This document shows positions 1 to 37,982 of a stretch of 37,982 nt of DNA, piece after piece. The translations under genes and the position numbers were made by a program. This DNA comes from an uncultured Methylophilaceae bacterium (GTDB lineage: Bacteria; Pseudomonadota; Gammaproteobacteria; Burkholderiales; Methylophilaceae). Every line of letters begins with the position of its first letter. The first letter of the stretch is position 1. The notes beneath the pieces are model-generated. The model was given only the letters and a program-made list of their open reading frames with translations, was not told the DNA's origin and did not search any database. The stretch is from the NCBI GenBank assembly GCA_903953055.1, contig CAJBIA010000137.1:1-37982 (forward strand). The letters are read 5' to 3'.

Positions 1-137
1 CCAAGCCAGTTAAAAACTGTTTGACGCACACGGTCCGGCGTTGGACGAAGTCCATCAACATCGGGGAACTTCATTAATCGACTACGCCATTCGCCCGCAC
101 TGATGCGAACCGTATTATTGGCTTTACTCAGTCCCAC
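1..137 (-). CDS. rsmD: 16S rRNA (guanine966-N2)-methyltransferase RsmD, N-terminal part
   Basis: Only the first 45 codons are inside the window; the gene runs off the left edge. The reading gives an N-terminus with RISAGEWRSR followed by GLRPTPDRVRQTVFNWL, which is the typical start of RsmD, the enzyme that methylates G966 of 16S rRNA. The best start is a GTG at 137 that overlaps the end of the upstream M16 peptidase gene by 14 bases, so translation is probably coupled. M16 peptidase genes next to rsmD are common in proteobacteria. The catalytic NPPF/Y motif lies outside the window, so activity cannot be judged. Confidence 0.85.
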   Translation of the reverse strand, partial: MGLSKANNTVRISAGEWRSRLMKFPDVDGLRPTPDRVRQTVFNWL

Positions 138-1443
138 CCACTACCACCGTGACCATTTTTTCTGGGTTTACACGGCGACTAAACGCATCTTTAATTTGCG
201 CCGTGGTGACCTTGCTGACATTTTGATTAAAGTCATCCAAATACGTGAGTGGTAGATGATAGAAACCAATGAGGCTGAGGTAATCTAAAATCTTACCGTT
301 ACTGTCGATGCGCATCGGGAAACCGCCCACAATGTTTTGTTTCGCTGCTTTGAGTTCAGGATCAGTGACGCCGTCCTTGATGAACTTGGCTAGGGTCTCT
401 CGCACTAAAGCCAAAGCCGCTTCCGATTGATCGCGCTTGGTTTGCAACCCAATTTGGAACTGGCCTAATTCAGCCATCGGCATAAAGTAACTATAAACGC
501 TGTAAACCAAACCACGCTTTTCGCGAACCTCTTCTGTGAGACGAGAGACAAAACCACCGCCGCCTAAAATATAGTTGCCCACATAAAGGGGAAAGTAATC
601 CGCATCCCCCCGTTTCATGCCTGGATAGCCTAATAAAATATGCGCTTGCGTGGCTGGATGGGCAATTTGCTGTTCTGAAGCGGCGGCTGGATAAGTCACC
701 GGTGGCAATGGGGATGGCTTTTGCGCTTTGGGCAATCCTGCTGAAATGGTTTCAGCAATTTTTTCGGCTTGCGCGCGGCTCATGTCCCCGATCAATGCAA
801 TGACCGCACCGTCTGCCCCATAATAAGTAGCGTAGAACTTTTTCAAATCCGCGACATTAATTTTAGCAACCGTCTCTGGTTCACCATCATCGTCTAACCC
901 ATAAGGATGATCACCATAGAGCGCTTTCATATAAGCCTTGCTAGAAATACTTTCAGGCTGCGTCGCAGATTCTTTAAGGCCTGCAATAATGCGGGCCTTT
1001 TCTCGCTCTAACACCGTCTCCGGAAAATCTGGCTTTTGCAAAATTTTAGTAAATATCTCCAAAGCTTTTTGAGATTCGCGCTCGCTAGATAAGGTGCGCA
1101 GCTTGAAACTAGCACGGTCAGCATCCAAGTCGCCGCCTGCTTTTGCCCCAATATCCGCCATCTGCTTGGAAATGTCTTCGTCAGACATCCCTGCCGCACC
1201 TAAGGTCATGAGATATCTCGTGATCCCAGCCACCCCTGATTTACCCTTTTCATCTCGCGCACTACCAGCATAAAAGTTGGCACTTAAATCGATAATAGGG
1301 AGGTCGTGATTTTCAACAAAGTAAACCAAGGAACCACTGCTGGTTTGCCATTGCTCTATTTTTAAGCCTGCCTGCGCTTGGAATGTAAAAAGCAATCCGA
1401 AAATGGTGATACTGAGGGCACGAATGAATGATTTAGTGAACAT
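124..1443 (-). CDS. M16 family peptidase, non-catalytic partner subunit
   Basis: A 439-residue secreted protein of the M16B (pitrilysin/processing-peptidase) family. The start is taken at ATG 1443, which has AAAGGAAAA just upstream; a longer reading of 20 residues lacks a good ribosome site. Residues 1-25 form a signal peptide ending QAQA. The zinc motif HxxEH is absent: the matching place reads GVAGITRYL. The C-terminal half keeps a glycine-rich loop and the arginine/tyrosine region (GGGGFVSRL, then REKRGLVYSVYS), typical of the substrate-binding subunit in two-chain M16 enzymes. It overlaps the catalytic gene upstream by 11 bases, so the two chains probably form a periplasmic heterodimer. 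The natural substrate is unknown. Confidence 0.88.
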   Translation of the reverse strand: MFTKSFIRALSITIFGLLFTFQAQAGLKIEQWQTSSGSLVYFVENHDLPIIDLSANFYAGSARDEKGKSGVAGITRYLMTLGAAGMSDEDISKQMADIGAKAGGDLDADRASFKLRTLSSERESQKALEIFTKILQKPDFPETVLEREKARIIAGLKESATQPESISSKAYMKALYGDHPYGLDDDGEPETVAKINVADLKKFYATYYGADGAVIALIGDMSRAQAEKIAETISAGLPKAQKPSPLPPVTYPAAASEQQIAHPATQAHILLGYPGMKRGDADYFPLYVGNYILGGGGFVSRLTEEVREKRGLVYSVYSYFMPMAELGQFQIGLQTKRDQSEAALALVRETLAKFIKDGVTDPELKAAKQNIVGGFPMRIDSNGKILDYLSLIGFYHLPLTYLDDFNQNVSKVTTAQIKDAFSRRVNPEKMVTVVVGGTE

Positions 1444-2812
1444 GGGGTTTTCCTTTCGGCGTCGTGTCGTTAGGATCAATGGGTTGCGGATCAAGGGTCG
1501 CAACCGTTAAATTATCTTTGTTGAAATATTTCTTAGCCACCGCTTGCACCTGCTCCGCGGTCACGGCTTGCAGTTTTGCAGGGTAATCTTTCAAGATTTT
1601 CCATGAAAAGCCTGCAGTCTCTAATTGCCCAATTTGCATGGCTTGATAAAACATAGAATCACGTTGATAAACATCCGCAGCAATCACTTGAGCTTTGACA
1701 CGAAGCAACTCTTCTTCCGTGACGCCGCCCGTTTTGATTTTGTCGATTTCTTGCATGAGCGCCACTTCTAATTCAGCAGCCGTTTTACCTTCTGAGGGCG
1801 TGCCGTCAAGCACAAAAATAGAATGACGACCGCGGTGGATCATATCGTACCCAGCATCCACATCCACTGCGACTTGAGATTGTCTGACAAGGTTTTGGTT
1901 AAGTCTGGCGGAAGCATTACCATTTAGCACACCGGCTAGGATTTCTAATGCGTACGGATCCACATCCTTATCCGCATCCTCTAATGCAGGGACGTGAAAG
2001 CCCATCAAAACATAAGGGAGTTTAGCCTGCGCTTTGACGATGACGCGGCGCTCACCCGTTTGCTCAGGTTCTGTTTGCGGTTTACGTGCAGGCAGGGCAT
2101 GGGGTTTAAGTACCCCAAAATATTGCTTGGCTAGTTTCAAGACCTCTTGTGAATTGACATCCCCTACCACCACTAATGTGGCGTTATTGGGGGCATACCA
2201 ATTCTTATACCATTCGCGCGCATCCGCTCCCGTCATGTTTTCTAAATCATTCATCCAGCCCACCACAGGTCTACCGTAGGGATGCACATGGTAAATGGTC
2301 GAATTGAACTGTTCATTCACTTTCGATTGCGGTTTATCTTCCGTGCGCCAGCGACGCTCTTCCATCACGACTTTAATTTCTTTAGCAAACTCTTCATCCG
2401 TTAAGTCTAAGTTCGCCATCCGATCGGCTTCAAGCTTCATCGAAAGGGGTAACTGAGATTTTTCTAATTGCTGGAAGTAAGTGGTTTGATCTTGTGCAGT
2501 AAACGCATTTTCTTTACCGCCTGCGGCTGCAATTAAACGTGAGAATTGCCCCGCTTTGATTTCTTTTGTGCCCTTAAACATCATGTGTTCTAGCACGTGA
2601 GCCACACCGGTTTTACCATTGACCTCATCCAAGCTACCAGCTCGGTACCAGACTTGAGAGACCACGACAGGAGCTCGATGGTCTTCTTGTACCACGACCT
2701 TGAGGCCATTGTCTAATTTGAACTCTTGAATTTCAGCTGCCATCGCCAATGATGAAAAACATAAGCTCATGAGCACACTTAAGCTCAAGGTTTTTAATTT
2801 AAAAATTTGCAC
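1433..2812 (-). CDS. M16 family zinc peptidase, catalytic subunit
   Basis: A 459-residue secreted metalloprotease. Residues 1-25 form a signal peptide (cleavage near AMA/AE). The inverted zinc motif HVLEH is at residues 72-76 and the distal glutamate is in VVMEERR at about 151-152, at the spacing normal for M16. The start is a GTG at 2812 with a strong AGAGGAGAG ribosome site upstream. The gene ends inside the start of the non-catalytic subunit gene, so the two are translationally coupled. Together they should make a periplasmic two-chain peptidase that cuts peptides or misfolded fragments. Specificity cannot be read from the sequence. Confidence 0.92.
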   Translation of the reverse strand: MQIFKLKTLSLSVLMSLCFSSLAMAAEIQEFKLDNGLKVVVQEDHRAPVVVSQVWYRAGSLDEVNGKTGVAHVLEHMMFKGTKEIKAGQFSRLIAAAGGKENAFTAQDQTTYFQQLEKSQLPLSMKLEADRMANLDLTDEEFAKEIKVVMEERRWRTEDKPQSKVNEQFNSTIYHVHPYGRPVVGWMNDLENMTGADAREWYKNWYAPNNATLVVVGDVNSQEVLKLAKQYFGVLKPHALPARKPQTEPEQTGERRVIVKAQAKLPYVLMGFHVPALEDADKDVDPYALEILAGVLNGNASARLNQNLVRQSQVAVDVDAGYDMIHRGRHSIFVLDGTPSEGKTAAELEVALMQEIDKIKTGGVTEEELLRVKAQVIAADVYQRDSMFYQAMQIGQLETAGFSWKILKDYPAKLQAVTAEQVQAVAKKYFNKDNLTVATLDPQPIDPNDTTPKGKPHVH

Positions 2813-2838
2813 GTTTTAACTCTCCTCTATACCCGTCT

Positions 2839-2844
2839 ATTATA
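2839..2844 (-). promoter_or_regulatory. Probable -10 box of the M16 peptidase operon
   Basis: Read on the minus strand, TATAAT stands 27 bases before the GTG start at 2812. It matches the sigma-70 -10 consensus exactly. No convincing -35 box is found 16-18 bases further upstream, so the promoter may be activator dependent or the match may be partly chance. Confidence 0.5.
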
Positions 2845-3047
2845 GCTGGCATCGCGCCATTAATCGTATTGCAAAATAGGTGACAGCTATGTGACTAATC
2901 AATCCCACATTAAGTTCTGCACCAAAAGTAAGAGAACTTAGGAAGTATCAAATATGAAGCTAAGCGTGCTAAGAATGTTTTGAAAGTTAACAGGGACTGC
3001 CAGAAGAGTGAAGCCAAACAGTAGTTGGCCAAACCCTGGAACTGAGT
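2845..3047. other. Intergenic stretch at the left edge of the sulfide/bd block
   Basis: About 200 bases without a convincing gene, between the M16 promoter and the 3' end of the first arsR gene. It contains an 8-bp inverted repeat TAAGTTCT/AGAACTTA (2911-2918 and 2933-2940, spacer 14) without a T-run, so it is not a clear terminator. A 30-codon open stretch follows at 2932-3024 with no start codon. I see nothing that identifies an insertion-sequence end or an attachment site. The segment is the presumed left junction of the accessory block. Confidence 0.4.
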
Positions 3048-3356
3048 TTATTTTGCACAATAGTGTTTGTATAGTAATGACATAACAGAGGCTGCAATCT
3101 CACTTGATAGTGAATAGTAAATCTTTTTTCCATCTCTTCTTGTTTTCACCAGCCCCTCTGTTCTAAGCACAGTTAATTGCTGAGATAGTGTTGGCTGTTG
3201 AATGTCTAAAATACCTTCAAGCTCCGTTACGTTTTTTTCACCCATATTAATCTGACATAACAATAACAATCTATCTCTATTTGATAGCACTTTCATTAAC
3301 TTACAGGCGTTATTAGCGGACCTTTGCATTTCTTTTGGATTTATATCGTCAGACAT
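3048..3356 (-). CDS. BigR/SqrR-like ArsR-family persulfide-sensing repressor
   Basis: A 102-residue winged-helix regulator of the ArsR/SmtB family. The recognition helix region reads QQPTLSQQLTVLR, and the wing reads KTRRDGKKIYYSL, close to BigR-type proteins. Cysteines stand at residues 34 (LLLLCQI) and 100 (KHYCAK), 66 apart. BigR (C42/C108) and SqrR (C41/C107) have the same spacing, and there the pair forms a di- or tetrasulfide that lifts repression. A third cysteine, C18, is extra. The start ATG at 3356 has GAGGTAA upstream. The gene is divergent from the AhpD-like gene, and a 26-bp palindrome lies between them. The expected role is repression of the neighbouring sulfur genes until persulfide appears. 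Confidence 0.87.
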   Translation of the reverse strand: MSDDINPKEMQRSANNACKLMKVLSNRDRLLLLCQINMGEKNVTELEGILDIQQPTLSQQLTVLRTEGLVKTRRDGKKIYYSLSSEIAASVMSLLYKHYCAK

Positions 3357-3370
3357 TGATTTACCTCAAA

Positions 3371-3419
3371 TTGCTTTATGTAGAACAGGTTTATATATTA
3401 TATAAAATTATATAATATA
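3371..3419 (+). promoter_or_regulatory. Divergent promoter with a 26-bp AT-rich palindromic operator
   Basis: The palindrome TATATTATATAA-AA-TTATATAATATA (3394-3419) has two perfect 12-bp arms around a 2-base centre. A plus-strand promoter can be drawn as TTGCTT (3371-3376), 17 bases, then TATATT (3394-3399), so the left arm covers the -10 box. BigR-type repressors bind AT-rich inverted repeats of this kind, so this is the likely operator of the adjacent arsR gene. Binding should block both directions. The repeat is directly visible; repressor identity is inferred. Confidence 0.75.
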
Positions 3420-3432
3420 AAGGGCAAAAACA

Positions 3433-3774
3433 ATGGCAAAAGTATACAAGGACATTACAAAAGACATTTCAAAGTCATTAGCAAAACTCCGAATAGAGGC
3501 GCCGGAGCTTATGAGAGCCTTTGGCGATATGGCAACTGCGGCTACAAAAGATGGTGCTTTGGATAAGAAAACAAAAGAGTTAATTGCGTTAGCGCTAGGT
3601 GTTGCATCTAGATGCGATGGATGTATCGGTTTTCATATGCAGGCACTTGGCAAGATGGGCGCAAGTAAGCAAGAGGTAATAGAAACGCTTGGAATGGCAG
3701 TTTATATGGGTGGAGGCCCTTCTCTCATGTATGCAGCTGATGCTATTGCAGCATTTGAAGAAACGACCATTTAG
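3433..3774 (+). CDS. AhpD-like carboxymuconolactone decarboxylase family protein
   Basis: A 113-residue all-helical protein of the CMD/AhpD family. The signature is complete: E49, then RCDGCIGFH with C61, C64 and H68. In AhpD this CxxC-x3-H arrangement is a thiol redox centre with peroxidase or disulfide-reductase activity. The ATG at 3433 has AAAGGG upstream. It is the first gene behind the palindromic operator and is followed by two small genes in the same direction. In this setting a role in reducing or handling persulfides is plausible, but that is inference; the sequence shows only a redox-active CMD protein. Confidence 0.85.
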   Translation: MAKVYKDITKDISKSLAKLRIEAPELMRAFGDMATAATKDGALDKKTKELIALALGVASRCDGCIGFHMQALGKMGASKQEVIETLGMAVYMGGGPSLMYAADAIAAFEETTI

Positions 3775-3797
3775 AATTAATTTTTAGGAGAATTTAA

Positions 3798-3926
3798 ATG
3801 TTAAAAGTTTTATTTTATTCATTGCCAGGCCAATTAACGGTGCTAAGCATTTCATTCATGGTGTTCATGATGGGCTATCTAATCTATTACGTCATGAAAA
3901 AAATGAAAGAAGAGTCCAAAAAATAG
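3798..3926 (+). CDS. DUF3149-like small single-pass membrane protein
   Basis: A 42-residue ORF with a good AGGAG site 8 bases before ATG 3798. Residues 13-32 are hydrophobic (LTVLSISFMVFMMGYLIYYV) and the tail is lysine-rich (KKMKEESKK), which predicts one membrane helix with a cytoplasmic C-terminus. Size and pattern resemble DUF3149 proteins, whose function is unknown. It lies between the AhpD-like and DUF302 genes with short gaps, so it is probably part of the same transcript. The family assignment is by pattern only. Confidence 0.65.
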   Translation: MLKVLFYSLPGQLTVLSISFMVFMMGYLIYYVMKKMKEESKK

Positions 3927-3941
3927 AATAAGGTGGTCTTT

Positions 3942-4325
3942 ATGTATTACATCGTTAAAACCAGCAAATCATTTAACCAAGCTTCAACAGACCTAAAAGA
4001 AGCAATTGTGCGCAATGGATTTGGAACATTATATGTCCATGATATAGGGACTACACTTCGCAATAAGGGCATTGCTTTTGCTGAGGAGTGTAAAGTATTT
4101 GAAGTCTGCAATCCAAAGGACGCAGCAAAAGTTTTATCTGTTGATATGCGTTTAAACATGGCTTTGCCATGCCGTATCTCTGTTTATACAGAAAAAGGGG
4201 AAACAAAAATCGGGCTGATAAAGCCAGTGCAAATGCTTTCGGCCTTATCTAACGACGATGCGTTAATGCAAGTAGCAAAAAAAGTTGAGGAAAAGATCAT
4301 TAAGATGGCGAATGAATCGAAATGA
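3942..4325 (+). CDS. DUF302 family protein
   Basis: A 127-residue protein that matches the DUF302 fold family in length and pattern: N-terminal KTSKSFNQASTDLKEAI, then GFGTLYVHDIGTTLRNKG, then VCNPKDAAKVLSVD and LPCRISVYTEKGETKIGLIKP. The start is taken at ATG 3942 because AAGGTGG lies 5 bases upstream; a GTG nine bases earlier would sit inside that site. It has no signal peptide, so it should be cytoplasmic. DUF302 genes are often found beside sulfur-oxidation genes but their biochemical role is not established. It converges with the transporter genes on the other strand with a 41-base gap and no clear terminator. Confidence 0.8.
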   Translation: MYYIVKTSKSFNQASTDLKEAIVRNGFGTLYVHDIGTTLRNKGIAFAEECKVFEVCNPKDAAKVLSVDMRLNMALPCRISVYTEKGETKIGLIKPVQMLSALSNDDALMQVAKKVEEKIIKMANESK

Positions 4326-4366
4326 TTTAACGCAGAATTTTATGTAGCCATTGAGACCTTATTTGG

Positions 4367-4789
4367 TTAACGTTTTTTGTAAACCTCAATCAAATGATCG
4401 TGGATATACATCCCAACAATCATCGCCATGACAAAAATAAACGCCTCTTTATAGCCAGCTCCTAAGGCTACTAGTGCAGGGCCAGGGCAAAATCCAGCCA
4501 ATGCCCATCCAGCGCCAAATAATACACTGCCAATTATTAATTCTTTGGGAACGTGGGTTGTGCCAGGCAAATGAATCGGATCATCAAATATTGTTTTGCT
4601 TTTATTTTTCACAAACCTAAAGCCCAAGAACGCAATGGATATTGCACCAATCATTACGTAGGCAAGGCTTGGGTCCCACTGCCCTTCGATGTCAAGAAAG
4701 CCAATAACTTTTGCCGGGTTGGTCATACCAGATATGATTAAGCCGAGACCAAAAATGAGTCCGGCTAACAAAGTAATAATATTTTTCAT
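4367..4789 (-). CDS. YeeE/YedE-type transporter half, PmpB-like (DUF6691)
   Basis: A 140-residue membrane protein with about four helices. Conserved features are FGLGLIISGMTNPAKVIGFLD near the N-terminus and AGFCPGPALVALGAG near residue 100; the cysteine in FCPGPA is typical of the YeeE/YedE sulfur-transport family. Here the protein is only half the length of a full YeeE, and the other half is the gene just upstream (3 bases between them). The two products probably pair to form one channel-like permease for a sulfur compound, as proposed for PmpA/PmpB in Serratia and in bigR-type operons. The exact substrate (thiosulfate, sulfide or another) is unknown. Confidence 0.85.
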   Translation of the reverse strand: MKNIITLLAGLIFGLGLIISGMTNPAKVIGFLDIEGQWDPSLAYVMIGAISIAFLGFRFVKNKSKTIFDDPIHLPGTTHVPKELIIGSVLFGAGWALAGFCPGPALVALGAGYKEAFIFVMAMIVGMYIHDHLIEVYKKR

Positions 4790-4792
4790 AAT

Positions 4793-5236
4793 TTAAATCG
4801 CATGTAGAAATAGGTAGCAAACGATAAAGCCCGAAAACATAAAGCTAACCGTCGCTATTAAAGATCTAGGGGAGAGTCGACTTAGGCCACATATCCCATG
4901 ACCGCTTGTGCAACCAGAACCCATTCTTGTTCCAAACCCTACCAATAAGCCAGCAAGAATGAGCGTGCCTTTGGATGCTGAAATGTTAATTTCTGGTAGT
5001 GGTGCAAAAAATTGATATATAAAACTCGATCCAATGAGGCCAATAAGGAATAGCGTCCGCCAAAGATGATGTCCTTGTTGGATGTTTTCTGTTTCCATTA
5101 GGCCCGCAACAATACCGCTGATACCAGCGATTTTTCCTCTGTATATAACTAATACGCTGGCTGCAAGGCCGATTAACATGCCACCCACCAATGAAGCGAT
5201 AGGGGTGAAGTTGGGCGAATCAATATATAAATGCAT
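4793..5236 (-). CDS. YeeE/YedE-type transporter half, PmpA-like
   Basis: A 147-residue membrane protein, the partner half of the PmpB-like gene. It carries the family motif GSGCTSGHGICGLSRLSPRS near residues 105-125, with two cysteines thought to act in sulfur transfer through the pore, and GKIAGISGIVAGL near residue 40. The start is set at ATG 5236; a TTG five codons earlier is possible but has no better ribosome site. It is divergent from the second arsR gene, and the region between holds a palindromic operator. The pair is likely controlled with the persulfide dioxygenase operon. Confidence 0.86.
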   Translation of the reverse strand: MHLYIDSPNFTPIASLVGGMLIGLAASVLVIYRGKIAGISGIVAGLMETENIQQGHHLWRTLFLIGLIGSSFIYQFFAPLPEINISASKGTLILAGLLVGFGTRMGSGCTSGHGICGLSRLSPRSLIATVSFMFSGFIVCYLFLHAI

Positions 5237-5295
5237 ACTTATTTTTCTCAAATGATAATATTTCTAGGTCTATATTAAAGGTTAATGAGATCATT

Positions 5296-5330
5296 TTGTT
5301 AAATATATTTCTATATAACTATATAGTAAT
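5296..5330. promoter_or_regulatory. Second divergent promoter with palindromic operator
   Basis: CTATATA-AC-TATATAG (5311-5326) is a perfect inverted repeat with a 2-base centre; counting the next four bases on each side (5307-5330) the arms are 11 bp with one mismatch. This is the same design as the palindrome at 3394-3419. A plus-strand promoter TTGTTA (5296-5301), 18 bases, TATATA (5320-5325) would place the -10 box inside the repeat. The likely ligand is one of the two ArsR proteins; which one cannot be told from the sequence. Confidence 0.65.
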
Positions 5331-5366
5331 GTAACATCCTATTATGTTCTATTTAAGGTAAGTTGT

Positions 5367-5714
5367 ATGAGTCAATTAGATGAGCAAGCATTTAGTCATA
5401 TCGCTAGATATTTTCAGGCATTGGCTGAGCCTATGCGCCTCAAAATATTAAATGGCTTAAGGGATGGGGAGAAGAACGTCACTGAGCTTGTTGAGATTTC
5501 TGGTGGTACTCAAGCGAATGTCTCCAAGCACCTCGCATTATTAAGAGATGCAAAACTAATTGAACGAGACTCTAGGGGCACTAAAGCTTATTACAGCATC
5601 TCGGATCAGCGCATATACGAATTGTGCAATTTAGTTTGCGGACAAATTGCTAACCAAATGAGTCTTGATGCAGCCGCCAATGAAGCCTTTATTTCAGCAT
5701 TAAAAATAAATTAG
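5367..5714 (+). CDS. Second ArsR/SmtB-family repressor
   Basis: A 115-residue winged-helix protein: FQALAEPMRLKILNGL, the DNA-contact helix GTQANVSKHLALLRDA, and the wing ERDSRGTKAYYSI. It differs from the first ArsR protein in its cysteines: the second-helix cysteine is missing (LKILNGL) and two cysteines, C87 and C91, sit together in the C-terminal helix (YELCNLVCGQ). It may therefore sense a metal, a thiol-reactive molecule or persulfide by another route. The ATG at 5367 has AAGGTAAG upstream. It is the first gene of a long run ending at cydX, so it may autoregulate that operon through the palindrome just upstream. Confidence 0.87.
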   Translation: MSQLDEQAFSHIARYFQALAEPMRLKILNGLRDGEKNVTELVEISGGTQANVSKHLALLRDAKLIERDSRGTKAYYSISDQRIYELCNLVCGQIANQMSLDAAANEAFISALKIN

Positions 5715-5742
5715 ATACAACAAAAACTAAGAGGGGATGACG

Positions 5743-6447
5743 ATGATTTTCAAACAATTCTTTGAGCCTGATACTAGTACCTTCACATACCTATTGGCTT
5801 GTGAAAAAACCAAACAAGCTGTACTGATTGATACAGTTGAGTCTGAGGTACCTAAATATCTAAAAGAACTAGAAGCGCAGGATTTAAAGTTAGTCTATAC
5901 GCTTGAGACTCACGTGCATGCTGACCATGTCACAGGGGCGGACACTTTAAGACAAAAGCTAGGCAGCAAGAGCGTTGTGCATCGCGATGCAGGGGCGATG
6001 TGCGGTGATTTATTAGTCACAGATGGTGTTCACATTATTGTTGGCACCATTGACTTAGAAGTGCGTTACACCCCAGGCCATACCAATGGCTGTATCAGCC
6101 TCTTTGCTGGTGACCGCATCTTTACAGGTGACTCATTGCTAATTGGTGGTTGTGGACGTACCGATTTCCAAGCTGGGAATTCTGGACAGCTCTTTGATAG
6201 CATTCATGCACAAATCTTCAGCTTAGCAGATGACGTCATTGTTTATCCTGGACATGATTACAACGGTAATACTCAATCAACAGTAGGTGAAGAGCGCAAG
6301 CACAATAAGCGTTTAGGGGATAACAGAAGTCGTGAAGATTTCATTAAGCTCATGGGTGAGCTTAAGTTGGCATATCCAAAATATATCGATGTTGCACTTC
6401 CAGCTAATCAAGCCTGCGGAAGAGTAGTGCCAGCGCAAGCTGCTTAA
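5743..6447 (+). CDS. Persulfide dioxygenase, ETHE1/Blh-type MBL-fold protein
   Basis: A 234-residue metallo-beta-lactamase-fold protein. ETHVHADHVTGA puts HxHxDH at residues 57-62; PGHTNGC (H113), FTGDSLLIGGCGRTDF (D130) and YPGHDYNG (H171) complete the ligand set. ETHE1-like enzymes keep one iron through two histidines and an aspartate and oxidise glutathione persulfide to sulfite. Start ATG 5743 is preferred over ATG 5737 because GAGGGG is 6 bases from the former and touches the latter. It follows arsR by 28 bases and precedes the SQR fusion, which should supply its persulfide substrate. Cytoplasmic. It lacks the N-terminal DUF442 domain found in classic Blh proteins; here that domain is on the next gene. 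Confidence 0.9.
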   Translation: MIFKQFFEPDTSTFTYLLACEKTKQAVLIDTVESEVPKYLKELEAQDLKLVYTLETHVHADHVTGADTLRQKLGSKSVVHRDAGAMCGDLLVTDGVHIIVGTIDLEVRYTPGHTNGCISLFAGDRIFTGDSLLIGGCGRTDFQAGNSGQLFDSIHAQIFSLADDVIVYPGHDYNGNTQSTVGEERKHNKRLGDNRSREDFIKLMGELKLAYPKYIDVALPANQACGRVVPAQAA

Positions 6448-6489
6448 AACAAAAATATAACAATAAAAAAAATTAGCGGAGTGGATCAA

Positions 6490-8160
6490 ATGAAGTTAGC
6501 AAATTTAGCAGAAGGTTTTTTAGTCGCAGACCAAATTCTAGTAGACGATTTAAAAAGTCTTGCTGAGCTGGGCATAAAAACCATCATGTGTCATCGTCCT
6601 GATGGCGAAGGTGCAGACCAACCTAATTTTGAAGAAATCTCAAAAGCTGCAAAGAAGCTAAAAATCAAAACTCATTATTTGCCCGTTGTTGCTGGCAAAA
6701 TCTCTGATGAGGATGTGGCTGCATTTGCTCAAATATTCAAAGACATTGATAAGCCAGTCCTAGGCTATTGCCGTTCTGGTATGCGAGCAGCTTCACTTTG
6801 GGCATTAAGCCAGGCTTCCTCAGTTGGCTTATCAGAAGTGCTTAATACAGGAAGAAATGCGGGGTACGACTTATCTGGATTAACTCAAAGAATCATAGGG
6901 GCTAATTCAAATGGTTCTGATGTTATGCATCATGAAATTGTTATTGTTGGCGGTGGTGCTGCAGGAATTGCTGTTGCTTCTAGCTTGCTTTCTCGAAACT
7001 CAAAATTAGATGTGGTGATTATTGATCCAGCAGAGACCCATTATTATCAACCTGGTTGGACCATGGTCGGTGGAGGTATATTTAAGCCTGCAACAACAGT
7101 CAAAACGATGGCATCTGTCATTCCTTCAAAAGCAAAGTGGATTAAAGCTGCAGTAGCGGGATTTGAGCCAGAAGCTAAGCAAGTGATTCTAGAAGGTTGC
7201 CGCCCCATCAGTTACGACACGCTGATTGTTTGTCCTGGTATCAAACTCAATTGGCATGGCATTGAAGGCTTAGTTGAAACACTCGGCCAAAATGGTGTGA
7301 CTTCGAACTACCGATATGACTTAGCTCAATACACTTGGGAATTAGTTAAACAATTCAAAAAGGGCAAAGCTGTATTTACGCAGCCACCCATGCCAATTAA
7401 ATGTGCCGGCGCCCCACAAAAAGCGATGTATTTATCTGCAGACCATTGGTTAAGAAATGGGCATTTAAAAGACATTCAAATCCACTTCTACAATACTGGC
7501 GCAGTCTTATTTGGCGTAAAAGAATATGTGCCCGCTTTGATGGAGTATGTCGAACGCTATAAGGCGAATCTGCACTTTAGTCATCGCCTCACAAAAATTG
7601 ATGGGCCGGCTAAAAAAGCCTGGTTTAGTGTCACTGATGCTGATGGCAACACCTCAATGCTTGAAACATCTTTTGATATGATTCATGTGGTGCCGCCGCA
7701 ACAAGCACCTGATTTTATTCGCGCAAGTAAGTTGGTAGATGCAACGGGTTGGGTCGATGTAAATCAAGACACGCTTCAGCACAAAACTTATCCAAACATC
7801 TATGCCTTGGGTGATGTGACGAATTGCCCGAATGCAAAAACAGCAGCAGCCGCGCGTAAACAAGCCCCTGTAGTTGCAACGAACGTGCTCTTTGATTTGA
7901 ACAAGGGCAATCAACGGGCAGCCTATGATGGCTATGGGTCATGTCCATTAACGGTCGAGCGCGGCAAAATTGTTTTAGCGGAGTTTGGATTTGGTGGCCA
8001 TTTATTACCAAGTTTCCCAAAATGGTTGATTAATAGCCAAAGACCTTCTCGTCTAGCATGGATTTTAAAAGAGCGTATTTTGCCACCAATTTACTGGTGG
8101 GCAATGCTTAAAGGCCGCGAGTGGTTAGCTAAACCAATCAAAATCGATGCCGACAAGTAG
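6490..8160 (+). CDS. Fusion of TIGR01244/DUF442 sulfurtransferase-like domain with sulfide:quinone oxidoreductase
   Basis: A 556-residue two-domain protein. Residues 1 to about 115 are the DUF442 domain with a CRSGMR loop (C94 to R99); a six-residue CRxGxR loop is like that of rhodaneses. From about 148 comes a FAD/NAD-fold oxidoreductase: IVIVGGGAAG (FAD site), PIKCAGAPQKAMYL with C305, YALGDVTNCPNAKTAAAA with C446, GYGSCPLT near 483, and a C-terminal amphipathic tail with PPIYWWAMLKGREWL suited to membrane contact. These features fit a type II-like SQR, which oxidises sulfide and passes electrons to quinone. ATG 6490 is chosen since GGAG is 8 bases upstream; a GTG at 6481 overlaps that site. 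The cysteine in GDVTNCP is three residues later than the human SQOR C379 position, so the catalytic pair should be checked. Confidence 0.9.
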   Translation: MKLANLAEGFLVADQILVDDLKSLAELGIKTIMCHRPDGEGADQPNFEEISKAAKKLKIKTHYLPVVAGKISDEDVAAFAQIFKDIDKPVLGYCRSGMRAASLWALSQASSVGLSEVLNTGRNAGYDLSGLTQRIIGANSNGSDVMHHEIVIVGGGAAGIAVASSLLSRNSKLDVVIIDPAETHYYQPGWTMVGGGIFKPATTVKTMASVIPSKAKWIKAAVAGFEPEAKQVILEGCRPISYDTLIVCPGIKLNWHGIEGLVETLGQNGVTSNYRYDLAQYTWELVKQFKKGKAVFTQPPMPIKCAGAPQKAMYLSADHWLRNGHLKDIQIHFYNTGAVLFGVKEYVPALMEYVERYKANLHFSHRLTKIDGPAKKAWFSVTDADGNTSMLETSFDMIHVVPPQQAPDFIRASKLVDATGWVDVNQDTLQHKTYPNIYALGDVTNCPNAKTAAAARKQAPVVATNVLFDLNKGNQRAAYDGYGSCPLTVERGKIVLAEFGFGGHLLPSFPKWLINSQRPSRLAWILKERILPPIYWWAMLKGREWLAKPIKIDADK

Positions 8161-8187
8161 TCCATATAAACAGTTAAAGGCTTGTTC

Positions 8188-9036
8188 ATGATCGATCCTA
8201 TTAGTCTCAGTATTGCGCTAGGCGTGTTTGTTGGCTTTGTGCTGGCAATCACTGGCGCAGGCGGTGCAATTCTTGCATTACCACTTTTGGTGTTTTTCTT
8301 ACACCTTAAAATGATTGATGCAGCGCCTATATCTCTCATGGCAATCATGCTGTCGGCTGGTCTTGCTGCAGCCTTGGGTTTGAGAAGCGGCATCGTTCGA
8401 TATAAAGCGGCGACGCTGCTTGCAACCTTTGGCGTGCTTTGCGCACCTATTGGCGTATATGTTGCCCACCAGCTGCCTGAGAAAGGGCTAGCAGTGCTCT
8501 TCTCGATTGTATTGTTAATTGTTTCATGGCGTTCATTCCAGAAGTTTCAAACGCCGACCTTGTTGATTGGGGACGATTGTGATGACCCAAATGGCTGCGA
8601 TGATGAACCAAAAGAAGAACCGGCCTGTGCAGTAAATCCAGCAACATCCAAATTGTTTTGGACAGCCTCATGTACTAAACGCCTCATTTTAACGGGCGGA
8701 TTTTCAGGCTTCTTATCTGGACTCCTAGGTGTTGGCGGCGGTTTTATTATCGTACCTACGCTACATAGCATTTCTAACCTGGAAACTAAAATGATTGTGG
8801 CAACATCTCTTGCAGTCATTGCCTTAGTCTCAATGGCTAGCGCCTTCTCTTACGCAGGTAATGGCACTATTTTATGGAGCGTTGCTGTTCCCTTTGTGAG
8901 TGCAACTGTCGTGGGTATGGGCATAGGAAGAATGCTGCATAGCAAAATACCAAGTCATATGAGCGTGCTAATTTTTGGTATCTTGTCATTAACAATTGCT
9001 ATTTTGATGCTCATAAAAACAGCAATTGGAGTCTAG
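8188..9036 (+). CDS. TauE/SafE (TSUP) family sulfur-compound exporter
   Basis: A 282-residue integral membrane protein with two repeats of the TSUP fold: AITGAGGAILALPLLVFF near the N-terminus and GFLSGLLGVGGGFIIVPTL in the second half. Eight or so hydrophobic segments are visible. The loop between the halves is strongly acidic and contains cysteines (DDCDDPNGCDDEPKEEPAC). Start ATG 8188 has AAAGG 7 bases upstream. Members of this family export sulfite or related organosulfur anions; behind an SQR and persulfide dioxygenase, sulfite or thiosulfate export is the natural guess. Substrate is inferred from context. Confidence 0.87.
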   Translation: MIDPISLSIALGVFVGFVLAITGAGGAILALPLLVFFLHLKMIDAAPISLMAIMLSAGLAAALGLRSGIVRYKAATLLATFGVLCAPIGVYVAHQLPEKGLAVLFSIVLLIVSWRSFQKFQTPTLLIGDDCDDPNGCDDEPKEEPACAVNPATSKLFWTASCTKRLILTGGFSGFLSGLLGVGGGFIIVPTLHSISNLETKMIVATSLAVIALVSMASAFSYAGNGTILWSVAVPFVSATVVGMGIGRMLHSKIPSHMSVLIFGILSLTIAILMLIKTAIGV

Positions 9037-9038
9037 GT

Positions 9039-9674
9039 ATGGATCAAAAAAAATTCTGGACCGAACGTTATCAAACTGCTGGAAATGATTTTTTATTTGG
9101 ACGTGAGCCATCAGAGTTCCTAGTTAAAAAAAGAACAATGTTTAAAGCGCGCGAATCAGTGCTCATGATTGCAGATGGTGAAGGTCGAAATTCAGTTTGG
9201 CTTGCAGCTCAGGGCCTTAAAGTGACTGCAAATGAAATTTGTAAGGTGGCAATAGATAGGGCCAAAAAGCTAGCGCACGAGTCAAACGCTTATGTTGAAA
9301 TTGTTGAATGCGATATTTTGACTGACGAATGGCCGATGAAATGTGACCAAGATTCATTCGATTGGGTTATAGGTATTTTTATTCAATTTGCTAATACAGA
9401 AGAGCGTAAGAAACTCTTTTCTTTCATGAAGGCGATGACTAAACCCAATGGCAGAATACTATTGCTAGGCTATACCCCAAAGCAACTTGAATATAAAACG
9501 GGGGGGCCATCTGCAATTGAGAATCTATATACGCAAGAGCTTTTGCACGATGCATTTCAAGATTGGGATTTAGAAGAGCTGGTCGAATACGAAAAAGATA
9601 TTTCCGAAGGGATGGGGCATAAAGGGATGTCTGCTTTGATAGGAATGGTCGCAACAAAACCCTCGGGCGCCTAG
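9039..9674 (+). CDS. Class I SAM-dependent methyltransferase
   Basis: A 211-residue Rossmann-fold methyltransferase. The SAM motif I region is VLMIADGEGRNSVWLA, motif II region ILTDEWPMKCDQDSFDWVIGIF, and the N-terminus FWTERYQTAGNDFLFGREPSEFL resembles small methyltransferases of the TehB/thiopurine-like group. It starts 2 bases after the TauE/SafE stop, so it is translated from the same message. The substrate is unknown. Because TehB-like enzymes methylate chalcogen anions or thiols, methylation of a reduced sulfur species is possible here, but nothing in the sequence proves it. Confidence 0.82.
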   Translation: MDQKKFWTERYQTAGNDFLFGREPSEFLVKKRTMFKARESVLMIADGEGRNSVWLAAQGLKVTANEICKVAIDRAKKLAHESNAYVEIVECDILTDEWPMKCDQDSFDWVIGIFIQFANTEERKKLFSFMKAMTKPNGRILLLGYTPKQLEYKTGGPSAIENLYTQELLHDAFQDWDLEELVEYEKDISEGMGHKGMSALIGMVATKPSGA

Positions 9675-9682
9675 CGATTTAA

Positions 9683-9874
9683 ATGATAAAGAAACCTTTC
9701 TTAAAGTTAACAAGTTTTATTCGATCTAAAGGATTAGGTTTTGAGATCAGCCTCATCTTAGCCATTAAGATCTTTTTATTATGGGCAATTTGGTGGATAT
9801 GTTTTTCACATCCAATCGCAAAAGAATCAAGACAGCATGCTGTTACCCAAATTTTATTAACGCCATCAAAGTAG
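9683..9874 (+). CDS. cydP: CydP-like small subunit of cytochrome bd oxidase
   Basis: A 63-residue protein with one hydrophobic segment (FEISLILAIKIFLLWAIWWI, residues 20-39) followed by CFSHP. This pattern and the position just upstream of cydA match CydP, a putative small subunit seen in proteobacterial cyd operons. It starts 8 bases after the methyltransferase stop and ends 9 bases before cydA. The ribosome site is weak, which suggests translational coupling. Function in the oxidase is not experimentally clear for the family. Confidence 0.75.
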   Translation: MIKKPFLKLTSFIRSKGLGFEISLILAIKIFLLWAIWWICFSHPIAKESRQHAVTQILLTPSK

Positions 9875-9883
9875 GTTTCAATT

Positions 9884-11440
9884 ATGTTGCCATCCGCTGA
9901 AGTAATCGATTTATCACGTTTGCAATTTGGTGCAACTGCGCTCTATCACTTCTTGTTTGTGCCACTAACCCTCGGCTTAAGCTGGATATTAGTCATCATG
10001 GAATCTGTTTATGTCATGACAGGTAAAGAAGTCTATCGAGACATGACTAAATTCTGGGGTAAGTTGTTCGGAATTAATTTTGCGATGGGTGTTACAACAG
10101 GCATAACTATGGAGTTTCAGTTTGGTACAAACTGGGCTTACTACTCTCATTATGTTGGCGATATTTTTGGGGCACCTCTCGCTATCGAAGGCTTAATGGC
10201 CTTCTTCTTAGAGTCGACATTCGTAGGTTTGTTCTTCTTTGGCTGGGACAAGCTATCCAAGCAGAAACACTTGATGGTGACATTCTTAGTTGCCCTTGGG
10301 TCCAATCTCTCAGCACTCTGGATTTTGATTGCAAATGGATGGATGCAGAATCCAGTTGGAGCAGAGTTCAACTTTGAAACAATGCGAATGGAAATGACAA
10401 GCTTTGCGGCACTGCTTCTAAATCCAGTTGCTCAGGTAAAGTTTGTGCATACCGTAGCTGCTGGATATACCACTGCTTCAATGTTTGTTTTAGGAATCTC
10501 TTCTTGGTACTTACTTAAAAAGCGTGATGTGGGCTTTGCTCTAAGATCGATTGCAGTTGCTTCTGGTTTTGGACTAGCCTCAGTGCTTTCCGTCATTGTT
10601 CTCGGTGATGAGTCTGGGTATACAACTGGCGAAGTTCAGAAGGTTAAGCTAGCAGCTATTGAAGCTGAGTGGCATACAGAAGAAGCGCCTGCCGCATTCA
10701 CACTATTTGGGCTACCGAACCAAAAAGATGAGCACACAGATTACGCGCTAAAGGTGCCTTATGTCATGGGCATCATTGCAACTCGCTCACTTGATGAACA
10801 GGTAACAGGCCTAAGTGAAATAAAAGCAGAGAATGAGCTGAGAATTAGAAATGGCATGGTCGCTTATAACGACTTACAGAGATTAAAAAAAGGCGATCAA
10901 TCAGAAGAGGCTAAAGCTGCATTTCAGAAATCTAAAGATGATTTGGGTTATGGTCTATTGCTAAAGAAATATACGGCTAATGTTACCGATGCTTCAGAAG
11001 CTCAAATTAAGCAGGCTGCTAATGACACGATTCCTAATGTGTTCGCATTGTTTTGGTCGTTCCGTGTGATGGTTGGAATTGGCTTTTTAATGTTGTTCAT
11101 TTTTGGTGCTAGTTTTTACTACACAGCCAAGCGAAACATCAACCAGAAAACTTGGTTATTACGTCTGGCCTTATTCGCAATTCCAATTCCTTGGATTGCT
11201 GCTGAAATGGGCTGGGTTGTAGCTGAAATGGGTCGTCAACCTTGGACGATTTCTGGCATTCTCCCGACGCACCTATCTTCATCGTCGCTCTCAACGGGTG
11301 ATTTGTATTTTAGTCTATCTGGATTTATGGGTTTTTATACATTGCTTCTGATTGTTGAAATGTTCTTGATGTTTAAGTATGCACGACTTGGCCCATCCAG
11401 TTTGCATACAGGCAAATATCACTTCGAAACCATTCGCTAG
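9884..11440 (+). CDS. cydA: Cytochrome bd ubiquinol oxidase subunit I
   Basis: A 518-residue protein very close in pattern to E. coli CydA (522). The b595 ligand histidine is in [12 protein letters not shown] (H22, equivalent to E. coli H19), [20 protein letters not shown] and [14 protein letters not shown] are conserved, and the quinol loop ([19 protein letters not shown]) is of the long-Q-loop type with the KLAAIEAEW block kept. The C-terminal GRQPW and [19 protein letters not shown] are also typical. Membrane-bound; it oxidises quinol and reduces oxygen to water without proton pumping. It is embedded behind sulfide genes in one run, which fits the known sulfide resistance of bd oxidases. 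Confidence 0.97.
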
Positions 11441-11449
11441 AAAGTCATT

Positions 11450-12595
11450 ATGGAATTATTTAATTATGAATTTTTAAAGCTTACTTGGTGGTTGTTTGTA
11501 GGCATATTGTTGATTGGCTTTGCTGTCATGGATGGTTTTGATATGGGGGTCGCAGCCTGGCTACCCTTCTTAGGAAAGACCGATGATGAAAGACGAGTCA
11601 TTATTAATACGGTTGGTCCAGTTTGGGAGGGGAATCAAACTTGGTTAATTACAGCTGGCGGGGCCATATTTGCTGCATGGCCTTTGGTTTATGCTGCAGC
11701 GTTTTCTGGTATGTATATCGCATTGCTTCTAGTTTTGTTCGCTTTGTTCTTTAGGCCAGTAGGTTTCGATTACAGAAGCAAACTTACCAATGCATCATGG
11801 AGAAGCACTTGGGACTGGGCTTTATTTGCTGGCGGGGTAATCCCATCATTAGTATTTGGTGTGGCCTTTGGTAATTTATTACTTGGTTTACCGTTTCACT
11901 ATGATGAAACATTACGCTCTTTTTATACGGGCAGTTTTTGGGATCTGCTCAATCCTTTTGCTCTATTATGTGGAGTTGTTAGCTTGAGTATGTTAATGAC
12001 GCACGGCGCGATTTATTTGCAACTTAGAACTGATGCCCATGTGCAAGCGAGAGCAAAAAAAGCCGCGCAATGGATGGGGCTAGTTTTTATTATTAGCTTT
12101 GCAGTTGCAGGCCTTTGGGTGGCTTATGGAATTGATGGGTATATTCTTACATCCCATCAAGATTTTAATGCGGCGTTAAATCCTTTATCAAAGACAGTTT
12201 CAATTTCTTCGGGTGCATGGCTCAATAATTACCAATCCTACCCTTGGATGATGGCAGCCCCATTGATTGGATTTTTAGGGATGATGTTTGCTCTCCTGAA
12301 TGCAAAGTTCAAGAATGAGGGTTTGGCTTTTATCGGAAGTAGCTTATCAATTGCTGGTGTTATCTTAACGGCAGGATTTTCTATGTTCCCATTTGTAATG
12401 CCTTCTGCGACAGATCCAGTAAGTAGTTTAACGATGTGGGATGCTGTCTCTAGTAAAAAAACCATGGGGATTATGTTGGTAGTTACATTAATTTTTCTGC
12501 CACTTATCCTTTTCTATACATCTTGGGTATTCAGCGTGCTGAGGGGCAAAGTAACATTGCAGACCATACAAGATCACACTAACTCGATGTATTAA
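11450..12595 (+). CDS. cydB: Cytochrome bd ubiquinol oxidase subunit II
   Basis: A 381-residue membrane protein with the CydB signature: LIGFAVMDGFDMGVA near residue 22-35 and NTVGPVWEGNQTWLI near residues 55-68, followed by the helices typical of a 379-residue E. coli protein. It starts 9 bases after cydA. CydB pairs with CydA to form the oxidase core. No cydDC genes for haem/thiol export are present in the window; they may lie elsewhere. Confidence 0.97.
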   Translation: MELFNYEFLKLTWWLFVGILLIGFAVMDGFDMGVAAWLPFLGKTDDERRVIINTVGPVWEGNQTWLITAGGAIFAAWPLVYAAAFSGMYIALLLVLFALFFRPVGFDYRSKLTNASWRSTWDWALFAGGVIPSLVFGVAFGNLLLGLPFHYDETLRSFYTGSFWDLLNPFALLCGVVSLSMLMTHGAIYLQLRTDAHVQARAKKAAQWMGLVFIISFAVAGLWVAYGIDGYILTSHQDFNAALNPLSKTVSISSGAWLNNYQSYPWMMAAPLIGFLGMMFALLNAKFKNEGLAFIGSSLSIAGVILTAGFSMFPFVMPSATDPVSSLTMWDAVSSKKTMGIMLVVTLIFLPLILFYTSWVFSVLRGKVTLQTIQDHTNSMY

Positions 12596-12611
12596 AAGAA
12601 AGGGCAAACCA

Positions 12612-12719
12612 ATGTGGTACTTTGCTTGGATTTTAGGTGTTGGATTAGCGCTAGCTTTTGGCGTGATCAATGCGATGTGGCTTGAAGCAAGTCATTCAGA
12701 ATATGACGATTTCAACTAG
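12612..12719 (+). CDS. cydX: Cytochrome bd small subunit CydX
   Basis: A 35-residue ORF directly behind cydB with AAAGGG upstream of its ATG. The N-terminus MWYFAWILGVGLALAFGVI is nearly the same as E. coli CydX, and a conserved glutamate (WLE) follows the helix. CydX is a single-pass subunit that stabilises the oxidase haems. It is the last gene of the run. Confidence 0.95.
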   Translation: MWYFAWILGVGLALAFGVINAMWLEASHSEYDDFN

Positions 12720-12804
12720 AAACAACCACTTCTGAAATATATCAGACGATTTAATATAGTCGTCAATCTAAGAAGCCTTTAAATATTTCCATAAGCTTAG
12801 CCCG

Positions 12805-12853
12805 AATTGACCCCTATTTCGAGCGTCAATTATTTTTACATCTGTAAAAATAA
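12805..12853. repeat. Two nested palindromes downstream of cydX
   Basis: AATTGAC (12805-12811) and GTCAATT (12825-12831) form a 7-bp inverted repeat with 13 bases between. Directly after it, TTATTTTTACA-TC-TGTAAAAATAA (12830-12853) is a perfect 11-bp palindrome with a 2-base centre. They lie at the right edge of the sulfide/bd block. They could be a hairpin, a protein-binding site, or a scar of a mobile element; the sequence does not decide. Confidence 0.6.
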
Positions 12854-12877
12854 AGCCCAAATTTTAGTTGGCTTTTT
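12853..12877 (+). terminator. Possible terminator of the arsR-cydX operon
   Basis: AAGCCCAA (12853-12860), a 7-base loop, then TTGGCTT and a T-run to 12877. The stem is 7 bp with one bulged C. Together with the AT-rich palindrome just upstream this is the only terminator-like structure behind cydX, about 135 bases from its stop. Confidence 0.5.
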
Positions 12878-12902
12878 AAGTTAGTTGTACGTTACTTGCA
12901 GC

Positions 12903-13115
12903 CTACGCAACGACCTTTCTCTCTACCTTGTAGCCTTTAATAAACTCCAGGCCCTTAACATCGGTCATGATGGTGCCATCTAAGGTTGATTCATTAAGGT
13001 TAGTACCAGTAATGTCAGCCCCAGTTAAGTCAGCTTGACTTAAGTCTGCTCTAAACAAGTCCGTGTTTCTTAAGTTAGCAATCTTAATAGCGTCGAATCT
13101 TTCGAAACATATGTA
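12903..13115 (-). pseudogene. Truncated pentapeptide-repeat protein remnant
   Basis: On the minus strand an open frame ending at TAG 12903 reads IKIANLRNTDLFRADLSQ and then further five-residue A(D/N)Lxx units (ADLTG, ADITG, TNLNE, STLDG), closing with KGYKVERKVVA. This is the end of a pentapeptide-repeat protein. The frame is closed by TAA at 13116-13118, and no start codon lies inside, so only the C-terminal part of about 70 residues is left. With the rest of 12720-13217 holding no other gene, this fragment is probably debris from an earlier insertion or deletion between cydX and ftsY. Confidence 0.72.
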
Positions 13116-13217
13116 TTATTTGTAGATTGATTTTTTCTCTAAACAAAACACCTTCAATACGATGGCGTACAGGGGGCTTTGCGACTAAAATAGCATTAAC
13201 TTAACCAATAAGATGCT

Positions 13218-14177
13218 ATGTTCGATTTTTTCAAAAAAGACAAGACAAGCGAAACGCCAGCGGCCCCTCAGAAAAGCTGGACAGAGCGTTTAAAGCAAGG
13301 ACTGTCTCGCACAAGAAGTTCGCTTGGCAATCAACTCGCTAGTCTCTTTGGCGGCGGAAAAATTGATGACGATGTCTACGAAGAGCTTGAAACTATTCTA
13401 TTGACCTCTGATGTCGGGATCGCAGCAACGCAGGCCCTTCTTGATGACATCAAACAGCGCGTTACCCGCCAAGCACTCAGTGACACCTCACAACTTAAAT
13501 CGGCACTCAAAGAATCACTTAGCGCACTTTTAGCGCCTTTAGAAAAACCACTCGAAATAAAGAATCATCAACCATTTGTCATCATGCTCACTGGCGTCAA
13601 TGGCGCAGGAAAAACCACCACCATTGGCAAACTAACCCACCTATTCCAAGCCGAAGGCAAATCCGTATTAATTGCAGCGGGCGACACTTTTAGAGCTGCC
13701 GCACGTGAACAACTGCAAGCTTGGGGCGAGCGCAACTCAGTCCATGTGATTGCCAGTGAAGGCGGAGATGCAGCCGCCGTGATTTTTGATGCGATTAATT
13801 CCGCTAAAGCCAAAGGCATCGATATCGTCCTTGCTGACACCGCCGGTCGCCTTCCAACGCAGCTCAATCTCATGGAAGAAATCCGCAAAGTTCAGCGCGT
13901 CATCGATAAGGCGTTACCAGGGGCTCCTCATGAAGTTTTACTAGTGCTCGATGCCAATACAGGCCAAAATGCCGTGATGCAAGTCAAAGCCTTTGATGAT
14001 GCCCTAGGCGTCACAGGATTGGTGTTAAGTAAATTAGATGGCACCGCAAAAGGCGGCGTGATTGCAGCCATTGCACAAATCCGCCCAATCCCAATAAGGT
14101 TCATTGGCGTTGGAGAATCGATCGAAGATTTAAGACCGTTTAAAACAAGCGAATTTGTAGAGGCATTATTTGAATGA
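13218..14177 (+). CDS. ftsY: Signal recognition particle receptor FtsY
   Basis: A 319-residue SRP GTPase with a short N-terminal region and the NG core. GVNGAGKTT (126-134) is the P-loop, GDTFRAAAREQL the family insertion motif, DTAGR (207-211) the G3 motif, and SKLDGTAKGG the closing motif. It docks ribosome-SRP complexes at the inner membrane. The gene overlaps ftsE by four bases (ATGA) and starts the ftsY-ftsE-ftsX operon. In related bacteria ftsY is divergent from and next to the M16/rsmD genes; here about 10 kb lies between. Confidence 0.97.
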   Translation: MFDFFKKDKTSETPAAPQKSWTERLKQGLSRTRSSLGNQLASLFGGGKIDDDVYEELETILLTSDVGIAATQALLDDIKQRVTRQALSDTSQLKSALKESLSALLAPLEKPLEIKNHQPFVIMLTGVNGAGKTTTIGKLTHLFQAEGKSVLIAAGDTFRAAAREQLQAWGERNSVHVIASEGGDAAAVIFDAINSAKAKGIDIVLADTAGRLPTQLNLMEEIRKVQRVIDKALPGAPHEVLLVLDANTGQNAVMQVKAFDDALGVTGLVLSKLDGTAKGGVIAAIAQIRPIPIRFIGVGESIEDLRPFKTSEFVEALFE

Positions 14178-14839
14178 TTAAATTCGACCAAGTCAGTAAA
14201 CGCTATCCTGGCAGCTACGATACGATCAAAAGCGTTTCTTTTGAAATCAATCAAGGCGACCTTGTTTTTGTGACTGGGGCTTCTGGCGCAGGCAAAAGTA
14301 CTTTACTTAAAATGATCGCTGGGCTCGAGAGACCTTCAGCAGGAACCGTCCTGATCGGCAACCAAAACGTCAGTCAATTAAAATCATCCGCCATTCCATA
14401 CCTCCGCCGTAAGTTTGGATTGATTTTCCAAGACCACAAACTTTTATACGATCGTAACTGTTACGAAAACGTCGCATTACCACTGTACATTAACGGGGTC
14501 TTAGGGGAGGAGGCTGCCAAACGGATTCGCGCTGCATTGGATAAAGTCGGTTTATTAAACAAAGAAAAGTCGATGCCAATTACCTTATCAGGGGGGGAGC
14601 AACAGCGCTTAGCTATCGCCAGAGCCGTTGTAAGCCGCCCTGCAATCTTAATCGCAGATGAACCCACCGGCAATTTAGATGAAAATTATGCTGCAGACAT
14701 TTTGGGATTCTTGTATGCATTCCAACAAGTAGGGGTCACCGTGATTATTGCCAGTCATGAACTCCCACACAGCATCCCAGACAACGTAAAAAATATATTA
14801 AAAGAACTACATTTGCAAAGCGGAGAACTCTCAGCATGA
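14174..14839 (+). CDS. ftsE: Cell division ATP-binding protein FtsE
   Basis: A 221-residue ABC ATPase. Walker A GASGAGKST (35-43), Q-loop glutamine in IFQDHKLL (86), signature LSGGEQQ (138-144) and Walker B/D-loop ADEPTGNLD (161-169) are intact. FtsE works with FtsX at the septum to switch on peptidoglycan hydrolases through periplasmic partners. It overlaps both ftsY and ftsX by four bases, so all three are translationally coupled. Confidence 0.97.
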   Translation: MIKFDQVSKRYPGSYDTIKSVSFEINQGDLVFVTGASGAGKSTLLKMIAGLERPSAGTVLIGNQNVSQLKSSAIPYLRRKFGLIFQDHKLLYDRNCYENVALPLYINGVLGEEAAKRIRAALDKVGLLNKEKSMPITLSGGEQQRLAIARAVVSRPAILIADEPTGNLDENYAADILGFLYAFQQVGVTVIIASHELPHSIPDNVKNILKELHLQSGELSA

Positions 14840-15744
14840 ACCAATGGCTAAAACAACACCTTCAGCCATTGAAAATGGTGCTCGGCCGGATGCGTCAAAA
14901 CTTATTAGGCACGGTGTTAATCTGTTGCGTCATGGGCGTCACTCTCTCACTGCCAGAAATTCTATACACGATTGTCGACAATCTTAGTCATGTGGCTGGC
15001 AATATAGAAGGTAAGCCACAATTGAGCCTATTTTTGAAGCTCGACATTCCCAATAGCGCCAAAGAAAAAATTGTTGATAAATTAAAAAAACACCCAGACA
15101 TTAAGTCATATGAGTTCGTCAGCAAAGAAAGCGCCTGGGAGCAATTTCAACAAAATGCAGGAACCGCCGACATCACTGGCAGCTTGAACAAAAACCCATT
15201 GCCAGATACTTTTTTATTAATACCCAAAGACCTTCACCCTGAAACTATTCAAAGGTTGCAGCAAGAAATGCAACAATGGGATGGCGTGGATCTAGCGCAA
15301 GTCGATTCAAATTGGATTAAACGCTTAGATACGGTGATCAAATTAGGTAAAAAAGCGATTTTTGTCCTAGTTGCCCTCCTTGGTTTTGCTTTAATCGCGA
15401 TTGTAGGAAACACCATCCGCTTACAGATATTGACGCAACTTGAAGAAATTGAAGTCAGCAAGCTCATCGGAGCCACCAATGAATTTATACGCCGCCCCTT
15501 TCTATATGAAGGCGTTTTATACGGGCTTGGCGGGGGAATCGCTGCTTGGATAATCGTGCTCTTGGTCGTCAGCTTATTCAACACCTCGATCACGCAAATT
15601 GCTGACTTATATGCAAGCGAATTTAAGCTTGCGATGCCAGGGCCATGGATTACGCTAGTCATGCTCCTGAGTGCGATATGCTTAGGCTGGCTGGGATCAT
15701 TCGTCGCAGTTAATCGATCATTAGCCAAGATTGAAAAACTATAA
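14836..15744 (+). CDS. ftsX: Cell division protein FtsX
   Basis: A 302-residue membrane protein with one N-terminal helix (about 24-44), a large extracytoplasmic domain (about 45-170), and three further helices (about 175-195, 230-255, 272-290), the normal FtsX topology. The stretch GNTIRLQILTQLEEIEVSKLIGAT is the conserved cytoplasmic part that contacts FtsE. Length is normal. Confidence 0.95.
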   Translation: MNQWLKQHLQPLKMVLGRMRQNLLGTVLICCVMGVTLSLPEILYTIVDNLSHVAGNIEGKPQLSLFLKLDIPNSAKEKIVDKLKKHPDIKSYEFVSKESAWEQFQQNAGTADITGSLNKNPLPDTFLLIPKDLHPETIQRLQQEMQQWDGVDLAQVDSNWIKRLDTVIKLGKKAIFVLVALLGFALIAIVGNTIRLQILTQLEEIEVSKLIGATNEFIRRPFLYEGVLYGLGGGIAAWIIVLLVVSLFNTSITQIADLYASEFKLAMPGPWITLVMLLSAICLGWLGSFVAVNRSLAKIEKL

Positions 15745-15791
15745 CTCCGTCGACGCTCGGTGAGGTTAATGATCGTTAAGCACTTAAATCC

Positions 15792-16688
15792 ATGAAACTG
15801 ACCAGGATAACTCGCGCGCAAAAAATTGCAGCGCTTAATGCTCATGCAAATGGCCAGCATCAAAACTTTTACCTCCCGCCAAAAGGAGATGTTCATCTAA
15901 ACATCCGCATCAGTCGTAACTCCATGATTGCGATTCTCGTTTCTTTATTCATCCACGCTGTAGTGCTATTTTTTGTCTTGCCTCAAGTGATCAAACCCAC
16001 AAGCGTTTTTCCAAAACCTCAGGCAATCACCATCACGCTAGAAAATCCTAAACCGCAGATACTGGCAGAACCAAAACCTGAAACACCGCAACCAAGCAAG
16101 CCTGAACCTAAGCACAAAAAAGAGACGCCTACACCACGGGTCATTGCCACGCAGAACCCTCAAAATAACACGCAATTTCAAACGCCCACTAAATTGCCAG
16201 AACCTTCACATCCGACGCCAACGGACCAGCCAACCGATATGATGGCCTTAGTGAATGCGAATCGCCAACGTAGACAAGCAGAAGAACAAACTGCACAAGC
16301 GGCCACAGCAAAAGACCGTGGCACGCCAAACGAAGATCAAAGAGATGCAGTGATTAAGAAGAATTTAGCGCAAGAAGGCTCCAACGGCATTTTTCAAATC
16401 CGAGAAATCGGTTTGCATACAGCGCAATTTAGTTTCAAAGGCTGGAAGACCAATTACAACAATGCGCGACTTGAAATCTTCGACGTTGAATCTAGGCCAG
16501 GTGAATCAATTCAACTGGCCGTAGTTCGAAAAATGATCATGATTATTAGAAAAGAATATAGCGGAGATTTTGAATGGGAATCTCAGCGACTTGGTCGCAG
16601 CATCACCAAATCAGCAAGGATAGAAGATACCGCCGACTTGGAAAGTTTTTTAATGCGAGAAATGTTTCAGAACTATGGTTTTAGATAG
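15792..16688 (+). CDS. Uncharacterised protein with a TonB-like N-terminal anchor
   Basis: A 298-residue protein I cannot assign to a named family. It has a short cytoplasmic part, one membrane helix at about 45-64, a proline/lysine/glutamate-rich spacer (about 68-170), and a C-terminal domain from about 198. The helix contains SLFIHAVVL with S51 and H55, the same S-x3-H spacing as the E. coli TonB anchor (S16, H20), where it couples to ExbB/ExbD. The C-terminal domain does not look like a TonB C-terminus. It starts 47 bases after ftsX and probably shares its transcript. The ribosome site is weak. It converges on the transporter gene with one base between the two stop codons. Confidence 0.7.
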   Translation: MKLTRITRAQKIAALNAHANGQHQNFYLPPKGDVHLNIRISRNSMIAILVSLFIHAVVLFFVLPQVIKPTSVFPKPQAITITLENPKPQILAEPKPETPQPSKPEPKHKKETPTPRVIATQNPQNNTQFQTPTKLPEPSHPTPTDQPTDMMALVNANRQRRQAEEQTAQAATAKDRGTPNEDQRDAVIKKNLAQEGSNGIFQIREIGLHTAQFSFKGWKTNYNNARLEIFDVESRPGESIQLAVVRKMIMIIRKEYSGDFEWESQRLGRSITKSARIEDTADLESFLMREMFQNYGFR

Positions 16689-16689
16689 G

Positions 16690-17964
16690 CTAGGATCTAA
16701 CTTTAGTAAAAATAAGTGCCATGAGCGTGATCAACGCAGCGCCGGACAAGTAGAAACCGACATAACTTAATCCATAAGCCCCCGCTAGCCAAGTTGCAAT
16801 AAATGGCGCAAAAGAGGCCCCAAGAATCCCCGCAAAATTAAACGTAAGAGATGCCCCGGTATAGCGCACTTGCGTTGGGAACAACTCCGAGAGCATGGTT
16901 CCTAGTGGGCCATAAGTCATGCCCATCAAACCTAATCCTAGACACAAGAATAGCGTGATTTTGAGGACATCCCCTGAATCAAACAAAGGAACCATCAAAA
17001 AGCCAAAGATTGCAATCGCTACTGATGCGCCGATCAGCACGACTTTTCTTCCGAACTTGTCGGCCAGCAAAGCAGAAAAAGGAATCGCTAATCCAAAAAA
17101 CAAGACCGCAAAAAGTTGTATCGATAAAAATTCACGACGAGAAAATCCTAAATGACTTGTCGCCCAGCTTAAGGTAAACACCGTCATCAAGTAGAATAAG
17201 ACAAAGGTTGCCAGGGCAATAAAGGTCCCTAAAAACAAATGTCGACCATGCTCTTTAAACACGGTGACCACCGGGATCTTGACCCGCTTATTCAATTTAA
17301 GAGACTCTAAAAAAGCAGGGGTTTCAGTAATGTTTAATCGAACATATAAGCCGACCAGGACGAGCACCGAGCTCGCTAAAAACGGAATACGCCAACCAAA
17401 ATCAAAAAATTGTTCATTCGTTAAGGTGTCGCTCAAAAAGAGAAAAATACCACCTGACATCAGAAACCCAATGGGAGCGCCAAGTTGCGGGAACATGCCA
17501 TACCAAGCACGTTTATCCGCTGGGGCGTTTTCTGTCGCAAGCAAGACTGCCCCTCCCCACTCCCCGCCCAAACCAAGTCCTTGGCCAAAACGACATAGCG
17601 TCAGTAAAAGCGGCGCCGCCACCCCAATGCTGCTAAAAGTCGGCAACAATCCAATCGCCACTGTAGACAAGCCCATGGTCATCAATGCCGCCACTAAGGT
17701 GGCTTTTCGACCTATTCGGTCGCCAAAATGGCCAAAAAAAGCAGAGCCTAATGGCCGTGCAAAAAAAGCAATGGCGAACGTTGCCAAGGACTGCAGCATG
17801 GCACTTGTTGGATTTGATGAAGGGAAGAACAAAGCCGGGAATACGAGTACGGCGGCATTCGCGTAGATATAAAAATCAAAAAACTCAATGGTGGTGCCAA
17901 CGAGACTCCCCAATAGAATTTTTCCTTGAGAGTTTGCTTGCACCATACTCGCTTCTTTGTTCAT
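16690..17964 (-). CDS. MHS-family (MFS) metabolite:proton symporter
   Basis: A 424-residue transporter with 12 hydrophobic segments. The loop motif GHFGDRIGRKATL between helices 2 and 3, the start GTTIEFFDFYIYA and RFGQGLGLGGEWGGAVLLATE are hallmarks of the metabolite:H+ symporter group that includes shikimate, proline/betaine and alpha-ketoglutarate carriers. The start is ATG 17964 with GGTGGA upstream; an extension of 22 residues has no good site. The substrate cannot be told. It is divergent from rpoH. Confidence 0.88.
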   Translation of the reverse strand: MNKEASMVQANSQGKILLGSLVGTTIEFFDFYIYANAAVLVFPALFFPSSNPTSAMLQSLATFAIAFFARPLGSAFFGHFGDRIGRKATLVAALMTMGLSTVAIGLLPTFSSIGVAAPLLLTLCRFGQGLGLGGEWGGAVLLATENAPADKRAWYGMFPQLGAPIGFLMSGGIFLFLSDTLTNEQFFDFGWRIPFLASSVLVLVGLYVRLNITETPAFLESLKLNKRVKIPVVTVFKEHGRHLFLGTFIALATFVLFYLMTVFTLSWATSHLGFSRREFLSIQLFAVLFFGLAIPFSALLADKFGRKVVLIGASVAIAIFGFLMVPLFDSGDVLKITLFLCLGLGLMGMTYGPLGTMLSELFPTQVRYTGASLTFNFAGILGASFAPFIATWLAGAYGLSYVGFYLSGAALITLMALIFTKVRS

Positions 17965-18058
17965 TGATGTTCCACCGTATTTATTTTGTGCGATTGTACC
18001 TGAATCGATTCGATGGCTCTTCAGGTTCAATGAATTAAAACATTGGAACTTTTAAGGA

Positions 18059-18085
18059 CTAGCACTCTCAAAGTGAGAGTGCTAG
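18059..18085. promoter_or_regulatory. CIRCE element (HrcA operator) in front of rpoH
   Basis: CTAGCACTC-N9-GAGTGCTAG matches the HrcA operator consensus TTAGCACTC-N9-GAGTGCTAA in 16 of 18 arm positions, and the two changed bases still pair with each other. The whole element is nearly one palindrome: CTAGCACTCTCA, three bases, TGAGAGTGCTAG. It ends 28 bases before the rpoH start codon, probably in the 5' leader or over the promoter, and implies repression of rpoH by HrcA at normal temperature. Confidence 0.92.
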
Positions 18086-18113
18086 AATTAGCATCATGTT
18101 AAAAGGTGAATCC

Positions 18114-18974
18114 ATGACAAATGCCCTAACTTTACCGATTCCATCAGCTTTAGATAGCTTGGACCAGTATATGCGCACCATCAAAGCATTCCCCGTTTTA
18201 AGTGCGGAGGAAGAGTTGGATTATGCAACGCGCCTCAGAAATAACAATGACATTGAGGCTGCAAAAGCGCTGATTGTGTCCCATCTTCGTTTGGTCGCCA
18301 GTATTGCACGTGGCTATTCTGGCTACGGATTACCGCAAGCCGATTTAATTCAAGAAGGCAATATTGGCCTCATGAAAGCCGTCAAACGCTTTGATCCTTC
18401 ACGTGGCGTTCGCTTGGTTTCCTTTGCGATGCATTGGATTAAAGCAGAAATTCATGAATATATCGTTCGTAACTGGCGATTGGTTAAAATTGCCACAACC
18501 AAAGCGCAACGCAAGCTGTTCTTCAATTTGAGAAGCATGAAAACTGGCTCAGGTAGCTTACAGCCAGATGAAGTTGCGCACATTGCACGAGAGCTAAAAG
18601 TAAAACCTGAAGAGGTGCTGGAGATGGAGGCCCGCCTTAACGGCCATGAAATTGCACTCGAAGGGAATAGTGATGATGATCATGAAGACAGCTTTAGCCC
18701 AATTGCCTACTTAGAAGACGAAAGTCCTGAGCCTTCAGAGATGCTATCAGCACTTGAGGAAGAGCATTTAGAAACGACTGGATTGGCCAATGCGCTTAGT
18801 AGTTTAGACGAGCGTAGCCGCAGAATTGTTGAGGCTAGATGGTTAAAACCAGATGGCAGTGCAACATTACATGATTTGGCAGATGAGTTTGGGGTCTCTG
18901 CAGAACGGATTCGTCAAATTGAACAAAAGGCGATGGAAAAAATGAAAGTTTCTTTAGCTGCTAGTGCACATTAA
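18114..18974 (+). CDS. rpoH: RNA polymerase heat-shock sigma factor RpoH (sigma-32)
   Basis: A 286-residue sigma factor. Region 2 reads [22 protein letters not shown], the RpoH box QRKLFFNLR follows (the mark of sigma-32), and region 4 reads [23 protein letters not shown] 18114 is chosen because AAAGGTGA lies 5 bases upstream; an ATG at 18096 would overlap the leader. It directs transcription of heat-shock genes. A CIRCE operator precedes the gene and a strong terminator follows it. Confidence 0.97.
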
Positions 18975-18991
18975 GTCGATAGTTAAACAAT

Positions 18992-19019
18992 AAAAAAGCT
19001 GCCCATGGGCAGCTTTTTT
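18992..19019 (+). terminator. Rho-independent terminator after rpoH
   Basis: AAAAAAGCTGCCCATGGGCAGCTTTTTT is an exact palindrome, with a GC-rich stem GCTGCCC/GGGCAGC and T-run on both strands. It ends the rpoH transcript 17 bases after the stop and can also serve the ccoS-side transcript. Confidence 0.93.
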
Positions 19020-19046
19020 ATTTTGGGCGCTAGACCCAGTAATCTT

Positions 19047-19148
19047 TTAGTGGAAAAAAATCACTGACAAAGCGCTAAACCAAGCAAATGCAATTAAAGC
19101 AATCAGCATGGTGAGTGGCAAATTATCGAATGTGAAATATTTTTTCAT
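19047..19148 (-). CDS. Hypothetical 33-residue membrane protein downstream of ccoS
   Basis: A short ORF on the minus strand, 92 bases after ccoS. It begins MKKYFTFDNLPLT and then has one hydrophobic helix (MLIALIAFAWFSALSVIFFH). The ribosome site is weak, so it is only a candidate. Its place in the ccoS transcript and its single-helix build are like the tiny subunits of respiratory oxidases (CydX, CcoM), but I cannot assign a family. Confidence 0.45.
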   Translation of the reverse strand: MKKYFTFDNLPLTMLIALIAFAWFSALSVIFFH

Positions 19149-19240
19149 ATCAGGCCCGCTTTCAATGGAATATAAATTCTGAAAATGTATTTTATTCGCT
19201 TAGGCTAGCGAGGACAACCCAAGACTATGACAAAACCTGC

Positions 19241-19459
19241 TTATTTGATCTTCGTTTGATCTGGCTCAATTGGCATAGAAGACTCATTAGTCTTGCTAAA
19301 TGGGATCATCGGATCATCGTCATCCATCAAAATTCTTTGAGCAGGCCCGTCAAGATCATCGTACTGGCCACTTTTAATAGCCCAAAAAATGCCGCCAGCA
19401 GCTAAGCCAACAAACACAATCGTTAATCCCAACTGAAAAAATAGAGCACTTAAACTCAT
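19241..19459 (-). CDS. ccoS: cbb3-type cytochrome oxidase assembly protein CcoS
   Basis: A 72-residue single-helix protein. Helix residues about 7-27, then FWAIKSGQYDDLDGPAQRIL followed by MDDDD, the typical CcoS ending; a low-complexity tail follows. CcoS is needed to insert haem and copper cofactors into cbb3 oxidase. ATG 19459 has AAGGA upstream. It is separate from ccoG-ccoH-ccoI (34.1-38 kb). An FNR-type box stands 70 bases upstream. Confidence 0.92.
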   Translation of the reverse strand: MSLSALFFQLGLTIVFVGLAAGGIFWAIKSGQYDDLDGPAQRILMDDDDPMIPFSKTNESSMPIEPDQTKIK

Positions 19460-19528
19460 GCAACTAATCCTTATTTAAAGCAATCAAACTTCATGATTGT
19501 GATCATACTCTGATCCAGAATAAGAGAA

Positions 19529-19542
19529 TTGATTTATATCAG
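19529..19542 (-). promoter_or_regulatory. FNR/ANR-type box upstream of ccoS
   Basis: TTGAT-TTAT-ATCAG agrees with TTGAT-N4-ATCAA in nine of ten positions. Its centre is about 76 bases from the ccoS start; a class II activation site would put the transcript start near 19494, giving a leader of about 35 bases. Regulation by an oxygen-sensing Fnr/Anr protein fits a gene for a high-affinity oxidase. Confidence 0.7.
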
Positions 19543-19610
19543 TCATGCCCCTTAGACTCAATCCATGCGTGCTTTCTGCTATTATTCTGTTTTAGCTAAC
19601 GTGATTTTTT

Positions 19611-19994
19611 ATGCAAACAAACACCACCAACCACCCCCGTCCAATCAACATTAAGTTGCATCAGAAATCGCACCTGTTAGAAATTGCTTTTGATGACAAT
19701 ACGGAATGCATGCTTTCATGTGAGTTTTTGCGGGTTTACTCGCCCTCGGCTGAAGTGCGAGGTCACGGCTTGGGCCAAGAAGTATTACAAGTTGGTAAAG
19801 AAACGGTCAATATCACAGCGATCGAACCGGTTGGCCAATATGCCATCAAATTGATTTTTTCTGATGGGCACGATACGGGCCTGTTTTCTTGGGAATATTT
19901 GTACGATTTAGCCCGCAATTACGAGGCACTTTGGTTAGAATACATAGGCAAGTTAGATGCCGCAGGGATTAAGCGTCAATCTAACTCGGCATAA
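19611..19994 (+). CDS. DUF971 family protein
   Basis: A 127-residue protein with the DUF971 pattern: [38 protein letters not shown], and [20 protein letters not shown]. The domain is related to the N-terminal part of gamma-butyrobetaine hydroxylase and to Fe-S scaffold-associated proteins. It stands 17 bases before ubiE, an arrangement common in betaproteobacteria. The role is not established. Confidence 0.87.
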
Positions 19995-20011
19995 TCAACG
20001 AGGTACAAACA

Positions 20012-20752
20012 ATGTCAAATTCAGATCAAACACATTTTGGGTTCAAGACCGTCAACGAAAGCGAAAAAGCTAAAAAAGTTGGCGAGGTTTTCCATTCCGT
20101 GGCGCGCAAGTATGATTTGATGAATGATGTCATGTCTGCCGGCTTACACCGCACTTGGAAACGCTTTGCGGTTGAAATTAGCGGGATTAAAGCGGGAGAC
20201 AAAGTGTTAGATGTCGCAGGAGGCAGTGGCGACTTATCCCGTTTGTTCTCAAAAAAAGTGGGGGCCACAGGCCAAGTCATTCTCACTGACATTAATGCCT
20301 CCATGCTGGCTGTAGGCCGTGATCGATTAATTGATGACGGTGCTTCAGTCCCGGCGTTGCAATGCGATGCAGAAAAACTCCCATTTCCTGACGGTCACTT
20401 TGATTGCGTGATTGTGGCTTTTGGCCTTCGCAACATGACCCATAAAGACAAAGCACTCGCTGAAATGCGCCGCGTGCTCAAAGTGGGTGGTCGCTTACTC
20501 GTCCTAGAGTTCTCTCAAGTATGGAAACCATTGGCGCCACTTTATGACGCCTATTCATTTAAGTTACTTCCAATCATGGGCAAGCTTTTTGCCAAAGATT
20601 CGGATAGCTATCAGTATCTTGCTGAATCTATCCGCATGCACCCAGATCAAGAAACCTTACGTCAAATGATGTTAGATGCAGGACTTGGCAAGGTCGACTA
20701 TTACAATCTTGCTGCTGGCGTGGTTGCCTTGCATAAGGGATGGAAAGTCTAG
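20012..20752 (+). CDS. ubiE: Demethylmenaquinone/2-methoxy-6-polyprenyl-benzoquinol methylase UbiE
   Basis: A 246-residue SAM methyltransferase. [23 protein letters not shown] is the family N-terminus, [15 protein letters not shown] is motif I, and [13 protein letters not shown] and [10 protein letters not shown] are conserved. It adds the C-methyl group in ubiquinone synthesis. It has GAGG upstream and heads ubiE-ubiJ-ubiB. Confidence 0.97.
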
Positions 20753-20758
20753 TTTTCT

Positions 20759-21358
20759 ATGTTTAAGCCATTATTAACCCGCTTATTGCATCATCTTATC
20801 ACTCAGAATCAATGGGCGCGTGTCGAACTTTGGCCTTTTGTTGGAAAAACAGTCCGCTTTAATGTGCCTCCATTGAGTGCTAGCCTAGTGATATTAGAAG
20901 ATGGCGGTTTAGCCATGGCAGGCGAAGTATCCAATGCCGATGCAACAATACAAATTTCCCCATCGCTCGCATTAAGACTGCTAGCGAAGGATGCCAATGC
21001 GATGTCGCAAGTGCGCATTGACGGAAATACCGACTTAGCAAAAGCCTTGGCCAAAGTCCTACAAAGTATGAAATGGGATTATGAAGAAGATTTGAGTAAA
21101 ATCATTGGCGATATCCCGGCCAATAAAATTAGCCAATTTGCTCAAAAGACCGGGCAAGAAGTCAAAGTGCAGGCGATTAACATTGCAGAAATGGCCGCAG
21201 AATATTGGCAAGAAGAAAATCCGATCATCACAAAGAAGCGGCATGTAGAAGCTTTTGTCAATGAAGTGGATGCATTACGTGATGATGTCGCGCGTATTGA
21301 AAAGCGGTTAGCTAAATTGCTTAAAAAAACCAACCCCCATGCAATTGCATCCAGTTAA
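20759..21358 (+). CDS. ubiJ: Ubiquinone biosynthesis accessory factor UbiJ (SCP2 domain)
   Basis: A 199-residue protein. An SCP2 lipid-binding domain covers about 10-110 (SLALRLLAKDANAMSQVRIDGN is typical), and a coiled-coil helical tail follows (VDALRDDVARIEKRLAKLL). UbiJ forms part of the soluble Ubi complex and carries the lipid intermediates. It starts 6 bases after ubiE. Confidence 0.9.
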   Translation: MFKPLLTRLLHHLITQNQWARVELWPFVGKTVRFNVPPLSASLVILEDGGLAMAGEVSNADATIQISPSLALRLLAKDANAMSQVRIDGNTDLAKALAKVLQSMKWDYEEDLSKIIGDIPANKISQFAQKTGQEVKVQAINIAEMAAEYWQEENPIITKKRHVEAFVNEVDALRDDVARIEKRLAKLLKKTNPHAIASS

Positions 21359-21381
21359 CCTTCAGGCATAGAAAATATAAG

Positions 21382-22914
21382 ATGCGTTTTTTTAGACTCC
21401 TCAAGATCATCTTTATCTCACTCAAGTTCGGCCTAGATGAGTTTGCACTTGCCCATAGCAAATTTAAACTGCTGCGCCATCTCGTCCAAACCCTATTTTT
21501 TTTCCGCAACACTAAAAGTCCACGTGGGGAACGACTTCGTTTAGCCCTCGAAGCGCTTGGGCCCATCTTTGTAAAATTTGGCCAAATGCTCTCAACGCGT
21601 CGCGATCTCATCCCACTCGACATTGCGGATGAACTCGCAAAATTGCAAGACCAGGTGCCCCCATTCGACTTCACCTTAGTTGAAAAAATCTTAATCGAGA
21701 CCTATCAAAAACCCGTTGATCAAATCTTCAGCCAATTTGATGAAACCCCCATCGCAAGCGCTTCGGTTGCGCAAGTGCATTTTGCCCATTTGATCGATGG
21801 CAAACCGGTCGCCGTTAAGATCTTAAGACCCGGGATCGCAAGTGTTATTCAAAAAGATATTAAATTATTGGATACGGCTGCCTGGCTCATCCAAGTATTA
21901 CTAGCAGATGGTAAAAGATTACGTCCACGGGAAGTGGTCGCTGACTTTTCACAACACATCAATAACGAACTCGACCTCATGCTAGAAGCGGCCAATTGCA
22001 GTTTGCTGGGCCGCAACTTTCCTAATAGCCCATTACTTCAAGTCCCAGAAGTCTATTGGGATTGGTGTCACGAGCAGGTCATGGTGATGGAACGCATGAA
22101 TGGCACCCCTGTCAGCCAAGTAGAAAAATTACGCCAAATGGGCTTGGATATGCCAAAACTCGCCCGTGATGGGGTTGAGATTTTCTTTACGCAAGTATTT
22201 AGAGACGGCTTCTTTCATGCCGACATGCATCCTGGCAACATTCAAGTAGCCAATGATGGCCGCTACATCGCGCTGGACTTTGGCATTATGGGGACACTGA
22301 CCGAAACCGATAAGCAATATCTCGCGCGTAACTTTCTCGCTTTCTTTAGGCGTGATTACCGCGAAGTTGCACAAGCGCATATTGAATCAGGCTGGGTTCC
22401 AAGTGATGTATCAATCGACCAGTTTGAAACCGCAATCCGAGCGGTGTGTGAGCCAATCTTTAACAAACCACTTAAAGATATTTCATTTGGACGGGTGCTC
22501 ATTCGCCTTTTTTATACCGCAAGAAGATTTGGCCTCGTCATTCAACCGCAGCTGACCATGCTCCAAAAAACGCTACTCAATGTAGAAGGATTAGGCCGGG
22601 ACTTAGATCCAAATTTGGATCTTTGGAAAACGGCGCAACCATTTCTAGAGCGGTGGATGTCAGAACAAATTGGGTGGCGCAGTATTTTAAAACGGATCAA
22701 AACAGAAGCGCCGCATTGGGGAGCTGTTTTACCCACGCTGCCTCGCAAAATCGATGCTTTTTTGACCCAAGATCTCAAGCAGTCTACTGAATTAAAACAA
22801 GAACTCCTGCGTTTAAAAACAGAACACCATAAGCAAACGCGATTAGTAAAACTCTTAGTCGCGGTGACCATCGGTCTTGCATTGTTCTGCCTTGTCCAAC
22901 TCAAAAACGCTTAG
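21382..22914 (+). CDS. ubiB: Ubiquinone biosynthesis kinase-like protein UbiB
   Basis: A 510-residue atypical kinase-like (ABC1/ADCK) protein. FVKFGQMLSTRRDLIP is the KxGQ motif, ASASVAQVHFA the alanine-rich nucleotide loop, and GFFHADMHPGNIQV the catalytic-loop region; one or two hydrophobic helices end the protein. UbiB supports ubiquinone synthesis at the membrane. It is the last gene of the run and is followed by a terminator. Confidence 0.97.
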   Translation: MRFFRLLKIIFISLKFGLDEFALAHSKFKLLRHLVQTLFFFRNTKSPRGERLRLALEALGPIFVKFGQMLSTRRDLIPLDIADELAKLQDQVPPFDFTLVEKILIETYQKPVDQIFSQFDETPIASASVAQVHFAHLIDGKPVAVKILRPGIASVIQKDIKLLDTAAWLIQVLLADGKRLRPREVVADFSQHINNELDLMLEAANCSLLGRNFPNSPLLQVPEVYWDWCHEQVMVMERMNGTPVSQVEKLRQMGLDMPKLARDGVEIFFTQVFRDGFFHADMHPGNIQVANDGRYIALDFGIMGTLTETDKQYLARNFLAFFRRDYREVAQAHIESGWVPSDVSIDQFETAIRAVCEPIFNKPLKDISFGRVLIRLFYTARRFGLVIQPQLTMLQKTLLNVEGLGRDLDPNLDLWKTAQPFLERWMSEQIGWRSILKRIKTEAPHWGAVLPTLPRKIDAFLTQDLKQSTELKQELLRLKTEHHKQTRLVKLLVAVTIGLALFCLVQLKNA

Positions 22915-22918
22915 CCAT

Positions 22919-22950
22919 AAAAAACGCTATCGACAAAGATAGCGTTTTTT
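22919..22950. terminator. Bidirectional terminator after ubiB
   Basis: AAAAAACGCTATC (22919-22931), six-base loop, GATAGCGTTTTTT (22938-22950). The stem is perfect and has T-runs on both strands, so it can end ubiB from the left and the small minus-strand ORF from the right. Confidence 0.93.
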
Positions 22951-22964
22951 AACAGCCGATCAAC

Positions 22965-23063
22965 TCACCAGCCCATGGACTTCACAAAGGCATACAAAGC
23001 CAACACGACAACTGTCACCATCCCAAGAAAAACTGCAATGCCTTGCCATCCAAAAAATAACAT
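22965..23063 (-). CDS. Hypothetical 32-residue membrane protein with FNR-type box upstream
   Basis: A very short ORF with a strong ribosome site, GAGGGGTGG, 4-5 bases before ATG 23063. It starts MLFFGWQGIAVFLGM, continues as one hydrophobic helix (VTVVVLALYAF) and ends VKSMGW. The good translation signal, a shared terminator at its end and a perfect FNR box about 95 bases upstream support a real gene. I do not recognise the family. Its build is like single-helix oxidase subunits such as CcoM or CydX. Confidence 0.65.
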   Translation of the reverse strand: MLFFGWQGIAVFLGMVTVVVLALYAFVKSMGW

Positions 23064-23157
23064 GTGTCCACCCCTCAACGTGCACCTAAAAAGGTGTGAT
23101 ACGAACAAATAAATCTGATATCCAGATTAAATCTTAGCCATCCTAGAGGCCTGGGCT

Positions 23158-23171
23158 TTGATTTACATCAA
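23158..23171 (-). promoter_or_regulatory. Perfect FNR/ANR-type box
   Basis: TTGAT-TTAC-ATCAA matches the FNR/ANR consensus in all ten fixed positions. On the minus strand the predicted start of transcription would be near 23123, 60 bases before the 32-residue ORF. A 6-bp inverted repeat AATCTG/CAGATT (23112-23128) overlaps that point. Confidence 0.78.
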
Positions 23172-23230
23172 ACATCGTATTGTTAGTCACGCTGACAATC
23201 ATAATAGATGAAAAATCAGAAACTGGAAGT

Positions 23231-23259
23231 TTGGCAATCCCATCCAGCTAAGCTACAAT
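23231..23259 (+). promoter_or_regulatory. Sigma-70 promoter of the miaB-phoH-ybeY-corC run
   Basis: TTGGCA (23231-23236), 17 bases, TACAAT (23254-23259). Each box has one base different from consensus. The start of transcription would be near 23266, about 100 bases before the miaB start. A small hairpin AGCTAAG/CTTAGCT (23246-23271) overlaps the -10 box. The 305 bases between the 32-residue ORF and miaB hold this promoter, the FNR box and no other gene. Confidence 0.72.
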
Positions 23260-23368
23260 TAACACTTAGCTTTTTGAGTTATAACCATATTTTGCGAAGT
23301 TGCACCTGCCGTCCCCTACATTCGAATCGCCTGTGGCGCGAGTTAAAGCGCGCGACATTTCCCTAGCC

Positions 23369-24697
23369 ATGACCTCCCCTAAAAAAGTTTTCATCAAAAC
23401 CTTTGGTTGTCAGATGAACGAATATGACTCATCACGGATGGCTGACATGCTTTTATCCTCCGATGGCATGGTAGAAACATTGACGCCTGAAGATGCAGAT
23501 GTCATTTTGTTGAATACTTGCTCAGTGCGCGAAAAAGCTGAAGACAAAGTGTTCAGTCATTTGGGACGATTCATTCCGCTTAAAGAAAAAAATCCAAACT
23601 TAGTGATTGGTGTTGGCGGCTGCGTTGCTTCACAAGAAGGCGAAAACATCATCAATCGTGCGCCTTATGTTGATATTGTTTTTGGTCCTCAAACGCTACA
23701 TCGCCTGCCTGAAATGATTAAGAAAAATCAATCTAGCGGCAGATCACAGGTCGACATCAGCTTCCCCGAAATTGAAAAATTTGACCACTTACCTCCACCC
23801 CGTGTTGAGGGGGCAAGCGCTTTCTTAAGCATCATGGAAGGCTGCAGCAAGTACTGCAGTTTTTGTGTGGTCCCATACACCCGAGGAGAGGAAGTTTCTC
23901 GCCCATTTGAGGCCATTCTTACAGAAGCCGTGCAATTAGCAGATCAGGGCGTTAAAGAAATTACGCTACTTGGGCAAAATGTGAATGCTTATCGTGCCGA
24001 TTACCAAGGCGATACGGCAGACTTGGCCTTGCTCATTGAGACCATTGCCGAGATCCCGCAAATTGAACGTATCCGATTTACGACCAGCCATCCAAATGAA
24101 ATGAGCGAACAGTTGATCAATTGTTTCGCCAATGTCCCTAAACTTGCGGCACAACTTCATTTGCCGGTGCAGGCGGGTAGCGACCGAATTTTAATGGCGA
24201 TGAAGCGCAATTACACGACGCTTCAATTCAAATCGATCATTCGAAAATTGCGTGCTGCCAATCCTGAGCTTACCTTCACGTCTGACTTTATTATCGGCTT
24301 CCCTGGCGAATCTGAAACCGACTTTGAAGCGACGGTCAAGCTCATGCAGGAGGTTGGCTTTGATGCGAGTTTTAGCTTTTTGTATAGCCCTCGCCCTGGC
24401 ACCCCAGCTGCTTTTCTCCAAGACGATGTGACCGAGGCCACCAAACTTGAGCGATTAGCAAAATTACAAGCCATTAACGAAGCCCAAGCCAAGGCCATTT
24501 CTGAAAAAATGCTAGGAACGGTTCAGCGCGTTTTAATTGAGGGGGCGTCATGGAAAGATGCCACATTGCTTGCGGGCAAAACGGACAACAATAGAGTGGT
24601 GGATATTGAAGGCGACGCTAAACTCATTCACCAATTTGTGCATGTGGAAATCACAGATGTTTCTAACCCGCGCCGCTTAGTTGGCAGAATTATCTAA
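23369..24697 (+). CDS. miaB: tRNA-2-methylthio-N6-dimethylallyladenosine synthase MiaB
   Basis: A 442-residue radical-SAM methylthiotransferase. The N-terminal domain has the cluster cysteines ([10 protein letters not shown] at C14, [19 protein letters not shown]), the radical SAM motif is CSKYCSFC, and a TRAM domain closes the protein. It adds the 2-methylthio group to i6A37 of tRNA. ATG 23369 gives the usual N-terminus KVFIKTFG; the frame is open 23 codons further up to a TTG, but that extension is not family-like. Confidence 0.96.
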
Positions 24698-24699
24698 TC

Positions 24700-25680
24700 A
24701 TGGAAATTACCTTACAACCTGAAGACAATCATCGCCTGGCCAATTTGTGTGGCCCATTGGATGAGAATCTAAAACAAATTGCGTCAGCGCTTGAGATTGA
24801 CATTGCAAGGCGCGGGGCGCATTTTAAGCTTAAAGGCGATAAAGAACACACGCGCTTAGCGGCGAAGCTTTTAGAAGATTTCTACGCACGCTCAAAACAA
24901 GCTATTGACCTAGAAGACATTCAATTAGGCTTAGTAGAAATTAACAAACTTAATCCAGAGGTGGTCACGACGACTGCCATGCCAACCTTAATGACAAGGC
25001 GCGCTGATTTACATGGTCGAACACCACGCCAAGTCAGTTATTTGCAGCAAGTTCAAGATTACGACATCACCTTCGGTATTGGACCGGCTGGGACTGGTAA
25101 AACGTACCTTGCCGTTGCATGCGCTGTCGATGCGCTCACGCGCGATAAAGTAAAAAGAATTGTGTTGGTCAGACCCGCGGTTGAAGCTGGCGAGCGTTTA
25201 GGCTTTTTGCCTGGGGATTTGTCTCAAAAAGTCGATCCCTATCTACGACCACTTTACGATGCGCTTTATGATTTGGGTGGGTATGACAGCGTCAACAAAA
25301 TGTTTGAACGTGGCGCAATTGAAATCGCGCCATTAGCCTACATGCGCGGGCGAACCCTCAACCAAAGCTTTATTATTTTAGATGAAGCCCAAAACACAAC
25401 CCCTGAACAAATGAAAATGTTTTTAACCCGGATTGGCTTTGGGACGAAAGCCGTGATTACCGGTGACGTGACGCAAATCGACTTAGGCCGGGGTCAAAAA
25501 AGCGGATTAGTAGAAGCCCAACAAGTCTTAAAAGAGATTAAAGGCATTGCCTTCACGCACTTCTTGTCTGAAGATGTGGTGCGTCATCCTTTAGTCCAAA
25601 AAATCGTGAATGCCTACGAAAAGTATGATGCGTCTAAGCATGCGCAGCCTCACGATCCTAAGCATAAAAGCCATGAGTAA
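24700..25680 (+). CDS. phoH: PhoH-like ATPase
   Basis: A 326-residue protein with Walker A GIGPAGTGKTYLA and Walker B FIILDEAQNTTPEQMKMFLTR. In this order (miaB-phoH-ybeY-corC) it is the YbeZ-type member that works with the YbeY endoribonuclease in rRNA maturation. It begins 2 bases after miaB and overlaps ybeY by 8 bases. Confidence 0.95.
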   Translation: MEITLQPEDNHRLANLCGPLDENLKQIASALEIDIARRGAHFKLKGDKEHTRLAAKLLEDFYARSKQAIDLEDIQLGLVEINKLNPEVVTTTAMPTLMTRRADLHGRTPRQVSYLQQVQDYDITFGIGPAGTGKTYLAVACAVDALTRDKVKRIVLVRPAVEAGERLGFLPGDLSQKVDPYLRPLYDALYDLGGYDSVNKMFERGAIEIAPLAYMRGRTLNQSFIILDEAQNTTPEQMKMFLTRIGFGTKAVITGDVTQIDLGRGQKSGLVEAQQVLKEIKGIAFTHFLSEDVVRHPLVQKIVNAYEKYDASKHAQPHDPKHKSHE

Positions 25681-26122
25681 ACATCCCATCCTTTCAATGG
25701 CCGTGCAATATGCAAGCGAAATGACTGGCTTACCGACTTCTGCCCAATTTAAACGTTGGGCACGCAATACCATCCGCGTCGATAGTGAAATTACGCTTCG
25801 TATTGTAGATGAGCCTGAAGCGCGAGAACTCAACCAAGCCTATCGAGAAAAAGATTACGCACCGAATGTGCTGACGTTCCCGTTAGCAGAAGAGCCTTTC
25901 ATCATTGCCGATATCGTTATTTGTGCGCCAGTCGTTGCAAAAGAAGCGATCGAACAAGGAAAGTCCTTAGAGGCGCACTTTGCACATTTAACGATACACG
26001 GGGTGTTGCATGCACATGGCTACGACCATGAAGTTCCAGCCCAAGCGGAATTGATGGAAAGTGTAGAAACCCAGATTTTAAATAAAATAGGCTATTCAGA
26101 TCCTTATGCTGATGGCGAATAA
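25673..26122 (+). CDS. ybeY: Endoribonuclease YbeY (rRNA maturation)
   Basis: A 149-residue zinc ribonuclease. The metal motif HGVLHAHGYDH is complete, and DYAPNVLTFPL is the other conserved block. It takes part in 16S rRNA 3'-end processing and ribosome quality control. ATG 25673, within the end of phoH, gives the expected N-terminus; a 21-residue longer reading would be read from inside phoH. Confidence 0.95.
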   Translation: MSKHPILSMAVQYASEMTGLPTSAQFKRWARNTIRVDSEITLRIVDEPEARELNQAYREKDYAPNVLTFPLAEEPFIIADIVICAPVVAKEAIEQGKSLEAHFAHLTIHGVLHAHGYDHEVPAQAELMESVETQILNKIGYSDPYADGE

Positions 26123-26157
26123 TCTTTCATACTTAATGGAAATAGAGAGCAAATATC

Positions 26158-26997
26158 ATGGCTGAAGCAGAAAAACCAAGCTGGTTAGAGCGACTAAGTC
26201 ATTTCTTACTTCGCGAACCTGATGATCGTGAACAACTCGTCGAGTTGTTACATGCCGCCTTTGAAAAAAGTCTACTGGATGCTGACGCACTCGCCATGAT
26301 TGAGGGCGTGCTGCAAGTTTCAGAAACGCAAGTGCGTGACGTCATGATCCCTAGATCGCAAATGGATGTCATCGACATCACGCAAACGCCTGATGAATTT
26401 ATCCCATTTGTGATTGAAACCGCCCACTCACGCTTCCCTGTCATTGATGATGATAAAAATGACATCATTGGCATTTTGCTTGCTAAAGATTTATTGCGTT
26501 ACTACGCCGGTGAAGACTTTAATGTCCGTGACATGCTGCGCCCAGCGGTCTTCATCCCTGAATCAAAACGCTTGAATGTCTTGTTAAAAGAATTCAGAAG
26601 CAACCGCAATCATATCGCCATCGTGGTGGATGAATATGGTGGCGTCGCGGGCATGATTACCATTGAAGACGTCCTAGAACAAATTGTTGGTGACATTGAG
26701 GACGAGTATGATTTTGATGAAACAGAAGACAACATCATCCGAGATACCCAAGGGAGATACCGAGTCAAAGCACTCACTGAAATCAACGACTTCAACGAAG
26801 TCTTGGGAACGGAGTTTAGCGATGAAGAATTCTCGACCATCGGTGGATTAGTGGTGAGCCAGTTTGGTCACTTACCCAAGCGCGGCGAGAGCGTAACATT
26901 TAACAATCTCAAATTTACCGCACTGAGGACCGATAGCAGGCGCTTACATTCCGTACTGATTGAAGAATTAATAACTCCTGAAGCGTTGCCCGAATAG
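26158..26997 (+). CDS. corC: CorC/HlyC family CBS-domain protein
   Basis: A 279-residue cytoplasmic protein. It has two CBS repeats (VRDVMIPRSQMDVIDI and a second from about 125, with HIAIVVDEYGGVAGMITIEDV), then the acidic linker VGDIEDEYDFDE and the CorC_HlyC domain (SDEEFSTIGGLV). It is linked to magnesium and cobalt efflux. It lies between ybeY and a small secreted protein gene, as is usual near lnt. Confidence 0.92.
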   Translation: MAEAEKPSWLERLSHFLLREPDDREQLVELLHAAFEKSLLDADALAMIEGVLQVSETQVRDVMIPRSQMDVIDITQTPDEFIPFVIETAHSRFPVIDDDKNDIIGILLAKDLLRYYAGEDFNVRDMLRPAVFIPESKRLNVLLKEFRSNRNHIAIVVDEYGGVAGMITIEDVLEQIVGDIEDEYDFDETEDNIIRDTQGRYRVKALTEINDFNEVLGTEFSDEEFSTIGGLVVSQFGHLPKRGESVTFNNLKFTALRTDSRRLHSVLIEELITPEALPE

Positions 26998-27068
26998 TCC
27001 AAATTCAATTCATCGGAACTTATTTTTAAACCTTGGCTCATAACTATAACTTTGGTAAGGAGCGCGAG

Positions 27069-27440
27069 ATGAAATTGGTCACATTTGCTTTATTGTTCAG
27101 TCTTTCCAGTTTTGCCTTTGCGCAAGCAGAAAACAAAACCCCCGCTGAAATCCCCACCAATGAAAAAGATTTTATTAGCACTATCGATGGATTTGAGAAA
27201 GCGAAAATTATCGAACAATTGGGTCAGCCCAGCAAAATAGATGAGATCGCATCAGCGGCAGGTAAACCCGTCGCCTCTATTTGGCAATATCACTACCTGA
27301 ATACGGATGAAAAAGGCGAATACTATCAAACCACAGAACTAGACTTTCTAGATGACAAGGTCGTCATGGTGGTCTTCATGAATAATGATGGCAGTGAAAT
27401 TCCTGCTGACGCGGTTAAATCGACCCCTCAAAAAAAATAA
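27069..27440 (+). CDS. Small secreted protein of unknown function
   Basis: A 123-residue protein with a clear signal peptide (MKLVTFALLFSLSSFAFA, cleaved before QAE). The mature part contains IIEQLGQPSKIDEIASA and a hydrophobic strand region ending VVMVVFMNNDG, similar to small OmpA- or SmpA-like periplasmic proteins, but not assignable. ATG 27069 has AAGGAG upstream; an earlier start has no such site. It is followed by a terminator and is not obviously part of the lnt unit. Confidence 0.8.
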   Translation: MKLVTFALLFSLSSFAFAQAENKTPAEIPTNEKDFISTIDGFEKAKIIEQLGQPSKIDEIASAAGKPVASIWQYHYLNTDEKGEYYQTTELDFLDDKVVMVVFMNNDGSEIPADAVKSTPQKK

Positions 27441-27454
27441 GACTGAAATACTTG

Positions 27455-27482
27455 AAAAAGCGACCCTTGAGTCGCTTTTTTT
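27455..27482 (+). terminator. Terminator between the small secreted protein gene and lnt
   Basis: AAAAAGCGAC, six-base loop CCTTGA, GTCGCTTTTTTT. A GC-containing stem followed by seven T. lnt starts 70 bases later. Confidence 0.9.
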
Positions 27483-27552
27483 ATGCCCACAACAAACCCA
27501 ACTCTGCCCCAATTCACTATACTGTCGATCGTGACCCATCGGATCAAAAAAC

Positions 27553-29037
27553 ATGTCGTGGTTTAAATCCCACCCTCAACTCAGTAGCCTCATCCTCGGC
27601 GCGCTATGTGTATTTGGCTTCGCGCCATTTTATGTATTCATCCTCCCGATCATTAGTCTGACGGGCCTGTTTTATTTGTGGGAACGCGCTAACACGCCTA
27701 AACAAGCCGCAAAATTAGGCTTGATATTTGGCCTCGGCTATTTCATTGCAGGGATTTATTGGATCTACATTAGCCTGCATGACGTCGGCGGAATGCCATT
27801 TTGGATGGCAGGCATCGCCACTTTTTGCTTATGCGCATTCTTAGCCCTATTCCCAGCCATCGTTGGCTACTTTGCAAAACGCAGTCATCAACTGTTGATT
27901 GTTACGGCCATACTTTGGGTCCTGAGCGAATGGGTGCGCAATTGGATTTTTACTGGCTTCCCGTGGCTCACAGTGGCTTACTCACAGGTCCCATTCAGTC
28001 CATTAGCGTCTTACGCGCCTCTATTGGGCACATTTGGGGTGAGCTTAGCCGTCACAGCCACGGCAAGCCTGCTGGTGTCTATTGCACAGCAAAAAAATCG
28101 GCGATTCAGCATTTGCGGGCTGCTGGCTATTTGGATTATTGGCGGCCTAATGAGCCTCCTGCAATGGACCACCCCAATTGGCAACCCCTTGAAAGTGGCC
28201 TTACTTCAAGGAAATACCCCACAAGAACTGAAATGGGATGAAGCCACGACAATTCAAACCATTAATCAATACTTAGGCATGGTGAAGCAAGCAGACGCTG
28301 ACTTAATTATCTTGCCAGAAACGGCACTTCCGGTGGTGATCGATTTATCAAAAAATGACTTAATGCAAAGCCGATTCATCGCACCATTTGCACGGATTGC
28401 GTCACAAGACCACAAAGCGATCTTACTTGGCACCATTACGCAAAAAAATGACGCTTATTTTAATAGCATGGTCGGGATTAACCAGGATGCCGCAACGGGA
28501 CAGCTTTATCACAAATCGCATCTAGTGCCGTTTGGAGAGTTTATTCCACTCAAAGGAGTTTTTGGTTGGGTTTACCGCGACTGGCTTAATATGCCCATGA
28601 GTGATTTGAGTCGCGGGGATTCTAAACAAGTGCCAATGCTATTGGCTGGACAAAAAATTGCTGTCAATATTTGCTATGAGGATGTCTTTGGGGAGGAGGT
28701 GATCTCCCAACTTCCGGAAGCGACAATCTTAGTGAATGCCAGTAATGATGCTTGGTATGGTCGTTCAGCAGCCGCTAACCAACATCTTCAATTCTCGCAA
28801 ATGCGCGCACTAGAAACAGGACGAATGGTGCTCCGAAGTACCAACACAGGGGCCACCGCCATTATCAGTAAAGAGGGAGACGTCCTCGCCACCGTGCCAC
28901 AATTTAGCACGATCATCTTAAAGGGGCTGGCTCAGGGTTACGCGGGTAAAACTCCTTTTATCCGATACGGCAACTGGCCGATTATTAGCCTATTATTCAT
29001 CACGTTAATTCTTTTATGGGGCCGTAAAAAGAAGTAA
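27553..29037 (+). CDS. lnt: Apolipoprotein N-acyltransferase
   Basis: A 494-residue inner-membrane enzyme: about six N-terminal helices (residues 10-200), then a nitrilase-like periplasmic domain with LIILPETALP (glutamate), HKSHLVPFGEFIP (lysine) and VNICYEDVFG (cysteine), and a last helix at 475-490. It adds the third acyl chain to lipoproteins. No upstream gene overlaps it; a separate promoter is likely. Confidence 0.96.
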   Translation: MSWFKSHPQLSSLILGALCVFGFAPFYVFILPIISLTGLFYLWERANTPKQAAKLGLIFGLGYFIAGIYWIYISLHDVGGMPFWMAGIATFCLCAFLALFPAIVGYFAKRSHQLLIVTAILWVLSEWVRNWIFTGFPWLTVAYSQVPFSPLASYAPLLGTFGVSLAVTATASLLVSIAQQKNRRFSICGLLAIWIIGGLMSLLQWTTPIGNPLKVALLQGNTPQELKWDEATTIQTINQYLGMVKQADADLIILPETALPVVIDLSKNDLMQSRFIAPFARIASQDHKAILLGTITQKNDAYFNSMVGINQDAATGQLYHKSHLVPFGEFIPLKGVFGWVYRDWLNMPMSDLSRGDSKQVPMLLAGQKIAVNICYEDVFGEEVISQLPEATILVNASNDAWYGRSAAANQHLQFSQMRALETGRMVLRSTNTGATAIISKEGDVLATVPQFSTIILKGLAQGYAGKTPFIRYGNWPIISLLFITLILLWGRKKK

Positions 29038-29098
29038 AATTGCGAGTTAACGCTCATGCTGCAAAAGTGCAGCTTTAATAACACCAAGAAAATCAATC

Positions 29099-30043
29099 AT
29101 GCTGACGTTTCAAGAAATCATTTTAAACCTGCAAAATTATTGGAATAAACAAGGCTGCACATTGATGCAACCTTACGATATGGAAGTCGGCGCAGGCACC
29201 TCACATACCGCCACATTCTTACGCGCACTTGGCCCAGAGCCATGGAAAGCCGCGTATGTTCAACCTAGCAGACGCCCAAAAGATGGCCGATATGGGCAAA
29301 ACCCAAACCGCTTACAGCATTACTATCAATTTCAGGTTGTCCTTAAACCGGCGCCAGCCAACATCCTTGAACTTTATCTTGGGTCACTCGAATCGCTTGG
29401 CTTTGACCTTAAAGAAAATGATATTCGCTTTGTAGAAGATGACTGGGAAAATCCCACCCTAGGCGCATGGGGCTTGGGTTGGGAAGTCTGGCTCAACGGC
29501 ATGGAAGTCACCCAATTTACCTACTTTCAACAAGTGGGGGGCATTAACTGTAAACCCATTACTGGTGAAATCACTTACGGTTTAGAACGTTTGGCGATGT
29601 ACCTGCAAGGCGTCGACAACGTATACGACCTCGTGTATTCGAAGGGCGTCAACGGCTCAGCAGATGTGAAATATGGCGACGTGTTCCATCAAAATGAAGT
29701 GGAGCAATCGACTTATAACTTTGAACATAGTGATGTGGATTTCTTACTGATTGCATTTAACGCCTATGAAAAGCAAGCGCAACATTTGACTGAAAACAAA
29801 CTCGCCCTACCCGCCTATGAGCAGGTACTCAAAGCAGCGCATACATTCAACCTACTTGATGCCCGTGGCGCTATTTCAGTGACAGAACGCGCAGCTTATA
29901 TTGGCCGGATTCGAAACCTAGCCAGAGCGGTGGCAGCAGGTTACTTAGAGAGTCGTGCACGCCTGGGCTTCCCTATGGCGCCTAAAGCATGGGCCGATGA
30001 AGTTTTAGCGCAGTTAGATCAAAATAAGAAAGCAGCAGCATGA
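29099..30043 (+). CDS. glyQ: Glycyl-tRNA synthetase alpha subunit
   Basis: A 314-residue protein with the class II features of the alpha chain: [45 protein letters not shown] and [14 protein letters not shown]. It forms the alpha2beta2 enzyme with GlyS. Its last four bases overlap the glyS start. Confidence 0.98.
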
Positions 30044-32145
30044 GCAGCAAAACGTTATTAGTCGAATTATTTGTTGAAGAGCTCCCGCCAAAAGCCTTGA
30101 AAAAACTAGGCGATGCTTTTGCAGCTAGCGTATTAGAGAGCCTGAAAAATCAAGCCTTGGCCGCTGTTGATGGCGAAGTAAAAGCCTATGCTTCCCCTAG
30201 ACGGTTAGCCTTACAGATCCCTCGTGTGCTTGCCCAAGCGGAAGACAAAGCCGTTTCACAAAAACTGATGCCCGTGAGCGTTGGCCTGGATGCCAATGGT
30301 CATGCGACTCCCGCTTTATTGAAAAAACTCAATGCCTTAGGCGCAGATGAATCTGTCGTTGCCTCCTTGAAGCGTGAACATGACGGTAAAACCGATGTCT
30401 TGTTTTACGACGCCCTGGTTAAAGGGGCTTTACTGGCGGAAGGACTACAAAAAGCTGTTGAAGAAGCGCTGCACAAACTACCCATTCCTAAAGTGATGAC
30501 TTATCAACTCAGTGATGGCTGGCAGAGCGTGCACTTTGTCCGTCCAGCGCATGGCCTGGTCGCTTTGCATGGCACCACCGTCGTGCCAATCAGTGTGCTT
30601 GGTTTGCAATCAGGCAATACGACGCAAGGTCACCGTTTTGAAGCGAGCATCTCCCCCATTGTGATTAAAGATGCTGATAGCTACGAAGCGCAATTACAAT
30701 CAGAAGGGGCAGTGATTGCGAGTTTTGATGCACGTCGCGCCGAAATCGTCCGCCAATTAACCGAAGTGGCGAAAAAGCAAAACCTTAAACCAATTGAAGA
30801 TGACGCGCTCCTAGATGAGGTCACCGCTTTAGTAGAGCGTCCTAACGTCTTGCTCGGTCAGTTTGAAAATGAGTTTTTAGAAGTACCTCAAGAATGTTTA
30901 ATTTTGACCATGAAGGCCAATCAAAAATATTTTCCACTGCTTGATGCGAATAACAAACTGACCAATAAGTTCTTAATCGTTTCGAACATTACCCCTGCCA
31001 ATCCTTTCAAGGTCGTCGATGGCAATGAACGGGTGGTACGTCCACGGTTAGCGGATGCTAAATTTTTCTTTGACCAAGACCGTAAAAAAACATTGGCTTC
31101 AAGAATAAGTGGGCTTGAAAAAGTCGTGTATCACAATAAATTAGGCACACAAGCTGAACGTTCAACCCGTGTGAGCGATTTGGCTAAAGCCATTGCTTTA
31201 AGCATCGGGGATAGCCGCTTGGCCGAAAAAGCGGAGCAAGCTGCACAGTTGGCTAAAGTGGATTTACTCACTGACATGGTCGGGGAATTCCCAGAACTAC
31301 AGGGCATCATGGGCCGATATTACGCCCAGCATGAAAAGCTTGATAACGACGTGGCTTTTGCTATTGAAGACCATTATAAACCGCGTTTTGCCGGCGACGA
31401 GTTGCCTCGTAATCAAGTCGGGATTGCGGTGGCCTTGGCCGACAAATTAGAAACACTGGTCGGCTTATTTTGCATCGGTGAAAAACCAACCGGTGACAAA
31501 GACCCCTTCGCATTGCGTCGCCAAGCCCTAGGGATCATTCGCATGTTGATCGAATGTGACCTCAACATTGCTTTTGCCGACCTCATTGAAATGTCGCTCA
31601 AACAATTTAAAGCCGATGATCCAGCCGCTGTGTTAGCGTCCATTACTGAGTTCTGTTTTGACCGCTTAAGCGTCAATTTACGTGAGCAAGGGGCCACCGC
31701 TCAAGAAGTTGAGGCGGTGTTAGCGCTCAATCCAAGATTACTCAGTGAGGTGCCAAAACGCTTAGAAGCGGTCCGAGCATTCTCAACGCTTGCCGAAGCG
31801 CCAGCACTGGCTGCGGCCAATAAACGTGTTGGGAATATTTTGAAAAAAATTGAAGGGACCATTGAATCAAAAATCAATGAGGCCCTCCTTCAAGAACCCG
31901 CTGAAAAAGTGTTGGCCGCAACCTTGGCAACCATCAAACCACAAGCCGATAGCCTATTCGAGCGTGGCGATTACACGAACTCTTTAAAAGCATTAGCGGC
32001 GCTTAAATCGCCCGTCGATGATTTCTTTGATACCGTCATGGTCAACGCAGACGATCCAGCGCTGAAAGCCAACCGGCAAGGCTTACTGGCAATGCTTCAT
32101 CAAGCGATGAACCGCGTGGCTGATCTATCTAAGTTGGCGGCTTAA
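30040..32145 (+). CDS. glyS: Glycyl-tRNA synthetase beta subunit
   Basis: A 701-residue protein with the standard opening [18 protein letters not shown], the HD-type middle domain ([19 protein letters not shown]) and the C-terminal anticodon-binding domain. It overlaps glyQ by four bases, so production of both chains is balanced. Confidence 0.98.
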
Positions 32146-32147
32146 CC

Positions 32148-32681
32148 ATGAAGCTTGTGGTGTTAGATCGAGATGGGGTCATTAATCTTGATTCCGTGCA
32201 TTTCATCAAAAGCACCAACGAGTGGATCCCTATTTCAGGAAGTTTAGAGGCCATCGCTTTACTTAACCAAAGTGGTTACCGTGTAGCCATTGCCACCAAC
32301 CAATCAGGCATTAGCCGCGGCTTATTCGACATGGTGATGCTGAACGCCATTCACGACAAAATGCACAGAGCATTAGGTCAATTAGGGGGCAGAATTGATG
32401 CCATGTTTTATTGCCCACATTCCGCTGAGGACAATTGCGCTTGCCGCAAACCGAAGCCTGGCATGATGGAAGAAATTGGTAAGCGCTTTGGCGTCGACTT
32501 AACTGGGGTGCCGATCGTGGGGGACTCATTGCGTGATCTTCAAGCTGGGGCTGTGCTTGGCATGCAACCGATATTGGTTCGTACCGGCAAAGGGGAAGAA
32601 ACGATTGCGGCTGGAGGGCTTCCTGAGGGCACTTTGATTTTTGCGAACTTAGCAGAAGCTGTTCAACACATCATTTCTTAA
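32148..32681 (+). CDS. gmhB: D-glycero-beta-D-manno-heptose 1,7-bisphosphate 7-phosphatase
   Basis: A 177-residue HAD phosphatase. The DxD start VLDRDGVINLDS (D7, D9), ATNQSGISRG, and the zinc loop with CPHSAEDNCACRKPKPGM are characteristic of GmhB, which makes a precursor of LPS core heptose. It starts 2 bases after glyS. Confidence 0.95.
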   Translation: MKLVVLDRDGVINLDSVHFIKSTNEWIPISGSLEAIALLNQSGYRVAIATNQSGISRGLFDMVMLNAIHDKMHRALGQLGGRIDAMFYCPHSAEDNCACRKPKPGMMEEIGKRFGVDLTGVPIVGDSLRDLQAGAVLGMQPILVRTGKGEETIAAGGLPEGTLIFANLAEAVQHIIS

Positions 32682-32699
32682 TACTTAAGGCGCGACTAG

Positions 32700-33410
32700 A
32701 TGAGACTGATCCGCTCTATATTGTTTAATTTAGGCATCCTGGTCATCACCCCCCTCTTTTCCGTATTAGCCATCGTCCTTTTTCCTTTGCCAGCGGTCAC
32801 CCATTCACGCATTGTGAGTAGCTGGGCCTACCTGACAATGGCATGGCTGAAACTCACTTGCGGCTTAAGTTTCCGCGTCATCGGTCAAGAAAATATCCCC
32901 AATCACTCTTGTATTGTGCTTTCCAAACATCAATCTGCTTGGGAAACGATCGCATTTCAAACCATTTTTCCCCCTCAAATTTGGGTGATGAAACGCAGTC
33001 TGTTATGGATTCCGTTTTTAGGCTGGGCGTTCGCTGCCTTAAAAGCGATTGCGATTGACCGCGCTGCGGGGCGTGAAGCACTCAAGCAAATGGTGGATCA
33101 AGGCATGGACAGACTGACCAAGGGCTTATGGGTGGTGATTTTCCCAGAAGGCACGCGTATCGCACCAGGCAAACGTGGCAAATATCATATTGGAGGGGCC
33201 TGGCTTGCCACGCACACTCAAGCCACCGTTGTTCCAGTCGCGCATAATGCAGGCGAGTTTTGGCGTAAGAACTCATTCCTAAAAACACCCGGCGTCATTA
33301 CGGTCAGCATCGGCAAACCCATCCCCTCTGCAGGGCTCAAGCCTGACGCGCTGAATCAAATGGTAGAAGAGTGGATCGAAAGTGAAATGCTGCTTCTAAA
33401 GAGCCGATAA
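32700..33410 (+). CDS. plsC: 1-acylglycerol-3-phosphate acyltransferase (PlsC-type)
   Basis: A 236-residue membrane acyltransferase. One N-terminal helix region, the first motif SKHQSAWET, then FPEGTRIAPG. The classical HX4D pair reads HX4E (HQSAWE) here. The neighbours gmhB and an M48 peptidase are the usual ones. It should acylate lysophosphatidic acid. Confidence 0.88.
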   Translation: MRLIRSILFNLGILVITPLFSVLAIVLFPLPAVTHSRIVSSWAYLTMAWLKLTCGLSFRVIGQENIPNHSCIVLSKHQSAWETIAFQTIFPPQIWVMKRSLLWIPFLGWAFAALKAIAIDRAAGREALKQMVDQGMDRLTKGLWVVIFPEGTRIAPGKRGKYHIGGAWLATHTQATVVPVAHNAGEFWRKNSFLKTPGVITVSIGKPIPSAGLKPDALNQMVEEWIESEMLLLKSR

Positions 33411-33415
33411 TCCCC

Positions 33416-34129
33416 ATGAGCCAGCACCATCTCCCTATACCTGATGGCGTCGCCATTCCCTACCATCTAGAACGACGTTCTAGAAAGACGGTTGGATTAA
33501 AAATCAGCCCTGATGGCTTAATCGTCCATGCACCTAACCGTATTTCACAAAGAGAACTTGAGCGCATGCTCTTAAGCAAGGCCGATTGGATCATCAAGAA
33601 ACTCAAAGCCCAGCAAGAAAACAAAATCGAACAATTTACCTGGGAAGATGGCGCATCGTTAATGATGTTAGGGAACCCAATTTTACTTTCGGTACGATTA
33701 GATAGCGTGAGCCGGGCGTTAGAATATGAGCCCGGTCGACTTTCAGTGGCGCTCCCTAACCCTGAGAATCAAACCAATATCGCTAGAAAAGTCCAGCTTT
33801 GGTATAAAAAACAAGCCTTAAGCGACTTTGCTCGACGCATTGCTTTGCTCTCAGCGAAGCTTGGCGTCAAAACCCCGCCCCTTTTCATGAGTAGCGCACG
33901 TTTAAGATGGGGGAGTTGCAATAGTCGCGGGGAAGTCAGGCTCAATTGGCGCTTATTGCAAGCGCCTCCTCACATCATTAATTACGTAGTTGCCCATGAA
34001 CTAGCGCATCTAAAAGAGATGAATCATTCAGCAAAGTTTTGGGCGATCGTCGAGCGTATTTGCCCGGATTACAAAACCGCAGAAAAAGAATTAAAAGCTT
34101 GGTCAGTGCGCCTTCATCAAATTGGCTAG
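33416..34129 (+). CDS. YgjP-like M48 family metallopeptidase
   Basis: A 237-residue protein of the DUF45 group. The zinc motif is HELAHLKEMNH near the C-terminus, and SSARLRWGSCNSRGEVRLNWRLL precedes it. It has no signal peptide, so it is cytoplasmic. Its stop directly abuts the stop of the convergent ccoI gene, with no room for a terminator. Confidence 0.9.
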   Translation: MSQHHLPIPDGVAIPYHLERRSRKTVGLKISPDGLIVHAPNRISQRELERMLLSKADWIIKKLKAQQENKIEQFTWEDGASLMMLGNPILLSVRLDSVSRALEYEPGRLSVALPNPENQTNIARKVQLWYKKQALSDFARRIALLSAKLGVKTPPLFMSSARLRWGSCNSRGEVRLNWRLLQAPPHIINYVVAHELAHLKEMNHSAKFWAIVERICPDYKTAEKELKAWSVRLHQIG

Positions 34130-36562
34130 CTACTTTAGCCTCAAGGCATTTAACACCACAATCAAAGAGCTTACCGACATTCCAATCGCCGCCATCCATG
34201 GGCTAATCAATCCTGTTGCGGCAAAAGGCAGGGCCACTAAGTTATAGGCGAGCGCCCAAATAAAGTTCTGCTTAATGATCGTGATCCCAAATCGACTGGT
34301 CACAATCGCATGCTCAATTTCCAATAAGTGCTCGGTCAACAGCACAACATCGCCTGTGGCACGTGCCATTTGCGTGCCACTGCCCATGGCAATGGAGACC
34401 TGCGCACCGGCGAGAACTGGGGCATCATTGATGCCATCCCCTACCATCGCGACCACCGCGCCTTGGCGCTGAAGCGTATAGAGGTAGCTTAACTTATCTT
34501 CTGGCGAAGCCGCTGCCTTCCAATCATCGACCCCAACCAGGGTTGCAAAATGTGAGACGGACTCTTCAGAGTCCCCACTGAGGATTGAGACCTGCAGGCC
34601 TTGGGCTTTTAACCGTGCTATTAATGCTTTTGCCTCTGGGCGAGCTTGATCCGCTAAAACGAAAGTGGCCAGCAATTGAGCCCCTTCACTCAACCAAACC
34701 ACCGTCGCACCAAACCAATCATCTTGGTCAAACGCTGTCGATACCGCTTGGTTTAATTTAGCATTTCCAAGTCGCAATTGCCGACCGGATACGATCCCCT
34801 CAACGCCCTGACCTGGAATATTTTTAACATTCGTCGCCAACTCCACAGGTTGATTGCCATGGGCGTTCAAGAATGCTTTTGCAAGGGCATGCTCTGAATG
34901 CTTTTCTAAGCTCGCAGCTAATTGCAAACAAGCTGCCGCATCTAATTGGGAATGGATGACCGTGTGCACTAAACTTAACTGGCCTAAGGTCAAGGTCCCC
35001 GTTTTATCAAAAACGAAATGGGTCACTTTGGCTAAGGTTTCTAATGCATGACCGCGTGTTAATAAAACACCCCGCGCGACTAAATGAGAGCCTGCCGCAG
35101 CAAATGCTGCAGGCGCAGCCAGGGAAAGCGCGCAAGGACAGCTAATGACTAAGACAGTGAGTACGATTTCTAAAATACGGTCTGGCGCAATTTGCCACCA
35201 GATCAGAGCGACCAGCAATACAATCATGAGTAAAGCCGTGGTGAAATAGGCGGCAACGCGATCGGCCGTCTCGGCGAGTTTTGGTTTTTCAGCTTGCGCC
35301 CGATCTAGCAATCGAGAAATCCCTGCCAGCATCGTATCTTCAGCGATGGCCGTGACTTGAATGGTCAGTGGACTTTCATAATTAATACTGCCTGCAAAGA
35401 CTTGGGCATTCAAGCTTTTAGCTAACGGCCTACTTTCCCCGGTGAGTAAGGACTCATCAACACTGCTCTCTCCCATCACGACAAGCCCATCCGCCGCAAT
35501 CGTCTCACCAGGTTTTGCAAGGATATGATCGCCCCGTTTTAGTTCCATCACGGGGACTAAGGTTTGGATTTCACCGTCGAGCTTGGTGGCCATGATAGGG
35601 GCTAGTCGCAATAAATTTTCCGAAGCTTCAATCGATTTTTCACGAGCATTTCGTTCTAGATATCGCGTGCCCAGTAAAAAGAAGACGAGCATCGTCAGCG
35701 TATCAAAATACACCACCCCTTGGCCGTGAACAGTTGCCCAAACGCTCCCAACAAAACCCGTCATCAGCCCTAAAGTAATCGGAACATCCATCCCTACCTG
35801 GCCATTGCGGATACTGCGCCAAGCTGATCGATAAAAAGGCCAAGCGGCATAGGTGATTGCTGGAATCGTGAGCACAAAACTAAACCATCTTAATAATTGT
35901 GCTGTCGCAAATTCTAAGCCTTGCGCTGGACCTGCATACAAAGCCACGGCAATCATCATGACTTGGCCGGCACTGAGGCCCGCCACTGCCAGTCTTCTAA
36001 AGTCTAATTTACGTTGTTGCTGACGCAAGGCGTCTTGCTGCTGGGCACTAAACGGATGCGCGTGATAACCGATTTTATTAATTTCGGCCAGAATTTGACT
36101 GAGCTTGATTTGTTTGTCGTTCCAACATATACGCGCGCGTTGCGACCCGTAGTTCACATTCACACTTCGCACCCCAATGAGCTGGGTTAGATGACGCTCG
36201 TTAAGCCAAACACAAGCCGCGCAAGTAATTCCTTCTAGAATCAATGAGGCTTCTTTGTAATCCCCATCACTATCAATCACAAAGCTTTTTTGCACTTCAG
36301 GATGATCATAAAGCGTGAGTTGACGGAGTTCGTCAGGCACAAGATCTTCTGCCGTTCTAGGGAGCTCGGTACGATGTTTGTAATAGTCTTCTAACCCATT
36401 CTCAACGATGGATTCAGCGACAGATTGGCAACCACGACAACACATGGGTTGAGAATGGCCAAAAATACTAGCAGAGAAGTTTAGACCGGATGGAACAGGC
36501 AAGCCGCAGTGAAAACATGCAATTTTGGATTGCTTTTGCTTCGACAGCTGATCTGACAGCAT
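34130..36562 (-). CDS. ccoI: Copper-translocating P1B ATPase CcoI, cbb3 oxidase assembly
   Basis: An 810-residue P-type ATPase. N-terminal CFHCGLPVP and CCRGCQSV lie in a cysteine-rich zone, then the metal-binding domain GITCAACVWLNE, the membrane motif ISCPCALSLAAP, the phosphorylation site DKTGTLT and the hinge VGDGINDAP. This long N-terminus is typical of CcoI/FixI, which supplies copper for the cbb3 enzyme. Start ATG 36562 is preferred; a GTG one codon earlier is equally possible. Confidence 0.95.
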   Translation of the reverse strand: MLSDQLSKQKQSKIACFHCGLPVPSGLNFSASIFGHSQPMCCRGCQSVAESIVENGLEDYYKHRTELPRTAEDLVPDELRQLTLYDHPEVQKSFVIDSDGDYKEASLILEGITCAACVWLNERHLTQLIGVRSVNVNYGSQRARICWNDKQIKLSQILAEINKIGYHAHPFSAQQQDALRQQQRKLDFRRLAVAGLSAGQVMMIAVALYAGPAQGLEFATAQLLRWFSFVLTIPAITYAAWPFYRSAWRSIRNGQVGMDVPITLGLMTGFVGSVWATVHGQGVVYFDTLTMLVFFLLGTRYLERNAREKSIEASENLLRLAPIMATKLDGEIQTLVPVMELKRGDHILAKPGETIAADGLVVMGESSVDESLLTGESRPLAKSLNAQVFAGSINYESPLTIQVTAIAEDTMLAGISRLLDRAQAEKPKLAETADRVAAYFTTALLMIVLLVALIWWQIAPDRILEIVLTVLVISCPCALSLAAPAAFAAAGSHLVARGVLLTRGHALETLAKVTHFVFDKTGTLTLGQLSLVHTVIHSQLDAAACLQLAASLEKHSEHALAKAFLNAHGNQPVELATNVKNIPGQGVEGIVSGRQLRLGNAKLNQAVSTAFDQDDWFGATVVWLSEGAQLLATFVLADQARPEAKALIARLKAQGLQVSILSGDSEESVSHFATLVGVDDWKAAASPEDKLSYLYTLQRQGAVVAMVGDGINDAPVLAGAQVSIAMGSGTQMARATGDVVLLTEHLLEIEHAIVTSRFGITIIKQNFIWALAYNLVALPFAATGLISPWMAAIGMSVSSLIVVLNALRLK

Positions 36563-36570
36563 CACTTAAA

Positions 36571-37368
36571 TTAATTACCTGCCACAGTGATCGGTTGTTT
36601 GAGCGCGTAATGCGCCTCACCCTTAACAATCTCTAAATCCGTCAACCAAAGGCCTTCATCAGCGAGTCGAACTGTCGCGTGATATTCCCCAGGCTTATTT
36701 TCTGAAAACTGAATGGTTTGATCATCAGCACTATTGGCCATCCGCCATAACTCCATGGTAACCGTCGCAGCAATAATGGGTTGGTGTTGTTTATCCATTA
36801 ATTTAATCACGACATTGGATCCTAGATTGTTCTTTAAAGCATCAAGCCCCTCAACAGTGACCTCCCATGCGAGATTTTTTTGCTGTTCAAGCTCTTGCAG
36901 ATGCGGCTCATAAAGCTTGTTTCTGTCATGCGGAATGACGCCTGGAAAGCCGGTATGGACCTGGCTGTTGGAAGGATTTGGCAGAATAAGACGCGCCAAA
37001 GAGTCTGGTAAGCCACGAGTAGAAATAGACAACAGCACGGCCATCAACAATACCAAACCAATAAAAAATGCGATCATTAACTTAGGCGCCCAATGCATGC
37101 TTTCTTTCTTTTTCTGCAGGCCCCCAAACACAATCAATAAGCCCGCATTGGCAAGATAAACCGCAAAGTGAATCGTGAGGACATCTCCCCCTGGCCAATG
37201 TTGAGCGCTATAAGCAAGGTAGGCAATAAACGGCAGGATGCCACTTAAAATGCCGGCCCAGAAGTTAGAAAGTCCGGCTTTGCGAACCACAAAAAACAAC
37301 ACGGCAGCAGCAACGATCCCCCCAAATAGAGTTTCTGTCATGCTGAGTTCATTCGCAAATATCGGCAT
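36571..37368 (-). CDS. ccoH: FixH/CcoH family protein with extra N-terminal membrane region
   Basis: A 265-residue protein. The part from about residue 95 is FixH-like: one helix (KLMIAFFIGLVLLMAVLL), then a periplasmic domain with GEYHATVRLADEGLWLTDLE. Three additional helices (about 13-30, 36-54 and 64-84) precede it, which ordinary FixH does not have. The start overlaps the ccoG stop by one base (TAATG), so it is translationally coupled. CcoH stabilises the cbb3 oxidase during assembly. Confidence 0.85.
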   Translation of the reverse strand: MPIFANELSMTETLFGGIVAAAVLFFVVRKAGLSNFWAGILSGILPFIAYLAYSAQHWPGGDVLTIHFAVYLANAGLLIVFGGLQKKKESMHWAPKLMIAFFIGLVLLMAVLLSISTRGLPDSLARLILPNPSNSQVHTGFPGVIPHDRNKLYEPHLQELEQQKNLAWEVTVEGLDALKNNLGSNVVIKLMDKQHQPIIAATVTMELWRMANSADDQTIQFSENKPGEYHATVRLADEGLWLTDLEIVKGEAHYALKQPITVAGN

Positions 37369-37982
37369 TATTCATGTTCTTTCGGGCTGTTAAAACTGGT
37401 TTCAATTTCCATATGTTCACCAGTAGACGCTCGGGTTATTTCAAACTCAAATTCATGGGTTTTTTCAGCCAGTTCATGACTTAAATTAATCTTAGCATTC
37501 ACAGCAAGGGCCTTCCCTGGACGCACTTTAATTTCTGGAATATTCCCCATGTCTAAAGCTTCATCAGGAATATGATGGACATGCACTTCATAAGTTTGTT
37601 CTGTTTCCGATTTATTCACGATATGAATTTGATATCGATTCCGCACAGTGCCATCAGAAAGCAAAACGTAAAGTGGTTGACGCACTTGTTGCACATTCAC
37701 TTCAGTGTCGCTACGTGTGCCAATGTTATAGAACAATACCGACGTCATTAACATCAACGCGCCTGCATAGCCCATCACTTTAAACCGCTTCCACATGACT
37801 TGAGGCGCATGCGGTTTTTCACTATCGACATTACGCTCTGAATCATAGCGAATGAGCCCGCGTGGGTAACCAACAGAATCCATGATGTTATCGCAAGCAT
37901 CAATACATAAACCGCAGGAAATACATTGATATTGAAGACCGTCACGAATATCAATGCCCGTTGGACAAACCTGAACACAGAA
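37368..37982 (-). CDS. ccoG: cbb3 oxidase accessory protein CcoG, C-terminal part
   Basis: The frame is open to the right edge, so 204 residues of the C-terminus are in view. Upstream of an internal methionine it reads CVQVCPTGIDIRDG and then CISCGLCIDACDNIM, the ferredoxin-like 4Fe-4S clusters of CcoG, followed by a membrane helix and a periplasmic immunoglobulin-like domain. CcoG acts as a cupric reductase in cbb3 assembly. Confidence 0.94.
   Translation of the reverse strand, partial: FCVQVCPTGIDIRDGLQYQCISCGLCIDACDNIMDSVGYPRGLIRYDSERNVDSEKPHAPQVMWKRFKVMGYAGALMLMTSVLFYNIGTRSDTEVNVQQVRQPLYVLLSDGTVRNRYQIHIVNKSETEQTYEVHVHHIPDEALDMGNIPEIKVRPGKALAVNAKINLSHELAEKTHEFEFEITRASTGEHMEIETSFNSPKEHE

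Follow-up and report, generated by a model that had tools for sequence, protein, structure and literature searches.

The cytochrome bd genes cydPABX stand at the 3' end of a dense, co-directional run of sulfide-oxidation genes in a Candidatus Methylopumilus MAG (159 contigs, 89.6% complete), and we think it likely that this is a conserved Ca. Methylopumilus sulfide operon whose bd oxidase is co-induced and keeps respiration running under sulfide. The window, which is the whole 37,982-nucleotide stretch of DNA analysed, carries on its + strand arsR, a persulfide dioxygenase (PDO) gene, a BLH-SQR fusion, tauE, a methyltransferase gene, cydP, cydA, cydB and cydX, in that order (Table 1). All nine reading frames are where the original prediction placed them, and its family assignments hold. 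The intergenic gaps are 22, 33, 27, 2, 8, 9, 9 and 16 bp if tauE starts at ATG 8188 and sqr at GTG 6481; the predicted maximum of about 42 bp is recovered, in place of 33 bp, with an sqr start at ATG 6490. This layout suggests that the nine genes may form a single transcript. The cyd genes are part of the sulfide-oxidation run as proposed, although their place is more aptly described as its 3' end than as inside it; a congener has the operon without them at the same site.

Table 1. Features of the gene run and its surroundings, in window coordinates.
Feature	Position	Strand	Remarks
Second ArsR-family regulator, BigR/SqrR-like	3048..3356	-	Outside the operon; Cys34 and Cys100
Two YeeE/YedE-type half-transporters (named from sequence and gene order)	4367..5251 (ORFs 4367-4789, 4793-5251)	-	Divergent from arsR
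Probable operator, inverted repeat TATATTTCTATATA-AC-TATATAGTAATGTA	5304..5333		Arms 5304-5317/5320-5333
arsR, ArsR/SmtB repressor	5367..5714	+	HTH_5; Cys87 and Cys91 (CxxxC) in last helix
Persulfide dioxygenase, ETHE1-like	5737..6447	+	Lactamase_B; solved relatives include 4ysb and ETHE1 4chl
BLH_phosphatase domain-sulfide:quinone oxidoreductase fusion	6481..8160	+	PF04273, TIGR01244, Pyr_redox_2
TauE/SafE exporter	8188..9036	+	PF01925, 155 bits
SAM methyltransferase, TPMT/TehB-like	9039..9674	+	PF13649 (Methyltransf_25), PF05724, PF03848
cydP, small bd-associated membrane protein	9683..9874	+	NF045611, 50.4 bits (cut-off 29.6)
cydA, bd oxidase subunit I, E. coli long Q-loop type	9884..11440	+	PF01654 (Cyt_bd_oxida_I), 579 bits
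cydB, bd oxidase subunit II	11450..12595	+	TIGR00203, 501 bits; Cyt_bd_oxida_II, 347 bits
cydX (CydX/YbgT), small subunit	12612..12719	+	TIGR02106, 62 bits

In the congener G008, arsR-pdo-sqr-tauE-methyltransferase is followed by ftsY with no cyd genes, and its flanks align to the window on both sides of cyd; cydPABX is therefore a variable 3' addition. The insertion site is itself variable, since it is occupied by sulfate-type ABC transporter genes in G005 and is empty of genes in G008. The YeeE/YedE-type pair divergent from arsR is also present in G004, G005, G006 and G008. An 8.5-kb contig of G006 carries cydABX together with yeeAB, arsR, pdo, sqr and tauE, and its CydA matches that of the window at 95% over 233 aa. 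This contig begins inside cydA and stops 25 bp past tauE, and the N-terminal part of G006 CydA is in no contig; we considered that it might be a circular element. A MAG broken into so many pieces could contain a chimeric contig, but the operon-like spacing continues across the junction, both flanks match G008, and in G006 a single contig independently carries cyd with the cluster, such that we regard a chimera as extremely improbable.

Other couplings of cyd to sulfide genes occur in the family. G110 has the order BigR-like-BLH-tauE-cydPABX with PDO divergent. G094 and G044 have PDO-SQR-SulP-cyd, and G099 PDO-SulP-cyd, in each case beside a divergent sigma-54 activator (SulP and the activator were scanned in G094, and the G044 and G099 versions are 71–78% identical). 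An arsR of the same subfamily as the operon ArsR directly precedes cydPABX in G027. Overall, cyd lies beside sulfide genes in 6 of the 22 family genomes with an E. coli-type cydA; in the other 16, five of them with cydA on short or cut contigs, no PDO, SQR or BLH gene was recognised within about 8.5 kb of cydA by similarity to the window proteins. G044, G094 and G099 form one clade of the CydA tree (100/99) and the window, G110 and G027 fall in a separate one (97/97), from which we conclude that the couplings probably arose more than once. The tree is used here only for these two clades and the G101–G110 pair; 10 of its 16 inner branches are open, and the grouping of the G044/G094/G099 clade with L053 may be a long-branch join.

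A search of other genomes for SQR genes near cydAB, as the original prediction had proposed, showed the association to be recurrent. In the wider scan cydAB is present at 12 of 80 SQR loci, whereas copy numbers and genome sizes predict 0.50; the cell's two COX1 proteins, used as queries at the same loci, matched none (0/80, also at E 0.1) and matched both positive-control loci. Among the 12 alphaproteobacterial loci cydAB is opposite in strand to SQR in seven, and both of the two opposite-strand loci that were scanned have an Rrf2 regulator beside cydAB. These observations suggest that sulfide removal and sulfide-proof respiration have been brought together repeatedly in bacteria. The association is not general in the order, however: of 399 genomes surveyed, SQR was found in 31 (E <= 1e-60) and CydA in 218 (E <= 1e-40, with CIO-type copies incompletely seen), and among the matches listed the two lie within 10 kb only in the window genome and G044, both Methylophilaceae, and we reject SQR-cyd linkage as an order-wide trait.

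The variable insertion site, and the position of cydA away from sulfide genes in most of the family genomes, would be expected if cyd had landed by chance at a turnover site before ftsY, with its own, perhaps oxygen- or growth-regulated, promoter and no functional link to its neighbours. We consider this unlikely in view of the methyltransferase-cydP gap of just 8 bp with no promoter-like site found, the separate arrangements with different regulator types, and the excess of cydAB, not shared by COX1, at SQR loci. At 7494–12732 the + strand shows no sigma-70-like site, but this silence is a weak argument because the scan gave fewer sites in total than in shuffled sequence (9 compared with 20) and had no match at the arsR operator either.

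The PDO belongs with the ETHE1-like MBL enzymes, with matches to ETHE1 4chl (E 4.5e-61) and 4ysb (E 1.9e-68). The SQR aligns with mitochondrial SQOR (308 bits), has the FAD domain, and contains the first redox cysteine motif of human SQOR as IKCAGAPQK; this motif is present in 88 of 88 SQRs compared, a count that cannot show absence because such a motif was the basis on which these SQRs were selected. The second redox cysteine is placed three residues later than in the human enzyme (GDVTNC compared with GDC). The alignment of CydA with its E. coli counterpart in 6rko is gapless over 511 positions, and the protein is of the long Q-loop bd-I type, with all ten functional positions checked, which we take to be H19, E99, E107, H186, K252, E257, R391, M393, E445 and R448, retained; the bd-I partners CydB and CydX are encoded in the same run and score above cut-off with TIGR00203 and TIGR02106.

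The genome, that of a freshwater methylotroph, also encodes a cbb3 oxidase (CcoN, contig C62) and an aa3-type oxidase (CtaD, contig C129), so the predicted pairing of a sulfide-tolerant bd oxidase with haem-copper enzymes is borne out. With one CydA, and CtaD and CcoN as the two COX1 proteins, no quinol oxidase other than bd was found. The CydDC exporter is needed for bd assembly in E. coli. A search covering its CydD half gave nothing reaching the cut-off of 435 in the 89.6% complete MAG; the best match (282.7 bits) is MsbA and was rejected as CydD.

Cytochrome bd is insensitive to sulfide (PMC4815019), and the operon could work as follows. The cydPABX genes at its 3' end would most likely be transcribed and induced with the sulfide-oxidation genes. 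SQR would oxidise sulfide and pass the electrons into ubiquinone, PDO would oxidise the resulting persulfide, and sulfite or thiosulfate, the putative substrate of the TauE/SafE protein, would exit through it. Cytochrome bd would hand quinol electrons to O2 and bypass the bc1/cytochrome c branch with aa3 and cbb3; when sulfide blocks these two, the bd branch would sustain both respiration and SQR turnover. ArsR bound at the 5304–5333 repeat would repress the operon, and repression would end when Cys87/Cys91 are modified by a thiol-reactive ligand, which is probably a reactive sulfur species.

The bd enzyme might alternatively serve low O2, with sulfide acting as a proxy for the oxycline and high O2 affinity being the benefit. 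Bd oxidases are often used in microaerobic respiration, and in lakes sulfide occurs where O2 is low. The cell already has cbb3, however, which is usually the high-affinity enzyme, and there is no FNR-like box with two or fewer mismatches at 9047–10064, shortly before cydP, in agreement with the original prediction; sites of this kind often arise by chance (the window has 46, with 32 expected). We therefore reject FNR control before cydP, and regard the low-O2 role as distinctly unlikely. As judged from the gene layout, the oxidase would be deployed in response to sulfide and not to oxygen.

A palindrome had been noted at about 5300, and we confirmed an inverted repeat there with 14-nt arms that are 86% complementary. 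Its right half lies mostly within a core that is invariant in the intergenic regions of 8/8 aligned relatives, and the core pattern is present at 14 of 163 loci, corresponding to 10 distinct places, all upstream of operon-type arsR.

We found no support for the operon ArsR as a sensor of sulfide or persulfide. SqrR/BigR/YgaV-type repressors share a pair of conserved cysteines, which in H. denitrificans SoxR are Cys50 and Cys116 (PMC10451225), and neither is present in the operon ArsR, which has N29 and A95 at the aligned columns of BigR-like Cys34 and Cys100 and scores 39.2 bits with the BigR model NF040642 (cut-off 155). Its CxxxC pair is present in 25/25 family members found, and a low-confidence structure model (mean pLDDT 59), used solely to place Cys87 and Cys91, puts them within a C-terminal helix at 80–114. 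With a CxxxC pair in place of the SqrR/BigR cysteines, an inducer can be named only as a candidate. ArsR might sense arsenite, another soft metal or an electrophile, with bd induced by general thiol-reactive stress, an explanation we consider rather doubtful but to be taken seriously. The family-wide CxxxC pair and the lack of the SqrR/BigR pair in the window protein fit it, as do the HlyD-type efflux adaptors found in 6/6 neighbours scanned among the 17 family ArsRs not before PDO, and for a cyanobacterial sqr operon joint regulation by arsenite and sulfide, acting through ArsR, has been reported (PMC4918915). On the other hand, a PDO gene follows arsR in 8 of the 25 members, a BLH-type gene adjoins arsR at L160 and L161 (confirmed by scan at L160), and the genes next to arsR in the window include none recognisable as an arsenic gene, the scan at its relatives having covered a minority of their neighbours. 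A reactive sulfur species is probably the ligand of the operon ArsR. The protein encoded at 3048–3356 has BigR as its best model (NF040642, 102.7 bits, under the equivalog cut-off of 155), and its two cysteines align with those of two other BigR-like proteins.

Earlier work on E. coli and A. baumannii has already shown that bd tolerates sulfide and is induced by it. In A. baumannii sulfide induces cydAB, and an SQR-CydAB link through ubiquinone was predicted; its FisR-controlled pdo-sqr-tauE operon has the same PDO, SQR, TauE order as the window, but cydAB is elsewhere (A1S_1433-1434 compared with A1S_1708-1711) and a sigma-54 activator takes the place of ArsR (PMC7315123). In E. coli, where the way in which sulfide induces bd was described as unknown until YgaV (PMC9774250), this sulfide-responsive ArsR-superfamily regulator acts on bd genes, as ArsR may in the window, but at a separate cydAB locus and not in one operon with SQR (PMC9774250, PMC11858517). 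The cydEAB/cioRAB operons co-transcribe a GbsR-type repressor with bd, which gives sulfide resistance, but as described they have no sulfide-oxidation genes and use another regulator family (PMC6096048, PMC11837568). The cyanobacterial sqr-arsR operon pairs an ArsR-type regulator with sqr, as in the window, without mention of cyd genes in the text available (PMC4918915).

We found no earlier description of SQR and cydAB physically joined in one operon in the literature searched, most subscription journals being outside its scope. Sulfide, SQR and ArsR are absent from the main text, as available, of a survey from 2015 that covered more than 200 bd gene clusters (PMC5322542), and no such operon appears in the accessible portions of PMC2754497, PMC8002359, PMC11830464, PMC6431628 and PMC12856154. 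The gene run is a compact testable case, with one candidate promoter, one candidate repressor and one short sulfide-to-O2 chain, and the recurrence, the absence of COX1 in the 80-locus control and the congener presence/absence pair allow a direct test of whether oxidase choice is tied to sulfide. The gene run may further help to explain the life of methylotrophs close to sulfidic oxyclines. A broader and more tentative proposal, which we hold as possible without favouring it, is that proteobacterial sulfide operons have repeatedly captured bd to make a one-transcript sulfide-to-O2 module with exchangeable regulators (FisR-type, BigR-type and, in the window, a distinct ArsR class whose last-helix CxxxC pair would sense reactive sulfur), in which oxidase choice would be a sulfide decision and not an oxygen one. 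The BigR operons yeeE-yedE-pdo2 (PMC7315123) have an ArsR-superfamily regulator, YeeE/YedE and PDO in common with the window, but the window operon's ArsR is not BigR-like and its BigR-like gene lies outside, at 3048–3356; G110 is closer to the BigR operons than the window is.

The nine genes proposed in the original prediction were recovered by an ORF and gap check with the strand and spacing claimed for them, and family and model scans returned the families it had named for all nine (see table). By models and alignment the window's CydA is of the E. coli long Q-loop type, and all 10 functional residues checked are kept. The second redox cysteine of the fused SQR (GDVTNCPNAKT) is displaced three residues relative to mitochondrial SQOR (GDC); the commonest form of this motif, GDVMNAPNAKT (49 of the 88 SQRs compared), has no cysteine there. 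Perhaps the BLH domain fused to SQR contributes a cysteine of its own. Between cydX and ftsY there is a stretch of pentapeptide-repeat character (ADLSQADLTGADITGTNL) that looks like a gene remnant, and the spacer holding it is 36% GC, with no counterpart in G008, another genome of the genus.

Features of the window, with strand and basis of assignment
Feature	Position	Strand	Remarks
BigR-like repressor, two cysteines kept	3048-3356	-	outside operon
CMD-family gene	3433-3774		
DUF302 gene	3942-4325		
Inverted repeat	5304-5333		between divergent yeeAB and arsR
arsR	first gene of run	+	ArsR-family repressor
Persulfide dioxygenase (PDO)	second gene	+	ETHE1-like
BLH_phosphatase/TIGR01244 domain and SQR fusion	third gene, 6481-8160	+	SQR part resembles mitochondrial SQOR
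TauE	fourth gene	+	family scan
Methyltransferase	fifth gene, before cydP	+	TPMT/TehB-like
cydP-cydA-cydB-cydX	last four genes of run	+	family scans
Pentapeptide-repeat stretch	12882-13115	-	between cydX and ftsY
FNR-like box	23158-23171		gap between UbiB-like and MiaB-like genes (named by eye)

E. coli-type CydA is present in 22 of 150 family genomes (partial genes counted, a 39-aa fragment of G106 excluded), and we compared the surroundings of all 22: 20 fetched together, plus the window's genome (G000) and G006. In six (G000, G006, G044, G094, G099 and G110) a PDO, SQR or BLH gene lies near cyd on the same contig. G110 has PDO divergent from a BigR-like gene, BLH, tauE, cydP, cydA, cydB and cydX; G094 and G044 have PDO, SQR, a SulP-type permease and cyd, with a sigma-54 activator divergent, and G099 is similar but lacks SQR at that place. 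The permease and activator were family-scanned in G094, and their counterparts in G099 and G044 are 71–78% identical; from its position and the A. baumannii case, the activator is putatively of FisR type. In G027 an ArsR of the window's subfamily is directly 5' of cydPABX without PDO, SQR or BLH, and in the other 15 genomes similarity to the window's proteins revealed no PDO, SQR or BLH link within about 8.5 kb of cyd; five of these 16 unlinked genomes (G017, G031, G036, G046 and G069) are represented by short or cut contigs. In the CydA tree, where a long-branch effect is possible and the window is placed to clade level only, G044, G094 and G099 form one clade (100/99), the window, G110 and G027 belong to a separate one (97/97), and G110 pairs with the unlinked G101 (95/98). 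These clades suggest that cyd–sulfide couplings arose separately in the family at least twice, and probably more often.

The search for SQR beside cydAB in other genomes, which the original prediction had proposed, covered the best 80 of at least 590 loci of SQR relatives, with up to 10 kb fetched on each side. CydA and CydB homologues were found within 12 of the 80 (L029, L033, L035, L052, L053, L055, L057, L058, L064, L065, L067 and L077), all of them Alphaproteobacteria by record title. As a control, the cell's two COX1 proteins matched none of the 80, likewise at E 0.1, and both matched both control loci. CydA occurs in 68 of these 80 genomes (118 matches in total, fragments counted), and from CydA matches, genome size and locus length 0.50 SQR–cydAB loci would be expected among the 80 (Poisson P ~3e-13 for at least 12). 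Because the loci are not independent, three being Roseomonas-like, we place weight on the P of 2e-4 for at least five. L033 and L055 show the strict arrangement, with cydA, cydB and SQR adjacent in that order and on one strand. In L053 the gene after cydABX encodes a different SQR-like flavoprotein, and a BigR-like gene of opposite orientation separates cydAB from SQR in L052 and L058. The remaining seven have cydAB on the strand opposite to SQR, and an Rrf2-type regulator adjoins cydAB in both such loci scanned (L029 and L067). Among 399 genomes sampled at order level, the CydA positions listed showed the linkage in G000 and G044 only.

Within the sample of the genus, which we take to be Ca. 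Methylopumilus, the SQR fusion is present in six of 10 genomes, window included (at least 78% identity, near full length), and CydA in two. G008 has yeeAB divergent from arsR-pdo-sqr-tauE-methyltransferase, then ftsY, and its methyltransferase 3' end and ftsY upstream region align to the two window sequences that flank cydPABX. In G005 the interval from tauE to ftsY is occupied by genes for two transporter permeases and a CysA-like ATPase, and no methyltransferase gene was seen in it. Since both differ from the window at this point, the insertion site between the sulfide genes and ftsY is variable. The G006 contig, which ends inside cydA and just past tauE so that gene order is known only within it, carries both cydABX and the group yeeAB, arsR, pdo, sqr and tauE, at opposite ends and separated by genes for hemerythrin, an ArsP-type permease and thioredoxin; its CydA is 95% identical to the window's over the 233 aa present. 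Two other Methylopumilus genomes, G007 and G009 (L146 and L143), have arsR-pdo-tauE with no SQR between and the same operator core. A contig binned as Sulfuritalea (L036:1-4155) has arsR-pdo-sqr-tauE, the four being 90, 94, 91 and 88% identical to their window counterparts, and is either a mis-binned Methylopumilus contig or a recent transfer.

The MAG containing the window (1.67 Mb, 89.6% complete) encodes one CydA and two COX1 proteins, identified by curated models above cut-off as CtaD (aa3) and CcoN (cbb3); bd is thus the only quinol oxidase found in the MAG. No CydD scored above the model cut-off in this 89.6% complete assembly, the best match being MsbA. A perfect FNR-like box (TTGATTTACATCAA) lies at 23158-23171 of the window.

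A functional link between sulfide and bd oxidase is already known. Measurements showed the two bd oxidases of E. coli to be insensitive to sulfide and bo3 to be inhibited (PMC4815019); in A. baumannii, pdo-sqr-tauE and cydAB are both induced by sulfide, and its authors predict an SQR–CydAB link through ubiquinone (PMC7315123); in an E. coli ygaV mutant, cydAB reads go up (PMC9774250; also PMC11858517). Unlike the parts found in those two organisms, sulfide oxidation and cydAB are joined in one gene run in the window. In the portions of the literature searched we found no description of a physical join of SQR and cydAB, nor, under the terms searched, in the main text of a survey of more than 200 bd clusters (PMC5322542). 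We infer that the nine genes are co-transcribed, that they are induced together and that the cell benefits; they would provide a sulfide-to-O2 chain for which cytochrome c is not needed.

The palindrome predicted at about 5300 corresponds to an inverted repeat, and the core of the repeat region is invariant in all eight aligned regions. The pattern ATATAACNATATANTNATGTA occurs at 14 of 163 loci, representing 10 distinct places, every one upstream of this arsR, and is absent from the 17 ArsR relatives not beside PDO and from the PDO-linked one of G147. As judged from sequence, the repeat is a good operator candidate, and it could serve both directions. The window's ArsR aligns N29 and A95 with the cysteines of BigR-like proteins; its only cysteines are Cys87 and Cys91, which form a CxxxC motif, and all 25 family members recovered from the 150 genomes carry such a motif. 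Missing the BigR pair and having CxxxC instead, the operon's putative sensor belongs to a class other than SqrR/BigR. Eight of the 25 precede PDO; for six of the other 17 the neighbours were scanned, and all six have HlyD-type adaptors, one an RND adaptor by NCBIfam. From its gene company in Methylopumilus, our guess is that the ligand is a reactive sulfur species.

The window's BigR-like gene is divergent from the CMD-family and DUF302 genes. In G002 its homologue (62%) precedes pdo-sqr, where the window has its ArsR, an arrangement that reads as a regulator swap within one genus. In L160 and L161 (G111 and G065) a free-standing BLH-type gene adjoins a CxxxC ArsR; in L160 a HlyD-type efflux adaptor is on the other side, which would link efflux to sulfur-transfer genes, and L161 looks similar in its layout.
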